A program made the position numbers and the translations under genes. 64,000 nucleotides of DNA, taken from positions 868,001 through 932,000 of the forward strand of contig NZ_QPER01000002.1 in assembly GCF_009455635.1 (NCBI RefSeq), given 5' to 3'. The stretch comes from Paraburkholderia agricolaris (lineage in GTDB: Bacteria > Pseudomonadota > Gammaproteobacteria > Burkholderiales > Burkholderiaceae). Under the pieces are notes generated by a model. It was not told the DNA's origin. It worked only from the letters and a program-made list of their open reading frames with translations, and searched no databases. The first letter of the stretch is position 1. Every line of letters begins with the position of its first letter. Shown piece by piece: positions 1 to 64,000 of this stretch.

Positions 1-882
1 GAAGTCGTACAGGCGCAGCGCTTCAGGCGACAGCGTTTCGCGCGACAGCGTGCCGATCCACAATGCACGATGAGCCCACGCGTCGGTCAGTTTCACGGCG
101 CGCAGGCCCGCTGCGAGAATTTCCGGGCGCACGGCGCCCTCGGGGAGTACGCCGATGCCGAGCCCGTGCTCGATCATCCGGCAGATGCCGTCGAAGCTGT
201 GCACCTGGATGCGCAGCTTGAGCACCCGGTCCGCGCTGAATGCGGCATCGAGCAGCCGCGCGAGCAGCGAGCTGCCTTCGTTCAGGCCGACGTACTCGAA
301 GTCGAGTGTATCGGCGAAGGCGACTTCTTCGAGGGCGGCGAGCGGATGGCCGGCCGGCACCAGCAGCACGAGTTTGTCCTCGCGATATATGGCCTTGTCG
401 ATACCCGGCGACAGCACATTGTCCGCAAAGATGCCGATATCGGCGTCGCCGTTGCGGATTGCCGCGACGATTTCGTCGCTCAATCGTTCCTCGAGTGAGA
501 TCTTCACGCCGGGGTTGCCGGAGAGAAAAGCCTGCACGTCGTGCGGCAGGAACTGGATGACCGATGACGTGTTGGCCCAGACCCGCACGTGTCCGCGCAC
601 GCCGGCGGCGTAGTCGCTCATTTCGTTGGCCATGCGGTTCACGCGCTCGACGACTTGTCTCGCATGCGCGAGCAAACCCTTGCCGGCGGCGGTCAGCTCG
701 ATGCCGCGCGGTTGCCGCAGCATCAGTGTGCAATCGATGCTATGTTCCAGATCGGTCATGCGTTTGCTGACTGCCGACAGCGTCAGGCAGGTACGCTCGG
801 CCGCCTTCGTCAAGCTGCCGAGTTCCGCGACGACGATGAAAACGCGCAGGGATTGGAGGTCGTAATGTGAGGAGCGGGTCAT
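1..882 (-). CDS. LysR-family transcriptional regulator (3' end cut by window edge)
   Basis: The frame is open for 294 codons from an ATG at 882 to the left edge, so only the extreme C-terminus is missing. The N-terminus (about residues 8-66: LQSLRVFIVVAELGSLTKAA, then LSAVSKRMTDLE) is a LysR winged HTH. The rest reads as a substrate-binding domain, with the typical segment IRNGDADIGIF and a later MIEHGLGIGVLPEG. LysR proteins bind upstream of a usually adjacent or divergent target and respond to a small ligand. The gene facing it at 1169 is a small exported protein of unknown function, so the target cannot be named. Length and domain order are normal for the family. Confidence 0.9.
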   Translation of the reverse strand, partial: MTRSSHYDLQSLRVFIVVAELGSLTKAAERTCLTLSAVSKRMTDLEHSIDCTLMLRQPRGIELTAAGKGLLAHARQVVERVNRMANEMSDYAAGVRGHVRVWANTSSVIQFLPHDVQAFLSGNPGVKISLEERLSDEIVAAIRNGDADIGIFADNVLSPGIDKAIYREDKLVLLVPAGHPLAALEEVAFADTLDFEYVGLNEGSSLLARLLDAAFSADRVLKLRIQVHSFDGICRMIEHGLGIGVLPEGAVRPEILAAGLRAVKLTDAWAHRALWIGTLSRETLSPEALRLYDF

Positions 883-1168
883 GGGTGTGGTTCGTTTAGC
901 GAGCGGCACAGCGACAGTCCCGCGCGTCGGATCCTCGCGTGCTGGACCGACTTCATGTGAAGCATAGCAGGGCGACGGAATTGGGCAGGCGCGTGAGTTA
1001 TGCGGCACGGAATACGGCCTGGCGCTTGTCGTGCGCGGGTTTCGGCCGGTCTGAGCGTCACCGCACAGACTGGCGGCACGAGCGGTACGATTCTGAAATC
1101 TCAACGATCTGCTACCTTATGTGCTCGGGCTTCTCGAGGCAATCCAGCAGAACGATCGCGCTACGACG

Positions 1169-1615
1169 ATGAAACCATCCACTCTTCGCATGCTAGTCGC
1201 CCTTGTGTCGCTGGGCGTGGGATTATCTTCCGCCGCGTGCAATGCCTATGCGCTCGACACGCAGCTGAACTGTCAGTCGAATCCGCATGATTTCATTGCT
1301 CCGCTTCTGGACGAACAGTCGATCGATCCGAAGCCAATACGCATTGAAGCGAACTCGGTCAACGCGTTTCGTCCCGCGCGCGGCAGCAACCTGACGGCAT
1401 TTGGCTTTCACGTCTCGGCCGTTTTCGGATATGCGCAGAACGATCCGATTTTCAAACAGGGCAGCGGCCAGCCGCTCAAGTCTTCAACGTATGGCGTGGT
1501 GGTGAGAGGGTCTGCCACATCGGTTGAGGCGAGCGTACGGCAGGCTGGCAGCAATGCAGGCATTCGCGAGGTCATACCGTTTTTTCTGACTGCGGTTTTT
1601 TGCGGTGGGCATTGA
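1169..1615 (+). CDS. Small exported protein of unknown function
   Basis: 148 residues from the ATG at 1169. An in-frame ATG at 1121 is possible, but it would place 16 polar residues before the hydrophobic segment. Residues 1-28 look like a signal peptide (MKPSTLRMLVALVSLGVG, then a small-residue stretch ending near AYA-LD). There is a Cys at the end of the hydrophobic core, but the residue three before it is Ser, so a lipobox is not convincing. The mature part has two Cys residues (LNCQS near the N-terminus and FCGGH at the C-terminus) that could form a disulfide in the periplasm. I do not recognise a family. No clear ribosome binding site precedes either start. Confidence 0.6.
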   Translation: MKPSTLRMLVALVSLGVGLSSAACNAYALDTQLNCQSNPHDFIAPLLDEQSIDPKPIRIEANSVNAFRPARGSNLTAFGFHVSAVFGYAQNDPIFKQGSGQPLKSSTYGVVVRGSATSVEASVRQAGSNAGIREVIPFFLTAVFCGGH

Positions 1616-1705
1616 GACTGATCCTTACCCTACTCAGTTCGTCCATTTCCACAATAGCGCCAGGGCAATCAAGGCCGCCGTTGGATCTTGAACGCTGGCG
1701 TATGA

Positions 1706-1739
1706 ACCACGGGCGGGACTTCTCAGCCCCGCCCGTGGT
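1706..1739. terminator. Perfect 12-bp hairpin between convergent genes
   Basis: ACCACGGGCGGG at 1706-1717 and its exact complement at 1728-1739 flank a 10-nt loop. It lies between the end of the exported-protein gene (1615) and the end of the NmrA gene (1785), which converge. There is no long T run on either side, so it is a terminator-like stem, possibly bidirectional, rather than a textbook intrinsic terminator. Confidence 0.6.
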
Positions 1740-1784
1740 CCGCGTGCCTGTCTTTAGACAGCGCGTTTGACCCATCCTGATCGA

Positions 1785-2663
1785 TCAACCCTTCGTCCAT
1801 GCGGCGGCCGAGGCCATCGCGAAGTCCCGATACGATCTTGGCTGCCGCCCGAGCAGCGCGGCGAGGCGTTCGATCTCGGCTTTCGAAGCGACCGCGCCGT
1901 CCAGTTGATAGCGGCGCATCATCAGACGCATGTCGTAGGCGAGCCAACCTGGTGCGACCGCCTTGAGACGCTGTTCGAGGATGTCGAGATCGTCGCCGCC
2001 GTAGCGGACCGGGCGTCCCAATGCCTCGGCCCAGATCGCGGCGATGGTGTCCGACGTCAGCGCATCGGGCCCGACGAGTTCGTACGTCTCACGTGGCAGC
2101 CGATCGGCGGCGCGCTCGCGGCGCAGGAGTTCGCGTGCGGCGGCGTCGCCGATATCGCGGACATCGACCATCGAAATACCTTTGCTGCCAATCGGCATGC
2201 CGTAGACGCCGTGTGTCAGCAGCGGGTCTTTCTGCCGGGCATCGTTCTGGATGAAATACGCGGGGCGCAGCACCGTCGCCGGCAGATCGGTGTGCTCGAT
2301 CATGCGTTCCACTGTGTGCTTGCCGGTGAAGTGAGGCACATCGACATACTCCGCACCCTTGAAAACCGACAGATAAACAATGCCCTTCACGCCGGCTTCC
2401 CGCGCGACGCTGAGCGTCTGCAGCGCCTGTGTCAGTTCGTCGGCGGCGTTGGGGGCGAGCAGGAACAAGGTGCTGACGCCGTTCATTGCGCGCCGTATTG
2501 CGTCGATGTCGGACAGGTCGCCTTTGACCGCGATGACGCCGGCGGGAAATTGGGCTTTTTCCGGCGAGCGGGTCAGGGCGCGCACGTCGGCGCCGCTGCC
2601 GTTCAGATGGTCGAGAACCTGCTTGCCGATTACGCCTGTGCTGCCAGTTACGAGGATTGCCAT
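1785..2663 (-). CDS. NmrA/QorB-like NAD(P)-binding oxidoreductase
   Basis: 292 residues from the ATG at 2663, chosen because AGGAG lies about 8 nt upstream; an upstream in-frame start at 2744 lacks this. The protein opens with MAILVTGSTGVIGKQVL, the GxxGxxG dinucleotide-binding loop of atypical short-chain dehydrogenases. It continues with DVRALTRSPEK and DLSD, as in NmrA-type proteins, and has no canonical YxxxK catalytic pair in the usual place. Family members are either NAD(P)H:quinone reductases of the QorB type or redox-sensing regulators; the sequence does not decide. It is transcribed divergently from the LysR gene at 2779 across 115 bp, the usual arrangement for a LysR regulator and its target. 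Confidence 0.88.
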   Translation of the reverse strand: MAILVTGSTGVIGKQVLDHLNGSGADVRALTRSPEKAQFPAGVIAVKGDLSDIDAIRRAMNGVSTLFLLAPNAADELTQALQTLSVAREAGVKGIVYLSVFKGAEYVDVPHFTGKHTVERMIEHTDLPATVLRPAYFIQNDARQKDPLLTHGVYGMPIGSKGISMVDVRDIGDAAARELLRRERAADRLPRETYELVGPDALTSDTIAAIWAEALGRPVRYGGDDLDILEQRLKAVAPGWLAYDMRLMMRRYQLDGAVASKAEIERLAALLGRQPRSYRDFAMASAAAWTKG

Positions 2664-2705
2664 GATTTTCTCCTGGGGTTGAATGGACTGGGTTAGTCCG
2701 TGAGA

Positions 2706-2718
2706 CGAACAATATTCG
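2706..2718. promoter_or_regulatory. Candidate LysR operator in divergent intergenic region
   Basis: CGAA-N5-TTCG forms a short dyad in the 115-bp region between the NmrA gene and its LysR regulator. A second overlapping dyad, GAAC-N7-GTTC, lies at 2707-2721. LysR regulators typically bind such interrupted dyads between divergent genes. The dyads are short and could be chance. Confidence 0.35.
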
Positions 2719-2778
2719 TTCCATTGGTTGACCGAAAGTGACAAAATTCAGACACCTCGTCTCATAAACGGAACGATC

Positions 2779-3669
2779 ATGGATTTGACCTCGCTGGCGG
2801 ATTTCAATGCGGTTGCCTTGCACGGTGGCTTCGGGCCGGCCAGTCGCGCGCTCGACCGTCCCAAGGCCACGCTGTCACGGCGCGTGGCCGAGCTGGAAGA
2901 CGACCTCGGTGTGCGGCTGATCGAGCGGGGCGCACGCCGGTTGCGTCTGACGGAGGAAGGTCTTGCGCTCCACGAGCGCACGCGAGGGCTCATGGCGGAA
3001 ATTCAGGAGGCGGGCGAAGCAGTCGCGTCGCGCGCGCCGGTGCCGCGCGGGCGCTTGCGCATCAGCGCACCGGTTGTGTTCGCGCACGTCCTGCTGTGCC
3101 AGATCGCGGCGCGTTTTGCACTGGCCTATCCGCAGGTCGAGCTCGAGATCATCGCGGAAGACCGGGTTGCGGATCCGGTGGAGGACGGCTACGACCTGGT
3201 GATCCGTATCGATCCACGGCCCGACGCGCAACTCGTCGGGCGGCGCATTCTCAGTGACGAGCGTCTCGTGGTCGCGGCGCCGGGTATGTCGATACCGTCG
3301 GCGTCGGCGATGTCCACAAGCGAAGCCGATGCGCTTCAGGTGCCGGCCGTCATGTTCGCCGCGGCGCCGCCCGGCGCGCTCTGGAACATGCGCACGGAAG
3401 CCGGCGATGTGAGGGTCATCCAGCCGATGCCGGTGCTGCGGATGTCGTCGCTATTGATGGTGCGCGAGGCGGTGCTGCAAGGCGTGGGCGCAGCACTCCT
3501 GCCGCGCTTGCTGGTCGAGCAGGATGTGCGCGCGGGCCGGCTCGTTTGCTGGGGCACGGCAACGGGTGCGTCCGTGGAGGTCTGGGCGCTTTATAGTTCG
3601 CGCCGCTTGCTGAGCGCCAAGGTCCGCGCGTTCATGGACATGCTGAAACCGGACACAGGCATGGTCTGA
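2779..3669 (+). CDS. LysR-family transcriptional regulator
   Basis: 296 residues. The ATG at 2779 starts exactly at the family N-terminus (MDLTSLADFNAVALHGGFG). The HTH follows at residues 3-60 (ASRALDRPKATLSRRVAELE, then GVRLIERGARRLRLTEEG). The C-terminal part is an effector domain with the typical sequence of PRGRLRISAPVVF, DGYDLVIRID and a final VLQGVGAALLPRLLVEQDV. It is divergent from the NmrA-family oxidoreductase at 1785-2663, which is its probable target. It resembles the CrgA/DsdC-like branch that controls quinone or aldehyde reductases, but this is inference from context. Confidence 0.92.
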   Translation: MDLTSLADFNAVALHGGFGPASRALDRPKATLSRRVAELEDDLGVRLIERGARRLRLTEEGLALHERTRGLMAEIQEAGEAVASRAPVPRGRLRISAPVVFAHVLLCQIAARFALAYPQVELEIIAEDRVADPVEDGYDLVIRIDPRPDAQLVGRRILSDERLVVAAPGMSIPSASAMSTSEADALQVPAVMFAAAPPGALWNMRTEAGDVRVIQPMPVLRMSSLLMVREAVLQGVGAALLPRLLVEQDVRAGRLVCWGTATGASVEVWALYSSRRLLSAKVRAFMDMLKPDTGMV

Positions 3670-3852
3670 CTGACTGCTCCGTCAACCGCGCAAGCGTGCG
3701 CAGTGAGTGTGCGATAGGCACCGACATCAACTTCAGCGATGCTCGCAAGCTTGGCAAATGGTCGAAAAAAATGCTTTCTGAATTTTTCACGCTTTTCTCG
3801 ATGATACGGTGATTAATATTATCGGGGGACCACTGTCAGGAGAGCATCGCCC

Positions 3853-5787
3853 ATGGTTAGAAAACGAATTCGCGCTGTGCTGCATGGCGCGGCAATCGCA
3901 GCAATCGCGACGATTAGCGTGTTTGCATCAGCGTGTCAGGCGCAGTACACCACCGACTGGCTGGCGAACACATTCGGAACGCTTGCTACGCACGTGGGCA
4001 ACACAGCGCGCTCAATGTGGGTCGCGCCAGAAGGCGTGATCTATACCGCATCCATGTGGGATGAAAACGAGGGCGGCGTTGCGATCTATCAGAATGGCAA
4101 GAGTATCGGTTCGATTGGAATCAACAGCGAGTTTCAGGGCGGAGCCATCACGGGGAATGCCACGTCCATCTTCGCCGCCTTGCAGTACAGCACCAAGTAC
4201 GGCAGCGGGGCGGTAGGACGCTACAACCGCGCGACTCAGCAACGCGATCTTCTCATTCCAGTAAGCGCCTGGAATGCCGTCAAGCGGGCTGACGTGATTA
4301 CCGGACTCGCGACAGCCGGCTCGCTCCTTTATGCGAGCGACTTTTTGGGTAATCGCGTTCGCGTCTATACGACCGATGGCGTGTGGCAGCAGGACATTAA
4401 CGTATCGGGTCCCGGAGCGCTCGCTTTGGATAGCGCGGGCAATCTCTGGGTCGCGCAGCAAAGCGCGGCCACGGTCGTTGAGTTCAGCTCGGGCGGCGCG
4501 CTGTTGAACACGATTCAGATGCCTGCCGTCTCGCGACCCTCCGCGCTGTACTTCGATGCATCGTCTGGACAACTGATGGTTGGCGATCAGGGTCCCGACA
4601 TGAATATCAAGCGTTATACCGTCTCGGGTACGCCGACTCTAGTCGGCACGTTCGGCATTCAGGGCGGCTATCTCGACACTACTACTGGCATCAAGGGCCA
4701 GGTTGGCGACAAGCGCTTCACGCGTGTTGTGGGCATCGGTAAAGACGCAGCCGGCAACCTGTATGTGCTCAACAACCCATGGGGCGGAGGTTGGGACCTC
4801 GGCCGCAACGGCGGCACCGACATTCACGCGTACGACAGTACCGGCAATCTGCAATGGAAGCTTCAGTCGCTCAACTTCGAGGCGGTCGCCGCGCCGGATC
4901 CGCTTACCGACGGTGCCTATTTCTATGGCGGCACGAACATTTACACCGGCACGGCCGGCGGCACCTTTGTCGCGAACACGGTCGACCCGTTCAGCTATCC
5001 GTCCGATCCGCGCCTCAACATGAACGATACGCAGCGCGACGAGCACTTCGGTCAGCTCGTTAGCGTGGGCGGAAACCGGATTCTCGTGGCGTCCGGCCAG
5101 AACCCCGGCATCTTCTACTTTTTCCATTTCAATTCCGCGAGCGGCTACATTGCCATTCCGGACGCGTCGATTCCAGGTCCGGCTTTCAACACGACACTAT
5201 CGGTCACCGGGGGATTTTGCATCGATAGCAGGGGAGACGTGTGGGCCGGTCTGGACAGGACGAATCACATCTACCACTACCCGTTGACGGGTTTCGATGG
5301 CGAAGGCAAGCCGATATGGGGACCCGGAATCGCCATTTCCATTCCGCAGAGTATCCGGCCATTGACGCGCATCATCTACCTGCCGGAGAGCGACACCATG
5401 ATCCTCGCGCAAGGCATTGCCGGCAGTTGGGACTGGACGGCGATGCAATCGAGAATCGAGGTGTATCACGGCTGGAGCGCGGGCAACACCACGAAGCCCA
5501 ATCCGGTGATCAACCTCACCAGCGCCAATCCCAAGTCGATCGCGGCTGCGGGGAATTATCTGTTTGTCGGTTACGTGCATACGGTGCCCAACATCGACGC
5601 CTTCAACCTCACGACGGGGAATCTCGATACGACGCTGATCAATTCGAGTGGGGGGACGGTCGACGTGGGCAACGACGTGGATTCGATGTATGGCCTCAGG
5701 GCTTACCTTAGGTCGGCCGGTGAGTACGTGATCACGAAAGACAACTACAACGGCTCCAGCGTGATCGTTTATCGCTGGACACCCTGA
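3853..5787 (+). CDS. Exported beta-propeller-like protein (NHL/SMP-30-like repeats)
   Basis: 644 residues. The N-terminus (MVRKRIRAVLHGAAIAAIATI, cleavage probably after CQA near residue 31) is a Sec signal peptide, so the protein acts in the periplasm or outside. The mature part has repeated blade-like motifs: LALDSAGNLWVAQQ, IGKDAAGNLYVLNN and CIDSRGDVWAGLD, each of the D-x-x-G-N/D-hydrophobic-W/Y-V type seen in NHL and SMP-30 propellers. No catalytic residues could be assigned with confidence. It stands alone between a LysR gene and an 859-bp non-coding stretch. An AGGAG 12 nt upstream of the ATG is a weak ribosome site. The function is unknown. Confidence 0.75.
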   Translation: MVRKRIRAVLHGAAIAAIATISVFASACQAQYTTDWLANTFGTLATHVGNTARSMWVAPEGVIYTASMWDENEGGVAIYQNGKSIGSIGINSEFQGGAITGNATSIFAALQYSTKYGSGAVGRYNRATQQRDLLIPVSAWNAVKRADVITGLATAGSLLYASDFLGNRVRVYTTDGVWQQDINVSGPGALALDSAGNLWVAQQSAATVVEFSSGGALLNTIQMPAVSRPSALYFDASSGQLMVGDQGPDMNIKRYTVSGTPTLVGTFGIQGGYLDTTTGIKGQVGDKRFTRVVGIGKDAAGNLYVLNNPWGGGWDLGRNGGTDIHAYDSTGNLQWKLQSLNFEAVAAPDPLTDGAYFYGGTNIYTGTAGGTFVANTVDPFSYPSDPRLNMNDTQRDEHFGQLVSVGGNRILVASGQNPGIFYFFHFNSASGYIAIPDASIPGPAFNTTLSVTGGFCIDSRGDVWAGLDRTNHIYHYPLTGFDGEGKPIWGPGIAISIPQSIRPLTRIIYLPESDTMILAQGIAGSWDWTAMQSRIEVYHGWSAGNTTKPNPVINLTSANPKSIAAAGNYLFVGYVHTVPNIDAFNLTTGNLDTTLINSSGGTVDVGNDVDSMYGLRAYLRSAGEYVITKDNYNGSSVIVYRWTP

Positions 5788-6646
5788 TCGGTTTTCTGCC
5801 GCGATTATGATCAGATGAAAAGACGCGGTGCGCGTTTGACGCTTTGTTGATTTCGCACCGCGCGGCTCTCACGACTATTCGTTTGCCGTCGCTCACATTG
5901 ATATTAATAATATAAAAACGTGCGACGTTATTCTCCTGCGTGAGTTATTTATTTTTCTTCGGCAAGAGTCAAAGACTTGCGTTTTCCGTGCCTCGGTGAG
6001 GCAGAGATTTTCCGTTGCCCCGGCTTTGGAAAACCGTCGGAAGCGTTTCCCGTAAGATTCTTTGAACTACTACTTATCACCACGATCGCAGTCACGTTAC
6101 AGAGATGAAACGTTTATAATTCGTCTGCCAAAAACTGGCTGTAACTAATGCCGGGCATGCGCCCGAAACTCGCGTCGATCAAGTAAAGCTTGCGTGGCAG
6201 GCGTTTTCGCGACGCTGGATCAGCTTACTCAAACAAACGGGTTGCGAATGAGTCAAGCGACTTTAACGCTACCTGTCAGCAACTTTCATAGGTGTTGCGA
6301 TACCGGAATTGGGCTCGAAACCTAATTAGTTTCGTTCCGGGCGCACCTGCCGTGTTCTGGATTTGCCTTGACTGAAATCGAGGCAGCCAGGTTCGCCGTC
6401 AATCATTGAAGAACTTCATCACGCAAACTTTTTGGTTATTGGTAAGGATTACGTAATAAACATCTGCTGGCTAATGACAAGTCGAAATGCTGGACGTGCT
6501 TCCGGCTGGCGACGCTCGGCATGCGGTCTCATCGCGTTCACCGATTCAACTCTCTCTGTACCCAGAACAACGTCAAAGTGGGACGACCTGGTTCGATCTC
6601 GCTCAATCCTCGGGGATAACCTGATTCCTAGCGACACACATCGACA
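5788..6646. other. Long non-coding stretch upstream of the glycoside hydrolase gene
   Basis: 859 bp, more AT-rich than its surroundings, with no convincing gene. Just after the upstream gene there is a perfect 9-bp inverted repeat (CGCGGTGCG at 5824-5832, complement at 5854-5862). This may act as a terminator, although no T run follows. A TATAAT hexamer sits at 6115-6120 with only a weak -35 at about 6091. If it is used, the hydrolase mRNA would have a leader of about 520 nt. A 72-codon ORF at 6432-6650 has no ribosome site or recognisable content and is not called. Confidence 0.5.
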
Positions 6647-8941
6647 ATGACGAGAAACTTCAAACTTCTAGGGGTTGCGGCAGCAACCGTACTGGCATGG
6701 TTTGGCGCAGAAAATGCGCAGGCCGCGACGAGCACCATCACGGTCGCGGGACTGCAATACAAGTTGTGCGCGCAAGAGAATGGCACCTGCAAATTCCTCG
6801 GCACGGCTTCGGTGGTGTTCGGTGCAGTTCCGCCCACCGCGCCGTCGGCCATGCTGACGGCGCCCGCTACCTTTAGCAACGGCGTTGGGTGTTATGTCGG
6901 CGCGGTTTCGCAGACAGATCCCGCATTCGGCTATGGCAAGTCATGCTGGGTGAGGGCGGTTGCCGCCAGCGCTACGCCAACGCCTACGCCGGCTCCGACG
7001 CCAACGCCGACGCCGACGCCGACGCTAACGCCAACGCCGACGCCGACGCCGACGCCAACGCCGACGCCAACGCCAACGCCAACGCCAACGCCAACGCCAA
7101 CGCCAGCACCGGCACCGGCACCGGCACCGGCACCCACGCCGACTCCAACCCCGACGCCTGGCAGTTCAACCCTCTCGTGCGGCACGCCCACGCACACCGC
7201 AGGCGGAACCGCCAACGGAGTGATCAGCGCCGACACTCCCACCACCGACGGCCTGCGCATTTTCCAGAACAATGCACCGTTCAAGCTCGCGATTACGACA
7301 AACGCGCCGAACTCGGATACCGTCGTCTGGTCCGTGGCGGATTCGAATGGCGCGATCAAGACGCAGGGCAGTTTCGCGGTGAGCGCCGGTGTGCAAACCA
7401 ACTCGATTCCGTGTACGTCGACGTGGTCCGGCTATGGTGCGCTGACCGCGACGCTGCGCTCGAACGGCGGTACCTTGCCAAACAGCGGTACGCGTCCGGT
7501 GGGCATCGCAACCTTCGGCGTGCTGCCGAACCTGACGCCGGTGCTGGGCACCGTCACATACGCACATCAGGATCAGCACCGCTTCGGTATGCAGGGCTTC
7601 AATGGGAACATCGCCGCACTGCATGACATGGGCGTCTCGTGGACCATCGACGACCGCGAGGTATCGGCAATGGAACCCAATGGCCCCAACACGTACACGC
7701 CGAGCGTGAACGATCTCGATCCGTTCTACAAGGCAAATCCCGATCAGATGCGCATCGTGCGTCTTGATGGACTGCCGGCCTGGGATTCGAAGACGGGCCA
7801 ATACAACGACAGCTACTATGCACCGTCGAACATGCCGGAGTTCCAGAGCTTCATGGCCAAGGTCGGCACCGATACCAGCCTGATTCGCGCGGCAAACTAC
7901 CCGAACCAGCAGAGCGACTATTATCAGGTGACCTGGGAGCCGAGCCTCGGCTGGGCGGATAGCAATGCGAACTTCGTTGCCATGTACAAGGCTGCGTACC
8001 AGGGCATTCATTCGACCGATCCGAATGCCGTCGTGATGGGCCCGACCAACCCGTTCCCGGCGAATTGCAGCACCTGCACGACCGGTTATCTGCAAACGTT
8101 CGGTGCGCTGGGTCTGTGGAATTACATTGATGCGGTCTCGACGCATGGCTACTGGAATGCGGGCACCTATCCGGCTCATCCGCCGGAGTTGCAGGACTCC
8201 GATCCGAGTACGGCAAACCAGGCGAACGCGCTCGATAACCAGATGACGCAATTGCGTTCGGTGATGCAGGCCGGTAAGCCGAACATGAAGCTCTTCGTTA
8301 CCGAACAAGGCACGAGCTACGATCCGGGTCTTAACTATGGTCCCACGGTGCCGTCACAGAACCAGTTGTTTGCCCAGGCCGCGGTTGGTGTGCGTTCGCA
8401 CATTATTGTGCTGGGTGGCGGCGCGCAGTTGACGACGCTTTTCTACGGTGCCGACTATCCCGGCGAAGTGGGATACGGCACGTTCTTCGACCTGAATGAC
8501 GCTCAAGGCGCATACGGTGCGTCGAACCTTTCGCCGAAGCCCGAAGCAATGGCCTTCGCCACGATGACGCGTGTGCTGGACGGCACGAATACATTGGGCC
8601 GGATCACGGGTACGCCGTCGGGAACCTTTGCGTATGCGTTCCAGCAACTCGGTAACGGCAAGGTGGTGACGGCTGCATGGGCGCATAGCAACGCGCAGTG
8701 GCCCGCGAGCGGCGGTCTTTATAGCCAGACCTACTCGACGAGCTATACGCTTCAGGTCGACAGCGCGGGTACGTCGGGCAATGTGACGAAGATCGACGGG
8801 TATGGCAACACCAGCACGCTTGCCTATACGAACGGGCAGGTCACGCTGACCCTCACGGAAGTGCCGCAGTACATCGTGTCGAACAACGCGACGGTTGCCA
8901 AGGCCAACGCGACTGTTCCGCTCGGCTATATGGGCCAATAA
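6647..8941 (+). CDS. Secreted glycoside hydrolase-like protein with Thr-Pro linker
   Basis: 764 residues. Residues 1-26 are a signal peptide ending AENAQA. A small N-terminal domain (27-105) is followed by a Thr-Pro/Ala-Pro linker at about 110-171 encoded by hexanucleotide repeats. A beta-rich module follows, and then a probable TIM-barrel from about residue 300. In the barrel, QVTWEPS (Glu431) and [10 protein letters not shown] (Glu553) fit the acid/base and nucleophile glutamates of clan-A glycoside hydrolases (GH5/GH39-like), 122 residues apart as expected for strands 4 and 7. MGVSWTIDD and VSTHGYWN are also barrel-like. The substrate is unknown, possibly an exopolysaccharide or plant glycan. 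The assignment is from motifs only. Confidence 0.72.
6974..7159 (+). repeat. In-frame hexanucleotide repeat encoding Thr-Pro/Ala-Pro linker
   Basis: About 31 copies of ACGCCN (with CTAACG and GCACCG variants) run through the linker of the exported hydrolase. Each 6-bp unit encodes Thr-Pro or Ala-Pro. Loss or gain of units changes linker length without shifting the frame, so length variation between strains is likely. Confidence 0.95.
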
Positions 8942-8954
8942 GGCCGCGTAGTAC

Positions 8955-8986
8955 CGGCGCGCCGCGGATAAAGCAGCGGCGCGCCG
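8955..8986. terminator. 11-bp GC-rich hairpin between convergent genes
   Basis: CGGCGCGCCGC at 8955-8965 pairs perfectly with 8976-8986 around a 10-nt loop. It sits between the stop of the hydrolase gene (8941) and the stop of the opposite-strand regulator gene (8993), where a bidirectional transcription stop is expected. No T tract follows on either strand. Confidence 0.6.
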
Positions 8987-8992
8987 ATCAAC

Positions 8993-9637
8993 TCAGGCTG
9001 CCGCGTCGCGCAGATCTCTTATGTGTTGATACACGGTCGCGCGCCCCATTCCCAGCACGTTTGCCACGTAGTTTGCAGCACTTTTCCCTTTGAACGCACC
9101 TTCGGCCCACAGCGCTTCGACCAGCTCGCGACGATGGTCGCGGGTCAGTGAATTCAATGCCAACTGGCGCTCCTGAAGCCACGTGTGCAGAAACGTGTTG
9201 ATACGCTCCTGCCAGTCGTCCTTGAACAATTCTTCGGGTTGTTTGACCACGCCGGCACCTGAGATCACCCGGTCGATAACATGTTTCATGTCCTCGAAGA
9301 CCGCAATGTTGTAGTTCACGCACATCACACCAACGGCAACCCCGGCGTCGTCAAACAGCACCGTGCTGACGCAGCGCATCCGCCGGCCGTCCCAATTGAT
9401 CTTCTCGTATGGGCCGACCGTGCCTGACTCCACCGAATGGTCGATTTCTTCCAGTGCCGATTCGTCACCCAGTTCACGCTTGGACAGGTTGTTGGCTATG
9501 TACGCAACGGTCTGACTTTGCAAGTCATGGATGACGACTTCGACGTACGGGAAAAAGAGCAGTGCGATACCATCGGCGACACGGCCGTATCGATCCAGAA
9601 GAAGCTTGCGTGCGGCCGTTGTCTTAGTCTTTCGCAT
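8993..9637 (-). CDS. YheO/DauR-type regulator (PAS_6 + HTH_22)
   Basis: 215 residues from the ATG at 9637. A longer in-frame start at 9718 would overlap the upstream gene's stop as ATGA and add 27 residues; neither has a good ribosome site. The N-terminal half (RYGRVADGIALLFFPYVEVVIHDL, shown here in part) is the PAS-like domain of the YheO family. The C-terminal 60 residues (RRELVEALWAEGAFKGKSA, then VANVLGMGRATVYQHIRD) are its HTH. DauR of Pseudomonas aeruginosa, from this family, represses dauBA for D-arginine use. Here the gene follows an ornithine-cyclodeaminase-family gene on the same strand and faces a D-amino-acid dehydrogenase operon, so the same logic is likely. The effector is unknown. 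Confidence 0.85.
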   Translation of the reverse strand: MRKTKTTAARKLLLDRYGRVADGIALLFFPYVEVVIHDLQSQTVAYIANNLSKRELGDESALEEIDHSVESGTVGPYEKINWDGRRMRCVSTVLFDDAGVAVGVMCVNYNIAVFEDMKHVIDRVISGAGVVKQPEELFKDDWQERINTFLHTWLQERQLALNSLTRDHRRELVEALWAEGAFKGKSAANYVANVLGMGRATVYQHIRDLRDAAA

Positions 9638-9714
9638 AGGGATGGGGGAGATTCCAGGGTTCGGAAAGTCTGCAACGTGTAGCGTCACGGTGCGGCGAAT
9701 CCGCATGACGCGCG

Positions 9715-10696
9715 TCATTTTGCCATGCTGCTGTGCTGCGCAGCTATGTGTCTGAATAATTCGTTGGCGATCGCCACGTCTTCAAGCCCGAGTCCAATTG
9801 AGCGGAAAAAAAACGTGGTGTTGCCCGGAGGGTTTTCTGGCGATGCCGGACACCAGCTCAGGCAGATCGCCAAGCACGCTGTCCGGCGACCAGCCATGCA
9901 ACTGCGCCGCCAGTTTCATTTCCCCGGCACTGCCAGGCGTGGTTGGCCGGTAGTCGCAATAGACCTCCATGCCCGGCAGCCATGCCGGTGGAATTTCGTG
10001 AGCGTTCGCGACGTTCGTACTGATCGACGTAATGAGCGCCGGCTTTGTCAGCCTGTCCTCCGAAATTACCGGTGTGCCTGAGGATGTGCACAACGCCACC
10101 ACGTCCGCATCGCGCAGGCAATCTTCAAGTCTGGTGCAAACCAGCACGCGCTCATCAAGGGCTCCGATCGCGGCGCGCTTTGCTTCGTTCCCGCCAAGCT
10201 CGGGAGAAAACACGCTGATCAGATCCCATGGCCGTAGCGCCGCGAGATGGCGCACATGAGCTTGTCCCACCGCGCCCGCGCCGACAACGGCGAGCCGGCG
10301 CGCGTTCGGTGCCGCAAGGTGATCCACCGCTAGTGCGGTCGCACCGGCAGTGCGCTCGACGGTCAGCAATCCCGCATCGCACCACATCAAAGGCTGCCCC
10401 GTTTCCATCGACATCAGCGCGGTCCATGCGGTGATGACCGGTTTCGACTCAGTCACGATGTACGGCGACAACTTGGCACCGAACGCCTTGGCTTCCGCTA
10501 GCACCCCGAGGTAGGTGATGAAGTCGCCGGCCCCTTGCGGAAAGGGGGTGAAGGTCTGCGCCGGCTGCACCGCGGCGTTGTTCGCAAGCGCGAGAAACAT
10601 GCGTGTCAGCGCACCGCGCACATCGAGATGGGGCAGGGCCTTACGCACTGCGTCCTGTTGGACGATCAACGGGAATACTTTGTCTGTGCTGCTCAT
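9715..10696 (-). pseudogene. Ornithine cyclodeaminase / mu-crystallin family protein, frameshifted near the 3' end
   Basis: It starts at the ATG at 10696 (GGAG 10 nt upstream). The Rossmann core is intact: RRLAVVGAGAVGQAHVRHLA, then DADVVALCTSSGTPVI. The family includes ornithine cyclodeaminase, ketimine reductases and DauB, which reduces an imino or keto acid to the L-amino acid. In the original frame the protein ends at 9782 with LNWTRA. The expected C-terminus FRSIGLGLEDVAIANELFRH lies in the next frame and ends at 9715. The shift maps to an 8-A run at 9806-9813 (T8 on the coding strand); seven bases would restore the frame. It is either a real mutation, slippage or a sequencing error. It is first in an operon with the YheO-type regulator. 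Confidence 0.82.
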
Positions 10697-10751
10697 GGGC
10701 TTGCTCTCCAGATCGTTGCCGGCTTGCGGCGTCAGCACGATTCTAAAGTCA

Positions 10752-10772
10752 AAAAGTCCAATCTGGACTTTT
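10752..10772. promoter_or_regulatory. Perfect 21-bp palindrome, candidate operator
   Basis: AAAAGTCCA-N3-TGGACTTTT is a perfect 9+9 dyad in the 242-bp region between the divergent cyclodeaminase-family gene and the amino-acid binding protein gene. A related half-site (GTCCAG) lies at about 10802. This is where the YheO/DauR-type regulator of the cluster would be expected to bind. There is no T run long enough to suggest a terminator. Confidence 0.65.
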
Positions 10773-10938
10773 ATTTTTGAAAATCGCTTGCAATTACCAA
10801 TGTCCAGAATAGACTGTTGTTCCAGAGCGAGTGTGAGAAGCCCGTCTCCTTTGTTTCTCATGTGGCTTCCAGACGGTGCCCCGTTAGCGACCGTTCTCGC
10901 CCTGAATTCGCGACCCTCCAACCACACTGGGATCCATC

Positions 10939-11727
10939 ATGTCTCTGAAGCTTTCACTGTCATTCTTCGTCGCGGCTGCGTTAATCGGTTCGGTCGGCAC
11001 CGTTAACGCGGAGACTCAAAGCGCCTTGCGTTTCGGTATCGAGGCAGCGTATCCGCCGTTCGAGAGCAAGTCGCCGACGGGGCAATTGCAAGGATTCGAC
11101 GTCGACGTCGGCAATGCGGTTTGTGCAAAGATGGGGGTGAAATGCGAGTGGGTGGAAAACTCGTTCGACGGCTTGATTCCCGCGTTGCAGGCGCGCAAAT
11201 TCGATGTGATCAATTCCGCCATGAACATCACGGACAAGCGTAAGCAGTCCATCGATTTCACGCCGCCGATCTACGTGGTGCCGATCGTGATGGTGGCCCG
11301 GCATGGTTCGTCCTTGCTGCCCGATGTGAAGAGCCTGCAGGGCAAACGCGTCGGTGTCCTGCAGGGATCGTCGCAGGAAGACTTCCTCAAGCATCACTGG
11401 GCGAATGCCGGGGTATCGATCGTCTCGTATCAGGACCAGGATCAGGTGTATGCCGACCTCGTTGCAGGACGACTGGATGCCGCCGTCCAGGAAGCGCAGA
11501 CTGTTGAGGACGGTTTTCTGAATAAACCCTCAGGCAAGGACTATGCGATTGTCGGCCAGCCACTCAGCGATCCGGCAACACTAGGCGAAGGCACCGGTTT
11601 TGGCTTGCGTAAGGGCGACAAGGCGCTGGCCGGAAAGATCGATGCCGCGCTCGACGCTTTGAAGAAGGACGGCACGCTCAGCAATCTTTCGCAGAAGTAT
11701 TTCAAGCGCGACATCATCGCGAAGTAA
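10939..11727 (+). CDS. Amino-acid ABC transporter substrate-binding protein (ArgT/HisJ-like)
   Basis: 262 residues with a signal peptide ending at about residue 25 (GTVNAETQ). The mature protein has the type II periplasmic binding protein pattern of the lysine/arginine/ornithine group: LRFGIEAAYPPFESK, LQGFDVDVGNAVC, WDGLIPALQ-type (here FDGLIPALQARKFD), MNITDKRKQSIDFT and GFGLRKGDKALA. It delivers a polar amino acid to an inner-membrane permease, but no permease or ATPase is encoded nearby. It therefore either uses a transporter elsewhere or acts as a sensor. It is separated by 3 nt from the dehydrogenase gene at 11731, so the two are cotranscribed. Confidence 0.93.
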   Translation: MSLKLSLSFFVAAALIGSVGTVNAETQSALRFGIEAAYPPFESKSPTGQLQGFDVDVGNAVCAKMGVKCEWVENSFDGLIPALQARKFDVINSAMNITDKRKQSIDFTPPIYVVPIVMVARHGSSLLPDVKSLQGKRVGVLQGSSQEDFLKHHWANAGVSIVSYQDQDQVYADLVAGRLDAAVQEAQTVEDGFLNKPSGKDYAIVGQPLSDPATLGEGTGFGLRKGDKALAGKIDAALDALKKDGTLSNLSQKYFKRDIIAK

Positions 11728-11730
11728 CTT

Positions 11731-12972
11731 ATGGATTTCGATGTAATCGTGTTGGGCGCCGGGATCGTTGGCGTGTCGTCGGCGCTGCATCTGCAGGATC
11801 GTGGCCGCCGCGTGGCGCTCGTCGATCGGCGCGGCCCTGGTGAAGAGACCAGTTTCGGCAATGCAGGGTTGATCGAGCGGTCGTCGGTGGTCCCTTACGC
11901 GTTTCCGCGCGATTTCGGAACACTGCTGCGCTACATGCGCAATCGTTCGATCGACCTGTACTGGGACTATAAGGCCGTGCCGTCTTTTGCCGCGTGGCTC
12001 GCGCGATTCTGGTGGGAGTCGTCGCCGGAGCGGTTGGAAGCGGCCGCGCGCGACATGCTGCCGTTGATCCGCCAGAGCGTCGACGAACACGACGTGCTGA
12101 TCGAGCGTGCCGGTCTTCAGAGACTCGCGCATGACGGCGGCTGGATCGAGGCATTTCGCACGCGCTCCGAATATGAACGGCAAGCATCAGCCGCCGAAGT
12201 CACCGCGAGTCAATATGGGTTGCGCGTGGCGACGCTCGATGCCGCGCGGCTGCTGGCGCGCGAGCCTGGGTTGGGCAGCGGTTTTTGTGGCGCTTTGCAT
12301 TGGCAGGACCCGAAGAGTATTTCCAACCCAGGCGCGTTGACGAAGGGATATGCGCGGCTGTTCGAGGATGGCGGCGGAACGTTGCTGACCGGAGAGGCAA
12401 GTACGGTGCGTCAGGAGGCCGATGCGTGGACCGTGCAGACGTCTCAGGGCAGGATCAGTGCCAACGAGGTGGTCGTGGCACTCGGCCCGTGGTCCGATAA
12501 AGTTTTTGAGCCGCTCGGATATCGCATACCGCTGCGCGCGAAGCGCGGCTATCACATGCACTACGAGGCCACGAAACCACTGCTCTCGGTACCGCTTGTG
12601 GATACGGAGCGAGGGTATGTGGTCGCGCCAATGGAAGGCCGCTTGCGTTTGACGACGGGTGTTGAAATCGCCCGCCGGGATGCACCGCCAACGGGTATTC
12701 AACTTGCGCGCGCAGAAAGCGTCGCCCGGCCGGTTTTCGGTTTGGGGCGCCGGCTGGACGACGCGCCATGGATCGGCTTGCGTCCCTGCACGCCAGACAT
12801 GCGGCCCGTCATTGGGCGAGCGCCTCGCCATCGAGGACTCTGGTTCGCGTTTGGCCACAATCACCACGGATTGACGATTGGTCCCGTGACGGGCCGTTTG
12901 CTGGCGGAGATGATGACGGGCGCGACGCCCTGCGCCGATCCCTATCCGTTTCGTCCCGAGCGGTTCCGGTAA
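11731..12972 (+). CDS. FAD-dependent D-amino-acid dehydrogenase, DadA-like
   Basis: 413 residues. The N-terminus MDFDVIVLGAGIVGVSSALHL is a dinucleotide-binding fold. ETSFGNAGLIE matches the DadA signature after the FAD loop (ETSFANAGQ in DadA), and the C-terminus FGHNHHGLTIGPVTGRLLAE closes the FAD site. The family oxidises D-amino acids to 2-oxo acids plus ammonia and passes electrons to the quinone pool at the inner membrane. Together with the reductase at 9715-10696 it could turn a D-amino acid into the L-form, as DauA and DauB do for D-arginine, though this protein looks closer to DadA than to DauA. It lies 3 nt after the binding-protein gene. Confidence 0.9.
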   Translation: MDFDVIVLGAGIVGVSSALHLQDRGRRVALVDRRGPGEETSFGNAGLIERSSVVPYAFPRDFGTLLRYMRNRSIDLYWDYKAVPSFAAWLARFWWESSPERLEAAARDMLPLIRQSVDEHDVLIERAGLQRLAHDGGWIEAFRTRSEYERQASAAEVTASQYGLRVATLDAARLLAREPGLGSGFCGALHWQDPKSISNPGALTKGYARLFEDGGGTLLTGEASTVRQEADAWTVQTSQGRISANEVVVALGPWSDKVFEPLGYRIPLRAKRGYHMHYEATKPLLSVPLVDTERGYVVAPMEGRLRLTTGVEIARRDAPPTGIQLARAESVARPVFGLGRRLDDAPWIGLRPCTPDMRPVIGRAPRHRGLWFAFGHNHHGLTIGPVTGRLLAEMMTGATPCADPYPFRPERFR

Positions 12973-12983
12973 GCGAGCCAGCT

Positions 12984-13208
12984 ATGTCGTATATCAAGCC
13001 GAAGTCGGTAACGACCGCGCTGCTGAAGTACGACCTGCCGATCTCGTCGGTGGAGTTTTGCACTACGCTGATCGAACAAACCGGCGTGATGTTCACACCG
13101 GGCAGTGCGCTCGATATGGAAGGCTATGTGCGCGTTGGGTATGCGAATAATCGGCAGGTGCTCGAAACAGGGTTGGCCAGAGTATCCGGATTCCTGGCTC
13201 ATTCCTGA
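12984..13208 (+). pseudogene. C-terminal fragment of a class I/II aminotransferase
   Basis: 74 codons beginning MSYIKPKSVTTALLKYDLP and continuing with TGVMFTPGSALDMEGYVRVG. This is the last fifth of an alanine/aspartate-type PLP aminotransferase; complete proteins are about 380 residues. The PLP lysine and most of the fold are missing. The normally conserved Gly of the KPxxGTTALL segment is Val here. It begins 11 nt after the DadA-like gene, in the same direction, with no N-terminal part upstream in any frame. It is best read as the remnant of a gene that once belonged to this amino-acid operon. Confidence 0.75.
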
Positions 13209-13486
13209 GTATCGCACCAGCGGTTATAACTGTTGCGTTCGGCTTCCAATTATTTGTCATACAAATAGATGTGCTACGTCTTTCGCGGGAAAGTTAATCC
13301 TTCTTTATCTCTTAATTCCGCATTTGGGTTTGTCGATCGTGGCAGTGTTCGCTATCGAGCCAATATGGTCGGGCCTCTCTGAAAATAATTTAATCTCGCA
13401 AAGGTTTGCGGGAGATTTAATTTTTCTATTTAATTAATGCTTTCGAAAATCAACCGGATCGAAGTTTATTTCTGCGGCTAACCGGC

Positions 13487-13514
13487 AAAAAAAAGCCGAC
13501 ACATTGTGTCGGCT
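13487..13514 (-). terminator. Intrinsic terminator on the minus strand
   Basis: AGCCGACAC (13494-13502) pairs perfectly with GTGTCGGCT (13506-13514) around 3 nt. On the minus strand the stem is followed by eight T (13487-13494). No annotated minus-strand gene lies upstream of it within 500 bp, so it may end a small RNA. Confidence 0.75.
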
Positions 13515-13580
13515 GAAAAGACTCTGGCGTCCGAGGATTGCATGCCAGAACCTGAGAGACGGTAGTCAGTCAATTTTACG
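13487..13580 (-). ncRNA. Candidate small RNA ending at the intrinsic terminator
   Basis: On the minus strand a TAAAAT hexamer at about 13574-13579 could serve as a -10, with a poor -35. About 90 nt follow, containing a 6-bp stem (13523-13528 with 13544-13549) and then the strong terminator at 13487-13514. The length and architecture are typical of an intergenic sRNA. The evidence is structural only, and the 5' end is a guess. Confidence 0.35.
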
Positions 13581-13770
13581 AATTCAGTACGGGTGGCGGA
13601 CATTTTTGCCGCATGCTTAAATTTAACAATTTCGCGCCGGGTCGTTGCAGAACAAGCTTGTCTTTTTAGATAGACGACTTCGCTGGGGAGAGATCATAAA
13701 CTAAAAGCCTCGGTTGAGCATAAAGGCGTCAAAAAATTTTGTTGATCGGGCGTCACCGAATTCAATGTCA

Positions 13771-13800
13771 GGAAATCCTTACGTTGGCGTAGGGATTTCC
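13771..13800. repeat. 13-bp inverted repeat, 4-nt loop
   Basis: GGAAATCCTTACG and CGTAGGGATTTCC pair over 13 bp (one T-G wobble) around TTGG. No T run follows on either strand. It could be an RNA structure or a protein site of unknown role. Confidence 0.6.
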
Positions 13801-14080
13801 TTGGTTGAATGCTATCTCGTCCTAATAGCGCGTGTTGTGATCGCGTAGTGAGTCAATTGGGCGTTATTACACTGTAGTGGCAAGTCCCGCCGTACTGTAC
13901 TGACTGGTTAGTAACGATACTTTATGAATAGGCGGCCCAGGAAGCATACAGAAAGGCTCATAAGCGCGCTCGTGAAAACACTGCACGGCATATTGACCGC
14001 TTTTAAGTAAGGCCTGAATTCAGCAGGGTCCCTCGCACTGGCGCTATGCTAACGGCTTCGCCTACCTCGAGGAATGACTG

Positions 14081-14788
14081 ATGACACAGACCACAGGATC
14101 GATGATCACGTTTCACCGGCCGGACGGCAAGGAAGTCCAGGGCTATCTGGCGAGGCCGCATAAAGCAGAAGGCGCGCCTGCCATCGTCGTGATTCAGGAG
14201 TGGTGGGGGTTGAACGACCAGATCCGCGGGGTGGCCGACCGTCTCGCGCAAGCCGGCTATCTGGCGCTGGTGCCCGATCTTTACCGCGGCAAATCGACGG
14301 TGGAGGAAGAAGAGGCACACCATCTGATGAGCGGGCTCAATTTCGGCGACGCCGCTACTCAGGACGTGCGGGGCGCTGTCCAGTACCTGAAGCAGCATGC
14401 GGCGAGCGTCGGTGTGACCGGTTATTGCATGGGTGGCGCGCTCACCTGGCTATCGCTATGCAATATCCCGGAGGTGGCGGCCGGCGTGGTGTGGTACGGC
14501 TTTCCGCCGCTCGAATACATCGACGCATCGAAAATCAAGGTTCCTGTTCTTGGTCATTGGGCGACCCAGGACGAGTTCTTCCCGGCAGAGACGGTCGATG
14601 CATTGGAGGCGAAGCTCATCGCAGCCAATGTCGACGTCGAGTTTCATCGCTATCTCGCGCATCACTCGTTCGCTAACGAGACGGCAGTCGGGCCGGGCCG
14701 CATCTCCCGGACCCAGTTTGATCCGGTCTGGGCGCAGCGGGCCTGGGACCGCACCCTGACGTTCTTCGGCCGTACGCTCTGGAAGTGA
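14081..14788 (+). CDS. Dienelactone hydrolase family protein
   Basis: 235 residues of the usual family length, predicted cytoplasmic (no signal peptide). GYCMGGA places the nucleophile Cys116 in the GxCxGG elbow. Asp164 (TQDEFF) and a His at 194-195 (LAHHSFAN) complete the catalytic triad, and Glu40 of VVIQEWWGL is the residue that holds the cysteine in dienelactone hydrolases. The family opens dienelactones in chlorocatechol breakdown, but most members act as broad esterases. No catechol-pathway genes are near, so the substrate is open. Confidence 0.93.
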   Translation: MTQTTGSMITFHRPDGKEVQGYLARPHKAEGAPAIVVIQEWWGLNDQIRGVADRLAQAGYLALVPDLYRGKSTVEEEEAHHLMSGLNFGDAATQDVRGAVQYLKQHAASVGVTGYCMGGALTWLSLCNIPEVAAGVVWYGFPPLEYIDASKIKVPVLGHWATQDEFFPAETVDALEAKLIAANVDVEFHRYLAHHSFANETAVGPGRISRTQFDPVWAQRAWDRTLTFFGRTLWK

Positions 14789-14968
14789 CCGGCGAGCGCG
14801 AGCCTGCACTGCATGCCGGGCGCAATGATCCTCACGCGCCCATCAAGCGGGGTTTGGCCATTGCCAAAGCGCCGCTCGCCAATCAGGCCGTGGCGGGCGG
14901 TGCAACCGATGGTTGCGCCTCAGCGCCGCTCGAAGATCCGAAGCGCAGGCCCGCGCGCCCACACTGGC

Positions 14969-15571
14969 CTATGAGGATAACCAGCCACGCCCGATCGGCC
15001 ACGCCAGCAGCTTGCGGTACACGGTGACAAGGCCGCGCATTACCGTGGCGCCTGCCAGCCGCCACAGCGGCGCGATCAGCAGATAGGCCACGCATGCCAT
15101 GCCTACGGCGCCAACCATGTCGAGCGGGAAATGCACGCCGACAAAGATGCGCGCCCACGCCACCGCGAGACCGGACAGCAGGATCAGCATGCCGTACCGT
15201 CTCATGCCACCCAGCAACAAGCTCAGTGCGATGCACGAGATTATCGTCCCATGGTCGCTTGGGAACGATGGGTCGGGTGCGTGTTCCAGAAACGTATGGC
15301 CAAGTCCGATCACGAAAGGCCGGGGATGTGGCCAAACCAGACCGACAATCTGATTGAGTCCAAGGGCGAGCAGGGTTACGCAAAACGCGCGCACCGCGAC
15401 TTCGCGCTGACGCTCGTCGCCGAAGAGCCATATCGCGATCAGCGACAGCGGAACGAGATAAATGACGTATTCCGCAATCATGCGCGCCATGTCGATTTGC
15501 CAGGCTGGCGTCGACGGCGTTGCATTGATCATCAGAAAGAGCGCCTGATTGAAGGCTTCGAGTGGATTCAT
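14969..15571 (-). CDS. PAP2-family phosphatase, undecaprenyl-diphosphatase (BcrC-like)
   Basis: 200 residues with about five membrane segments. The three PAP2 phosphatase motifs are present: WPHPRPF (a KxxxxxxRP-like site at residues 79-85), PSFPSDHGT (PSGH-like) and ARIFVGVHFPLDMVGA (SRxxxxxHxxxD-like). BcrC-type enzymes remove a phosphate from undecaprenyl diphosphate on the outer face of the inner membrane, recycling the peptidoglycan lipid carrier and giving bacitracin tolerance. The gene is single, on the minus strand between plus-strand neighbours. Confidence 0.9.
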   Translation of the reverse strand: MNPLEAFNQALFLMINATPSTPAWQIDMARMIAEYVIYLVPLSLIAIWLFGDERQREVAVRAFCVTLLALGLNQIVGLVWPHPRPFVIGLGHTFLEHAPDPSFPSDHGTIISCIALSLLLGGMRRYGMLILLSGLAVAWARIFVGVHFPLDMVGAVGMACVAYLLIAPLWRLAGATVMRGLVTVYRKLLAWPIGRGWLSS

Positions 15572-15790
15572 GCAGGGAGGTTTTTGAGGGACATGTGATG
15601 AAGCACGTCCAGGATCTTAGCGGGTTCAGCTTAGGAAATGCTTAGGCGCGGGCAGAAGCAATTGATCGAATCGTCTGTTGCGGGCGGCGGTGCATCTTGT
15701 GAGCCGCCACCGGCGGTGCCCTCGCGCACCGGCGTGTGGAGCGCCTCACCGTTTCAACACGATGCGGCAGACGGGTACAATCTTTTAGGT

Positions 15791-16348
15791 ATGAGCAGCC
15801 TGACTCTCACTTCTCTCGCCCTCGGAATCGCACTGAAGCGCTGGCGCTTGCTGCATCGCGTGAAGCAGACGCACGCAGCCGAGATGTTCGGTGTGGCCCA
15901 ATCCACCGTCTCGCGGTGGGAAGCCGGCCTTCAGGACATGGAGCCAACGGAGCGGGCGCGGGCGGAAAGACTGCTGGCGGCGCGCCTCGAATCAGCTGCC
16001 GACCGGGCTCTCGAGCGGCTCGTTGCCGAAAGCCCGCGTGAAGTTCATCTGGTTTGCGACCTCACACATCGTCTGCTGGCGTGCTCGTCGGCGCGTGCCG
16101 TTGAATTCAGCGTGCCTCTAAGCACTCTGCTGGGGCGTTCACTGTGGCGCTACGCAACGCCTGAGATCGTGGCGCAAGAACTTTTGCTCGACGATTGCGG
16201 TTGGCGCAGCGTGCTCGCGCCTGCGCCGTTGGAGTTCGGCAGTGGCGTCAATCATTCGCCGCAGGTGCCGATTCGCGAAAGCCGCTGCCGCTGGACCCGC
16301 ATGACGCTCTCCGACGGCACAGCCGTGCGTCTCGTCGAAACGCTGTAG
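15791..16348 (+). CDS. XRE-type HTH transcriptional regulator
   Basis: 185 residues from the ATG at 15791; an upstream start at 15638 would add 51 residues of low-complexity sequence. Residues about 8-60 form a Cro/C1-type HTH (LALGIALKRWRLLHRVKQTHA, shown in part, then MFGVAQSTVSRWEAGLQDM). The C-terminal 100 residues (REVHLVCDLTHRLLACSSAR, then LLGRSLWRYATPEIV) resemble a small PAS-like sensing domain as found in Burkholderia regulators of this size. It precedes the HD-GNAT gene by 165 bp in the same direction. Its target is unknown. Confidence 0.85.
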   Translation: MSSLTLTSLALGIALKRWRLLHRVKQTHAAEMFGVAQSTVSRWEAGLQDMEPTERARAERLLAARLESAADRALERLVAESPREVHLVCDLTHRLLACSSARAVEFSVPLSTLLGRSLWRYATPEIVAQELLLDDCGWRSVLAPAPLEFGSGVNHSPQVPIRESRCRWTRMTLSDGTAVRLVETL

Positions 16349-16513
16349 CCGGGTTCATCGCTAAACCGTCCGTCTCGCGGAGCGCATATTTTATGCGTGT
16401 ACTGCCCGATGCGATACCGGTACGATCGGCGGCGGAAAATCTTGCAAATCCAGTTCGTCGAGGTTGGTCGAGTCGACAGGAAGGGTCGTATAGGGACCGC
16501 CGGAGAAGACTAT

Positions 16514-17596
16514 ATGAGCATCAAACATCTGAAAGGAAAGCTCGCGTTTCTGCGCGAAGCGGAAAAACTCAAAGACGTGCTGAGAACTGCGTACACCTCG
16601 TCGGGTCGCAACGAGAGCACGGCGGAACACAGTTGGCGCTTGTGTCTGATGGCGATCACCTTCGAAGAGGAATTAGGCGATCTGGATTTCGTCAGGGTTC
16701 TGAAGATGTGCGTGATCCACGATCTCGGCGAGGCACTTCATGGTGACGTTCCGGCGATCGAGCAGCACGCGCATCCGAACAAGAGCGAGCAGGAGCGGCG
16801 CGATCTGGTGACACTGACTCGCGAACTCGATGCATCGACCGGCGCAGGCATCCTGTCGCTATGGGATGAGTACGAACGCGCCGCCTCGCCGGAGGCCCGG
16901 GCCGTTAAGGCACTGGATAAGCTTGAAACGCTGCTGCAGCACAATCAGGGGAAAAACCCTGGAAATTTCGACTACGAATTCAATCTCGGATATGGCCGGA
17001 AGTACACGGACGCAACGGCGTTGTTCCAGGCACTTCGCGCGATGATCGACGACGAGACTCGCCTCAACATGAAAAAGGAATCCCGCACTCAGGCACTCAG
17101 AATCCGCGACGAATTACCCGCAGATGCGCCAGCAATCGAGCAACTCACGATCGCTGCGTTTGAGCATGCACCGCATACGAATGGCGCAGAGCATTTCATC
17201 GTGAATGCATTACGTCGCGCGGGGCAACTGTCGATTTCGCTTGTCGCGTTAGATGAATACGGGATCGTCGGGCATGTTGCGCTTTCCCCGGTCGCGATCT
17301 CCGACGGCGCAACGGGTTGGTACGGTTTGGGCCCAATTTCAGTGTCGCCCGGCCGTCAAGGGCAGCGTATCGGATCGCAACTGATGGAGTCGGCACTGTC
17401 CGAATTGCGGCGCCTGGGCGCCAGCGGTTGCGTGGTGCTCGGCGACCCGGCCTATTACGGGCGCTTCGGTTTTACGGCTATGCCTCATCTTGTGCTGCCG
17501 GGTGTCCCGCCCGAGTATTTTCAGGCAATTTTACTTGCCGGCGCCTGGCCCGCGGGCGATGTGACCTATCACGAGGCATTCAACGCCACCGTCTGA
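16514..17596 (+). CDS. HD-domain phosphohydrolase fused to GNAT acetyltransferase
   Basis: 360 residues from the ATG at 16514 (GGAG 10 nt upstream). Residues 1-190 are an HD domain of the YfbR/HD_3 type with the metal ligands in order: His39 (TAEHSWR), His69-Asp70 (IHDLGE) and Asp135 (KALDKLE). Relatives are 5'-deoxynucleotidases. Residues about 195-360 are a YhbS-like GNAT domain: LRIRDELPADAPAIEQL, the acetyl-CoA loop VSPGRQGQRIGSQLM, and LGDPAYYGRFGF. The two are normally separate proteins of about 190 and 170 residues. Here the join is seamless in one frame, so it is either a true fusion or a lost stop codon. Confidence 0.9.
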   Translation: MSIKHLKGKLAFLREAEKLKDVLRTAYTSSGRNESTAEHSWRLCLMAITFEEELGDLDFVRVLKMCVIHDLGEALHGDVPAIEQHAHPNKSEQERRDLVTLTRELDASTGAGILSLWDEYERAASPEARAVKALDKLETLLQHNQGKNPGNFDYEFNLGYGRKYTDATALFQALRAMIDDETRLNMKKESRTQALRIRDELPADAPAIEQLTIAAFEHAPHTNGAEHFIVNALRRAGQLSISLVALDEYGIVGHVALSPVAISDGATGWYGLGPISVSPGRQGQRIGSQLMESALSELRRLGASGCVVLGDPAYYGRFGFTAMPHLVLPGVPPEYFQAILLAGAWPAGDVTYHEAFNATV

Positions 17597-17667
17597 GGCT
17601 GACGCATTGTCCTCGAATCAGCGCGGCAACCTGCGCGATTGCCGCGCAGTCGCCACTCAGTTGCCGC

Positions 17668-18288
17668 TCAGTTACCAAACAGCGAACTCTGGGTCCCGCG
17701 AGCGGGCGCCGGGCGTGCCGGTTTCGCCGGCGCTTCCCGACTAGCCATTGCCGTTGCCGCCGCGGTGGTTGAAGCCGTAGCCGATTCCGCCGCTGCTTCC
17801 AGCGAAGTTTGCCCGGCTTCAAGCGACAGAAGAAACATCTTGTTTGCCAGGCCGCCGGCAAAGCCGGTCAGATCGCCGGACGCACCGATCACGCGATGAC
17901 ATGGCGCCACGATCGAGATCGGGTTTCTGCCGTTCGCCGCGCCCACGGCCCGCACCGCGTTGATGTTCCCGATTTGCGTAGCGATGTCCGAATAACTGCG
18001 CGTTTCGCCGAACGGGATCGTCAGGAGCGCCGCCCAAACCTTCTTCTGGAATTCCGTTCCCTGGAAGTCGAACTCGAGGTCGAACCGGTCTCTCGTTCCC
18101 GCGAAATATTCGTTCAGCTGCCGCTCGGTTTCGAGCAGGATCGGGCGGTCATCCGCTTCGATCGATTCCGGCAGGCGCACCCGGTTTGGCTTGTCGTTCT
18201 CCCAGAGAATGGCGGCGAGCCGGTTGCCGTTTGCAACGAGCTTCAACTCGCCGACGGGCGAATTCATCAACTTGTACGCGTATGTCAC
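17668..18288 (-). CDS. ogt: Methylated-DNA--protein-cysteine methyltransferase with Ala-rich tail
   Basis: 206 residues from a GTG at 18288, chosen because AGGAG lies 8 nt upstream and the protein then starts at the family N-terminus (VTYAYKLMNSPVGELKL). The active site IVAPCHRVIG holds the acceptor Cys130, which takes the O6-alkyl group from guanine in a single-turnover DNA repair reaction. TEFQKKVWAALLTIPFGET is the DNA-binding helix region, and the Asn-Arg hinge (ANGRNP) precedes the active site. After the catalytic domain (about residue 155) there is an unusual tail of about 50 residues rich in Ala, Ser, Thr and Pro, ending QSSLFGN. The tail may be disordered. Confidence 0.93.
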   Translation of the reverse strand: MTYAYKLMNSPVGELKLVANGNRLAAILWENDKPNRVRLPESIEADDRPILLETERQLNEYFAGTRDRFDLEFDFQGTEFQKKVWAALLTIPFGETRSYSDIATQIGNINAVRAVGAANGRNPISIVAPCHRVIGASGDLTGFAGGLANKMFLLSLEAGQTSLEAAAESATASTTAAATAMASREAPAKPARPAPARGTQSSLFGN

Positions 18289-18502
18289 TTTGCTTGCTCC
18301 TGGCTGGCTGGGGGCCGGGATGGCTTGACGCGAGGCTGCAAACTCGCGGCGCCTTGACCCTCCGATACCTGACAGCTTAAACACTGTTCGCGCCGAGGTC
18401 ACGCCGGATCTTGCTATCCAATTCCGCGCGTGGCCCGGGACTCAGTAGAATTGATACCTTCGACGCATCGCTTACCGGCGAGCGGATATATTCTCTACGA
18501 CT

Positions 18503-19882
18503 GTGACCACGACCCTCGAACAACTGCGCGCCGGACAACTGGCGGGTACCCGCCGACTCACTCTGGCGTGTGGCCTGAGCGAATTTCCACGTGAGATTTT
18601 CGATCTGGCCGACACGCTGGAAATTCTCGATCTGTCGGGTAATGCACTTTCAACGCTGCCCGATGATTTGCCGCGGCTGCGAAAGCTGCGCATCATTTTT
18701 GCCTCTGACAACCGGTTTACTGAATTGCCGGAAGTGCTAGGGCAGTGTTCGCAACTGAGCATGGTCGGTTTCAAGGCCAATCGTATTCGTGAGGTTTCGG
18801 GTAAATCGCTGCCGCCGTTGTTGCGTTGGCTGATCCTCACCGACAACGAGGTCGAAGCCCTGCCGCCTGAAATCGGCGCCTGCTCGCAACTGCAGAAGTT
18901 GATGCTTGCCGGCAACCGGTTGCGCGCATTGCCCGAGGAAATGGCAGCCTGCTCGCGGCTCGAACTGCTGCGTCTCGCGGCGAATCAACTGGACGAACTG
19001 CCCGCGTGGTTGTTGCTCCTGCCGCGGCTTTCGTGGCTGGCGTGCGCCGGCAATCCATTCAGTGAAGCGCTGGCCGCGTCAGCCCTGATCGACACGCCGA
19101 TCGCGGATATTCAATGGAATGCGTTGGAACTTGAAGCGCAGTTAGGCGAGGGTGCGTCCGGTGTCATTTATCGTGCGGCGCTTTCTGCCCGTCATGACGA
19201 GGCGAGCAGGCCGGTGGCCGTCAAATTGTTCAAGGGTGCGGTAACGAGCGACGGATTGCCTGACTGCGAAATGGCGGCCTGCATTCGCGCTGGCGGTCAT
19301 CCGAACCTGATTCCGGTGGTGGGTAAGGTGAAGGACCATCCGGCCGGCGCACATGGCCTGGTGATGGAGCTGATCGATCCGCAGTTCACCAATCTTGCGG
19401 GCCCACCAAGCCTCGAGTCATGCACGCGCGACGCCTATGGTGAAGGCATGCGCTTCGGGTTGGCCTCAGTATTACGTATTGCGTACGGCATTGCGTCGGC
19501 GGCGTGTCATCTGCATCGTCAAGGGGTGATGCATGGCGATCTGTACGCGCACAATATTCTGCACGGCGCTGGCAGTGAGCAGGGGAGCGCATTGCTGGGC
19601 GATTTTGGCGCGGCGTCTTTCCACGTTGCCGATAACCGGGACTTCAGTGATGCGTTGCAACGCATCGAAGTCAGGGCGTATGGTTGTCTGCTCGAGGAAT
19701 TGATCGAGCGATGCGACGGACTGGATGCGAACGTGGATATCGCGGCGAAGCTGGTAGCGTTAAAAGCGCAATGCCTGAGCGAGGACATCGGCAGCCGGCC
19801 GTTGTTCGACGACATCGCTGCCGTTCTGCGGCCGCTATCGGGCGCGGGCGATCGGGACACAGCAGCGTTGGCGGCAGTTTGA
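18503..19882 (+). CDS. Leucine-rich-repeat protein kinase
   Basis: 459 residues from a GTG at 18503. Residues 18-188 hold about seven leucine-rich repeats of the LxxLxLxxNxLxxLP type (for example LEILDLSGNALSTLP and LQKLMLAGNRLRALPEE). Residues 209-450 are a protein kinase domain with a complete catalytic set: glycine loop LGEGASGVIY, Lys241 in VAVKLF, Glu256, HGDLYAHN (Asp346, Asn351) and GDFGAA (Asp367). There is no membrane segment or signal peptide, so it should act in the cytoplasm. It probably phosphorylates Ser/Thr on a partner recognised by the repeats; no substrate can be named. The next gene, 62 nt on, is a periplasmic binding protein. Confidence 0.88.
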   Translation: MTTTLEQLRAGQLAGTRRLTLACGLSEFPREIFDLADTLEILDLSGNALSTLPDDLPRLRKLRIIFASDNRFTELPEVLGQCSQLSMVGFKANRIREVSGKSLPPLLRWLILTDNEVEALPPEIGACSQLQKLMLAGNRLRALPEEMAACSRLELLRLAANQLDELPAWLLLLPRLSWLACAGNPFSEALAASALIDTPIADIQWNALELEAQLGEGASGVIYRAALSARHDEASRPVAVKLFKGAVTSDGLPDCEMAACIRAGGHPNLIPVVGKVKDHPAGAHGLVMELIDPQFTNLAGPPSLESCTRDAYGEGMRFGLASVLRIAYGIASAACHLHRQGVMHGDLYAHNILHGAGSEQGSALLGDFGAASFHVADNRDFSDALQRIEVRAYGCLLEELIERCDGLDANVDIAAKLVALKAQCLSEDIGSRPLFDDIAAVLRPLSGAGDRDTAALAAV

Positions 19883-19944
19883 TCCGTTTTATGTGCGGAC
19901 GCGATGCAAACAGCCGTCCGTGTGTGTCCAAGGAGAGAAACTCA

Positions 19945-20907
19945 ATGACACAGAGGATGCGCCGCCGCTTGCTGGTTGCCGCCACGCTGGCCTCGGCAGG
20001 CCTGACAGGTACGGCTCGTGTCGATGCAATGCAGGGCGGCAAGCTGAAGATTGCCCTTGTGTTGAAGTCGATGTCCGATCCGTTCACGGTCGCGATGGTG
20101 AACGCTGCGCAGAATTATCAGAAGCACTATGCGTCGCAGTTCGCTTTGACCATTCGGGGAACGGCAACGGAGGGCGATACGGCCGTACAGATCCGAATGG
20201 TCGACGAGCTGATCAAAGCGAGGGTGAATGCGATCGTCATCGCGCCGACTGACTCGAAGGCGTTGACAGCGGTCGTGGCGCGGGGCATCAAGGCGGGCAT
20301 CATCATGATTACCATCGACAACCCGCTTGACGATGCGTTGCAGGATGCCGCTCACATCTCCGTGCCTTTTGTCGGCCCGAATAACCGCAAGGGCGCGAAG
20401 CAGGTGGGCGATTATCTTGCGCAGCGGCTCAAGGCGGGCGATCAGGTCGGGATCATCGAAGGGAGCTCCGCCGACCGCAATGCGCAGCAACGCACGGCCG
20501 GCAGCAAGGACGCGATGAGCGAGGCCGGCATGAAGATCGTCGCCATACAGTCCGGCGACTGGGATTATGCGAAGGGGCGGGACGTCGCGTCTAAGATGTT
20601 GGGAGACTATCCACAGATCCGGGCGCTGATGTGCGGTAACGACAATATGGCCATGGGTGCGGTAGATGCTGTTCGCGATGCGGGGAGAACCGGTGGTGTT
20701 TATGTCACCGGGTATAACGACAGCGATGCGATTAAACCCTTGCTCGCCGACGGCCGCGTGCTCGCGACCATGAATCAGTTTGCCGATCGGCAGGCTGTAT
20801 TCGGTGTCGACGTGGCGTTGAAGGCAGTTACCGAACAGCGAAAGGAAAGTGACTTGTCGCGAGTCATTGAAACGCCGCTGCAACTGGTGACTGGCGCGGG
20901 TCATTGA
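19945..20907 (+). CDS. Periplasmic sugar-binding protein (RbsB-like), orphan
   Basis: 320 residues from the ATG at 19945 behind AAGGAG; a longer frame from 19684 is a shadow of the kinase gene. Residues 1-28 are a signal peptide. The rest matches the type I periplasmic binding fold of the ribose/galactose group: KIALVLKSMSDPFTVAMVNAA, TDSKALTAVVARGIKAGI, TIDNPLDD, EGSSADRNAQQRTAGSKDAM and CGNDNMAMGAVDAVRDAG. No ATPase or permease is near. Binding proteins of this type can also serve chemoreceptors or histidine kinases. Whether it works with the kinase upstream is unknown. Confidence 0.9.
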   Translation: MTQRMRRRLLVAATLASAGLTGTARVDAMQGGKLKIALVLKSMSDPFTVAMVNAAQNYQKHYASQFALTIRGTATEGDTAVQIRMVDELIKARVNAIVIAPTDSKALTAVVARGIKAGIIMITIDNPLDDALQDAAHISVPFVGPNNRKGAKQVGDYLAQRLKAGDQVGIIEGSSADRNAQQRTAGSKDAMSEAGMKIVAIQSGDWDYAKGRDVASKMLGDYPQIRALMCGNDNMAMGAVDAVRDAGRTGGVYVTGYNDSDAIKPLLADGRVLATMNQFADRQAVFGVDVALKAVTEQRKESDLSRVIETPLQLVTGAGH

Positions 20908-21134
20908 GGGTGCGATGCTGGAGTGGGCATCGATTAAAATGAGCCTCAAGCTAAGGATGCCGAATGATATGCCGGTTTACGATTCACATCCATAGCTCGA
21001 CATTATGGGTTGACGGTACGCGTTAGGCGCTTTTCTAACGGTCGTGCCAATCAGCAAAAAGACCGTCTGAATTGTCACTTTTCCGACTCCGATTCTTTTC
21101 GACTAACGACCGTTCCAAAATGACGTTTTGCGGG
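20908..21134. other. Intergenic region upstream of the mgtA promoter
   Basis: Between the orphan binding-protein gene and the predicted mgtA promoter there is no gene I can support. Minus-strand ORFs at 21035-21334 and 21259-21555 overlap the leader and have no recognisable content or ribosome site. Confidence 0.5.
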
Positions 21135-21163
21135 TTGACAGCGACTTTCACGGCAATTACTAT
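21135..21163 (+). promoter_or_regulatory. Sigma-70-type promoter for the mgtA leader
   Basis: A consensus -35 TTGACA at 21135-21140 is followed, after 17 bp, by TACTAT at 21158-21163 (4 of 6 matches to the -10). Transcription would start near 21170, giving a leader of about 780 nt before the mgtA start codon. Confidence 0.6.
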
Positions 21164-21490
21164 TCGTCCGTTCTCACTAAGGGGCCGATGCCTTGGACAG
21201 TAGCAGTAGTCGATCTTCGAACAGTTTGTCTGCCTGACCGACAGGACGCCCGCCTCTTTTAGCCGCCGTCCCGCCAGCAGGCAGGATGGTGCGCGTCGTA
21301 GTTTCGCCGTAGTTTCGCAATACTTCCCCCGCACCGTTTTAGTACCGCGTCGACGCGCGTGATTTCGCTCGTCCGCTTGAAAGACGTCGTGAGCCTGACT
21401 CGCGACGGTGATCGCTCACGCCCGCGCAATTCGTGCAGTGCGTGGTTGAAAAGACATGCTCGTGCAGACAAGCGCGAGAAAGGAGAAATC

Positions 21491-21544
21491 ATGCCCGACA
21501 GTGACTCTTGTCCCTTACGCGATTCAAACTTTCTTTCCGCCTGA
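21491..21544 (+). CDS. 17-codon leader peptide upstream of mgtA (MgtL-like candidate)
   Basis: AAGGAG lies 6 nt upstream of an ATG that opens a 17-codon frame, MPDSDSCPLRDSNFLSA, ending in TGA at 21544. The peptide is acidic and proline-containing in its first eight residues. The enteric mgtA leader peptide MgtL is also 17 codons long and opens with alternating acidic and proline residues that destabilise the ribosome when Mg2+ is low. That similarity is in size, position and composition, not in sequence identity. The reading frame, start signal and position before mgtA are seen directly; the regulatory role is inference. Confidence 0.6.
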   Translation: MPDSDSCPLRDSNFLSA

Positions 21545-21627
21545 AGGAAGTCCACACCGTTCCTCGCCTTTCTCTCGTTGAGCTTTGGCGTCGTGGTGCC
21601 GGCCTTCCAGCCGGCGCACGCGAACGA

Positions 21628-21653
21628 CCTCCGGGCAGCAGCCCGGACGGAGG
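21628..21653 (+). promoter_or_regulatory. Hairpin that can sequester the ribosome site of the second leader ORF
   Basis: CCTCC at 21628-21632 can pair with GGAGG at 21649-21653, and GGGC (21633-21636) with GCCC (21641-21644), around AGCA. An alternative pairs CCGGGC with GCCCGG. GGAGG is the ribosome binding site of the ORF that starts at 21660, so folding would hide it. Confidence 0.5.
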
Positions 21654-21659
21654 AACATC

Positions 21660-21809
21660 ATGCATTTCGCTCTTCTCGTACCCGAGTTGCCTCACATTCG
21701 TGAGGCTCGTGCCCACTACGACTCGCTGCTGACGCTGCGTATCCACGAACATAAAACGCCGACGGCCATTGCCCGTTGGTGGACGGGGTTGTGGAGCCGC
21801 GCGCACTGA
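21660..21809 (+). CDS. 49-residue ORF in the mgtA leader, unknown function
   Basis: The ATG at 21660 has a strong GGAGG six nt upstream and opens 49 codons: MHFALLVPELPHIREARAHY, continuing to an aromatic C-terminus with RWWTGLWSRAH. No signal peptide or family is recognised. The stop is 142 bp before mgtA. Its start region is enclosed in the hairpin at 21628-21653, and an 8-bp hairpin (21819-21840) follows its stop. It may be a second regulatory leader ORF or a small membrane-associated partner of MgtA; the sequence does not decide. Confidence 0.5.
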   Translation: MHFALLVPELPHIREARAHYDSLLTLRIHEHKTPTAIARWWTGLWSRAH

Positions 21810-21818
21810 CGTCGCTGC

Positions 21819-21840
21819 GTGCCGGATAGCGGTCCGGCAC
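21819..21840 (+). promoter_or_regulatory. 8-bp hairpin between leader ORF and mgtA
   Basis: GTGCCGGA (21819-21826) pairs perfectly with TCCGGCAC (21833-21840) around 6 nt. It lies between the 49-codon ORF and mgtA. No T run follows, so a Rho-independent stop is unlikely; an attenuation or pausing role is possible. Confidence 0.45.
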
Positions 21841-21951
21841 GTGCGCGTGCCTGCTCCGTCCTATTCCGGAGTCAGGTCGCGCAACCATAGAAAATCACCT
21901 TGAAAAAAGAAGTGTCGCGGCGGCCATTGGCCGCCCGCCACGGGGAAAACT

Positions 21952-24708
21952 ATGTCCAAGCATTCTTACCGTTCTCATCCGTCCCCGCGTAAGCAGAGGG
22001 GCTTCATTACCACGTCCACCTCCAGCGAGCGCAAGCACTCTGCGCGCATCGTCGCCGAGGCCAACAACAGTATCAACACCACGCTGCTGCATACGCAAAG
22101 CTCGCTGGATGGCCTTGTCGAGGCCGACGCCGAGGAGCGTCTGCATCAGAACGGCCCGAACGAAGTGGCACATGACAAGCCGCCTCACGTCGTCGTGCAA
22201 TTGCTGCTGGCCTTCAAGAATCCGTTCGTGATCGTGCTGCTCGTGCTCGCGGGGATCAGTTACCTGACCGATGTTTACTTTGCCGCCCCGGACGATCGCG
22301 ACTGGACCGGCATCAGCATCCTGCTCACCATGGTGACGGTCAGCAGCCTGCTGCGATTTTTTCAGGAGTACCGCTCAAGCAAGGCCGCTGCGCGACTGAA
22401 ATCGATGGTGCGCACGACCGCAACCGTTGTGCGTCGTGCATCGAAATCGGCGTCGCCGGAAAAGCGCGAAATCGCGATGTCCAGTCTGGTTGTCGGCGAT
22501 ATCGTCAGTCTGCAGGCGGGTGACATGATCCCAGCCGACATCCGGTTGATCCACTCGCGCGACCTGTTTATCAGTCAGGCGGCACTCACCGGCGAAGCGC
22601 TGCCGGTCGAGAAATACGACACGCTTGGCGCCGTGATGGAGAAATCCGCGGATGCCGGTTCGAGCGGTCAGGGCGATCCGCTCGAGTTGGCCAACATCTG
22701 CTTCATGGGCACGAATGTTGTAAGCGGTACGGCGACCGCGGTTGTGGTCGCCACCGGAGCCGACACGTACTTTGGCGCACTCGCGCAGAACGTCACTAGC
22801 CACAAGCGGGTTGAAACCAGTTTCGACCGCGGCGTGAGCAGCGTGTCATGGCTGTTGATCCGTTTCATGCTGGTCATGGTGCCGATCGTATTCATGATCA
22901 ACGGCCTGACGAAGGGCGACTGGCTGTCCGCACTGACATTCGCGCTTGCTGTCGCGGTGGGATTGACGCCCGAGATGCTGCCCATGATCGTATCGGCCAA
23001 TCTTGCGAAAGGGGCCGTTGCAATGGCGCGCCGCAAGGTGGTGGTCAAGCGCCTGAATTCCGTGCAGAACTTCGGCGCAATGGACGTGCTGTGTACCGAC
23101 AAGACCGGGACGCTCACGCAGGACAAGATCATCCTCGAGCACCACCTCGATATTCATGGCGATAAAGACCCGCACATCCTGGAGCTCGCCTGGCTCAACA
23201 GCTTTCACCAGAGCGGGCAAAAGAATCTGATCGACATTGCGGTCGTCAACCACGCGAACCAGGCGGGAACGGCCGTGAAACTGACGCATTACACGAAGGT
23301 CGATGAACTCCCGTTTGATTTCGTCCGGCGGCGTTTGTCGGTGATCGTCGCGCGTGCCGGTGGCGATCAACTGATGGTGTCGAAGGGGGCGGTCGAGGAA
23401 ATGCTGATGGTTTCCACGCATATTCAGGACGGCGACGCGATCCGCGAACTGGGTGCGAAGGAGCGTCAGGACCTGATTGCCCGCTCGCAGGAGTACAACG
23501 AGGATGGCTACCGGGTATTGGTTGTCGCCACCCGCGAGATCCCTCAGGCCGAGGCAAAACTGCAATACAGGACCTTGGATGAAGCCAGACTTGTGGTGCG
23601 CGGATTCCTGACGTTCCTCGATCCGCCGAAAGATTCCGCGGCGCCTGCGATTCGCGCATTGCACGACAACGGCGTCGCCGTGAAGGTGCTGACGGGAGAC
23701 AACCCGATCGTCGCATCGAAGGTTTGCCGGGACGTCGGCCTTGAGCCCGGCACACCGCTGCTCGGACGCGACATCGAACAGATGGACGATGACCGGCTTG
23801 GCGAAGTAGTCGAACGGACGACCGTGTTCGCGAAGCTCGCGCCGCTGCAGAAGGCGCGCGTTGTGAAGGCGCTGCAGGCGAACGGGCACACGGTCGGTTT
23901 CCTCGGCGACGGTATCAATGACGCGCCGGCGCTGCGCGACGCCGACGTGGGGATTTCGGTCGATAGCGGTGCGGACATCGCCAAGGAAACGGCCGACATC
24001 ATCCTGCTCGAGAAGAGCCTGATGGTGCTGGAAGAGGGTGTGATCAAGGGCCGCGAGACGTTCGGCAACATCCTCAAGTATCTGAACATGACGGCGAGTT
24101 CGAACTTCGGCAACGTGTTCTCGGTGCTGGTGGCGAGCGCGTTCTTGCCGTGGGAGCCGATGCTTGCGATGCAGTTGCTGATCCAGAACCTGATCTATGA
24201 CCTGTCGCAGATGTTCCTGCCCTGGGACAAGATGGACCCCGAGTTCCTGAAGAAGCCGCGCAAGTGGGAAGCGGGCAACATTGGGCGCTTCATGGTCTGG
24301 CTTGGGCCGACGTCCTCGGTGTTCGATATTACGACCTACTTCCTGATGTGGAGCGTATTCGGCGCGGGTGCGTTGTATCACCTGCACGGCGGAAACGGTG
24401 GCCAGATCATCATGAATTCAGGCTGGTTCGTTGAAGGTCTCGTGTCCCAGACGCTCGTCGTGCACATGCTGCGTACGCAGAAGATCCCGTTCCTGCAGAG
24501 CACGGCAGCGCTGCCCGTGCTGCTGTCGACTTTCACCGCGATCGCGGTCGGCTGCTGGCTGCCGTTCTCGCCACTGGCTGACACGTTCGGCTTCACGGCG
24601 TTGGCTCCGAGCTATTGGGGCTGGTTTATCGCCACGATGGTGGGCTACATGATGCTCACTCAGGTCGTCAAAACGGTCTACATCCGCCGCTATGGGCGGT
24701 GGTACTGA
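21952..24708 (+). CDS. mgtA: Magnesium-translocating P-type ATPase
   Basis: 918 residues, the length of MgtA/MgtB. P-type ATPase signatures are complete: the phosphorylated Asp383 in CTDKTGTLTQDK, the actuator-domain TGE of ALTGEALPVEKYD, VLTGDNPIVASKVC, and the hinge FLGDGINDAPALRDADVGIS. GLTPEMLPMIVSANL in the membrane domain matches the Mg2+ (P3B) group. The ten-helix membrane domain ends with the paired segments around residues 760-910. It imports Mg2+ across the inner membrane at low external Mg2+. The long N-terminal extension (residues 1-50, Ser- and Arg-rich) is typical of Burkholderia MgtA. The 780-nt leader suggests RNA-level control. Confidence 0.97.
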   Translation: MSKHSYRSHPSPRKQRGFITTSTSSERKHSARIVAEANNSINTTLLHTQSSLDGLVEADAEERLHQNGPNEVAHDKPPHVVVQLLLAFKNPFVIVLLVLAGISYLTDVYFAAPDDRDWTGISILLTMVTVSSLLRFFQEYRSSKAAARLKSMVRTTATVVRRASKSASPEKREIAMSSLVVGDIVSLQAGDMIPADIRLIHSRDLFISQAALTGEALPVEKYDTLGAVMEKSADAGSSGQGDPLELANICFMGTNVVSGTATAVVVATGADTYFGALAQNVTSHKRVETSFDRGVSSVSWLLIRFMLVMVPIVFMINGLTKGDWLSALTFALAVAVGLTPEMLPMIVSANLAKGAVAMARRKVVVKRLNSVQNFGAMDVLCTDKTGTLTQDKIILEHHLDIHGDKDPHILELAWLNSFHQSGQKNLIDIAVVNHANQAGTAVKLTHYTKVDELPFDFVRRRLSVIVARAGGDQLMVSKGAVEEMLMVSTHIQDGDAIRELGAKERQDLIARSQEYNEDGYRVLVVATREIPQAEAKLQYRTLDEARLVVRGFLTFLDPPKDSAAPAIRALHDNGVAVKVLTGDNPIVASKVCRDVGLEPGTPLLGRDIEQMDDDRLGEVVERTTVFAKLAPLQKARVVKALQANGHTVGFLGDGINDAPALRDADVGISVDSGADIAKETADIILLEKSLMVLEEGVIKGRETFGNILKYLNMTASSNFGNVFSVLVASAFLPWEPMLAMQLLIQNLIYDLSQMFLPWDKMDPEFLKKPRKWEAGNIGRFMVWLGPTSSVFDITTYFLMWSVFGAGALYHLHGGNGGQIIMNSGWFVEGLVSQTLVVHMLRTQKIPFLQSTAALPVLLSTFTAIAVGCWLPFSPLADTFGFTALAPSYWGWFIATMVGYMMLTQVVKTVYIRRYGRWY

Positions 24709-24726
24709 ACCGGCTGTTTGCGCTGT

Positions 24727-24744
24727 CGCCGGCAGGAGCCGGCG
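24727..24744. terminator. 7-bp GC hairpin after mgtA
   Basis: CGCCGGC and GCCGGCG (24727-24733 with 24738-24744) flank AGGA, 19 nt after the mgtA stop and 69 nt before the porin start. No T run follows, so termination would be weak or Rho-assisted. Confidence 0.4.
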
Positions 24745-24812
24745 GCAATGCGGTGTGGTCTGCGGCTCGGATCACCGTTTGTTTAACTAATCAATTTAAA
24801 AAAGCTTCCCAC

Positions 24813-25925
24813 ATGTCGAACAACAAAAACACTTCCTTCATCCGCGTCTCGATTTGCACCGCAGTTCTCACGCTGGCGAGCGGGTATGCACAAGCGCAAA
24901 GCAGCGTAACGCTATATGGAGAAATCGATGCAGGTCTCGCGTATTTGAGCAACGTCGGCGGCCATGCCCAGTATCAGGCAACCTCGGGACTGATCGACGG
25001 GAGCTACTGGGGCCTGCAGGGTTCGGAGGATCTCGGTGGCGGCAACAAGGCGATTTTCCGCCTCGAACGAGGGTTCTCGACACAGACAGGTGCCGCGCTC
25101 AACGATCATCCCTACTATGTCGGCCTTGGCAACGATGGCTACGGGACCGTCACATTGGGCCATCAGTACGATTCGATTCACGATTACTTCGCACCGTTCA
25201 CGCTGACGGGTGCGAATGGCGGGACTGCATTTGCTCACCCGTTTGACAACGACAATGCCAACAACTCGTACCTGGCCCGCAATTCGATCAAGTATGCGAG
25301 CCCGACGTTCGGCGGCTTTAGTTTCGGCGGCATGTATGCATTTTCAAACGGTGCCGGCCAGTTCGCGAACAACCGCGCGTACAGCGTGGGCGCGAACTAT
25401 CAGAATGGGTCGTTTAACGCGGGCGCGGCCTGGCTGCATGGCAACGGCCGGGGCAACACGGCGGGTGGCGCATACGACACGGTCGCCCTGCCGGGCGTCA
25501 ACCGCGATGTTTTCCAGGCGAGCGTGCAGACGCAGAATACCTACGGCGTGGGGGCCAGCTATGCGATTAGCGGGTTCACGTTAGGGGCGGCGTGGTCGCG
25601 CTCCACGTACAGCGGAGTGAGCAATGCCGATTCCGGAGCGGCCGCGCCGTCGGTGGGATTCAGCAACTATGAGGTGAACGGCGTGTACCAGTTGACGCCT
25701 ACGGTGTCGCTGGCCGGCATGTACACGTATACGAAGGGCTCGGGTGCGCATTGGCACCAGGGTGCGCTGCAGGCTGACTACCAACTCTCGAAGCGTACCG
25801 ATACGTATGTCGAGGCGCTCTACCAGCGTGCATCGTCAGGCGCGCCCGCGGTCATTAACACGGTGGCTCCGTCCACAGGCAGCAATCAGTTGCTGATTGC
25901 TGCCGGCATACGGCATCGCTTCTGA
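24813..25925 (+). CDS. Gram-negative porin (Burkholderia OmpC/OpcP type)
   Basis: 370 residues from the ATG at 24813. The signal peptide ends ASGYAQAQ, and the mature protein begins SSVTLYGEIDAGLAYL, the signature of the betaproteobacterial 16-strand porins. LQGSEDLGGGNKAIFRLERG and GTVTLGHQYDS follow as in the family. The chain ends in a strand closing with aromatic Phe (IAAGIRHRF), as the outer-membrane assembly machinery requires. Three copies would form a general diffusion channel. It follows mgtA by 104 bp in the same direction, so possible co-regulation by Mg2+ is worth noting. Confidence 0.95.
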   Translation: MSNNKNTSFIRVSICTAVLTLASGYAQAQSSVTLYGEIDAGLAYLSNVGGHAQYQATSGLIDGSYWGLQGSEDLGGGNKAIFRLERGFSTQTGAALNDHPYYVGLGNDGYGTVTLGHQYDSIHDYFAPFTLTGANGGTAFAHPFDNDNANNSYLARNSIKYASPTFGGFSFGGMYAFSNGAGQFANNRAYSVGANYQNGSFNAGAAWLHGNGRGNTAGGAYDTVALPGVNRDVFQASVQTQNTYGVGASYAISGFTLGAAWSRSTYSGVSNADSGAAAPSVGFSNYEVNGVYQLTPTVSLAGMYTYTKGSGAHWHQGALQADYQLSKRTDTYVEALYQRASSGAPAVINTVAPSTGSNQLLIAAGIRHRF

Positions 25926-25941
25926 GTAGACGAACGTCTTG

Positions 25942-28119
25942 CTACCAGGTGTACTTCGCGTTGGCTAGCAGCGTTCGCCCATTGCCGAATGCGCAGACCG
26001 AATAGGATTGGCAACCGCTGATGTAGTGGCGGTCGAACAGGTTGGCCGCATTCAGCATGAAACGCCAGTTGCGGGTCTGATAGTGCAGTGCCGCGTCGTA
26101 CAGCACATAGCTTGCAACTGTCAGCGAGTTGTCCGGCGCACCGGCGGACGCGCTCTGGTAGCGGACGCCACCTCCCAACCCGAAGCCGGCGAGCGCTCCC
26201 GTATGCCATGTCCAGTCGGTCCACAGCGATGCCATCTGGCGAGGGCGAGGAATGTCGACCGGCCAGTTGTTCAGCGACGCGTCGTTTGCCTTTACATTCT
26301 TCACGTCCTGATAGATGTACGACGCGATCACGGAGAGTTCGCGCGTCACGTTTCCGACCGCGCTCAGCTCGATGCCGCGCGAGCGCACCTCTCCGGTTTG
26401 CACCGAAGACGTTCCAGTCGGATCGAGATTCGTCGGCGCCGGCGTCACGACGTTCGTCTGATTGATCTGATAGACGGCTGCGCTCAACATCAGGTTCTTG
26501 CCGGGCGGCTGCCAACGCAGGCCTGCTTCGATCTGCCTGCCGCGCGTCGGCTCGGGCAATCCGCCGCCGAACATCTTCACACCGATGACCGGGTTGAACG
26601 ATGTCGAATAGCCGATGTAGGGCGACAGTCCGTAGTCGCCCTCGTACGTGAGGCCGACGCGACCGGAGAACGCGCTGACATCCTGTTTCGTCTGCGTGCC
26701 GGCCTCGTGGTCGTCCAGGTGCGTGTCGACCCAATCCTCGCGGCCGCCGAGCGTCAAGGTCCAGCGGTTCCATTTGAGCTGGTCCTGCGCGTACACGCCG
26801 AACGTGTTCATCGTCGTGTACTGGTCCTCGTGGCCGAGCGATGTCGGGCCCGAGAAGATCGCAGTCGTGACCGGTGTGTAGACCGGGTTGTAAAGGTTTA
26901 GCTCCGGCGCGAGCGCGAGCCAGTCGCTGTCGGTCGTCGTCTGACGGTTGTACTGAAATCCGAGCAGCACACGATGTTCGAGCGGCCCGGTAGCGAAACG
27001 CGCCTGCGCGTTGTTGTCGACGTCGAAGCGGCTGTAGTTTGGTTGAAACAGCCCGGCGTAACGCGTGATGTCGGTTGTGCTTCCCTCGGCGAGGCCGCCG
27101 CCAAACACCGACGCGTCGCTGAGCGACAAGTGCATCCAGCGCAGGTTCTGGCTTAACGTCCAGATGGAATCGAGGTCGTGCGAGAACTGGTAGCCGAGCG
27201 ACCACTGCTTCTTGCGGTAGTCATTAAAAGTGGGGTCCCCCGTGTAGACGTCATGCGACAACTGCCCATTCGGGTTTGGCAATACGGTGCCCTGCGCGGG
27301 CAGGAAGTTGTGCGAAATATCATTCCAGTCCTGCAGGTAGGTCGCCGTGAGCGTCAACGAGGTGTCGGAATCCGGTCGCCAGCGAAACGACGGTGCAAGC
27401 GCGACGCGCCGGTCCGCATTCGGTCCGGTCACCGCGTTGCCGTCGCGTGCGTCGCCCACGAAGCGATACGCGTACTTGCCATCGGCGTCGAGCCTATCGC
27501 CGATGTCGAACATGATCTGCTTGCGCGCATAGTTGCCGATCTGCACACCCACCTCGCGCACGCGCTCGCCGTCGGCTCGTTTGGTTTGCGCATCGACGAT
27601 CGCGCCCGGATCGCCGGCGCCATACAGAACCGACGTTGGCCCGCGTAGTACGGTGATGCTGTCGAGCATGTACGGGTCGACGCGCCAGCTCGCGATAGGT
27701 GTCGTGTTCGGCGCTTGCAATCCGTCGATGAACAAAGTGGGCGTAAAGCCGCGCAGCACCGCATACAGATCTGTGCGGCTGTCGGATCCAAACGACGCGA
27801 AGCCTGGCACGTAGCGCAGCGCCTGATTGAGGTCGGTGGCACCGGTCATTTCGATCTGCTGTCCGGTCACGACATTGATCGTTTGCGGAACCTCGGTGAT
27901 CGGCGTGTCGGTTTTCGTGCCGGTCGCGGTGCGTTTGCCGACGAGTCCGACTGATGCCCCGTTCGCGACATCCTTCACCTTGATCTCCGGCAGCGTGACG
28001 CCGGAATCCTCCGCTGGCCGCGTCGCCTGCGCATGCGCATGGCCGGCAGCCGCTGCGCAAAACATCCCCTTCACAGTGACCGTGATCGCGCGCTGCCTCG
28101 CGGCCTTTGTCCACACCAT
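25942..28119 (-). CDS. TonB-dependent siderophore receptor
   Basis: 725 residues from the ATG at 28119 (GGAG upstream); an upstream start at 28242 would run into the kinase gene. After a signal peptide ending GHAHAQ, a plug domain is seen (about residues 50-200: TEVPQTINVVTGQQIEM, LNQALRYVPGF, VLRGFTPTLFIDGLQ, ITVLRGPTSVLYGAGDPGA). The 22-strand barrel follows, ending LFDRHYIS and a final aromatic strand NAKYTW. This is the FhuE/FoxA ferric-siderophore group. It is the last gene of a minus-strand operon after a response regulator and sensor kinase, with 76 nt between. It is probably the target of that system. No siderophore synthesis genes are near, so it may take up a foreign siderophore. 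Confidence 0.93.
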   Translation of the reverse strand: MVWTKAARQRAITVTVKGMFCAAAAGHAHAQATRPAEDSGVTLPEIKVKDVANGASVGLVGKRTATGTKTDTPITEVPQTINVVTGQQIEMTGATDLNQALRYVPGFASFGSDSRTDLYAVLRGFTPTLFIDGLQAPNTTPIASWRVDPYMLDSITVLRGPTSVLYGAGDPGAIVDAQTKRADGERVREVGVQIGNYARKQIMFDIGDRLDADGKYAYRFVGDARDGNAVTGPNADRRVALAPSFRWRPDSDTSLTLTATYLQDWNDISHNFLPAQGTVLPNPNGQLSHDVYTGDPTFNDYRKKQWSLGYQFSHDLDSIWTLSQNLRWMHLSLSDASVFGGGLAEGSTTDITRYAGLFQPNYSRFDVDNNAQARFATGPLEHRVLLGFQYNRQTTTDSDWLALAPELNLYNPVYTPVTTAIFSGPTSLGHEDQYTTMNTFGVYAQDQLKWNRWTLTLGGREDWVDTHLDDHEAGTQTKQDVSAFSGRVGLTYEGDYGLSPYIGYSTSFNPVIGVKMFGGGLPEPTRGRQIEAGLRWQPPGKNLMLSAAVYQINQTNVVTPAPTNLDPTGTSSVQTGEVRSRGIELSAVGNVTRELSVIASYIYQDVKNVKANDASLNNWPVDIPRPRQMASLWTDWTWHTGALAGFGLGGGVRYQSASAGAPDNSLTVASYVLYDAALHYQTRNWRFMLNAANLFDRHYISGCQSYSVCAFGNGRTLLANAKYTW

Positions 28120-28195
28120 GCTGTCTTGCTCCGTTTTGCTGGCGGGCTGCCCGGCCGGCCGTTTGTCAAAGAGCGGCCGCGGTGCGGCCGTCGCT

Positions 28196-30511
28196 TCATT
28201 TTTCCCCGGCGAGCGTCGATGTTTCGTGCGGTGCGAGAGCAAGAGCCTCGATACCCGCGAAATCCAGCGCTTCGAGGCGATATCGCATGTCAGTCAGGAA
28301 CGCAGCACATGTGGGGTGGCGCCCGATCATGTTTTCGATCCATCGCTCTATGTCGGTCAGGCGTCCGTCTTTCGCAAGAGCTGCCAGTTCCCGGCGATCG
28401 CGCTCTGGAGGAACGGCAACCGCGACTCCGTGTCTGGCTTGTGAGCGACCAGGTGCGGGAGCGCCGGAAGAATGCGCTACGACGTTCGACGGCAACGCAC
28501 CCTCGTCTTCAGCAACGGGAACGGTGAGTTCGAAGGTGAATGAGGTGCCGCGATGCGGCGCGCTGGATACGCGCAAGTCCCCGCCCATGGTGTTGACAAT
28601 GCGCTGCGAAATAATGAGGCCGAGGCCGGTGCTACCGTTCACCGCCTGTATCTGGCGAAATGCCGTAAAGAGTTTCGATTGCGCTTCAATGTCGATACCG
28701 ATGCCGGTGTCGGCGACCTCGAAACCCATGTGCCATTGATTGTCCTGCAGGCGCGCGCTGACCGTCAGCGTAACGGAGCCGTCGCGGGTGAACTTCGATG
28801 CGTTCGACAGCAGGTTGAGCAATACCTGTTGCAAGCGGCGCCCGTCGATCGTCAGTCGTCGGGGCAGTGACGTCAATGCCTGATACTTGAACTGGTTGTT
28901 TAGCTGCGCGCAAAGTGCGACCGCGTACTCGGCAATGTCATCCAGCAGCGCCGGCAGGTTGGTTGCGACGGGAGCGATGTCCAGCGGCTGCAATTCGGTT
29001 TTTGCATATCCGACCAGTTCGTCGATCAGGCCGAGTTGATAGTTCACGCTGCGCTCGATGGCCTCAATCGGTCTCACCTGGCTGGAATCCGCCAGTTCCC
29101 GCAACTGTCCGGTATAACCCGTTATCGTGGCAAGCGGCGCACGGAGGTCATGACTGACATAACCCAGCGTTTCGATCAGTTGCTGATTCTTTTCCTCGGC
29201 GTATAGCAACGCGTCGTTCAACTCCAACGTGCGCTGCGCGACCTGTTCGCGGAGTCGGTTGTGTTCGCTTCTTTGCCAGTCTGCAAGTTCGGTTCTCGCC
29301 GCGGTTCGTTGTTTTCCTACGTGGTTTATCCACGCTGCAAGCACGATAAGGTTGGTGGCCAACCCAATGATCGCCACGACCGGGTTCGGATGAATGTCGG
29401 ATTTCAACCATGCAAGAGCAGTCGGCAAGGAGCCCCGCGTTTCGAGTATGCGCAACGCAAAGGTGAAGAGAGCGAAAATCATGACGAGCAACATGATTCG
29501 CGCGGTGGGGGTCGACTGACGCGCGAGCCGTGCAGCGAGAATCACCGTGAAGACGCCGAACAGTGCATTGACATACACGCCGATTTGCGCGAACGCGAAC
29601 AGATTGCCGAATGCGGCGCCTATCGCTGCGACGCACTGCAACAACGCAAACCCGAACAGTATGTAACGTGCCGGCAGGTTTGCCTTTTCGCTGCGTGAGA
29701 TGCGCAAGATAAAGACAATGAACAGCAGCACGGCAGTACATCCGAACACCGTCACACTTCTGGCGCCCCACTCGGTCGCGAAAGGCCACAGATATTGCTT
29801 CGTATAGCCGCGATCCGCAGCTTCGAACAACGCCGTCATAGCGCACAGCGCGGCCAGTACAAGAAACGAGACACTACGGGAAAAATAGGCGATAAGCAGC
29901 GCGCACCACGCCAGTGCGAGCGTGCCGCCAATCAATCCTCCGTCCCAGAGCGCCGCGCGTTTCTCCAGCGCGTCGTATGCCGCTGCGGAATATAGTCTCG
30001 GCTCGAGCGTGAGTGCGGTGTCGCTGGCTGCCCGGATGAGAAAAACGCGCTGTTCACCGGGAGCGAGCGTGAAATCCACCAGCCGGTAGCGTGACGAGAA
30101 CGACTGCGATGCGAGGCCGGCGGAATCGATGCCGTCTTTTGTCCAGCGGCCGTTGTGGGCGCTGTAAAAGTCTACTTTCTCGAGGCGCGCGTCCTGGAAC
30201 ACGAGCACGAGCGGGAGGACTGCTGAACCGTGGTTGCTCACCGCCACGCGCAGCCACCACGCCGAGCGGGTGAAACCCGGTTTCAGTCGACTCTGCTGCA
30301 TGGGACGAAAACCTTGTGTGGCTCCCGCGGACAGCGTGAGTATGTCGTCCAGTCTCAGCTTGCCCGAGGTGTCTTCGAATACCTGCGCCTGGTCCAGGGT
30401 GGGAATCCCTTGTGTCTGTGCTCCAGTGGTGTCGAGACCGACGGCCAACGAATGGGTGGTCCACCAGCTCAGGCATAAGAACAGCAAGCGGAACCACCAG
30501 GTCGAAGTCAT
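28196..30511 (-). CDS. Membrane sensor histidine kinase (7TMR-DISM type)
   Basis: 771 residues from the ATG at 30511, 7 nt after the stop of the response regulator gene. The order of domains is: signal peptide; periplasmic 7TMR-DISM-like sensor (about 35-185, with TRSAWWLRVAVSNHG); seven membrane segments (about 190-390); coiled-coil (REQVAQRTLELNDALLYAEE); HisKA with the phosphorylated His in YVSHDLRAPLATITG; and HATPase with NLLSNASKF, DTGIGID and GSTGLGLIISQR. The C-terminal 100 residues after the kinase domain look like a short helical extension of unknown role. It should phosphorylate the cotranscribed regulator. The TonB receptor downstream suggests the signal concerns iron or a siderophore. 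Confidence 0.93.
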   Translation of the reverse strand: MTSTWWFRLLFLCLSWWTTHSLAVGLDTTGAQTQGIPTLDQAQVFEDTSGKLRLDDILTLSAGATQGFRPMQQSRLKPGFTRSAWWLRVAVSNHGSAVLPLVLVFQDARLEKVDFYSAHNGRWTKDGIDSAGLASQSFSSRYRLVDFTLAPGEQRVFLIRAASDTALTLEPRLYSAAAYDALEKRAALWDGGLIGGTLALAWCALLIAYFSRSVSFLVLAALCAMTALFEAADRGYTKQYLWPFATEWGARSVTVFGCTAVLLFIVFILRISRSEKANLPARYILFGFALLQCVAAIGAAFGNLFAFAQIGVYVNALFGVFTVILAARLARQSTPTARIMLLVMIFALFTFALRILETRGSLPTALAWLKSDIHPNPVVAIIGLATNLIVLAAWINHVGKQRTAARTELADWQRSEHNRLREQVAQRTLELNDALLYAEEKNQQLIETLGYVSHDLRAPLATITGYTGQLRELADSSQVRPIEAIERSVNYQLGLIDELVGYAKTELQPLDIAPVATNLPALLDDIAEYAVALCAQLNNQFKYQALTSLPRRLTIDGRRLQQVLLNLLSNASKFTRDGSVTLTVSARLQDNQWHMGFEVADTGIGIDIEAQSKLFTAFRQIQAVNGSTGLGLIISQRIVNTMGGDLRVSSAPHRGTSFTFELTVPVAEDEGALPSNVVAHSSGAPAPGRSQARHGVAVAVPPERDRRELAALAKDGRLTDIERWIENMIGRHPTCAAFLTDMRYRLEALDFAGIEALALAPHETSTLAGEK

Positions 30512-30518
30512 GATCTCG

Positions 30519-31328
30519 TCACTCTGCCTCGAGGACGGATTCCACGGTGTCAGCCAGACTCCGGCTGCGAAATTCTTCCCGATAGGTTGACGGAGGCATG
30601 CCGAATCGCTCGCGAAACGCCGTGGCGAAATTCGCGGCGCTGGAAAAACCAATTTCTTCGGCGATGCTGGCAATATTCACCGGCGTGCTGCTCAACAGCT
30701 TTTGTGCAATCCGCAGGCGCTCGTCCCGGAGATACTCGAATACTGTCTTGCCAAGGTTGTCCCTAAACGCACGCGACAGTCGTTTTTCATTGGTGCCCAC
30801 GAGGCGCGCGAGTTGTTCGACCGTTGGCGCGTCGCTCAGCCTCTGCGACAAATGCCGGATGGCCGCGCGAACGATGACGCTGTTACCCGTGAATTCCGAA
30901 GCGGATGTCTCCTCTTCGGCGTACCGGTTGCCGCGTGTCCGGGCGAGATGAATGCGAATCCGCGCAAGTACCTCTTCGGCCTCGAATGGCTTGAGCACAT
31001 AGTCCACGCCGCCGATTTCCAGGCCGTTGATCCGATCGTGAAGGTCCCCAGCCACCGTCAGAAATATGACGGGAATCGCAGAGGTGCGAGGGTCCGCGGC
31101 AAGCAGCCGGCAGGCGGCGAATCCGTCCATCCGCGGCATCCGTACGTCCATCAGGATCAGGTCGGGTGAAATCGCCAGGGCTCGTTGATAAGCCTGTGAC
31201 CCGTCGAATCCGACGCTGATCCGGCATCCAGCATTGCGCAATACGTCAATCAACAATCGCAGCTGGTCTGGCTGATCGTCTACCACAAGAAGATGGGCAT
31301 CCGTGAGGGTGGTGTTTCGGGGCGACAT
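30519..31328 (-). CDS. Response regulator with AraC-type DNA-binding domain
   Basis: 269 residues. A receiver domain (residues 10-130) carries the acidic pair in LLVVDDQPDQ, the phosphorylated Asp61 in LILMDVRMPRMDG and the Lys of YVLKPFEAEE. The C-terminal part (about 155-260) has the two AraC helix-turn-helices (VEQLARLVGTNEKRLSRAFR and IASIAEEIGFSSAANFATAF). AraC output on a response regulator is uncommon compared with OmpR or NarL types. It is first in the operon with the sensor kinase and TonB receptor. The paired 13-bp direct repeats at 31491-31524, about 170 bp upstream, are candidate binding sites. Confidence 0.94.
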   Translation of the reverse strand: MSPRNTTLTDAHLLVVDDQPDQLRLLIDVLRNAGCRISVGFDGSQAYQRALAISPDLILMDVRMPRMDGFAACRLLAADPRTSAIPVIFLTVAGDLHDRINGLEIGGVDYVLKPFEAEEVLARIRIHLARTRGNRYAEEETSASEFTGNSVIVRAAIRHLSQRLSDAPTVEQLARLVGTNEKRLSRAFRDNLGKTVFEYLRDERLRIAQKLLSSTPVNIASIAEEIGFSSAANFATAFRERFGMPPSTYREEFRSRSLADTVESVLEAE

Positions 31329-31687
31329 CGTGTAGGCGAAAGGATTTGACGGGAAACGTTCCTGTTAACGGCGGCTGATTACGGAGCTTGAGGCTTGCAG
31401 AGACCGGTCGTCAGCATAAAGCCGCGACGCTTATCAAATTGTTAATTCAATTTAAATCGAGCGGTTTTCACACAGATAGCAAAAGAATTTTCCCTCCGGC
31501 AAAGCATTTCGTCCCTCCGGCAAAACGAATGCGGCAATAACGCTGCCCATAATTCCTCGCCGCCTTACACAAATTTTCTAATTCCTACATTTTGTAAGAC
31601 ATCGGTGTCGTGATCCCTCTGCATAGCGTGACGGAGATCAGACATGAATCCCTTTATTGACTATCAGACAAGTGAGAGTGGAACGTA
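31329..31687. other. Divergent promoter region, regulator operon / adhesin
   Basis: 359 bp, AT-rich in the middle. Besides the 13-bp direct repeats it holds an interrupted inverted repeat CTTACA (31564-31569) and TGTAAG (31593-31598). No gene is seen. Confidence 0.5.
31491..31524. promoter_or_regulatory. Tandem 13-bp direct repeats, candidate regulator sites
   Basis: TCCCTCCGGCAAA occurs exactly twice, at 31491-31503 and 31512-31524, spaced 21 bp start to start, or two helical turns. The position is between the AraC-type response regulator gene (start 31328) and the adhesin gene (start 31688). AraC proteins typically bind same-face direct repeats, so this fits an autoregulatory or adhesin-control site. 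Confidence 0.55.
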
Positions 31688-33655
31688 ATGAACAAGAGCC
31701 GATATAAATTGGTTTGGAATCGTCGAATTGGCGCGCTGGTCGCGGCGGCCGAAACGCAGCGTGGCGTGCAGGGCGAAGCGGGGCAGGCGGAAATGGGCGA
31801 TGGCGGGTGTTCCCCGAGGTCGAAAGTTGCACTTGCTGTACTCACGGCGCTCACGCTCTCGGCTGGATATGCACATGCAGATAACCTGGCGGTTGGCGGT
31901 GAAATCGGCGGGACGACTGCAACGATTGGGGGGGCTACGGCTCCGTCCGCGAGTACCGGCGGGACCCTTCCCGCCGTAGCCGGCGACGCGAACAACACCA
32001 GTCAGAATACAGCGGTCGGGATCAATGTCGCCGCGAATGGCGGGGCCGCAACCGCGCTGGGTGATACGGTAACTGCAAGCGGCCAGAATGCCACGGCAGT
32101 GGGCGCTAATTCGGTCGCAAGCGGCGGCCAGGCAGTAGCTTTCGGCGGTGGGTCGAGCGCGGCGAACGGTGACTCGACTGCGATTGGTGCTCTGGCACAC
32201 ACTACCGCTCAGTTCTCAACGGCGGTCGGTACCAATAGTTCAGCCGCTGGCGGAACGGCGCTGGGTTTTCAGGCGAACGCGAGCGCGGCTGACGCTACGT
32301 CCATCGGTGTGGATTCCGTTGCATCCGGGATCGGTAGCGTTGCAATTGCCCGTGCGCAGGCAACTGCCCTGAACGCGATCGCGATCGGTGAGAATGCCTC
32401 GGCAGCTGATGTGAATTCCGTAGCGTTAGGGGCCGGGTCGAACGCAGCCACCAACAGCGCAACGGCAATTGGTCCCTTAGCGACGGCAAGCGGCGGCAGC
32501 TCGACAGCGCTCGGCAACTCAAGCTTGGCGAGCGGGGGATCGGCTATTGCAATTGGTCAGTCTTCAGCCGCATCAGCAATTACTTCTGTCGCGATTGGAT
32601 TTAATGCGAACGCCGCGTCGGCCAACGCGATTGCGCTGGGTACGCTCGCACAAGCGACAGGTGCAAATTCAATCGCGATCGGTAACGCAGCCGCGGCTTC
32701 GACCGCAGATTCGACGGCGCTCGGTTCCGGCGCGGTCACGCGCGCGGCAACCAACGTAAGCAGCGTCACGCTGAACGGCGTCACCTTCGGTGGCTTCGCG
32801 GGCGCAGCGCCGACCGGCGTCGTCAGTATCGGTGCGGTCGGTCAGGAACATCAGTTGCAGAATGTCGCCGCCGGTCAAATCAGCGCCACCAGCACAGACG
32901 CGGTGAACGGATCGCAGCTCTTCTCGATCGCTTCGCAGGTTTCGGCACTCTCGACCAATCTGGCGTCGATCACCACCACGGTCGACAAGATTTCGACATC
33001 GGGCTCGAATGGCTCGGTCATTGACAGTACCGACACCGCAGTGGGTACGAATTCGTCGGTGTCGGCATCGAACGGAACCGCTGTCGGCAACGGCTCGAAC
33101 GTTTCGGGTCAGGATGGTACGGCAATCGGCACGAACGCGACGGTCACGGCTGCGAGTGCAACCGCCATCGGCACGAACTCCAAAGTCACCGGCACGGATT
33201 CGACTGCGATCGGCACCAATAGCCAGGCCACCGCGAATAATTCGGTTGCCCTGGGTGCAAATTCAGTCGCAGACCGGGACAACACGGTTTCGGTTGGTGC
33301 GCCGGGTGCTGAGCGTCAGATTACCAACGTTGCAGACGGTACGGCTCCGACTGACGCAGTCAACGTGCGGCAACTGAATGGCGCAATCAACAGCGTTCGC
33401 GATGACATGGAGAAATATCGTCGTGACGCGAGCGCGGGTACAGCATCCGCAATCGCCATGGCGAATTTGCCGCAAGCTGTGTTGCCGGGCGAGAAGGTTG
33501 TAGCACTCGCAGCCGGCAACTACGGTGGACAATCCGCGATGGCTGTGGGGCTGTCGGTCGCAACGCAGAAGTGGATGGTCAAAGGCTCGATCACGACGGG
33601 CGTTTCGGGTCACGGGTCCGTGGGCGCGGGCGCGGGCGTTGGCTACCGCTGGTAA
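31688..33655 (+). CDS. Trimeric autotransporter adhesin (YadA-like), smaller
   Basis: 655 residues. The N-terminus MNKSRYKLVWNRRIGALVAAAE is the extended signal peptide region of trimeric autotransporters, followed by a hydrophobic core and cleavage near YAHAD. Residues about 100-400 are YadA head repeats with the S-x-A-x-G/A-I-G-x-x-A period (for example SVALGAGSNAATNSATAIG). Necks follow with DAVNGSQLF and DAVNVRQLN, then a short stalk with a coiled coil. The C-terminal 70 residues are the four-strand YadA anchor, ending in Trp (AGVGYRW). Three chains form one outer-membrane barrel that displays the fibre. It should act in adhesion to host or surfaces. Confidence 0.95.
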   Translation: MNKSRYKLVWNRRIGALVAAAETQRGVQGEAGQAEMGDGGCSPRSKVALAVLTALTLSAGYAHADNLAVGGEIGGTTATIGGATAPSASTGGTLPAVAGDANNTSQNTAVGINVAANGGAATALGDTVTASGQNATAVGANSVASGGQAVAFGGGSSAANGDSTAIGALAHTTAQFSTAVGTNSSAAGGTALGFQANASAADATSIGVDSVASGIGSVAIARAQATALNAIAIGENASAADVNSVALGAGSNAATNSATAIGPLATASGGSSTALGNSSLASGGSAIAIGQSSAASAITSVAIGFNANAASANAIALGTLAQATGANSIAIGNAAAASTADSTALGSGAVTRAATNVSSVTLNGVTFGGFAGAAPTGVVSIGAVGQEHQLQNVAAGQISATSTDAVNGSQLFSIASQVSALSTNLASITTTVDKISTSGSNGSVIDSTDTAVGTNSSVSASNGTAVGNGSNVSGQDGTAIGTNATVTAASATAIGTNSKVTGTDSTAIGTNSQATANNSVALGANSVADRDNTVSVGAPGAERQITNVADGTAPTDAVNVRQLNGAINSVRDDMEKYRRDASAGTASAIAMANLPQAVLPGEKVVALAAGNYGGQSAMAVGLSVATQKWMVKGSITTGVSGHGSVGAGAGVGYRW

Positions 33656-33670
33656 GTAACTTGACTGTGT

Positions 33671-33701
33671 CCCGCTGCTGCTGCCCTTGCGCAGCAGCGG
33701 G
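33671..33701. terminator. 11-bp hairpin after the smaller adhesin
   Basis: CCCGCTGCTGC at 33671-33681 pairs perfectly with 33691-33701 around 9 nt, 15 nt after the adhesin stop. No T run follows. It probably helps end the adhesin transcript. Confidence 0.6.
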
Positions 33702-34605
33702 CAGATGTGGAAGAAACAGGAGAGCCTGCGAGGCCGGCCTGCCGAATGAATTTCTTTTTCCTTCTCATTCTTTGTCTCGCATTTTTTAATGCACGTTGCT
33801 ACACAAAACTGACTTAAAAAATGGAGAAAAAATTACAGATATCCTGAAGGGCATATCAGGAAATTCTGACTCATTTCGGCAGTCGAAATGGGGTCAAGGA
33901 AAGTCGAGCATTGAATTGCGCAACACCCGGATATTGGCAAATGCTTTTGGTAGACAAATGAAAAGACCTATGAGAAAGTTCCCGCGGGCACTCATCTTTC
34001 TTTTCATTACACGACTTAATGAAGGGAGCCAGCGCATTCGATGCGGATAGCTCGGCGGCCTTCGTCTCACATAGTGTGCTCAAGATGTGGCGAGAAAGAA
34101 AAACGGTGCGTGTAGCCTGGCGCAAGACGACTTGTCATGCCACGAGCCGGGAAACGTTGCAACAGGCTACTGAGGGGGCAGTAAAGATGAGTATCCCAGT
34201 CGGAACGGAGTCGGGCGCTGCCTCGGCGAAGAAATCACATCAGTCTGGCCGGCAATTGGCGTTCTGCCACGCAATCGTTCTTCCTTTGCGTCTCCCCTTC
34301 GGACCTTCATAAACCAGACATTCGTCAAACGTCTCAGGAGCCAGCGTTTTAAAAACTGGCTAACTGACCGATCCTCATTGATTGTTTAGTCATGCGAATC
34401 ATATCGTGAGCATGGGTATCTGCTCGCGCTCAAGATTCGTCACTAACCGAGGACGGAAGCAACTTGCTGCAGCTCCAACGCTAAAGCAACACGCGCCGTA
34501 GAGAGTTACTTTGAACACTATAAATAGGCATCCTGAATAATTTGGATGCATGCACACGCTCGTGCTTAAGAACTTCTCATTTCAATTACCTGGTGAGGCA
34601 ACGAC
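33702..34605. other. Long AT-rich intergenic region before the large adhesin
   Basis: About 900 bp with no supported gene; small ORFs on both strands at 33796-34312 lack ribosome sites and recognisable content. A near-perfect 23-bp palindrome with outer arms AGCCAG and CTGGCT lies at 34339-34361. TATAAA at 34519-34524 is a possible -10, with a poor -35, 82 bp before the adhesin start codon. The size of the region suggests elaborate control of adhesin expression. Confidence 0.5.
34339..34361. promoter_or_regulatory. 23-bp near-perfect palindrome upstream of the large adhesin
   Basis: Arms AGCCAG and CTGGCT enclose a TTTTAAAA core with two unpaired positions. It lies about 245 bp upstream of the adhesin start. 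It is a candidate operator; no family can be assigned. Confidence 0.45.
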
Positions 34606-37600
34606 ATGAACAAAGCATATCGGACCATCTGGAATAAGGCGCTGGGCGCATTCGTAGCCGCGTCGGAGCTGGACACGTCGCGCGGCAAGGGAAAGTCAGG
34701 AGCGGCTGCCTCCCTATGCGACGGACGCAGCGGCGAGCAGGGTGAACATGGCGCTACGGCGCCGCAGGGCTCCAGTCCGCGGGTCGTCATCGCACTGTTG
34801 CTAATGGGCCTGGGCGGATGGGGCACGCAAGCGCAGGCGCAACTGAGCTGCGCGACGGCACCCTATAACTTCTATAGTGGCAGCACCACGTGCGTGGGCC
34901 AACAGTCTACGGCCTCCGGCGGCGGAGCCACCGCAGTAGGTTATGGCGCCAGCAGCACGGGAATTAATGCTTTGTCGTTCGGCTTTCAGGCTATTGCCAA
35001 TGGCATCAACGCCATTTACGTGGGCGCGCGCACCGCTCCGGGCACCGGCGCAACCGCGCAGTCGGCGATTGGGATCGGGACCGATGTCGCCGCCAGCGGA
35101 ACGTCGGCCATCGGGATCGGCGTCGATGTTGTCTCAAGCGGGAATGTGTCCACCGCTGTCGGCCCGTTGGCGAAAGCAACCGGAGACAACAGCGTTGCAA
35201 TGGGTTCGAGTGCCAATGCTGCCGCGTCAGGCGTGGTCGCATTGGGCAGCGGAGCCACTGGCTCCCAGACCAACGGCATAGCCGTCGGCTCGGGAGCCAG
35301 TGCCACTGGCGCCAACGCCCTTTATCTGGGAGCGCGCAGCCTGGCGGGCACCGGTTCGACCGGAACGGCGTCCATTGCGATTGGCACGGACGTTACCTCT
35401 ACCGCCGACTATGCCGCTGCGATTGGTTACCAGGCGGTGGCAAGCGGACCTGCAGCCGTCGGAGTGGGTTATATCGCCACTGCCTCCGGGACGCATGCTG
35501 TCGCTGTCGGCTTCCAGTCCATCGCCAGCGGTCTCAACGCCGTTTATCTCGGACCGCGTTCTGTCGCGGGCACCGGCGCAACGGCTGCCGGTGCGATTGG
35601 TGTCGGCACGGACGTGACTGCATCCGGTCCCTCGTCGCTCGCCGCCGGCACAGTGTCCAAAGCGACGGCACAGAATGCCGTGGCTTTGGGGGCGGGCGCC
35701 GCCGCCTCAGGGCTCAACGCGCTCGGCATGATGAACGGCTCGCAAGCCACCGGTGCCAATTCGATAGCGTTGGGGTCATCCGATACCGTTGCCGAAGGCG
35801 GCGCGTCTACTCCGGCGACGGTGGCGGGTGCCGCGGCGTCGGGCATTCGCGCCATTGCGATCGGCTCCGGAGCGAACTCGGCTGGCTCTTCGTCCATTGC
35901 GATAGGCGATTCGGCGCAGACAGGGGCTAACACCGATGCCCTCGCCATGGGCACCTCGGCGACGGCTAACGCGGTCAATGCTTCTGCCATCGGCAATGCC
36001 GCGAGTGCGCTCGCCGCCTCCACGGTCGCAATCGGCGACGGCAGCACGGTCGCTGCAGCAGCCGGCGCCGGGTCGTTCGCCGGCGGTCATAACTCGCAGG
36101 TGCTCAGCGGGACGGGCGCAGTGGCGCTCGGTCAGGCGCAGACCGCCAGCGGCAACGGCGCAGTCGCGATTGGCGATCCCAATACCGCGACCGGCAATGG
36201 TGCGGTCGCCGTCGGCGCGAACAATACTGCCACGGGTAATGGCGCGGTAGCGCAGGGCAATGGCAATACCGCCAATGGTCAAGGCGCGCTTGCGCTGGGC
36301 AACGCAAGCAACGCGAACGGCGCGAGCGCGCTGGCGCTCGGCGATTCGGCGGTGGCCAATCAGGCCCGTGCGATTGCGCTGGGTGCCGGCGCGTCAGCCA
36401 GCAACGCGAACGACGTCGCATTGGGTGCGGGCAGTACAACGGCAGCGCCACATACGGGCACCACAGCGCTTTATGGCGGCACGGCGGCCGGCATCGCGAA
36501 CGCGGCCAACGGCGTGGTGTCGATAGGGTCCGCCGGCCAGGAACGGCAACTGCAGAACGTGGCAGCGGGCGTGATTTCGACTGCCAGCACCGACGCAATC
36601 AACGGCTCGCAGCTGAATACGGTTGTCACCGGCGTCAATAATCTCGGCGCGTCGACAGCGGGCACCTTGGGCGGCGGCGCCAGCTATAGCGCCGCGACCG
36701 GCGATCTGAGCGGCTTTAGCCAACCGGTCAACACCGTCAGCACTACCGGCGCCGTAACCGGACCCACGGCGCAGACGACGGTTGCCGGTGCGTTGAGCGC
36801 GCTGAATACGAATATCGACAACACGGCCAATATCGCGGTCAAGTACGACGCGGCGGGCGGGACGAAGATCACGCTCGGTGCGACCGGCGGCGCGGGAGCC
36901 GGGTCGCCGGTGACCATTACCAACATGGCGCCGGCCGCGTTGAACGCGACGAGCACGGATGCGGTGAACGGCTCCCAACTGTTCGCCACCAACCAGCAGG
37001 TCACGGCTAATACCACAGCGATTTCCAACATCAACAATGGTGGCGGGATCAAATATTTCCACACCAATTCGGTGCTGGCGGATAGCGTTCCCACCGGTAC
37101 CAACGCGATTGCTGTGGGGCCGGTTGCCAGTGCTTTCGGCAACGATTCGATCGCCCAGGGTCTGAATGCAGTGGCCGGCGTGAACGGCGCACCGACGACG
37201 GCCAACGACATTGCGTTGGGCAACGGAGCCCAAGCCACGGGCGGCGATTCGATTGCCCAGGGTACCGGGGCAACCGCGAATACGGCCGGCGCCATCGCGA
37301 TCGGTCAGACGGCAACCGCGACTGGCGGCAAGGCGGTGTCGATCGGTGTGGGCAATACGGCCAGCGGTAACGGCGCGGTTGCCATTGGCGACCCGAACTC
37401 GGCGGTCGGGACCGGTGCGATAACCATGGGCGCGAACAATACGTCCAACGGCCAGGGCGCGGTGGCGCTCGGCAATGCCAATGCAGCGACCGGCCAGGGC
37501 GCCGTCGCGCTGGGCAACGCATCGCAGGCGAACAATGCCGGCTCGGTCGCGTTCGGCGACGCTGCAACGGTGTCGGCCGCGGCGACGCAAGGCGTGGCGA

Positions 37601-40600
37601 TCGGTTCCGGCGCAACGGTCACCAATGCCGGTGCGGTGGCTCTGGGTGCGGGAAGCACGACGGCTGCCGCAGTGGGGACGCCAGGCGCGACCATCAACGG
37701 GACCGCGTACACGTTTGCCGGTACCAATCCGGCGAGCACGGTCAGCGTCGGCAAAGCGGGCGCCGAACGCACCGTGACGAATGTTGCCGCGGGCCAATTG
37801 AACTCGGCCAGTACCGACGCGGTGAACGGCTCGCAGTTGTACGCGACCGACCAGGCGGTCGACGCGCTGTCCACGACGGTCACCGCCAACAAGACGCACT
37901 ACTACAGCGTCAACGACGGCGGCACTCAGGGCGCCAACTATGCCGATGACGGCGCGACCGGCGTCGACGCCCTGGCTGCGGGTGTCGGCGCGCTGGCTTC
38001 CGGCGTGAGCAGCACGGCACTGGGCAACGGTGCTCAGGCGTTGGCGAACAACGCAACCGCATTCGGGCTGCAAGCGACGGCTTCGGTTGTCGGCGGCGTG
38101 GCGATCGGATCGGGATCGGTTTCCGATCGCGCGGTTCTGCCCGGGGTCGGATCTATCGCCAACGGTTCCCACGCGATTCCGTTCAATACCTCCGACGAGA
38201 CCCTGCTGGGTGCGGTATCCGTCGGCAGCAGCACCGCCTACCGTCAATTGACCAATGTCGCCGACGGCACGCAGGCGCAGGACGCTGTCACAGTCAGGCA
38301 ACTCGCGGGCGCATTGTCATCGTTCTCGGTGACGGGCACGAACTATTTTCACGCGAATTCGACGGCGGCCGATTCGCTGGCCGTGGGTGCGCAGTCGATC
38401 GCGGTCGGACCGACGACCGTTGTCAACGGAGACAACGGTGTCGGGGTCGGCGACGGGGCCGTGGTCGATGCGACGGCGCCTGGCGGTGTCGCGATCGGCC
38501 AGCAATCGCATTCGGCCGCGGCCGACGCCATGGCGCTCGGCAGCGGCGCAGTCGCGAGCGGCGCGCAATCGATCGCGCAAGGTGCCAACGCGAATGCCGC
38601 TAACCAGGGCGGTGTGGCTGTGGGCTCAGGCGCGCAAAGCAGCGCCACCGACGCTGTAGCGCTTGGTGCCGGAGCCAGTTCGACGTTTGCCAATAGTGTG
38701 GCGCTGGGCAGCGGATCGACAACAGCCGCGGCGGTGGCGACGCCGGGTGTCACCATCAACGGCACGGCCTACACCTATGCAGGTGCGGCTCCGACCAGCA
38801 CGGTCAGCGTGGGCAGCGCCGGTCACGAGCGCACGGTGACCAACGTGGCGGCCGGCCAGGTGAACTCGGCGAGTACCGACGCGGTGAACGGTTCGCAACT
38901 GTATGCAACCGATCAGGCGGTCAGCAGTCTGTCCACGACGGTGACCGCCAACAAGACGCACTACTACAGCGTCAACGACGGCGGTACCCAGAGTGCCAAC
39001 TATGCCGACGACGGTGCCACCGGCACCAACGCGCTTGCGGCGGGCGTGGCCGCAAGCGCGGCCGGCGCCAACAGCACGGCCCTGGGGCAGGGCGCGGTTG
39101 CCAATAACGCCAATGCCGTTGCACTGGGCAGCGGTTCGACAACAGCCGCGGCGGTGGTGACGACGGGTGCCACGATCAACGGCACGGCCTACACGTACGC
39201 CGGTACCGCCCCGACCAGCACGGTGAGCGTGGGTAGCGCGGGTCACGAGCGCACGGTGACCAACGTGGCGGCCGGCCAGGTGAACGCAGGGAGTACGGAC
39301 GCCGTGAACGGTTCGCAGCTTTATGCGACGGATCAGGCGGTCGACAACCTTGCCAGCGTAGTCACGGCCAGCAAGGTCCACTACTACAGCGTCAACGACG
39401 GCGGCACGCAAGGCGGCAACTACAACAACGACGGCGCCACCGGCGTCAATGCGTTGGCTGCAGGGGTAGGGGCAACCGCCGCCGGGGTGAGCAGCTTCGC
39501 CGGCGGCAACGGCGCTGCCGCGCAGGCGGACAACGCGCTTGCATTGGGGGCGCTGTCGAGCGTATCGGTGGCAGGCGGGGTCGCGATCGGCTCGGGATCG
39601 GTGTCCAATCGCGCGGTCCTTTCCGGTATCGGTTCGATCGCGAATGGCACCCATGCGATTCCCTTCAACACGTCGGATCAAACCTTGCTCGGCGCCGTGT
39701 CTTTCGGCAGCGCGGCCGGCAATACCTATCGCCAGTTGACCAACGTCGCGGACGGCACACAGGCCCAGGACGCGGTCACGATCAGACAGCTTGCGGGCGC
39801 GCTGTCGTCGTTCGCCGTGACCGGACAGATGTACTTTCACGCGAATTCGACGGCGGCGGATTCGCTCGCGGTCGGTGCGCAGTCGATTGCCGTTGGACCG
39901 ACGACGGTGGTCAACGGCGACAACGGCGTGGGCATCGGCAACGGCGCTATCGTCGATTCGACAGCACCGGGCGGCGTCGCGATCGGCGAGAGCTCGAACG
40001 CGGCACAGGCCGACGCGATTGCGCTCGGCAGTGGCTCGATCGCAAGCGGCGCCCAGTCGATCGCACAAGGGGCGAACGCAAAGGCTGCGAACGCAGGCGG
40101 CGTGGCTATCGGCTCGGGTGCGCAAAGCAGCGCTATCGACGCGGTCGCGATGGGTTCGGGTGCGAGCGCGACGATGGCAAACAGCGTTGCGCTGGGCGCG
40201 GGGTCGGTTACGACGGTTGGCGCGTTGAGCAATTACATCGCGTACGGATTGAGCAGTCCGCAGTCGTCCGCGGGCGAGGTCAATATCGGCAATCGGCAGA
40301 TCACTGGCGTGGCTGCCGGCAAGGCCGGAACCGACGCGGTGAATGTAAGCCAGCTTGCCGCAGTCACCACGCAGTTGACCACGCTGATCAATAACCAAAG
40401 CGGGGGCGGCGGTGCCCCCTTCTCGTCCACGCCGGGTTCTTCACCCGCGTCCACGGGGCCGAATTCTTCGGCGGGCGGCCAGGGCTCGGTAGCTTCCGGC
40501 TCGAATAGCACGGCGGTCGGCAACAGTTCGCAAGCCAGCGCGAATGGCGCCACTGCGGTTGGCGTCGGCGCAGCGGCGAGCGGGAATAACTCGGTGGCGC

Positions 40601-41034
40601 TGGGATCCAACAGCACGGACGGAGGCCGAAGCAACGTCGTATCCGTCGGCTCACTTAACGATACGCGGCAGGTGGCAAATGTGGCTGCGGGTACGCAGGG
40701 GACGGACGCCGTCAACGTGGACCAGCTCAATGCCGGACTGGCACAAGCCAATGCCTATACCGACCAACGCGTGGACCAGTTGCAATCGGGCATCAACTCG
40801 GTCGCGCGCAATGCCTATTCCGGCATCGCCGCAGCGACCGCGTTGACGATGATTCCGGAAGTCGACAAGGACAAAACCTTGTCATTTGGCATCGGCACGG
40901 CGGGCTTCCGTGGCTATCAGGCCGTCGCGCTGGGCGGAACCGCTCGTCTCACCGAGAACATCAAGATGAAAGCAGGCGTCGGCATGAGCCCCGGCGGCAC
41001 AACCTTCGGGATGGGCGCGGCCATGCAATGGTAG
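34606..41034 (+). CDS. Large trimeric autotransporter adhesin (2142 aa)
   Basis: It has the extended signal peptide region (MNKAYRTIWNKALGAFVAAS), with cleavage near TQAQAQ. Most of the passenger is head repeats of the A-I/V-G-x-x-A-x-A-x-G type, broken by necks with STDAVNGSQL and by several YYSVNDGGTQ and YFHANST modules. The C-terminus (from about residue 2040) has a neck (TDAVNVDQLN), a short coiled coil and the YadA anchor, ending GMGAAMQW. The fibre would be far longer than that of the neighbouring adhesin. Near-identical blocks show internal duplication with a period of about 1.48 kb. A Gly-Pro-Ser-rich hinge lies at about residues 1927-1960. It is followed by an OmpA-domain lipoprotein gene in the same direction. 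Confidence 0.96.
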   Translation: MNKAYRTIWNKALGAFVAASELDTSRGKGKSGAAASLCDGRSGEQGEHGATAPQGSSPRVVIALLLMGLGGWGTQAQAQLSCATAPYNFYSGSTTCVGQQSTASGGGATAVGYGASSTGINALSFGFQAIANGINAIYVGARTAPGTGATAQSAIGIGTDVAASGTSAIGIGVDVVSSGNVSTAVGPLAKATGDNSVAMGSSANAAASGVVALGSGATGSQTNGIAVGSGASATGANALYLGARSLAGTGSTGTASIAIGTDVTSTADYAAAIGYQAVASGPAAVGVGYIATASGTHAVAVGFQSIASGLNAVYLGPRSVAGTGATAAGAIGVGTDVTASGPSSLAAGTVSKATAQNAVALGAGAAASGLNALGMMNGSQATGANSIALGSSDTVAEGGASTPATVAGAAASGIRAIAIGSGANSAGSSSIAIGDSAQTGANTDALAMGTSATANAVNASAIGNAASALAASTVAIGDGSTVAAAAGAGSFAGGHNSQVLSGTGAVALGQAQTASGNGAVAIGDPNTATGNGAVAVGANNTATGNGAVAQGNGNTANGQGALALGNASNANGASALALGDSAVANQARAIALGAGASASNANDVALGAGSTTAAPHTGTTALYGGTAAGIANAANGVVSIGSAGQERQLQNVAAGVISTASTDAINGSQLNTVVTGVNNLGASTAGTLGGGASYSAATGDLSGFSQPVNTVSTTGAVTGPTAQTTVAGALSALNTNIDNTANIAVKYDAAGGTKITLGATGGAGAGSPVTITNMAPAALNATSTDAVNGSQLFATNQQVTANTTAISNINNGGGIKYFHTNSVLADSVPTGTNAIAVGPVASAFGNDSIAQGLNAVAGVNGAPTTANDIALGNGAQATGGDSIAQGTGATANTAGAIAIGQTATATGGKAVSIGVGNTASGNGAVAIGDPNSAVGTGAITMGANNTSNGQGAVALGNANAATGQGAVALGNASQANNAGSVAFGDAATVSAAATQGVAIGSGATVTNAGAVALGAGSTTAAAVGTPGATINGTAYTFAGTNPASTVSVGKAGAERTVTNVAAGQLNSASTDAVNGSQLYATDQAVDALSTTVTANKTHYYSVNDGGTQGANYADDGATGVDALAAGVGALASGVSSTALGNGAQALANNATAFGLQATASVVGGVAIGSGSVSDRAVLPGVGSIANGSHAIPFNTSDETLLGAVSVGSSTAYRQLTNVADGTQAQDAVTVRQLAGALSSFSVTGTNYFHANSTAADSLAVGAQSIAVGPTTVVNGDNGVGVGDGAVVDATAPGGVAIGQQSHSAAADAMALGSGAVASGAQSIAQGANANAANQGGVAVGSGAQSSATDAVALGAGASSTFANSVALGSGSTTAAAVATPGVTINGTAYTYAGAAPTSTVSVGSAGHERTVTNVAAGQVNSASTDAVNGSQLYATDQAVSSLSTTVTANKTHYYSVNDGGTQSANYADDGATGTNALAAGVAASAAGANSTALGQGAVANNANAVALGSGSTTAAAVVTTGATINGTAYTYAGTAPTSTVSVGSAGHERTVTNVAAGQVNAGSTDAVNGSQLYATDQAVDNLASVVTASKVHYYSVNDGGTQGGNYNNDGATGVNALAAGVGATAAGVSSFAGGNGAAAQADNALALGALSSVSVAGGVAIGSGSVSNRAVLSGIGSIANGTHAIPFNTSDQTLLGAVSFGSAAGNTYRQLTNVADGTQAQDAVTIRQLAGALSSFAVTGQMYFHANSTAADSLAVGAQSIAVGPTTVVNGDNGVGIGNGAIVDSTAPGGVAIGESSNAAQADAIALGSGSIASGAQSIAQGANAKAANAGGVAIGSGAQSSAIDAVAMGSGASATMANSVALGAGSVTTVGALSNYIAYGLSSPQSSAGEVNIGNRQITGVAAGKAGTDAVNVSQLAAVTTQLTTLINNQSGGGGAPFSSTPGSSPASTGPNSSAGGQGSVASGSNSTAVGNSSQASANGATAVGVGAAASGNNSVALGSNSTDGGRSNVVSVGSLNDTRQVANVAAGTQGTDAVNVDQLNAGLAQANAYTDQRVDQLQSGINSVARNAYSGIAAATALTMIPEVDKDKTLSFGIGTAGFRGYQAVALGGTARLTENIKMKAGVGMSPGGTTFGMGAAMQW
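37640..38705 (+). repeat. Internal duplication in the large adhesin, copy 1
   Basis: This segment encodes, in order, the STTAAAV-TINGTAYT module, the TNVAAGQ-DAVNGSQLY neck, HYYSVNDGGTQ, the VAIGSGSVS-RAVL module, YRQLTNVADGTQAQDAV and YFHANSTAADSLAVG. The same order recurs from about 39118. Landmark positions (37897 against 39379; 38353 against 39841) give a spacing of 1482-1488 bp. Confidence 0.85.
38706..39117 (+). repeat. Extra 420-bp unit between the two copies
   Basis: A shortened third copy of the TTAAAV / neck / HYYSVNDGGTQ module lies between the longer copies. The HYYSVNDGG landmark at 38959 is exactly 420 bp before that at 39379. It shows a second, smaller duplication step. Confidence 0.8.
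39118..40205 (+). repeat. Internal duplication in the large adhesin, copy 2
   Basis: This repeats the module order of 37640-38705. It is close in DNA sequence, for example in the GCGAATTCGACGGCGGC stretch at 39841, which is identical to that at 38353. It has small changes such as VSNRAVLSGIG against VSDRAVLPGVG. Such repeats are prone to unequal recombination and length variation. Confidence 0.85.
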
Positions 41035-41115
41035 CGCGCGGACGCCTTCGCTCAAATGCGGACAACCTGATCGTGCGCCGAACCGGGCGTACGAAAAAAC
41101 AGTATGGAGAACATA

Positions 41116-41838
41116 ATGAAGCAGATTTCCGGATGGAGTTTATCGCTGAGCCTGGTTTTTCTTGCGGGATGTTCGAGTGCTTCCGGGCCGACGTTTAATG
41201 CTTATACCGTTACGGCCGCGGACGGTTCCAGGCTTCATCAGGTCGAATGTCATGGGGTATTCGAAGGACCCGCTACCTGTATGAAAGTCGCCGAGCGGAT
41301 ATGTCACGGAGAACCGGTTCGCCCGGTGCAGAAAGTTGGACGCCTGCTGCCGGATAGTGACCAGTCCGATGTCACGCGACGGCTCACATTCGCATGTGGC
41401 GACGCGCCGGATACGCCGGTTGCAGCGGCTTCGCCGCCGGCCGCAGCCGAGCCGCCAACGGTCGCGCAATTCGTATTGCAAAGCGACGCGCTGTTTGCCT
41501 TCGGGCAATCAAGCCGCGCTTCGATGTTGCCGGGCGGGGCGGCGAGCCTCGACGAGGTCATCGCGCGTATCAAGCAGCGCAGTGGCGTTCAGGCTATTTC
41601 GGTCGTAGGCCATACCGACCGTCTTGGGCCTGAAACGCTCAATCAGCCGTTGTCTCTCGCGCGTGCCCAGACAATAAGGGAGTACATGATCGATCACGGA
41701 CTGAACGGTGAGTTGATTCACGCAACGGGCGTGGGCTCCCGCGATTCAACAACGCAATGTCCGGACGGTGGGAGCAGGGCAGTCATCGCTTGCCTGCAAC
41801 CGGACCGGCGCGTCTCCATCGAAGTTCGGGCGCAGTGA
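41116..41838 (+). CDS. OmpA-domain outer-membrane lipoprotein
   Basis: 240 residues from the ATG at 41116, which has GGAG 7 nt upstream; the in-frame ATG at 41104 lacks this. The signal ends in the lipobox LAGC, so the mature N-terminus is a lipid-modified Cys. The C-terminal half (about 130-240) is an OmpA peptidoglycan-binding domain: VLQSDALFAFGQSS, ISVVGHTDRLGPETLNQPLS, LSLARAQTIREYM and DRRVSIEVRA, with the Asp and Arg that hold diaminopimelate. It lies 81 nt after the giant adhesin and is probably cotranscribed. It may anchor or stabilise the adhesin-bearing outer membrane to the wall; that role is inferred from position. Confidence 0.92.
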   Translation: MKQISGWSLSLSLVFLAGCSSASGPTFNAYTVTAADGSRLHQVECHGVFEGPATCMKVAERICHGEPVRPVQKVGRLLPDSDQSDVTRRLTFACGDAPDTPVAAASPPAAAEPPTVAQFVLQSDALFAFGQSSRASMLPGGAASLDEVIARIKQRSGVQAISVVGHTDRLGPETLNQPLSLARAQTIREYMIDHGLNGELIHATGVGSRDSTTQCPDGGSRAVIACLQPDRRVSIEVRAQ

Positions 41839-41842
41839 GATG

Positions 41843-41909
41843 GCCCAGCGCCGAACGGACTCGCAATGACCGGGCGAACCTCGGCGCTGGGCGTGTCCGC
41901 CCAGCGCCG
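41843..41909 (+). terminator. Three-arm alternative hairpin between convergent genes
   Basis: GCCCAGCGCCGA (41843-41854) pairs perfectly with 41881-41892. That middle arm can instead pair with GCCCAGCGCCG at 41899-41909. Only one of the two hairpins can form at a time. It starts 5 nt after the lipoprotein stop. No T run follows. A transcript-end structure is the simplest reading. Confidence 0.5.
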
Positions 41910-42019
41910 CCAAGGTGCGCTCGCGGCCATGATGTCGTTGCCGTAGGCGCCGTTGATGAGCAAGCAGGGCGTAGTTGCTGCACGCGAGGAGTCGCCCGGA
42001 CTTGACGCCGGGCGTCAGT

Positions 42020-42092
42020 GAATAAAGCATAAGTGCGCCGGTCTTTGCAATAAACCATGCGGTCTCTTTGACCGTCAACTTATGCTTTATTC
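42020..42092. repeat. 73-bp element with perfect 15-bp terminal inverted repeats
   Basis: GAATAAAGCATAAGT at 42020-42034 and its exact complement at 42078-42092 enclose 43 bp. The right arm ends directly next to the stop codon of the EgtB-like gene. It could be a terminator structure for that minus-strand gene or a tiny mobile-element relic; no flanking target duplication is evident. Confidence 0.6.
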
Positions 42093-42093
42093 G

Positions 42094-43407
42094 TCAATCT
42101 TTCACACACCGGAATCCGGCGTACACATATTGATAGTGCGGTTGAAACCAGTTGCGAAAAGCCGGCCGCAACATGCATTGCGCGGTGCGCGCCGAGCCGC
42201 CCTTGAGCACGTAATGCTGCCCATCGAAAAAGTTGGCGGAGTAGCCCGGATAAAACGGAAAGGCTTCAAACCCCGGCAGGGCGTCGAACACGCTCGAGGT
42301 CCATTCCCAGCCATTGCCGAACTGGCCTTCCACGCCGAATGCGCTGACGTTGTCGGGATACGCATCGACCGGCTGCGGGTTCCAGCTACGAAAATCGAAA
42401 TTGCCCGACGCAGCGTGCGGCGCACCGTGTGCCGCGCGTTGCCATTGTGCCTCGCTGGGCAGCGTCTTGCCGGCCCAGCGCGCATAGGCGCTGGCCTCGG
42501 CATGACTCACGTACACCGGCCAGTCGGGCGGCAGCGGCATTTCGTCGAACATCGTGCGCAGCGTCCAGCCGCTGTTCTGAGCGCTTCCAGTTTGCTGCGA
42601 CCAGCAGGCCGGATGCTGGATTTGTTCTGCCTCTTTCCAGGCCCAATCCTTGTTGGACCACCACCTGGGTTCGCGATAGCCGCCCGCCTCGATGAACTCG
42701 CGAAATGCGCCGTTCGTTACCATGTGGCGATCGATCTCGAATGCCGGCACGCCGACGCGCAGTTCGCCGAACTCGTTGTCCCAGCCAAAACGCCCGCTCT
42801 CGCGTGCCATGCCGAGCACCGTGGTGCCAGCCGGCACGCTGACCATCGAGGACAACGACTCACGCGGTTCGGCACGGGTAAGCACCGCCTCGCGTAATGG
42901 GGCGACCTTCTGTGCAAGCGGCAACTGATGCAGCATGTACGCGAGCGTTTCAGCATGCATCAGGCGATGCTCGATCGCGACATTCAGCAACTGCTCGGCC
43001 GCACCGGTTTGCGTGCCCTCATGCCCGACACGCGCCGAGTCGCTCAGTGCATCGAGTTCGCGGTCGATCTGTTCGCGGGCGCGCAACCCGTAGCCGCGCA
43101 CGGCGTCGAGCGATGGCCAGTCACTGGGTTGATCGGTCGGAAAGCCACCGTCGACGGGATCGATCCCGAAAGCGAACAGTTGGTCGAGGTGCGGATCGAA
43201 TGCCGGCAGATCGCACAGGCGCTGATCGAAAAGGTTACGGTCGAAAGCTTCCAGATGGCCGATGTAAAACACGATCCGGTGGCGCTCACGGATCGGCCGG
43301 TCATACAGAAATTCGGGTTTGATGATGGAAAACAGCGCGTCGGTTACTTGACGCGCGTCGATCAGGCGCTGGACGAGCGGGTGATGCGGGGCGGGGTCGC
43401 GATTCAT
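42094..43407 (-). CDS. EgtB-like sulfoxide synthase (DinB + FGE-sulfatase domains)
   Basis: 437 residues from the ATG at 43407 (AGGAG 10 nt upstream). The N-terminal DinB-like domain (about 1-165) has the three iron-ligand histidines of EgtB: His51 (YIGHLEAFD), His147 and His151 in the HxxxHxE motif EHRLMHAE. The C-terminal domain (about 195-437) is a formylglycine-enzyme fold with VSVPAGTTVLGM, DRHMVTNGAFREFIE, LPSEAQWQRAAHG and NGWEWTSSVF, ending YVYAGFRCV. EgtB joins a thiol to hercynine in ergothioneine synthesis; homologues make ovothiol or selenoneine precursors. No EgtD methyltransferase or other pathway gene is adjacent, so the exact substrate is uncertain. Confidence 0.88.
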   Translation of the reverse strand: MNRDPAPHHPLVQRLIDARQVTDALFSIIKPEFLYDRPIRERHRIVFYIGHLEAFDRNLFDQRLCDLPAFDPHLDQLFAFGIDPVDGGFPTDQPSDWPSLDAVRGYGLRAREQIDRELDALSDSARVGHEGTQTGAAEQLLNVAIEHRLMHAETLAYMLHQLPLAQKVAPLREAVLTRAEPRESLSSMVSVPAGTTVLGMARESGRFGWDNEFGELRVGVPAFEIDRHMVTNGAFREFIEAGGYREPRWWSNKDWAWKEAEQIQHPACWSQQTGSAQNSGWTLRTMFDEMPLPPDWPVYVSHAEASAYARWAGKTLPSEAQWQRAAHGAPHAASGNFDFRSWNPQPVDAYPDNVSAFGVEGQFGNGWEWTSSVFDALPGFEAFPFYPGYSANFFDGQHYVLKGGSARTAQCMLRPAFRNWFQPHYQYVYAGFRCVKD

Positions 43408-43539
43408 TTCGCCGGGTCTCCTTGCGGGGGACGGACTAAAGACTGTACCCGCTCGCAGGAGCCATGCCAAGGTGAATGCGCGCTTAAAAGGCGGATGGGC
43501 CGGGACGTGGCGGCGCGGGCCAGGTCCGGCGCGTACGGC

Positions 43540-44334
43540 TTACACCTTCTGCAAGCTTTCCAGGTCGACGATCCGGATGTGTTTGCCTTGTATGTCGATC
43601 AGACCGCGCTTTTGAAATCTTGACAGGGTGCGGCTCACGGTTTCGAGCGTCATTCCCAGGTAGCTGCCCATGTCCTCGCGTGTCATGCGCAAGTTGAATT
43701 CCGCCGATGAATAGCCGCGCTGGGCATTGCGTTCCGACACGTCAAGTAGAAATGCCGCCACGCGTTCGTCTGCCGAAAGTGAGCCGAGCACCATCATCTG
43801 CCCGGCTTCGCGGACGATCTGCTCACCCAGCAGTTTGTGCAGGCGTTCCTGCATCGAGTTGATTTCGCGGCACAGGGACTTGAGGGCAGAGTAGGGAACA
43901 ATGCAAACGGTGCTGTCTTCCAGGGCGACGGCGCTGCAGGCATGCACGTCATCGCTCATGCCGTCGAGCCCGAGTGCTTCGCCGGCGAGGCGCAGGCCGG
44001 TGACCTGTTCGCGGCCGTCGCGGTGCGCCATGACGGTTTTCATGGAGCCGGAGCGTACCGCGTAAATGTTGTCGAAACGATCGCCGCTGCGATACAGCGC
44101 TTCGCCGCGCTGCACTGAGCGCGCGGTGCAAATAAGCGCTTCGAGTTTGGTCAGTTCGTCTGGCGCCAGGCCTTGCGGCATGCAGAGCGCCCGCATCGCA
44201 CAACTCGAACAGCGAGCGGCGGTGCGCGCGGTTGCCCTCACCGGCGCGGCACGACGGGCGCCACGCGCAGGCGACGAAATCACAGTGGATTCGGCAATGC
44301 CGGCCGAGCGAGTCACAGCGGTAGGAGTCAGCAT
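43540..44334 (-). CDS. fnr: Fnr/Anr-type oxygen-sensing regulator
   Basis: 264 residues. Cys42, Cys45, Cys51 (CSSCAMRALC) and Cys133 (VHACSAVAL) keep the Cx2Cx5C spacing and distant fourth Cys that hold the oxygen-labile 4Fe-4S cluster in Fnr. The cyclic-nucleotide-type beta-roll covers about 60-160. The C-terminal HTH (about 195-255) contains MTREDMGSYLGMTLETVSRTL; the ETVSR recognition helix matches the FNR half-site TTGAT. It acts in the cytoplasm, dimerising under low oxygen to switch on anaerobic genes. The neighbouring universal stress gene has an FNR-like site. An 8-bp dyad overlaps its own start region. Confidence 0.95.
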   Translation of the reverse strand: MLTPTAVTRSAGIAESTVISSPARGARRAAPVRATARTAARCSSCAMRALCMPQGLAPDELTKLEALICTARSVQRGEALYRSGDRFDNIYAVRSGSMKTVMAHRDGREQVTGLRLAGEALGLDGMSDDVHACSAVALEDSTVCIVPYSALKSLCREINSMQERLHKLLGEQIVREAGQMMVLGSLSADERVAAFLLDVSERNAQRGYSSAEFNLRMTREDMGSYLGMTLETVSRTLSRFQKRGLIDIQGKHIRIVDLESLQKV

Positions 44335-44339
44335 GTTTT

Positions 44340-44366
44340 TCAGTCATTTGTAAGGGTGATGACTGA
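44340..44366. promoter_or_regulatory. Dyad just upstream of the fnr start codon
   Basis: TCAGTCAT (44340-44347) and ATGACTGA (44359-44366) are perfect complements, 11 bp apart, starting 6 bp upstream of the fnr ATG. It does not match the FNR consensus. It may be an mRNA stem near the start codon or a binding site for another regulator. Confidence 0.4.
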
Positions 44367-44580
44367 TTGTCCCACCGCCCATGCTCCTCGCTTAGCGACA
44401 AAATGACGCGTTCATGCAGTTCGGCCTCTTGAGCGATGTCACCCTCGCGTTGCTGCTTGTGGTTATGGACTGCTATGTATCCTGGTCACCGTGCTCAGCC
44501 CGCATTTTAGAGACAGCGTGCAGCATGTGCCGACCTTGACGGCGGGCACACGCAATGGCCATGTGCGTCACTCCACGCGT

Positions 44581-45048
44581 TCAGGCACCGTCGTCGGGTT
44601 TGCCTGCCGCGGATGGAATCAGCAGCACGGGCAAGGTCGCCTGGCGCACGCAGCGCTCTGCGACGCTGCCGAGAATCAGGCGCTGAAAGCCGCGGCGGCC
44701 ATGCGTGCCCATTACCAGCAGATCGGCGTTGAAGTCAGCGGCAGCTTTTAGTACGACCACCGAAACGTCGTCGAGCGAAGAAGCTTCGCCCACGGCGAGT
44801 TCACCCTTAACGCCTTGCGCAGCCATGGCCGCGGCGAATTCCGCGCCGAGTTCCTTGCCTTCCTCGACGAGGCGGTTACGCAGAACGGAAGGGTCATAGC
44901 CGGGCGCTTCGAAATACATCGGCGTGTTCTCGACGACGTAGAGCGGCTGCATGACGGCGCCGGTGGACTTCGCGAGTGCGAGCGCTGCTTCGAACGCACG
45001 GCGCGAGGTGTGGCTGCCGTCGACGGCTACAAGGATGCGTGTGTACAT
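44581..45048 (-). CDS. Universal stress protein (UspA family)
   Basis: 155 residues from the ATG at 45048 with GGAG 7 nt upstream; a start at 45111 would add 21 residues. MYTRILVAVDGSHTSRRAFE is the family N-terminus with the Walker-like Asp. The C-terminal GTHGRRGFQRLILGSVAERC fits the G-2x-G-9x-G-S/T motif of ATP-binding Usp proteins. In betaproteobacteria and pseudomonads such genes are often switched on by Fnr/Anr at low oxygen. The fnr gene is next but one site upstream, and an FNR-like sequence lies about 115 bp upstream of the start. Confidence 0.94.
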   Translation of the reverse strand: MYTRILVAVDGSHTSRRAFEAALALAKSTGAVMQPLYVVENTPMYFEAPGYDPSVLRNRLVEEGKELGAEFAAAMAAQGVKGELAVGEASSLDDVSVVVLKAAADFNADLLVMGTHGRRGFQRLILGSVAERCVRQATLPVLLIPSAAGKPDDGA

Positions 45049-45161
45049 ATCAACTCCGCGTCTGAAAGGGCTGGATGCCGCGGCCATTCGGCCGGCCGGG
45101 CTCATTGACAATTAGATTACGATGCGAGCTTAAATGATCGCTGAAAAAGATGCATCGAGAC

Positions 45162-45175
45162 CGGATGTAAATCAA
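45162..45175. promoter_or_regulatory. FNR-like box upstream of the universal stress gene
   Basis: CGGAT-N4-ATCAA matches TTGAT-N4-ATCAA at 8 of 10 positions. It lies between the Usp gene (start 45048) and the divergent FadR-type regulator (45337). The adjacent fnr gene makes this site plausible. Confidence 0.4.
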
Positions 45176-45336
45176 ACATTTGTCAAATTTTAAGATAGCG
45201 ATGTGTCACGCGATGAGCGCCGTGCCGCGTGCGTTCGCGGCGTTCCGGCCCGGCCAAAGCGCGACGATCAGCCCGGCATAGGGGCAGGTTTGCCTTACAA
45301 TCGGAACCTATTCAGACAAGCTGCTTCAGCCCGCTG

Positions 45337-46026
45337 ATGAACGAGCGCAAAACGACGGGCTTGCCCGACAAGATTTACGGCGACATCCTGAATCGCATTC
45401 TTGAAGGCGAGTATAAGGAGGGTGAGCGGCTGCCGACCGAGCACGCACTGGCCGAACGCTTTGCGACTTCACGGCCGACCGTGCGCGAGGCGCTCGCGCG
45501 CTTGCGGGCGGACGGGATCATCATGACGCGGCACGGCTCGGGCACCACGGTTGCGCGCCGGCCGGACCCCGATGTGCGCCGCTTTGCGCCGCTCGAAACG
45601 CTGTCTGACATCCGCCGCTGCTATGAATTTCGCATCGTGACCGAGGCGGGCGCTGCCGAGCAGGCGGCGCTCAAAGCCGACGCCGACGACATCGGCGCGA
45701 TCCAGCATGCGTGGGATCAGCTGGAGCGGATCATAGAAACACGGGGTATCGGTGCGCAGGACGATTTCATGTTCCACCTGGCGGTGGCGCGCGCGTCGAA
45801 AAATCCTTTTTTCATCACGGTCATGTCGTTCATCGAGGAACAGATTCTGTTCAGCATGAACCTGTCGCGCAATCTGTCGCTCGTGAAGACGGTGGAGCGG
45901 CAACGGCTCGTGCAGGATGAACATCTGGCCGTGCTCGAGGCGATTCGCCGCAAGGACGGTCCCGCTGCGGCGAGGGCGATGCGGGCGCACCTCGAGAATG
46001 CGCTCGAACGGATGTTCGGCTCCTGA
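45337..46026 (+). CDS. GntR-family regulator, FadR/FCD subgroup
   Basis: 229 residues from the ATG at 45337; the open frame from 45229 adds 36 residues without support. Residues 8-75 are a GntR winged HTH (YGDILNRILEGEYKEGERLP, then TSRPTVREALARLRADGII). The rest is an FCD effector domain with the metal-binding Asp/His pattern (RFAPLETLSDIRRCYEFRIV, DDFMFHLAVARASKNPFF, and DEHLAVLEAIRRKDGPAAARA, shown in part). Such regulators usually respond to sugar acids or other organic acids. No matching enzyme or transporter operon lies directly next to it, so its target is unknown. Confidence 0.92.
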   Translation: MNERKTTGLPDKIYGDILNRILEGEYKEGERLPTEHALAERFATSRPTVREALARLRADGIIMTRHGSGTTVARRPDPDVRRFAPLETLSDIRRCYEFRIVTEAGAAEQAALKADADDIGAIQHAWDQLERIIETRGIGAQDDFMFHLAVARASKNPFFITVMSFIEEQILFSMNLSRNLSLVKTVERQRLVQDEHLAVLEAIRRKDGPAAARAMRAHLENALERMFGS

Positions 46027-46149
46027 CATCCCGCGCATCTTCCTGATGGATCGCAACTAACAGGCGCTCGCCGCTCGTCTGTGGCGTCCAGGCAACAGCA
46101 CCCTGACAAGCGGGCAACCGCAACCCCGCCCCAATTTCACGTCAAGGCG

Positions 46150-46743
46150 TCAGGCGGCGGCGGCCATCGGCCCAAACAGGGCGGTGCGGGTCTTCGGACT
46201 GACCGCAATATCCAGCGCCACGGCCCGCTCCACGCCGATCTGCAGAGGCGATCCGAGCCGGCTGATATCGATACCGGTCTTGCGCAGCAGCCGTTCGATC
46301 GGCGTGGTGGTCACCGTGACATAACGCGTGATGCCCATCCGGTCGGCGAATGTCACGAGTTCGTGAATCGCCTGCATGGTCAGGTCGGCAAAGCCGAACG
46401 ACTGCTCCTCGCCGCTGGTTTCGATTGCGAAGCGGCTGAGCTCCCAGATATGCCGCCCGACCGGTGCGTCCGCGCCATGAAGCAACTGCGGGAAAGTGTC
46501 CTTCAGCATATTCGGCCCTTCGGTTGGCATCAGACGCCAACAGCCCCGCACCTGCCGGTCGCCGCCCTGAATCAGCATGTAGTGCGGGCCAAGGGCGTCA
46601 TAGCCGTCGATCTCCATGCCCGCAATAGTCGGGATGTCCCATCCGAGCCGCCCATGGAACACCCGGGCCCGCAAGCGGTACATCTCATTGATGTCCGCAT
46701 TGTCAAATTCCTGCCGCATTCCAATCCGAATCGCTGTTTGCAT
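46150..46743 (-). CDS. braI: Acyl-homoserine-lactone synthase (LuxI family, BraI-like)
   Basis: 197 residues with AGGAG 7 nt before the ATG. The LuxI signature is present: MYRLRARVFHGRLGWDI with Arg25, Phe29 and Trp35, then DGYDALGPHYMLI, and GRHIWELSRFAI in the middle. The enzyme makes an acyl-homoserine lactone from S-adenosylmethionine and an acyl carrier. The arrangement luxI - rsaL - luxR matches the braI/rsaL/braR system of Paraburkholderia, whose signal is 3-oxo-C14-homoserine lactone. The name rests on that gene order and the overall sequence, and the acyl chain here is not proven. A lux-box-like dyad lies between this gene and rsaL. Confidence 0.93.
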   Translation of the reverse strand: MQTAIRIGMRQEFDNADINEMYRLRARVFHGRLGWDIPTIAGMEIDGYDALGPHYMLIQGGDRQVRGCWRLMPTEGPNMLKDTFPQLLHGADAPVGRHIWELSRFAIETSGEEQSFGFADLTMQAIHELVTFADRMGITRYVTVTTTPIERLLRKTGIDISRLGSPLQIGVERAVALDIAVSPKTRTALFGPMAAAA

Positions 46744-46788
46744 GACGTTCTCCTGAACGTGTTGGGGTACCCAATACGCAAGAAAACT

Positions 46789-46803
46789 TATGCATTTTGA
46801 ATC
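46789..46803. promoter_or_regulatory. Degenerate RsaL-type site
   Basis: TATGCATTTTGAATC resembles the RsaL consensus TATGnAAnTTnCATA with about three mismatches and lies 11 bp upstream of the lux-box core. It is a weak candidate only. Confidence 0.25.
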
Positions 46804-46813
46804 GTTCTGCCAC

Positions 46814-46833
46814 CTACCTACCTGGATAGGTGT
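46814..46833. promoter_or_regulatory. lux-box-like operator between luxI and rsaL
   Basis: The 16-bp core ACCTACCTGGATAGGT (46816-46831) has ACCTA/TAGGT arms, the typical centre of boxes bound by LuxR proteins, and sits in the 154-bp region between the divergent synthase and rsaL genes. It is the expected site for activation by the LuxR-type protein at 47199-47954. Confidence 0.65.
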
Positions 46834-46897
46834 GGATGCTTATCGGATAACGCAGAATTCGAGACAAGCCTCAGTACTCAACCGACCGGACCGAAAA

Positions 46898-47215
46898 ATG
46901 GAACTTCTCGACAATCACTGGCAGGTGCAACCCTCCGTCCAAAGCCGCCCGGCGGAGCCTTCATCGGTGGTGGATCGGGTTCTGATCATTGCCTACCGCA
47001 AGAAGAAAAAAGAGAGCCAGCGCCGCTTCTGGGCACGCTTTGGCGTGACGCAGTCGCGTGGCAGCCGGTTCGAATCGGGCGCGGAGATTCCGGCGCCCGT
47101 GTCGATCCTGCTGGGCCTCTATTTCACCAAAACCGTTTCGGACGCGGATCTGGGCCGGGCTGAACGGGTCTTGTACAGCCGTGACGCCGCCGCCTTGCTT
47201 AACCCGGGTCAATAA
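46898..47215 (+). CDS. rsaL: RsaL-type repressor of quorum sensing
   Basis: 105 residues from the ATG at 46898. The central part (VVDRVLIIAYRKKKKESQRR, then FWARFGVTQSRGSRFESGAEI) is the helix-turn-helix of the RsaL family, which binds the luxI promoter and holds signal production at a steady level against LuxR activation. It lies between the synthase and receptor genes, divergent from luxI. Its last 17 bp overlap the 3' end of the luxR gene tail to tail. This is the usual arrangement in pseudomonads and Burkholderia. Confidence 0.88.
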   Translation: MELLDNHWQVQPSVQSRPAEPSSVVDRVLIIAYRKKKKESQRRFWARFGVTQSRGSRFESGAEIPAPVSILLGLYFTKTVSDADLGRAERVLYSRDAAALLNPGQ

Positions 47216-47954
47216 GTCCTAGCTGCGCGGCGATTACGGCCGCCGCGCGCCTTGAATTCACACCGAATTTCGTCCTGATGTTCTTCATGTGGAAGTTCAC
47301 CACGGCTTCCGAACAGCTCAGGATATGGGAGATTTCCCACGTGGATTTGCCGCGCGCGGTCCATTTCAAACACTCGCGTTCGCGAGGCGTGAGCTTGGGT
47401 AATAGAGTCTGAGTGTGCGTATTCAGATGGCGCTGACTGGTATCGATCACCAGATCGCGCAATAACACCAGGTTTGGCAATGCAACGTTGACATGGCGCC
47501 AGAATGCGTCGGACGGATTGCTGTCGTTGACGAAGCACATCATGCCGGCTTCCTGGTTTGGTCCATGAATCGGCAAAGTGACACCGGCGCGCAGGCCGTG
47601 CGAGCGGGCTTCCTCGTACATCGACTGTTGCTGTGCCGTGGTGAAAATGTCTGGCGACCAGATCAGCGGCGTGGCACGCGTTGCGCAATGCGAGACTGTC
47701 GGGTCGATGTGGACGAGACCCTGTTCGTCGTACGTGCGTCGCCACTTTGGTGCGTAGGTGCTCCGCACATAGGCATCTTCGAGGCGAATGGTCGGACGCG
47801 GCAACATGGCGATCAACAGCTTGTCGAAGCCCCACGTTTCAGCAAGGCCCGCAATCGCACCGAACCATTCCGCTTCATCCGCGGCGTTCAGTAGTGGCGC
47901 CATTTCCTCGATAAAATGTAGCGACAATTTGTGTTCTCTCAGACTCGCAAACAT
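47199..47954 (-). CDS. braR: LuxR-family acyl-homoserine-lactone receptor (BraR-like)
   Basis: 251 residues from the ATG at 47954; a GTG at 48017 would add 21 residues. Neither start has a strong ribosome site. The N-terminal autoinducer-binding domain (about 10-165) has the Trp/Tyr/Asp set of the pocket: YAPKWRRTYDEQGLVHIDP, where the HIDP Asp contacts the lactone amide. The C-terminal HTH (about 180-245) is LTPRERECLKWTARGKSTWE followed by ISHILSCSEAVVNFHMKN. It should dimerise with the signal and bind the lux box upstream of the synthase. Confidence 0.92.
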   Translation of the reverse strand: MFASLREHKLSLHFIEEMAPLLNAADEAEWFGAIAGLAETWGFDKLLIAMLPRPTIRLEDAYVRSTYAPKWRRTYDEQGLVHIDPTVSHCATRATPLIWSPDIFTTAQQQSMYEEARSHGLRAGVTLPIHGPNQEAGMMCFVNDSNPSDAFWRHVNVALPNLVLLRDLVIDTSQRHLNTHTQTLLPKLTPRERECLKWTARGKSTWEISHILSCSEAVVNFHMKNIRTKFGVNSRRAAAVIAAQLGLIDPG

Positions 47955-48542
47955 CCCGTTGCGGTTAATTGCGGTGCGGTGATCCGCCCGGCTGTTTTTA
48001 TCTTCACAATCTATCACTAAAAATTATTCCGCAAGCCGAGCGCGATTTCTAAAGAAACAGCACCAGCGCGGGTTCTGCGAAGAGGCGAACGAATTGCTCT
48101 TTATAACGGATTTCTTTGACCCGATTAACATTCACGGGTCGAAAAAGTGGGTAATTTTCTCGTGGTGCAGGTTTTGATGCTTTTGATTGGCAACATTACC
48201 GTCAAACCACTGAACGACATTTATCCGGATTCCAGGCGAAACGACTGCGATTTCCCGATCGTCAATTCCCGCCTGGCCTGCGATCATTCACTCATGCCGG
48301 TCAGGCGCTATTGTCATACAAAAGCGCCTGACCGGCTTTGCCAACTTCGCCTTCGTCTTATCGGCTTCGGGTCGGGCTTGTGTGGCATCGCCTGTGCCCA
48401 GGTTGTCTGACAGCATTGCGGGGCGGTACTATCCAGTTCAACGCTGTCCGAGCATCATGCGAAGATCGATCGTGCGGCGCAGGTCCTGCTGGCCGGCATC
48501 GGCTTGCTTTTCTCATCAACCTTCATCATCCAAAGCCTAAGC
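47955..48542. other. Intergenic region between luxR and the SMP-30 gene
   Basis: About 590 bp with no supported gene; an 87-codon ORF at 48147-48410 has no ribosome site or recognisable content. It contains the perfect 14-bp inverted repeat at 48296-48336, listed separately. The first 100 bp are AT-rich and probably hold the luxR promoter. Confidence 0.5.
48296..48336. terminator. Perfect 14-bp hairpin in the intergenic region
   Basis: GCCGGTCAGGCGCT (48296-48309) pairs perfectly with 48323-48336 around 13 nt. Only a short TTT follows on the plus strand. No plus-strand gene ends near it. It is either an RNA structure or part of a repeat family. Confidence 0.45.
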
Positions 48543-49487
48543 ATGACCGACACCAGTCGCCGCTATCCCGATCCCTCCATTCGCCTGCTCGATCCGCGCT
48601 TTAAATCGTTGATCCTGGCGTCCGCTTCCGTCGAGTGTCTGTATCAGGGCGCACGCTGGTCGGAAGGGCCGGTCTGGTTCGGCGACGGCCGTTATCTGCT
48701 GTGGAGCGACATTCCCAACGACCGCACCCTGCGCTGGGACGAAACGAATGGCGCCGTGACCACGTTTCGCCAGTCGTCGAACAATGCGAACGGCCATACA
48801 CGCGACCGTCAGGGCCGGCTTGTCAGTTGCGAGCACCTGACGCGGCGGGTCACGCGCACCGAGTATGACGGTTCGATTACCGTGCTCGCCGAGCGTTATC
48901 GCGGCAAGCGCTTCAACTCGCCGAATGACGTGGTCGTGAAGTCGGACGGTTCGATCTGGTTCAGCGACCCGACCTTCGGCATCGACAGCTTCTATGAGGG
49001 CGAGCAGCAGGAGTCGGAATTGCCTGCGTGCGTGTATCGCATCGACGGCCAATCCGGCGAAGTGACCGTGGTCGCCGACGACGTGCTGGGCCCGAACGGT
49101 CTTGCGTTTTCACCGGACGAATCGGTGCTGTACATCGTCGAATCGCGAGGCGAGCCGCGCAAGATTCGTGCTTTCGACGTCGACATAAGTGGCGATAGCG
49201 CCGTGCTGTCGAACAACCGCGTGTTGATCGACGCGGGCGCAGGCACACCCGACGGCTTTCGCGTCGATACGCATGGCAATCTCTGGTGCGGCTGGGGCAT
49301 GGGCACCGACGAACTCGACGGGGTGCGCGTTTTCACGCCGCAAGGCGAGCCGATCGGCCACATTGCGTTGCCGGAGCGCTGTGCGAACGTGTGCTTCGGC
49401 GGACGCCATCGCAACCGCTTGTTCATGGCGGCGAGTCACGGCTTGTATTCGCTCTATGTGAATACGCAGGGCGTCCAGGGCGGCTGA
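48543..49487 (+). CDS. SMP-30/gluconolactonase-family hydrolase
   Basis: 314 residues from the ATG at 48543. The six-bladed propeller carries the metal-binding residues of SMP-30: the Glu in WSEGPVWF, Asn in NANGHTRD, Asn in FNSPNDVVV and Asp in LAFSPDESVLY. Family members hydrolyse sugar lactones such as gluconolactone. No signal peptide is seen, so it acts in the cytoplasm. The gene precedes an ABC importer operon by 273 bp in the same direction. Whether its substrate comes in through that importer is open. Confidence 0.9.
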   Translation: MTDTSRRYPDPSIRLLDPRFKSLILASASVECLYQGARWSEGPVWFGDGRYLLWSDIPNDRTLRWDETNGAVTTFRQSSNNANGHTRDRQGRLVSCEHLTRRVTRTEYDGSITVLAERYRGKRFNSPNDVVVKSDGSIWFSDPTFGIDSFYEGEQQESELPACVYRIDGQSGEVTVVADDVLGPNGLAFSPDESVLYIVESRGEPRKIRAFDVDISGDSAVLSNNRVLIDAGAGTPDGFRVDTHGNLWCGWGMGTDELDGVRVFTPQGEPIGHIALPERCANVCFGGRHRNRLFMAASHGLYSLYVNTQGVQGG

Positions 49488-49500
49488 ATACGCAAGGCGT

Positions 49501-49517
49501 TGCGCTACGATAGCGCA
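49501..49517. terminator. 7-bp hairpin after the SMP-30 gene
   Basis: TGCGCTA and TAGCGCA flank CGA, 13 nt after the stop codon. The following sequence has no T run, so termination is uncertain. Confidence 0.4.
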
Positions 49518-49760
49518 TGTTGCCTGACAACTCATCATGCAACCTGCGTGCTGACTTCGGGTTTGCCCTCGGGCGAACCGCGCAACCCATTGAACCACAA
49601 GGATTCCTCGCCAAAACGGGCAGATTGACGGGTAAAGCGCCGTGGTGAGTATTTGCTTGACATCGGCAGTTACGCTTCGCTATGTTCCATTGGTAGAAGA
49701 GAGACACCGCCAGCGGCGCATCTGGCCGGCGGACTTCATACCAGGAAGCGAGGAGACGCA

Positions 49761-50930
49761 ATGACTGTTTCAGGCAGGTTGGCGTTCAGGCTGGTATCCG
49801 TAACGCTCATGGCAAGCGCCGCATTTGCACCCGCCGCGCACGCGGCCGATCCGGTAACGCTCAATATCGTCGACGTGGCCGGCGATCTTCAACTCACCCA
49901 GAAGGGTTTCGAGGCCTTCAAGGCGAAGTATCCCAATCTGGTCGCCAACCTCACGTTCACCAACGCGCCCGCGCCGCAGTTGCCCGGCAAGATCAAGGCG
50001 ATGCAGGCTGCCGGTCGCTCCGACATCGATCTCGTCCTGACCGGCACTGACGCACTGGCCGCCGGCATCGAGCAGAATCTCTGGATGAAACTGCTGCCGG
50101 ACAATGCGGCGGCTTTCCCCGGTGTGCTCGATAAATACGCGCCCGGTCCGCGCAAGATGCAGGACCTCGCACAAGGCTACGGCCTCGAAGTCGCGTATAT
50201 GCCGGCCGGTCCCTTGCTCGAATACAACCCCGCCAAAGTCAGCGATCCACCCAGAACACCTGCGCAACTCCTGCAATGGTGCAAGGCGCATCCGGATAAG
50301 CTGATCTACGCGCGGCCGGCGAACTCCGGTCCGGGCCGCACCTTCCTGATGGGCTTGCCTTACGTGCTCGGCGACAAGGACCCGCAAGATCCGGTTCACG
50401 GCTGGGACAAGACGTGGGCCTTCCTCAAGCAGTTGAACGATTGCATTCCTTACTATCCGGGTGGCACTTCGGCCGTGATGAAAGAGCTCGGTGAGGGCTC
50501 ACGCGACATGACCGTAACGGTCACCGGATGGGATATCAATCCGCGCGCGCTCGGCATCGTGCCGGCGGATTTTCGTGTGCAGGCATTCGACAACATGACG
50601 TGGGTGAACGACGCTCACTACATGGTGATTCCAAAGGGTGTGCCGAAGGAAAAGCTCGACGTGCTCTACAAGCTGATGAACTTCATGCTCGAGCCCGCGC
50701 AGCAGGCCATGACCTATGACGATGGTTACTTCTACCCGGGGCCGGCAATCAAGGGCGTGAGCATCGAGCAGGCGCCCGCGCACAGCCAGGACGTGCTGAA
50801 GAAATACGGCCGGCCGGAATACGCGAAGCTGCTGGCCGAGCGTCCGCATGTTTTGCCGCTGAACGCCACCGCGATGGTCGCGGCTTTCAAGAAGTGGGAC
50901 AGCGATATCGGCGCGCAGAAGACCAAGTAG
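49761..50930 (+). CDS. ABC transporter extracellular solute-binding protein
   Basis: 389 residues from the ATG at 49761 with GAGGAG just upstream. A signal peptide ends at AAHA. The mature protein is a type II periplasmic binding protein of the spermidine/putrescine-iron group (VTLNIVDVAGDLQLTQKGFE, shown in part, GRSDIDLVLTGTDALAAGI, LEVAYMPAGPLLEYNPAKV, GPGRTFLMGLPYVLGD). It delivers its ligand to the permease pair encoded at 52088 and 52975. The ligand cannot be read from the sequence; a polyamine-like or organic-acid ligand is possible. It is the first gene of a four-gene operon. Confidence 0.92.
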   Translation: MTVSGRLAFRLVSVTLMASAAFAPAAHAADPVTLNIVDVAGDLQLTQKGFEAFKAKYPNLVANLTFTNAPAPQLPGKIKAMQAAGRSDIDLVLTGTDALAAGIEQNLWMKLLPDNAAAFPGVLDKYAPGPRKMQDLAQGYGLEVAYMPAGPLLEYNPAKVSDPPRTPAQLLQWCKAHPDKLIYARPANSGPGRTFLMGLPYVLGDKDPQDPVHGWDKTWAFLKQLNDCIPYYPGGTSAVMKELGEGSRDMTVTVTGWDINPRALGIVPADFRVQAFDNMTWVNDAHYMVIPKGVPKEKLDVLYKLMNFMLEPAQQAMTYDDGYFYPGPAIKGVSIEQAPAHSQDVLKKYGRPEYAKLLAERPHVLPLNATAMVAAFKKWDSDIGAQKTK

Positions 50931-51011
50931 GCCGCGAATTAACACGCGTATCCGTTCTCAGCCTGCCGCTGCGATTCGTGCGTCAAGCGTCACGCGTATC
51001 AGGAAATCGCC

Positions 51012-52091
51012 ATGAAGCATCACTTTGAACAGTTGCGGCTCGATTCGGTGAGCCGCAGTTTCACGAATGCGGAAGGGCAGGCGGTCGCGGCATTGCAGGA
51101 TCTCGATCTGAACATCCGGCGTGGCGAATTCATTGCGCTGCTCGGACCTTCGGGCTGCGGTAAATCGACGGCGCTCAATTGCATCGCGGGTTTGCAGCCA
51201 TTGAGCGGGGGTGGCATCTGGCTCGACGATAAACGCATCGACGTGCTGCCACCAGAAAAGCGCGGCTTCGGCATGGTGTTCCAGAACTATGCGCTGTTTC
51301 CCCATATGAGCGTGCTCGACAACGTCGGCTTCGGACTGAAGATGCGCGGTGTCGGCAAGAGCGAAGCCATGCGCCGTGCGCGTGAAGCGTTACAGCTCGT
51401 GCAACTGGTCGGGCATGAGCGCAAGCTGCCCGGACAGTTATCCGGCGGTCAGCAGCAGCGTGTCGCGATTGCGCGGGCGATCGTGATCGAACCGCCGCTG
51501 ATTCTGATGGACGAGCCGCTGTCGAATCTCGATACGAAATTGCGCATTGAAATGCGCGCGGAAATTCGCCGGATCCATAACCAACTCGAACGCGCGACGC
51601 TCTACGTGACGCACGATCAGGACGAAGCACTGTCCATGGCTGATCGTATCGTCGTGATGAAAGAGGGCGTGGTGCAGCAGATCGGCACGCCGAAGGAGGT
51701 CTACACGCGGCCACGGAACTTGCATGTCGCGCGGTTCATGGGCTATCGCAACGTGGCTGAATTCGTGCTCGAAGGCACGCAGGGCGATGGGGTCGCAGTG
51801 AGTGCGAACGGCGTGCGTCTGATCGGGACGCCAATGGCCGGTTTCAACGGCAAGCGCGTGAGCGTCGCGTTGCGCCCTGAGGACATGGAGCGTGCAGCAC
51901 CTGACGCGGGAAACACCTTCGGCGCGCTGGTCACCACCGTGGAATACGGCGGCCACGATTCCCTGCTGCGGGTGAAGACCGCGTTCGGCGATTTGTGGGC
52001 ACGCATCGCCGGCGAATTCGAAGAGGGCGAGCGCATCAGTCTGCACGTGCCGCCGTCGCGCACGCTGGTCTATGACGCAGAGGCCGCATGA
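51012..52091 (+). CDS. ABC transporter ATP-binding protein (PotA-like)
   Basis: 359 residues. Walker A is LLGPSGCGKSTALNC (about residue 40), the Q-loop FQNYALFPHMS follows, then signature LSGGQQQRVAIARA, Walker B PLILMDEPLSNLD and the switch His in YVTHDQDEAL. The C-terminal 120 residues form a TOBE regulatory domain. It powers import with the membrane proteins encoded next. Its stop overlaps the start of the first permease gene (ATGA at 52088), showing translational coupling. Confidence 0.96.
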   Translation: MKHHFEQLRLDSVSRSFTNAEGQAVAALQDLDLNIRRGEFIALLGPSGCGKSTALNCIAGLQPLSGGGIWLDDKRIDVLPPEKRGFGMVFQNYALFPHMSVLDNVGFGLKMRGVGKSEAMRRAREALQLVQLVGHERKLPGQLSGGQQQRVAIARAIVIEPPLILMDEPLSNLDTKLRIEMRAEIRRIHNQLERATLYVTHDQDEALSMADRIVVMKEGVVQQIGTPKEVYTRPRNLHVARFMGYRNVAEFVLEGTQGDGVAVSANGVRLIGTPMAGFNGKRVSVALRPEDMERAAPDAGNTFGALVTTVEYGGHDSLLRVKTAFGDLWARIAGEFEEGERISLHVPPSRTLVYDAEAA

Positions 52092-52975
52092 ACACACCCA
52101 CGCTGTCACCGCCACGCGCATCTGTTGCGCCGCGCGACGCCAAAGCGTGGCTGGTTGCGCCGGCGCTGATTTTCATCGCCGCTTTGTTCATCTATCCGTT
52201 CGCGTACGGCTTGATGCTGTCGTTCAAACCGATGAACGGCGGCGGCCTGTGGGCCAACTATCTGACGTTCTTCACCGATACGTCGATGTGGCCGACCATT
52301 CTCGTCACGCTCAAGCTTGCTGTGCCCGCTACCCTGATCAACGTCGGTGTGTCGGTTCCTGTGGCGTTCGCACTGCGCCGCAATTCGCCTTATCAGAAGC
52401 TCGTCACGACGCTGCTGGTGATTCCCGTTACGCTCGGTACCGTGCTGATCGCCGACGGCATGCTCACGTACTTCGGCCCGAACGGCTGGTTTCCGCAGGC
52501 GTTGCAAGGCCTGCATCTCTATACCGACGAAGTGCGCTTGACGCATAACTTCTGGGGCGTGCTGATCTCGCTGATCGTGTCGGGTTTTCCGTTTGCGTTT
52601 TTGCTGACGCTGTCATACGTGACCGGCATCGATCCGACGCTCGCGAGCGCCGCCGCCACGCTTGGCGCGAGCCCCTGGCAGCAGTTTCGCCGCATCTATC
52701 TGCCGCTGCTGGTGCCAGGTTTGACGATGGCCGCGTGTTTGTCGTTCGTACAGGCGTTCTCGGTGTTTCCGTCTGCGGTGCTGTTGGGAGCACCAGCCGG
52801 GCCCACGCGTGTGATGTCGATCGCCGCGGCCGAAGCCGCTTTTGAAAGCTACGATTACTCCCTCGCTTCCACAATCGCGATGGTGATGGGTTTTGTGCAA
52901 CTGCTGGTGGTTGCCGCCATGCTCGGCGCGCGCCGCTTCTTCTACCGCGGTCCGACGACGGGAGGCAAAGGCTGA
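52088..52975 (+). CDS. ABC transporter permease 1
   Basis: 295 residues with six membrane segments. The EAA loop that docks on the ATPase is seen as LASAAATLGASPWQQFRRIYLP (shown in two parts: LASAAATLGAS and PWQQFRRIYLPLL), near residue 195. The N-terminal segment (WLVAPALIFIAALFIYPFAYG, about residues 20-40) is the first helix. It forms the transmembrane channel with the protein encoded at 52975. The gene overlaps both neighbours by a few bases. Confidence 0.94.
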   Translation: MNTPTLSPPRASVAPRDAKAWLVAPALIFIAALFIYPFAYGLMLSFKPMNGGGLWANYLTFFTDTSMWPTILVTLKLAVPATLINVGVSVPVAFALRRNSPYQKLVTTLLVIPVTLGTVLIADGMLTYFGPNGWFPQALQGLHLYTDEVRLTHNFWGVLISLIVSGFPFAFLLTLSYVTGIDPTLASAAATLGASPWQQFRRIYLPLLVPGLTMAACLSFVQAFSVFPSAVLLGAPAGPTRVMSIAAAEAAFESYDYSLASTIAMVMGFVQLLVVAAMLGARRFFYRGPTTGGKG

Positions 52976-53904
52976 TGGCTGCCGATCATCGCGCCGCGCA
53001 TGCTTCGTGGTCCGCGTCCACCTCGAACGAAAACCACGACGGCGCACGGCAACCCGGCAAGCGCATGAAGCAGCGCGCCAGTGTGCCGGGCCGCATCTGG
53101 CTTGTGCTGGTGTGGGGGGCGATGGTGTTCTTCCTCGTCAACGTGGTGTTGCTGATTGCGACCGTCGCGGTGAATTCGGTCGCGACCCGCTGGTTCGGCA
53201 CCTTGTTGCCGCAGGGTTTTACACTGCATTGGTACGCGCAGGCGTGGAGCGATTTTCAACTGGCGAGCGTGTTGTGGGTCACGGTCGAAGTGGTCGGGGC
53301 GGTAGTGGTGTTGTCGGTTGTGCTCGGTGTGCCCGCGGCGTATGCGCTCGCCCGCGTGCAGTTTCCGGGCAAGCGCGTGGCGATGCTGATTTTCCTTTTG
53401 CCTCTGATGGTGCCGCCCGTGACCTACGGCATTCCGATGGCGACCGTGATGTACAAAGTCGGTCTCGCGGGCACGCTGGGCGGCGTGATTCTGGCGAATC
53501 TCGTGCCGGCGCTGCCGTTCGTGATCCTGGTGATGACCCCGTTCATCGAGCAGATCGATCCCAGTCTCGAAGCGGCGGCGCGCATCTTCGGCGCCGACAC
53601 GCTCCGCTATTTCCGCTACGTGCTGCTGCCCCTGCTGGTACCCGGCATGCTAGCAGCGGGCTTGCTGGTGCTGGTGCGCACTATCGGCATGTTCGAGCTG
53701 ACATTCTTCACGGCGGGGCCGGCAACGCAAACGCTCGTAGTCGCGTTGTACTACGCGGTATTTTCAACCGGTGTGCGCGCCCCGCAGTCGATCGATGCGA
53801 TGGCGATGATCTACATGGCGATCACGCTGATCTGGGTGCTGATTGCACTGCAGTTCGTCAGCCCGACCCAGATCGTGTCGCGCGTGAAAGAGCAGAAGCG
53901 CTGA
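52975..53904 (+). CDS. ABC transporter permease 2
   Basis: 309 residues from the ATG at 52975, which overlaps the stop of permease 1. The first 35 residues are polar and could be trimmed by a start at residue 31 (MKQRASVPGR); both are open. Six membrane segments follow. The EAA loop is LEAAARIFGADTLRYFRYVLLP (shown in two parts: LEAAARIFGAD and TLRYFRYVLLPLL), about residue 200. It pairs with permease 1 to form the inner-membrane channel of the importer. It is the last gene of the operon. Confidence 0.94.
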   Translation: MAADHRAAHASWSASTSNENHDGARQPGKRMKQRASVPGRIWLVLVWGAMVFFLVNVVLLIATVAVNSVATRWFGTLLPQGFTLHWYAQAWSDFQLASVLWVTVEVVGAVVVLSVVLGVPAAYALARVQFPGKRVAMLIFLLPLMVPPVTYGIPMATVMYKVGLAGTLGGVILANLVPALPFVILVMTPFIEQIDPSLEAAARIFGADTLRYFRYVLLPLLVPGMLAAGLLVLVRTIGMFELTFFTAGPATQTLVVALYYAVFSTGVRAPQSIDAMAMIYMAITLIWVLIALQFVSPTQIVSRVKEQKR

Positions 53905-53990
53905 GGTGCTGAATCCCGGTGCTGCGGTGCGCAAACCGGCACAAGCGCACGCAGGCGGAGAGCCCGGGATTCAACGAGCCTGCTGAGCGT

Positions 53991-54596
53991 TCAATACCCC
54001 ACGCGATACACCCGGCCCGTTTGCGCGCCTTCCACGCTGCGCAGATAGGCCTGCGCGGCACGTTCGGCGCTCACCGGTTCGAAGCCGCGGAAGTAGGGGC
54101 CAAACGCATCGAGCGCTTCGGTCAGTACCGTCGGGCTCACCACGTTGATGCGGATGCCGCGCGGCAACTCGATCGCGGCGCCCCGCACGAAACCTTCCAG
54201 GGCCAGATTCACGGTGGTTGCATTCGCGCCTTCGCGAATCGGTTCGTCGCCGACAATGCCGCTCGTCAGCGTGAACGAGCCGCCGTCGTTCACGTACTGC
54301 TGGGCGCCCAGTACGACGTTGATCTGACCCATCAGCTTGTCGCGCAGACCGACCCAGAATTGCTCGACGCTCATCTCCGGCAGCGGGCCGAAATGCAGCT
54401 TGCCGGTGGCGGTGACGACGCCGTCGACCTTGCCGATCTCGCCAAAGAGGCGCTCGATGCTGGCCGGGTCCGTGCTGTCGACGCGATACTGGCCGCGCGT
54501 CGCGCCCACTTCGATGACTTCATGACGCGCTTTCAACGCTGCGCTCACTGCCTGGCCGACCGTGCCCGTGGCACCGATCACGACGATCTTTTTCAT
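53991..54596 (-). CDS. Short-chain dehydrogenase/reductase
   Basis: 201 residues from the ATG at 54596 (GGAG 6 nt upstream); the upstream start at 54722 adds 42 residues of unsupported sequence. MKKIVVIGATGTVGQAVSAA is the dinucleotide-binding loop, and VDGVVTATGKLHFG is the next strand. It belongs to the short SDR group of about 200 residues. The catalytic Tyr-x-x-x-Lys is not seen in the usual place (the segment reads NATTVNLALEGFVRGAA), so activity is uncertain. It is convergent with the ABC importer operon. The function is unknown. Confidence 0.88.
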   Translation of the reverse strand: MKKIVVIGATGTVGQAVSAALKARHEVIEVGATRGQYRVDSTDPASIERLFGEIGKVDGVVTATGKLHFGPLPEMSVEQFWVGLRDKLMGQINVVLGAQQYVNDGGSFTLTSGIVGDEPIREGANATTVNLALEGFVRGAAIELPRGIRINVVSPTVLTEALDAFGPYFRGFEPVSAERAAQAYLRSVEGAQTGRVYRVGY

Positions 54597-54792
54597 TTGC
54601 TGCTCCGTTGGGTAATGAATCTGAGTCGATTGTGTCGGCGTTCGGTGAGCGGAAATAGCCTGTTCGGCTTGCAGGTCCTGCAACCCGGAGTTTCTAATCC
54701 GTGACGGGATGCGCGCCGTCATTCAAACGGCGCGCGCTTTGGAATGGACTGATTAATCGATGCAAACGGGCCAATTCAAACGAATACGCGCG

Positions 54793-54818
54793 GTGTCCGC
54801 AGTGTCCGCAGTGTCCGC
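54793..54818. repeat. Three 9-bp tandem repeats
   Basis: GTGTCCGCA is repeated three times (the last copy ends CG), just downstream of the hypothetical gene at 54830. The copy number may vary between strains. Confidence 0.8.
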
Positions 54819-54829
54819 GGTTCCAATAT

Positions 54830-55282
54830 CTATTTCGACCGATGTAATTCGATTACGCGAGTGGGCCGTAAATGATTAAGGGCGTAGTGAATGCGGCCGC
54901 GTTCGCGACGGCTGCGGATCGAGCGCGGATCGTCAAACGGATCGTCGGCTGAATCGGGTCCTTGCGGCTCGACCATGCCCTTGTCGATGACCGTGCAGCC
55001 TGGTTCGAGCGCCAGCAGCAGGTGATTGCCGCCAACCCGGCTGTCGAAGCCGGCCATGCCGTCGTGCGCCTCCGGCACGCTGTTGATCAGAGTGGCGTTG
55101 CTCGTCGTGATTTCGTCGGGCGAGATCGGGCTGTGGCCGGCGATGCGGGCGGCTTCGAGATTCTTGCCGTCGGTGTCGACCGTGCTGTCGTGGGTGCGGT
55201 CGTTGTGCAGCTCCGTCGTGCGAGGGCCAGTGGTGCGCGGTTGTTGGCCGGTGTCTGCTGGCTTGTTGATATCGCTGTTCAT
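54830..55282 (-). CDS. Hydrophilic protein of unknown function
   Basis: 150 residues from the ATG at 55282; an adjacent ATG at 55285 is also possible, both behind GGAG. The first 55 residues are rich in Asp, Thr, Asn and Pro and look disordered (MNSDINKPADTGQQPRTTG). The second half has a more ordered segment, MAGFDSRVGGNHLLLALEPG. No membrane segment or signal peptide is present. I do not recognise a family, although Burkholderia genomes have many such small, polar proteins. Confidence 0.6.
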   Translation of the reverse strand: MNSDINKPADTGQQPRTTGPRTTELHNDRTHDSTVDTDGKNLEAARIAGHSPISPDEITTSNATLINSVPEAHDGMAGFDSRVGGNHLLLALEPGCTVIDKGMVEPQGPDSADDPFDDPRSIRSRRERGRIHYALNHLRPTRVIELHRSK

Positions 55283-55626
55283 CATGCATTCTCCGTTGAA
55301 GAGGACATGGTTGAAGTGCGGCAAAACCCGTTCCTGCTCCGCACGATTTTGTTGTGCGGTGAGTTTGTACTGCGCGCGCCGCGGTTGCCTCGCGGTTATG
55401 TGCACTGATGTATGCGGGCATTTCGCCTCGCGATTGCGTCCGGCAGTCCTTTCGTTTTTTTTAATGGACGCCTATTTTCTACAGAGTATGATCTTACTCC
55501 GACAAGTGAAGCGCGGTTAAATTGACGACATGCGTTGACGACATGCGTCCGGTTGTTTTTACATGGCCGACAATGAACAAACGCGCTACTCAGAACATCT
55601 TACGGGGCCGTCAGGGCGGGTGACAC

Positions 55627-55860
55627 ATGCACTTCGATGCTGCATTCACACATCGCGGCTATTTGCTGAACTGCGCGCCGGCGCGCGCGGGCGATGGTAC
55701 TTGGCAACCTTATGTGGTCATCTCCCGCTCGAGCGACGGCGAACTGGTCGCCAACCGTTTTTTTCCCACCGACTTGCGTTTTCCTGACGAAGTCGCCGCT
55801 ATCGCACATGCGCGCGACTGGGCGGTGCGCTGGATCGACGCGAGCAGCGTGACCATCTGA
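55627..55860 (+). CDS. Small hypothetical protein
   Basis: 77 residues, MHFDAAFTHRGYLLNCAPAR, then WQPYVVISRSSDGELVANRF and a C-terminal segment DEVAAIAHARDWAVRWIDAS. The pattern of two beta-strands and a helix looks like a folded small protein, and codon use matches the neighbours. The ribosome site is weak (GGGCGGGTGA). It lies just upstream of the serine acetyltransferase gene, in the same direction. The function is unknown. Confidence 0.65.
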   Translation: MHFDAAFTHRGYLLNCAPARAGDGTWQPYVVISRSSDGELVANRFFPTDLRFPDEVAAIAHARDWAVRWIDASSVTI

Positions 55861-55971
55861 AGCATCCGGCATGCCGGGCAGCCGCGCCGCATTGCGCGGG
55901 CCACGGCAAAACGCGGTAATCTCTTGGGACAATCACTCTGAACCGTACCTGGCGTACGGCGCTGTCCTTTT

Positions 55972-56898
55972 ATGCCTAACGTGCCTTCCCACAACTGGGG
56001 CCTCGAACAGATCGTTGCGGACTTGCGCGCCTCGCGTGAGGAGTTGCACCGCACGCGGCATCCGCTCGGCATTCGCGAGCTGCCGTCGCGCGAAGCGGTA
56101 ATCTCCATTGTCACCGGCTTGCGTGCGGCGCTGTTTCCCACACACTACGGCGCCCCCGATCTGACTGACGAAACGGTCGACTATTACGTTGGCCATACAC
56201 TCGAAAGCACGTTGCGATTGCTTGCCGAACAGATCCGGCGCGCCTTGCGCTTTCTGCCCGAGTTCGGGGAGACGCCCGATGCGGATCTGAAGGCGCGTGC
56301 GTACGAGGTCGCGCGGGAATTCGGCACGCAGTTGCCCGGGATTCGCGCATTGCTGGTCAGCGACATTCAGGCTGCTTTCACCGGCGACCCGGCTGCCCAG
56401 CACATCACGGAAATTCTGCTGTGTTACCCGGGCGTATGGGCGATGACGCATCACCGTCTTGCGCACGCGCTGCATCGCCTCGGCGTGCCCTTGCTCGCGC
56501 GCTTCATCAATGAGATTGCGCACTCCGCGACGGGCATCGACATTCACCCGGGCGCGACCATCGGGCCGAGTTTCTTTATCGACCATGGCACGGGCGTCGT
56601 GATCGGTGAGACAGCGATCATCGGCGAGCGTGTGCGCGTTTATCAGGCCGTGACGCTTGGCGCGAAGAGCTTCGCTGCGGACCTTGACGGCACGCTGATC
56701 AAGGGCAACGCGCGCCATCCGATCGTTGAAGACGACGTCGTGATTTATGCCGGCGCGACGATTCTCGGCCGCGTGACCATCGGGCGTGGTTCGGTGATTG
56801 GCGGCAACGTGTGGCTGACGCATAGTGTGCCGCCGGGCAGCAGCGTGTCGCAGGGCAAGATCCGTGAGAGCGACCGCACGGACGAGGGGCGTGGCTGA
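55972..56898 (+). CDS. epsC: Serine O-acetyltransferase, EpsC type
   Basis: 308 residues. The N-terminal helical part (about 1-190) is longer than in CysE, as in the EpsC/SrpG group. The C-terminal left-handed beta-helix has hexapeptide repeats: SATGIDIHPGATIG, FFIDHGTGVVIGETAIIGERV, and AGATILGRVTIGRGSVIGGN. His in FIDHGTG is the catalytic base. It acetylates L-serine with acetyl-CoA, the first step of cysteine synthesis. The gene is single, with no cysK beside it. Confidence 0.92.
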   Translation: MPNVPSHNWGLEQIVADLRASREELHRTRHPLGIRELPSREAVISIVTGLRAALFPTHYGAPDLTDETVDYYVGHTLESTLRLLAEQIRRALRFLPEFGETPDADLKARAYEVAREFGTQLPGIRALLVSDIQAAFTGDPAAQHITEILLCYPGVWAMTHHRLAHALHRLGVPLLARFINEIAHSATGIDIHPGATIGPSFFIDHGTGVVIGETAIIGERVRVYQAVTLGAKSFAADLDGTLIKGNARHPIVEDDVVIYAGATILGRVTIGRGSVIGGNVWLTHSVPPGSSVSQGKIRESDRTDEGRG

Positions 56899-57047
56899 TG
56901 AGCGGGGCGGCTTGCCTGTCATCTTGTGCTTTGCAGCGTAGCGTGGCGCTCTGCGATTCGACTTGCAACTCACGGCGCGTTATCGCGGCGCACATTCGCG
57001 CGTGTTGCGCCGCGCCGCACGCTCCTTAATTTCTGACAAGGCGAACC

Positions 57048-57872
57048 ATGCCGCACGGCCGCGTTCACATGCCTCGTTGTGCGATTGCCGGCGTTGAGGC
57101 GACGGTAGCGGAAACGGCGCATTCGTTTCCGCGTCATTCGCACGACCGGTTCGGCGTTGGCGTAATCGTGGCTGGCGGGCATCGATCGTCGAGTGGGCGC
57201 GGCGTGGTTGAAGCGCGGGCGAGCGATGCGATCATGGTGAATCCGGGGGAGGTGCACGACGGCAGCCCGCTCGACGAGCGCGGCCGGGCATGGCGCATGT
57301 TGTACTTCGAGCCTTCGATGCTGTCCGATGTTGCTGTCGAGCTGAGCGGTGCGGCTGCGCACGAGATCGAGCTAACGCAACCGGCGATACACGATCCGTT
57401 GCTGAAGAGGTTGTTCGAGCGTCTGTTCGCGGTATCGGTGGAAGCGCAAACCGTGCCGGACGATCTGGTGCGGGAGGAGGCGATGCTCGATTTGCTTGGG
57501 TATCTGATCCGAACGCACGCGAGCGCGAATGCACGTTCGCGACTATTGCCGTCGTTGAGCCCGATTGTACGAGCGAGGGCTCGCATCGACGACGACCCTT
57601 CGTCACCGCTCACGCTAGCCGATCTGGCGGCGGACAGTGGCATGAGTCGTTTTCAGTTACTACGCGGCTTCGCGCATGAGACGGGACTTCCGCCGCACGC
57701 CTACCGGATGCAGCGGCGCGTGATGCTTGCGAGGCAACTGATCGCCCGCGGAACGACCTTGGCCGAGGCCGCGGCTGCCGCCGGATTTGCCGACCAGAGC
57801 CACATGACCAGGGCTTTCGTCCGATTGCTGGGGATTACACCGGCGAACTACGCATCGGCGACACGAGCATAA
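57048..57872 (+). CDS. AraC-family transcriptional regulator with cupin domain
   Basis: 274 residues. The N-terminal half is a cupin-like AraC ligand-binding domain (FPRHSHDRFGVGVIVAGGHR and DAIMVNPGEVHDG). The C-terminal 100 residues have the two HTHs (LTLADLAADSGMSRFQLLRG and LAEAAAAAGFADQSHMTRAF). Members respond to small ligands; neighbouring genes give no hint. An internal in-frame ATG at 57069 (MPRCAIAG) is an alternative start. Confidence 0.92.
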   Translation: MPHGRVHMPRCAIAGVEATVAETAHSFPRHSHDRFGVGVIVAGGHRSSSGRGVVEARASDAIMVNPGEVHDGSPLDERGRAWRMLYFEPSMLSDVAVELSGAAAHEIELTQPAIHDPLLKRLFERLFAVSVEAQTVPDDLVREEAMLDLLGYLIRTHASANARSRLLPSLSPIVRARARIDDDPSSPLTLADLAADSGMSRFQLLRGFAHETGLPPHAYRMQRRVMLARQLIARGTTLAEAAAAAGFADQSHMTRAFVRLLGITPANYASATRA

Positions 57873-58166
57873 CCGCAAGAAGGGGGCGCACAGGAGGGGG
57901 GGCTGAACAACCGCCACGGCGCGCGCAGCGCCGCCGGAAGTATGACTGCCTTGTCACTGAGGCGGAATGTGCGAGAACACAGATTCCAGATGCACCACTA
58001 CCCCCTCAAGCCAGGGGACCCGCTTATGAGCTGGCGGTGTAAAGCCGCTTTCTTTTGCCTACTTTTCTTTGCGGCAGGCAAAGAAAAGTAGGTGCCGCCC
58101 CGCACAGGGGCAACGCTAATAGACCGCTAACACAACAAGGAAAGGCCAAAAACCCAAAGACGCGAG
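57873..58166. other. Intergenic region with repeated Burkholderia hairpin
   Basis: 294 bp between the AraC gene and the minus-strand YdjM-type gene, with no gene. It holds the perfect 15-bp inverted repeat listed at 58058-58092. Confidence 0.6.
58058..58092. repeat. Burkholderia-type intergenic palindromic repeat
   Basis: CCTACTTTTCTTTGC (58058-58072) pairs perfectly with 58078-58092 around GGCAG, followed by GTGCCGCCCCGCACAGGGG. This hairpin and its flank are familiar to me as a sequence found many times between genes in Burkholderia and Paraburkholderia. It lies between convergent genes, where it may act as a terminator. Confidence 0.8.
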
Positions 58167-58691
58167 TCAAAGCCACCCCCATCCCCGCAAAACCGAAACC
58201 CCGAGCATTCCGTGCACCCCATGCACCCAAACATGCTCCCCAACAAAGAAAGCCGCGACCCACGAAGCCGCAACAACAATCAAATCACAGTGCCCACTAT
58301 TCCAGAGCTTCAATGAGTGCCGCCCGGCGACCCACGGCACACCAAGCGGATTAGGCCAATCGGCCAGCAAATGCATCAACCCACCGCAAGCAAACCCGAA
58401 CCCCGGCGCAGCATAACCAGACCGCCCAAGCCAGTGATAAGAAACCACAAGCAACGCGACCCACCCCACCCCCCAATGCGTCAACGTACGATGGGTGATC
58501 CACAGTCTTCGTGCGCGTGACCACCACGCCACTTCCAGCCAGTCCGGCGCCGTACTCCCGGCCACCCCGGCGATGAAACTCAACAGCACGCCGATATGAA
58601 ACGAGCCGCCGCCACCGACGCGCGCGACGACCGCCGCCGCGATAACGCCGGCCGCGAATCCGGTCGCGTGATGTGCTTTGCTGGATGCCAT
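58167..58691 (-). CDS. YdjM-like membrane protein (metal-dependent hydrolase family)
   Basis: 174 residues with four or five membrane segments. MASSKAHHATGFAAG is the N-terminus of the YdjM group (paired His), and SRARRLWITHRTLTHWGVGW carries the HRxxTH motif that may hold a metal at the membrane surface. GFACGGLMHLLADWPNPLGVPW follows (GLMHLLADWPNPLG). The family includes inner-membrane phospholipase-like or LexA-regulated proteins of unclear role. It is single and convergent with the AraC gene. Confidence 0.85.
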   Translation of the reverse strand: MASSKAHHATGFAAGVIAAAVVARVGGGGSFHIGVLLSFIAGVAGSTAPDWLEVAWWSRARRLWITHRTLTHWGVGWVALLVVSYHWLGRSGYAAPGFGFACGGLMHLLADWPNPLGVPWVAGRHSLKLWNSGHCDLIVVAASWVAAFFVGEHVWVHGVHGMLGVSVLRGWGWL

Positions 58692-58844
58692 CGAACCTCA
58701 CGACGCAGCGCGCCGGATAAAAGCCAGGGGGCGGCTATATTCGCAGATGAACGGATAAAAAAATAGCCGACACGTGAATTAAAAATCACGTATCGGCGTG
58801 ACCTTGAGAGCGGTCTTCAACGACGCAGCCGTGCGACCCAAAAC

Positions 58845-59201
58845 TCAGGAGGTCGCACAGCGCGCAATGTCGAAGCGCATTTCCGGTTCAGGCGGATCGT
58901 CCGGTGCATTCGCGGGACGCATCACCTTGATGACCGAGCCGGCGTTGTACGGCGTCAGCGTGACGAAATACGAGGTGTTTGAATCGGAACCGACGGCGAT
59001 CTCGGTCGCCCCGCCGACGCGCGACATTCGCACACGCGACAGCTTGCCTTCGAGGCAATCGGCGATATAGGCAGGGGCACGTTGCGAAGACACGTACATC
59101 ATCGGTTGGGACGCATCGCGGGCGGGACCACTGGAAGAACCACAGGCAGCGAGAAAAGCAGTGACGGCAACAGCGGGGGCAAGCAGAAGAAGTCTTTTCA
59201 T
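58845..59201 (-). CDS. Small lipoprotein of unknown function
   Basis: 118 residues from the ATG at 59201, where a lipoprotein signal begins (MKRLLLLAPAVAVTAFLAAC, with the lipobox LAAC). The longer frame from 59306 has no support. The mature part begins with a Ser/Gly-rich stretch and has two Cys (ADCLEG and ARCATS), probably a disulfide in the periplasm. I recognise a general Burkholderia small-lipoprotein pattern, but no function. It has no clear operon partner. Confidence 0.72.
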   Translation of the reverse strand: MKRLLLLAPAVAVTAFLAACGSSSGPARDASQPMMYVSSQRAPAYIADCLEGKLSRVRMSRVGGATEIAVGSDSNTSYFVTLTPYNAGSVIKVMRPANAPDDPPEPEMRFDIARCATS

Positions 59202-59450
59202 GGTTCGGTCGTCGGCGTCCCCGGTCGTACTCGGGAACTTGGGGCGCGGGCGAAGCGCGACGCGATTGAACGTAACGTCATGCTTCGCGACGAAACCGCC
59301 GTTCAACCGCAGCGATGTTACGACGTAGCGACGTAGCGACGTAGCGACATAACGGCGTTGAGGTGAGGAAGGCAGCCGGGTTCAGTATACCCACGGCGCG
59401 CTTGTGGCGTCACTATGACTACGTGGAAATGTGAGAACGTAAGCCCCATG
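59202..59450. other. Intergenic region between lipoprotein and porin terminator
   Basis: About 250 bp containing an 8-bp tandem repeat array at 59321-59348 and the probable lipoprotein promoter. No gene is seen. Confidence 0.5.
59321..59348. repeat. 8-bp tandem repeat, 3.5 copies
   Basis: CGACGTAG occurs three times in direct tandem from 59321 and a fourth time partially (CGACATAA). The array lies about 120 bp upstream of the lipoprotein start. The number of copies may vary and could alter spacing in the promoter region. Confidence 0.8.
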
Positions 59451-59485
59451 AAAAAAACCGCACGTGATCGTGTCACGCGCGGTTT
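59451..59485 (-). terminator. Intrinsic terminator of the porin gene
   Basis: On the minus strand AAACCGCGCGTGA (59473-59485) pairs with TCACGTGCGGTTT (59455-59467) with one mismatch. A run of seven T follows (59451-59457). It lies about 80 nt past the porin stop. Confidence 0.85.
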
Positions 59486-59562
59486 CGACTGCAGAGCGGA
59501 TGGGTGTGCCGCTCTACACGTGCTATCAGCGCAACGAGAGCACTGAGCGCAATGAGCGCAAC

Positions 59563-60714
59563 TTAGAAACGGTGACGCAGGCCTACAGCAGCGGCAACCT
59601 GGTTGCCGGTCGACGACGGCGCCAGCGTGTTGATTGCCGCCACGTTCGCACCGAAGTTGCCGAGTTCGCCCGATGCGTGCTGGTACACGCCTTCCACATA
59701 CACGTCGGTACGCTTGCTCAGCGAGTAGTCGCCTTGCAGCGACACCGTGTGCCACTTCGGATCGCCCGAGCCGTTCGATCCCGACATCTTGCCGTCGGTG
59801 AACGTGTAGGACGCGGCGAGGCTCAGGGCCGGCGTCAGTGCGTATTTGCCGTTCAACTCGTAGTTGTCCAGATGCAGGTTCGTGCCCGCCACGCCAGGCA
59901 GCGTGACGCCGCCGACGTCCACGCCGCTGATGCCGTCCAGTTGCGTGTGCGTGTACACGAAGCCTGCCGTTGCCGGCCCGTACGTGTAGTTGATGCCGGC
60001 GCCGAACGTGCGCTGCAGGTTTGCCGCGACTGCCGCAGTGCCGTCGCCTTGCGACACGGCGCCGCTCAGGTTCGAGCTGCCCGAGTTGTTCAGTTGCAGG
60101 TAGGCGGCCGCCACGCTCAGCGGACCGTTGTCGTACGAAGCGCCGGCACTCCACGCGCGATTGTTCGAGAACTGGCCGGCCGAATTGCTGAAGCCGTACA
60201 GACCGCCGAACTTGAGGCCGGCATAGTTCGCGCTCGTGTACTTCACGGCGTTCTTGATCGAGAACGAGTTGTCCAGATTGTCGTTATCGAACGGGTGAGC
60301 GGCCAGATTGTTGCCGAAGCCCGCGCCCGCTTCGGACAGCGGCGCGAGGTAATCGACCACGGAGTCGTACTGGCGGCCGAGCGTCAGCGCGCCGTACTGA
60401 TCGCTCTTCAGCCCGACGAAAGCCTGACGATTGAACATCGTGCTGCTCTCCGTGTCCTGGCCGTTGTTCAGATTGAAGCCGTTCTCCAACGTGAAGATGG
60501 CATGCAGGCCGCCACCAAGGTCTTCGCTGCCGCGCAGACCGAAGTAGGTGTTCGACACCGAACCGCTGCCTTGTTGCCAGTTGCTGTGACCGCCCTGGTT
60601 GTTCGAGTAGACGAGGCCGGCGTCCAGCGTGCCGTACAAGGTGACGCTGCTCTGTGCGTGAGCCGTGATGGCGAACGCGCCCATGAGACCTGCTGCGATG
60701 AGGGTTTTTTTCAT
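59563..60714 (-). CDS. Gram-negative porin (Burkholderia OmpC/OpcP type)
   Basis: 383 residues from the ATG at 60714. A signal peptide ends in ITAHAQ, and the mature protein begins SSVTLYGTLDAGLVY. The family signature follows: LRGSEDLGGGLHAIFTLENG and ALTLGRQYDSVVDYLAP. The final strand ends in Phe (AAVGLRHRF). It is clearly related to the porin at 24813-25925, the second of this type in the window, but not identical. It forms a trimer in the outer membrane. Its own terminator lies at 59451-59485. Confidence 0.96.
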   Translation of the reverse strand: MKKTLIAAGLMGAFAITAHAQSSVTLYGTLDAGLVYSNNQGGHSNWQQGSGSVSNTYFGLRGSEDLGGGLHAIFTLENGFNLNNGQDTESSTMFNRQAFVGLKSDQYGALTLGRQYDSVVDYLAPLSEAGAGFGNNLAAHPFDNDNLDNSFSIKNAVKYTSANYAGLKFGGLYGFSNSAGQFSNNRAWSAGASYDNGPLSVAAAYLQLNNSGSSNLSGAVSQGDGTAAVAANLQRTFGAGINYTYGPATAGFVYTHTQLDGISGVDVGGVTLPGVAGTNLHLDNYELNGKYALTPALSLAASYTFTDGKMSGSNGSGDPKWHTVSLQGDYSLSKRTDVYVEGVYQHASGELGNFGANVAAINTLAPSSTGNQVAAAVGLRHRF

Positions 60715-61099
60715 GTTTAGATAACTCCGGGACAGTGCGTAAAGAATCGCATTCCAGTGCTTGCAGCCGATTGCCCCGGCTGCCTGACGATCCGCTGCGC
60801 AGTGTATTCCTGCTATTAATATCTTTAAGCGCGTATGGCACAACAATGATTTTTCTATTTCGCAATGACGGTTTGTAATTGTGTAAGTGCGGATAAATAA
60901 AGAAAAAATATCTGTATGCAGCGGCGCTGTAACTATTTGTCAAATTATAGATGTTGCTCGATCGCGACGTTCCCGCTTTGTCATATCCGGTAAGGATTTG
61001 AGCGAATCATAAAGCGGACTTGATTTATTCTATTTTCTGCAATGCACTCTTCCAGTTCATATGGTCTATCCTGGCTAATTACGGTTCTACAATTCACTT
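60715..61099. other. AT-rich intergenic region before the tandem terminators
   Basis: 385 bp with the minus-strand porin promoter in the first 200 bp. Plus-strand -35 and -10-like elements near 60990-61035 are poor matches. Together with the tandem terminators at 61100-61162 this suggests a short plus-strand transcript, though none is proven. Confidence 0.45.
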
Positions 61100-61125
61100 C
61101 ACCCCTTGACCAGGGGTGTCTTTTT
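61100..61125 (+). terminator. First of two tandem plus-strand terminators
   Basis: CACCCCT (61100-61106) pairs with AGGGGTG (61112-61118) around 5 nt and is followed by TCTTTTT. No plus-strand gene ends upstream. Confidence 0.7.
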
Positions 61126-61136
61126 CATCTTTTATG

Positions 61137-61162
61137 CGCGGCTTTCGGGCCGCGTTTTTTTT
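61137..61162 (+). terminator. Second of two tandem plus-strand terminators
   Basis: CGCGGC (61137-61142) pairs with GCCGCG (61149-61154), followed by eight T (61155-61162), a strong intrinsic terminator. It lies 176 bp before the start of the conserved hypothetical gene at 61338. Confidence 0.8.
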
Positions 61163-61337
61163 GAAACTTTTTTAATGAATTAATAAGTTCCCGTACATAA
61201 CGAAATGCACTATTTCGCATGACGAGGAGCTTGCACCGGCTTATCCATTCGTCAGAGGGCGGATTGAGCGCGCGCGGGGCGGGTAGAATCGCAGGCTTGA
61301 GATGTGTTTCCGCCCCGCGAACGTGAGTAAACCTGTA

Positions 61338-61910
61338 ATGACCGATACCCCCCTTCCATCGTCCGACACCCCTGCTATCCCCACGACGGAAGGCGCGCCC
61401 GAAATCCACGAAGCCATCCCCGAGCAGCTTGACGAAGCGCAGCCGGAAACCGTGCACGAAGCGCGTCTGTGGCGCGACGACGGCTGGACCGCGCGCGTCA
61501 TCAAGAACGAAGACGATGAAGGCTGGGCCGTCGCCATGATCAAAGACGGCGAAGCGGAACCGGCGCTCGTCGGTCCGTGGACGATGGGCCGCAACAAGAA
61601 AGATCCGAAGCCGCTCGATACCTCGGCATTCAACACGCTGGTGAAAACCGCGTCTGAGGTGCTGCGCCGCCACGAGCAGCAACTGCGCGCCCAGTTGCAT
61701 AAAGAAGTACGCGTGGCCAGCGCGGACGGTAACGACGAACTCGACATCACGCTCGACATCGTTCCCGACGAAGACGAACCGTACGCGCTGCTGACCGCGC
61801 TCGACACGTTCGGTGAACAGCTCGCGCAAGTGCAGGTCGCGCTGAACTTCAAGCTCAGCAAGGCGAGCGCCGTTGCGTGGGTCGAGAACGAATTTCGCCG
61901 TCCGGGCTGA
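61338..61910 (+). CDS. Conserved hypothetical protein
   Basis: 190 residues from the ATG at 61338; a GTG at 61323 and an ATG at 61302 are possible but lack a ribosome site. The first 45 residues are acidic and Pro-rich (MTDTPLPSSDTPAIPTTEGA). The rest has a mixed alpha/beta pattern (HEARLWRDDGWTARVIKNED, GPWTMGRNKKDPKPLD, LHKEVRVASADGNDELDITL). It has no signal peptide or membrane segment, so it is probably cytoplasmic. I recognise it only as a type of small acidic protein common in Burkholderia, not a known function. An opposite-strand frame covering it is a shadow. Confidence 0.75.
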   Translation: MTDTPLPSSDTPAIPTTEGAPEIHEAIPEQLDEAQPETVHEARLWRDDGWTARVIKNEDDEGWAVAMIKDGEAEPALVGPWTMGRNKKDPKPLDTSAFNTLVKTASEVLRRHEQQLRAQLHKEVRVASADGNDELDITLDIVPDEDEPYALLTALDTFGEQLAQVQVALNFKLSKASAVAWVENEFRRPG

Positions 61911-61963
61911 ACCGGGTGCAGCACGGGTTGCTGACAAATCGCCAAATTAAATATTACTAAAGC

Positions 61964-61997
61964 CTGTCAATATACTTTCACATTGGCTTCATAGAAT
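61964..61997 (+). promoter_or_regulatory. Pho box and -10 element upstream of the PhoX-family gene
   Basis: CTGTCAA-TATA-CTTTCAC at 61964-61981 matches the PhoB direct repeat CTGTCAT-N4-CTGTCAC with two mismatches. A -10 (TAGAAT, 5 of 6) begins 10 bp downstream at 61992, exactly where it should be when a Pho box replaces the -35. Confidence 0.75.
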
Positions 61998-62099
61998 CCT
62001 CGCGTCATAGCGGCGCGAGCGTGAACCATGCGGTTTTGGATCTGAGTGCGTGCCGGCTGTGCAATCACCCACGCTACCCAAAACCTGGATCACGACAAC

Positions 62100-64000
62100 A
62101 TGGCAGAGCAGCTCGACCTTTCCCGCCGCAAGGCCCTGAAAATACTCACTGGCGTGCCGATGCTGCCGTTAGGCGGCCTCGCAACGGCGTCGATGCTGAC
62201 CGCCTGCGGTGGCGGCAACGACCTGGCAACGCCGGTCAAGCCGGTGGCGAACTTCGTCTCGGCGGCATTCAGCGCCATGGCCGCGCCGACGCTGGCGGAG
62301 CCCGCCGCGATGGCGAAAACCACGGTCGGCTCCACCCTCACGGTGCAACTGAGCGACGGCAGCCGCCGCTCGTTCAAGCTCGCTTACCAGCCGTTCTTCG
62401 TGACCGGCGATATGGTGCCGAACATCAAGGGCGGCACGATCCTGGCTGGCGGCTACTTCGACATCAACAATCAGCCGATCATCGATAAATCCGTTTCGGG
62501 TAAGGAGCGCCAGTTCTATTCGGACTGTCCGGACGGCAGCTCGCTGATCCGCCTCGACAAGCCGACGGTCAAGGGACTCAAGGGCAACGCGGTATTTGCC
62601 GTCGTGCAGTTCGAGTACACGACCCGCGATCAGAGCCTGAAGTCGATGTACGGCCAGTTGCCTTCGCCGATTGCCGTGCTCACGCTCGATCAGGACCCGG
62701 CTACCGGCAAGCTCACTCTGGCGGGTTATTCCAACGTGGATACCTCGAAGGCCCATGGCTTGTGGATCACATGCGGCGCGAGCCTGTCGCCGTGGAATAC
62801 GCATCTGTCGAGTGAAGAATACGAGCCGGACGCTTCCACGATCGCGGCCAATAGCCAGTTCAAGGGCTTCAGCCGCAGTCTGTTCGGCGACGAAACCACG
62901 GCCAACCCTTATCACTATGGCCATCTGCCGGAAGTGACCGTGAATCCCGACGGCACCGGCACGATCAAAAAGCACTACTGCCTTGGCCGCATCTCGCACG
63001 AACTGATTCAGGTGATGCCGGACAAGCGCACCGTGCTGATGGGCGACGACGCGACCAACGGCGGCCTGTTCATGTTCATCGCCGATCGCGAGACCGATCT
63101 GTCGGCCGGCACGCTGTATGTGGCGAAGTGGACGCAGACCTCATCGAGCGGCGCGGGGGCGGCGACGCTCTCCTGGATCAATCTGGGCCACGCGACCAGC
63201 GACGAAATCGAGGCGCTCGCCAACCAGTTGCGCGCGAGCGACATCGTGGACATTGCGACCAGGGATCCCGCCGATTCGACTTACACGAAGATCAACTACA
63301 ACGGCACCTTCAATTGGGTGCGCGTCAAGCCGGGCATGGTCAAGGCGGCGACCTTCCTCGAAACGCACCGCTACGCCGCGTTGGCGGGCGGCAGCATGGG
63401 GTTCACGAAGCTCGAAGGCACGACGGTCAATATCAAGGACAAAGTGCTGTATTCCGCGATGTCGCGCATCGAGAAATCGATGGTGCGCGGTAACGCTGCG
63501 TCGACCGATATTGCGCTCGACAAGGTCATCAACGCCGGTGCGGTTTACGCGCTGAACATGAAGGGCGGCCAGCGCGACCGCAGCGGCGGCGCGATCAACA
63601 GCGAGTGGGTGCCGGTCGAGATGGCCGCGCCCGCGGCGCTGGTCGGCGAGGATCTGTCGCCCGCCGACGCGCTCGGCAACACGGCGAACGCGGATCGCAT
63701 CGCGAATCCGGACAACCTGAAGTTCTCCGAAAAACTGCGCACGCTGTTTATCGGCGAAGACAGCGGCATGCACGTCAACAATTTCCTGTGGGCTTACAAC
63801 GTCGACACGAAGACGCTCGCGCGCGTGTTGTCGTGCCCGGCGGGTGCGGAGTCGACGGGCCTGCACGCGGTCGACGAAATCAACGGCTGGACTTACGTGA
63901 TGAGCAACTTTCAGCACGTCGGCGATTGGGAAACACCGTTGCACGACAAGGTCCAATCGACGCTCGATCCGCTCGTGCGGGCGAACTATAAGGACCGTTT
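62100..64000 (+). CDS. PhoX-family alkaline phosphatase-like lipoprotein (3' end outside window)
   Basis: 633 codons from the ATG at 62100 to the right edge, still open. The signal peptide has the twin-arginine pattern SRRKALKIL and a lipobox LTAC near residue 36, so the protein is probably exported folded through Tat and then lipid-anchored. The body matches the DUF839/PhoX family: PFFVTGDMVPNIKGGTILAG, GRISHELIQVMPDKRTVLMG and EDSGMHVNNFLWAYNVDT. PhoX enzymes are calcium- and iron-dependent phosphatases that release phosphate from organic esters. A good Pho box upstream fits phosphate-starvation control. The active-site residues cannot be listed with confidence. Confidence 0.9.
   Translation, partial: MAEQLDLSRRKALKILTGVPMLPLGGLATASMLTACGGGNDLATPVKPVANFVSAAFSAMAAPTLAEPAAMAKTTVGSTLTVQLSDGSRRSFKLAYQPFFVTGDMVPNIKGGTILAGGYFDINNQPIIDKSVSGKERQFYSDCPDGSSLIRLDKPTVKGLKGNAVFAVVQFEYTTRDQSLKSMYGQLPSPIAVLTLDQDPATGKLTLAGYSNVDTSKAHGLWITCGASLSPWNTHLSSEEYEPDASTIAANSQFKGFSRSLFGDETTANPYHYGHLPEVTVNPDGTGTIKKHYCLGRISHELIQVMPDKRTVLMGDDATNGGLFMFIADRETDLSAGTLYVAKWTQTSSSGAGAATLSWINLGHATSDEIEALANQLRASDIVDIATRDPADSTYTKINYNGTFNWVRVKPGMVKAATFLETHRYAALAGGSMGFTKLEGTTVNIKDKVLYSAMSRIEKSMVRGNAASTDIALDKVINAGAVYALNMKGGQRDRSGGAINSEWVPVEMAAPAALVGEDLSPADALGNTANADRIANPDNLKFSEKLRTLFIGEDSGMHVNNFLWAYNVDTKTLARVLSCPAGAESTGLHAVDEINGWTYVMSNFQHVGDWETPLHDKVQSTLDPLVRANYKDR

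Follow-up and report, generated by a model that had tools for sequence, protein, structure and literature searches.

The mgtA leader and its parts

The window analysed here, a stretch of 64,000 nucleotides of the Paraburkholderia agricolaris genome, carries a gene for a P-type ATPase behind a long leader. The product of the gene matches NCBIfam TIGR01524 with 1281.6 bits (cut-off 610.75) and has 8uy7, a Mg-transporting ATPase, as its best solved relative (E 2.3e-281): the gene is a true mgtA, as the preliminary description had it. The other features named there are present too: a TTGACA promoter, a leader of about 780 nucleotides (counted from the predicted transcription start to the mgtA start at 21952) and a 17-codon ORF (ATG at 21491, stop codon ending at 21544, AAGGAG ahead), which is referred to as uORF2 below. 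Two further parts of the leader are a conserved element with an upstream ORF of its own (uORF1; 21162-21302) and a third ORF (uORF3; 21660-21809), and the order from 5' to 3' is promoter, conserved element (uORF1 and hairpin), uORF2, uORF3 and mgtA:

21135..21163, plus strand: promoter TTGACA-17-TACTAT, from a promoter search
21162..21302, plus strand: conserved element, defined by BLASTN and a covariance model in relatives, with no Rfam match
21179..21184, plus strand: Shine-Dalgarno-like AAGGGG of uORF1, 8 nt ahead of the uORF1 start
21193..21237, plus strand: putative uORF1, UUG start, 14 codons LDSSSSRSSNSLSA and UGA, based on start codon swaps in relatives
21240..21248, plus strand: strand 1, directly behind the uORF1 stop, with partial complementarity to strand 2; pairing weak here (GGACG with CGUCC)
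21264..21291, plus strand: predicted hairpin 2:3 (CGCCGUCCCGCC-AGCA-GGCAGGAUGGUG)
21480..21485, plus strand: Shine-Dalgarno AAGGAG of uORF2, 5 nt to the start
21491..21544, plus strand: uORF2, 17 codons MPDSDSCPLRDSNFLSA, based on the ORF and on conservation tests
21660..21809, plus strand: uORF3, 49 codons MHFALLVPELPHIREARAHYDS... behind GGAGGAACATC, based on the ORF, its conservation and pN/pS
21952..24708, plus strand: mgtA, Mg2+-translocating P-type ATPase, based on NCBIfam, solved-structure and Pfam matches

The TTGACA box lies at 21135-21140 and is followed, after a spacer of 17 nt, by TACTAT ending at 21163; together the two boxes agree with the consensus at 10 of 12 positions, and the region 20900-22100 has one promoter site versus a mean of 0.3 in shuffled sequences. 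Three stretches are invariant across 30 aligned loci: TTGAC of the promoter, GGGGC in front of uORF1 and GCCTTGGA. An intrinsic terminator (a GC hairpin followed by a U run) was not found on the plus strand of 20900-22100 in this window; the one terminator candidate of that region is on the minus strand, versus 1.2 expected.

Copies of the element and the genes behind them

When positions 21000-21951 were compared by BLASTN to 146 genomes (the own genome included), 77 genomes had matches with E<=0.001, often more than one per genome. Nearly all of these matches correspond to window positions 21162-21302; two of the 77 genomes match elsewhere in the leader, by 28 bases alone. After 100 further stretches had been fetched, a set of 131 distinct copies of the element with at least 60 bits was assembled for the genus, without 7 weaker matches and 2 duplicates; alignments are based on 66 or 48 chosen representatives. 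The element is highly conserved, with 42 invariant columns in 48 sequences. By covariance-model test, the leader belongs to none of the described RNA families: cmscan found no Rfam match for 21100-21960 at E<=10 and none on the element in the 20 loci that were searched at E<=0.1. This includes the M-box (ykoK) and yybP-ykoY families, for which there was no match in the window and none on the element in the 20 loci (E<=0.1).

The genes behind the 131 copies were classified by BLASTP to four reference proteins. Sixty loci have an Nramp-related gene, 38 a gene for an ABC permease or ATPase (33 permease, one permease and ATPase, four ATPase) and four have mgtA; the remaining 29 are unclassed, and some of these reach contig ends. 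The preliminary description had treated the device as one that belongs to mgtA, and this could not be upheld, with 4 of 131 copies in front of mgtA and 60 in front of an Nramp-related gene. MgtC-type genes follow the element at +366 (L126) and +430 (L127); in L058 and L087 they are found about 1.7 kb downstream, where the linkage is less sure (Pfam was run on L058 alone). Other targets, according to Pfam, are a cation efflux protein (L034), a HlyD-type protein (L055), a lipocalin-like protein (L096) and an Hfq-like protein near L113, and by eye a TonB-type protein (L071); the HlyD-type, Hfq-like, lipocalin-like and TonB-type targets are without known Mg2+ role.

The reverse question is how many genes of each class have an element. 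Covariance model R1 identified 84 elements in 37 of 41 genomes (E<=0.001), and a gene was counted as linked if an element was present on the same strand within 1.5 kb upstream. Almost all Nramp-related genes of at least 500 codons have one (30 of 31, or 31 of 34 when fragments are included). The element is upstream of mgtC in 16 of 37 cases, of mgtA in one of four, and of ABC permease matches in 14 of 62, several of these matches being fragments at contig ends. For 22 of the 84 elements, there is no Nramp-related, mgtC, ABC permease or mgtA gene within 1.5 kb.

The genome of the window itself has the element in front of mgtA, in front of an Nramp-related gene (C2:843756) and in front of mgtC (C2:2306183). 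A fourth match (L163) is weak, lacks uORF1 and has no Mg2+ gene in the stretch examined. The closest solved chain to the Nramp protein (L050) is the Mg2+ transporter EleNRMT (7qia, E 2.5e-49), followed by 10ky (2.3e-17), and the best chain named MntH has an E-value of 9e-13. Helix 6 of EleNRMT, the protein of entry 7QIA, is described as carrying Thr, Ala and Trp (PMC8806188); the L050 protein has the same Thr and Ala there, with Trp in place of the first His (GTTVAPWQLFF aligned over GTTIAPWMMFF of 7qia), as members of the NRMT clade do. This comparison was made for one protein, L050, and all other Nramp targets were assigned by BLASTP to Nramp references.

Several arrangements of the copies stand out. 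Some genomes have two similar ABC permease copies, one with element and one without (e.g. G000:C1:3606152-3607897). The ABC operons with L213 and L215 contain permease and ATPase together, with no binding-protein gene recognised by eye, and the L045 ATPase carries an AAA_assoc_C domain. Elements can also be paired back-to-back, divergent and a few hundred bases apart (L055, L071, and G004:C150:312-1071 and 13440-14200); in L055 and L071 such pairs precede RND-type or, by eye, TonB-type genes, and in G004 genes that could be assigned to no class. In L122, a divergent element precedes what appears to be only the end of an MgtC-type frame, perhaps a decayed mgtC.

The uORF1-hairpin core is also present in other families of the Burkholderiales; uORF2 and uORF3 come behind it in the Burkholderia group. 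R1 matched 31 of 399 genomes of the order at E<=0.01, two of them from the genus of the window; E-values of R1 are rough and the weakest matches may be due to chance. Among 28 loci that were inspected, several precede genes that are by eye of the Nramp, mgtA or ABC type. An exact pattern of the element matched 37 contigs of named records, among them Paraburkholderia, Burkholderia, Trinickia, Pararobbsia, Duganella, Sulfuriferula, Chitinimonas and a Rhodocyclaceae bin. Eighteen of the 37 records, with 19 matches, were examined more closely, and BLASTP identified an mgtA, MgtC, Nramp or ABC gene downstream of 17 of the 19.

The upstream ORFs and the pairing of the element

To count uORF2 without use of its motif, ATG or GTG ORFs of 12-45 codons with a ribosome site and a start between +220 and +560 were collected from the 131 leaders (a first search had used the motif and thus forced the acidic residues). 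There are 160 such ORFs on the forward strand, and 109 of these, from 109 of the 131 loci, have an acidic pair, defined as two acidic residues adjacent or one apart within codons 2-6. Controls gave one of 51 ORFs on the reverse strand and none of 90 in five shuffles (18 ORFs each). The other 51 forward ORFs are, with three exceptions, uORF3 shortened by the 620-base piece. The 131 loci are related and the counts are not independent.

The conservation is concentrated at the start of the peptide. Among 105 distinct peptides, of 16 to 42 codons, the entropy is 0.89, 0.32, 1.07, 0.75 and 1.10 bits at codons 2-6, 2.01 at codon 7, 0.76 at codon 8 and more than 2.1 at codons 9-17. Conservation is strongest at codon 3, an acidic residue; proline is found at codon 2 in 83 and at codon 8 in 93 of the 105 peptides. 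For codons 2-8 of 65 distinct sequences, pN/pS is 0.48 versus 0.99 and 1.00 in the other frames; this sample was preselected by the acidic pair, and it is the counts that rest on the motif-free search. The peptides of the four mgtA leaders are MPDSDSCPLRDSNFLSA, MPEGDSCPLPPSSFSSA, MPDSDRWPLRRSSFFA and MPDSEIWPLRHSRFYFA. The preliminary description had made its proposal dependent on conservation of the frame in related species, with the acidic and proline codons kept against drift elsewhere, and this is the pattern seen: 109 of 131 homologous leaders have an ORF led by a ribosome site with early acidic codons, and codons 2-6 and 8 are conserved where later ones drift.

In 22 of the 131 loci, uORF2 was not found by the motif-free test, and a few of these were recovered by other criteria. 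It was not found in the eight MgtC-type loci that were examined (L058, L087, L126, L127, L133, L162, L178 and L187). uORF2 is not the most widespread part of the leader: MgtC genes and several other families have the uORF1-hairpin core with no uORF2 detected. Outside the genus, peptides similar to uORF2 precede Nramp-like genes (VNDSDSCPL, MPDPEPSHHRR, MPDPDGSRSR, MDPYPIRPV, and MPSDSCRCDC and MPSDNDRCPC with a further MDPYPSSAV); in many of the outside leaders examined before mgtA- or Nramp-like genes, no such peptide was found. In locus L043, a single element is followed by a pair of peptides similar to uORF2, MPDSDSYPLCPSRLNFPEESK and MPDSDSHPIRRLSLPVIEGSS, and then by a protein with a heavy-metal-associated domain.

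For uORF1, start codons are exchanged at one site. With the first base left free, 127 of the 131 genus copies have TTG, two GTG and one ATG (one copy could not be anchored), and 38 pattern matches have TTG (28) or GTG (10). Outside the genus, 34 distinct sequences (with T, G or A alone allowed as first base) have TTG in 17, GTG in 13 and ATG in 4 cases, and many of them read M-D-S-x-S-S-R-S. Because of these start-site swaps and the spacing to the ribosome site, the UUG frame is the one that we prefer for uORF1. Tests of pN/pS do not separate the frames, neither overall (0.67, 0.70 and 0.88) nor outside the genus (0.80, 0.82 and 0.71).

A second frame of this region, frame A (MPWTVAVVDLRTV..., ATG at 21188), seemed coding at first, with silent-looking changes, and was rejected. 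Its pN/pS in the genus is 0.69, with frame B at 0.51 and the third frame at 1.32; 40 of the 131 copies have ACG in place of its start codon, and among ten GTG-type sequences L191 alone has a frame A start codon at most 8 nt upstream.

Could the uORFs be attenuator peptides that sense charged tRNA, for serine in the case of uORF1 and for proline or cysteine in the case of uORF2? There is precedent, as MgtP of Salmonella is described to respond to charged tRNA-Pro (PMC8092293), uORF1 is serine-rich (MDSSSSRSSNS) and the prolines at codons 2 and 8 of uORF2 are frequent. We nevertheless regard this as very improbable: in some copies cysteine, proline or threonine codons stand where others have the serine codons of uORF1, the best-conserved residue of uORF2 is acidic, and many targets are Mg2+ genes rather than amino-acid genes.

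Right behind uORF1, the element contains three strands that suggest a switch: strand 2 (CGUCCUGCC) has two possible partners, strand 1 (GGCAGGACG, directly behind the stop of uORF1) and strand 3 (GGCAGACGG). Over 48 sequences of the genus, 93.3% of cells are paired for 1:2 and 98.4% for 2:3, with at most 63.4% when the strands are slid. Covariation within the genus is thin, with one pair changed on both sides for 1:2 and two for 2:3, and the 1:2 pairing of the window itself is weak, as 88 of 300 shuffles are equally good. An earlier pairing test, with no more than 15 of 300 shuffles equally good as its limit, was passed by 16 of 22 sequences chosen from the genus and by 16 of another 41 (a set with a few genus members). 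An automatic test of 1:2, which misplaced the hairpin in several sequences, gave p<=0.05 in one of ten genus sequences and for 9 of the 19 lineage labels, among them the mgtC copy of the own genome; the combined p for the 19 lineages, with related lineages treated as independent, is 1.4e-7. Several GTG-type sequences have GGCAAGGUA as strand 1, facing UACCUUGCC, with the paired stretch starting 8 bases before the stop codon of uORF1. The alternative pairing is suggestive only.

An element as conserved at the nucleotide level as this one might also be a riboswitch that binds Mg2+ (or Mn2+) directly, with uORF1 an accident of the conserved sequence, and both the 42 invariant columns and the failure of pN/pS to single out the uORF1 frame would fit. 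The interchange of TTG, GTG and ATG at the uORF1 start site speaks against it. Furthermore, RNAalifold on 66 elements predicts a single hairpin plus a small stem located at the ribosome site, both with few covarying pairs, and no multi-helix aptamer was found in this consensus folding; uORF2 would be left unexplained. A directly binding riboswitch thus appears unlikely.

The start motif of uORF3 is found in 97 of the 131 loci. Codons 2-25 have a pN/pS of 0.52 in 63 alignable sequences, versus 1.03 and 1.56 in the other frames, and the later part varies in sequence and length. No family was found in Pfam or NCBIfam, and a protein search returned two proteins only, 98% and 88% identical. uORF3 accompanies different transporters and was not found before MgtC genes. 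In L113, L116 and L119, uORF3 (in L113 and L116 also uORF2) is followed by small genes and no transporter. It is conceivable that uORF3 encodes a functional small protein that acts on the transporter, with uORF1 and uORF2 merely keeping the leader translated. The frequency and coding signal of uORF3, and its co-occurrence with different transporters, are in favour; the lack of a Pfam or NCBIfam family, the variable later part and the MgtC loci are against, and we consider it a rather slim possibility. Such a function of uORF3 does not exclude the explanation that we think best, a switch at low Mg2+, with which it is compatible.

A putative Mg2+ switch and known leaders

We think it reasonably probable that the mgtA leader is one copy of a cis-regulatory device of the Burkholderiales for Mg2+ genes and that this device is a low-Mg2+ switch like MgtL and MgtQ. 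The leader family, with one to three tiny genes, would probably sense low Mg2+ through stumbling ribosomes. The Mg2+ response, the drop-off of ribosomes and the involvement of Rho are inferred. At ample Mg2+, the uORFs would be translated to the end, and a ribosome at the stop codon of uORF1 would cover strand 1; hairpin 2:3 could then form and the transcript would be aborted or kept silent, probably via Rho. Rho is proposed because no intrinsic terminator was seen on the plus strand: with no U-run terminator there, Rho or a control at the level of translation would be needed for the rest. At low Mg2+, ribosomes would drop at the acidic and proline codons, at codons 2-8 of uORF2 and perhaps at Asp2 of uORF1, the RNA would refold and transcription would reach the transporter gene. 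The induction by drop-off is suggested by the precedents of MgtL and MgtQ and by the early acidic motif of uORF2.

The MgtL peptide has 17 codons. Ribosomes become unstable on its acidic and proline codons (EPDP), and mgtA is controlled in this way (PMC11282234, PMC11552253); the mgtA leader of E. coli has two mutually exclusive folds, as described in PMC11552253. The stalling motif given in PMC11282234, acidic residues near the start of the peptide that are neighbours or separated by one position, is what uORF2 conserves. Like MgtL, uORF2 is a short ORF in front of mgtA with acidic and proline residues among its first codons, which are conserved there and not later (109 of 131 loci). The acidic residues are at codons 3 and 5 here, versus Glu2 and Asp4 in MgtL (PMC11282234). 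In contrast to MgtL, the leader has three uORFs and no Rfam match, and it is also found before Nramp-related, ABC and mgtC genes. The proposal of the 17-codon ORF as the switch of an mgtA leader holds in part: the early acidic codons and the largely Mg2+-related targets argue for it, and uORF2 is the second of three uORFs.

MgtQ of Salmonella is an 8-codon ORF between mgtC and mgtB, with Asp2 and Glu5, and is described with a switch between 1:2/3:4 and 2:3 pairing (PMC8092293). Asp2 and the 1/2/3 layout with the ribosome on region 1 are shared with what we propose for uORF1 (PMC8092293). The difference is that MgtQ is part of an operon and makes the mgtB ribosome site accessible (PMC8092293), whereas uORF1 is at the 5' end of the leader, distant from the gene. 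Judged by analogy, the leader works like MgtL and MgtQ in anatomy; with a peptide of only 17 codons, the likeness to MgtL may be convergent or very old.

Genes for Nramp-related Mg2+ transporters are elsewhere under M-box control (PMC4072509). The kind of target gene is thus the same, but the M-box combines an aptamer and an intrinsic terminator, and the genomes in which it precedes such genes are mostly those of Clostridia and Deltaproteobacteria (PMC4072509). Among the literature matches listed, none describes the leader as judged by title and start of abstract; most subscription journals were outside our reach.

In a wider reading, much of the Mg2+ stimulon of the Burkholderiales (Nramp-related transporter, MgtA, MgtC and ABC importer) would be a cis-regulon, formed by copies of one leader, with tandem destabilising peptides and a new class of RNA attenuator as the sensor; sensing of Mg2+ by ribosome instability on acidic codons would then have arisen, or been retained, in bacteria far from the enterics. 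We regard this as possible, at somewhat less than even chances. If true, the ABC importer would be a candidate for a new Mg2+-linked transporter. Sensing of Mg2+ by ribosome instability on acidic and proline codons is described for enteric leaders (PMC11282234, PMC11552253, PMC8092293); the same peptide logic in front of different Mg2+ genes of one genome, with an order-wide core, would show this logic to be general. The leader family would also supply many natural peptide variants for comparison, and its motif would point annotators to Mg2+ genes, the ABC importer included.

Two features of the window lie outside the leader. At the gathering cut-off, the sole cmscan match of the whole window is an unrelated sRNA, the Burkholderia sRNA candidate Bp1_684 of Rfam (58082-58178, plus strand; 44.3 bits, cut-off 44). 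Upstream of the leader, at 18503-19882 of the plus strand, there is an ORF with, by eye, leucine-rich repeats followed by a protein-kinase domain.
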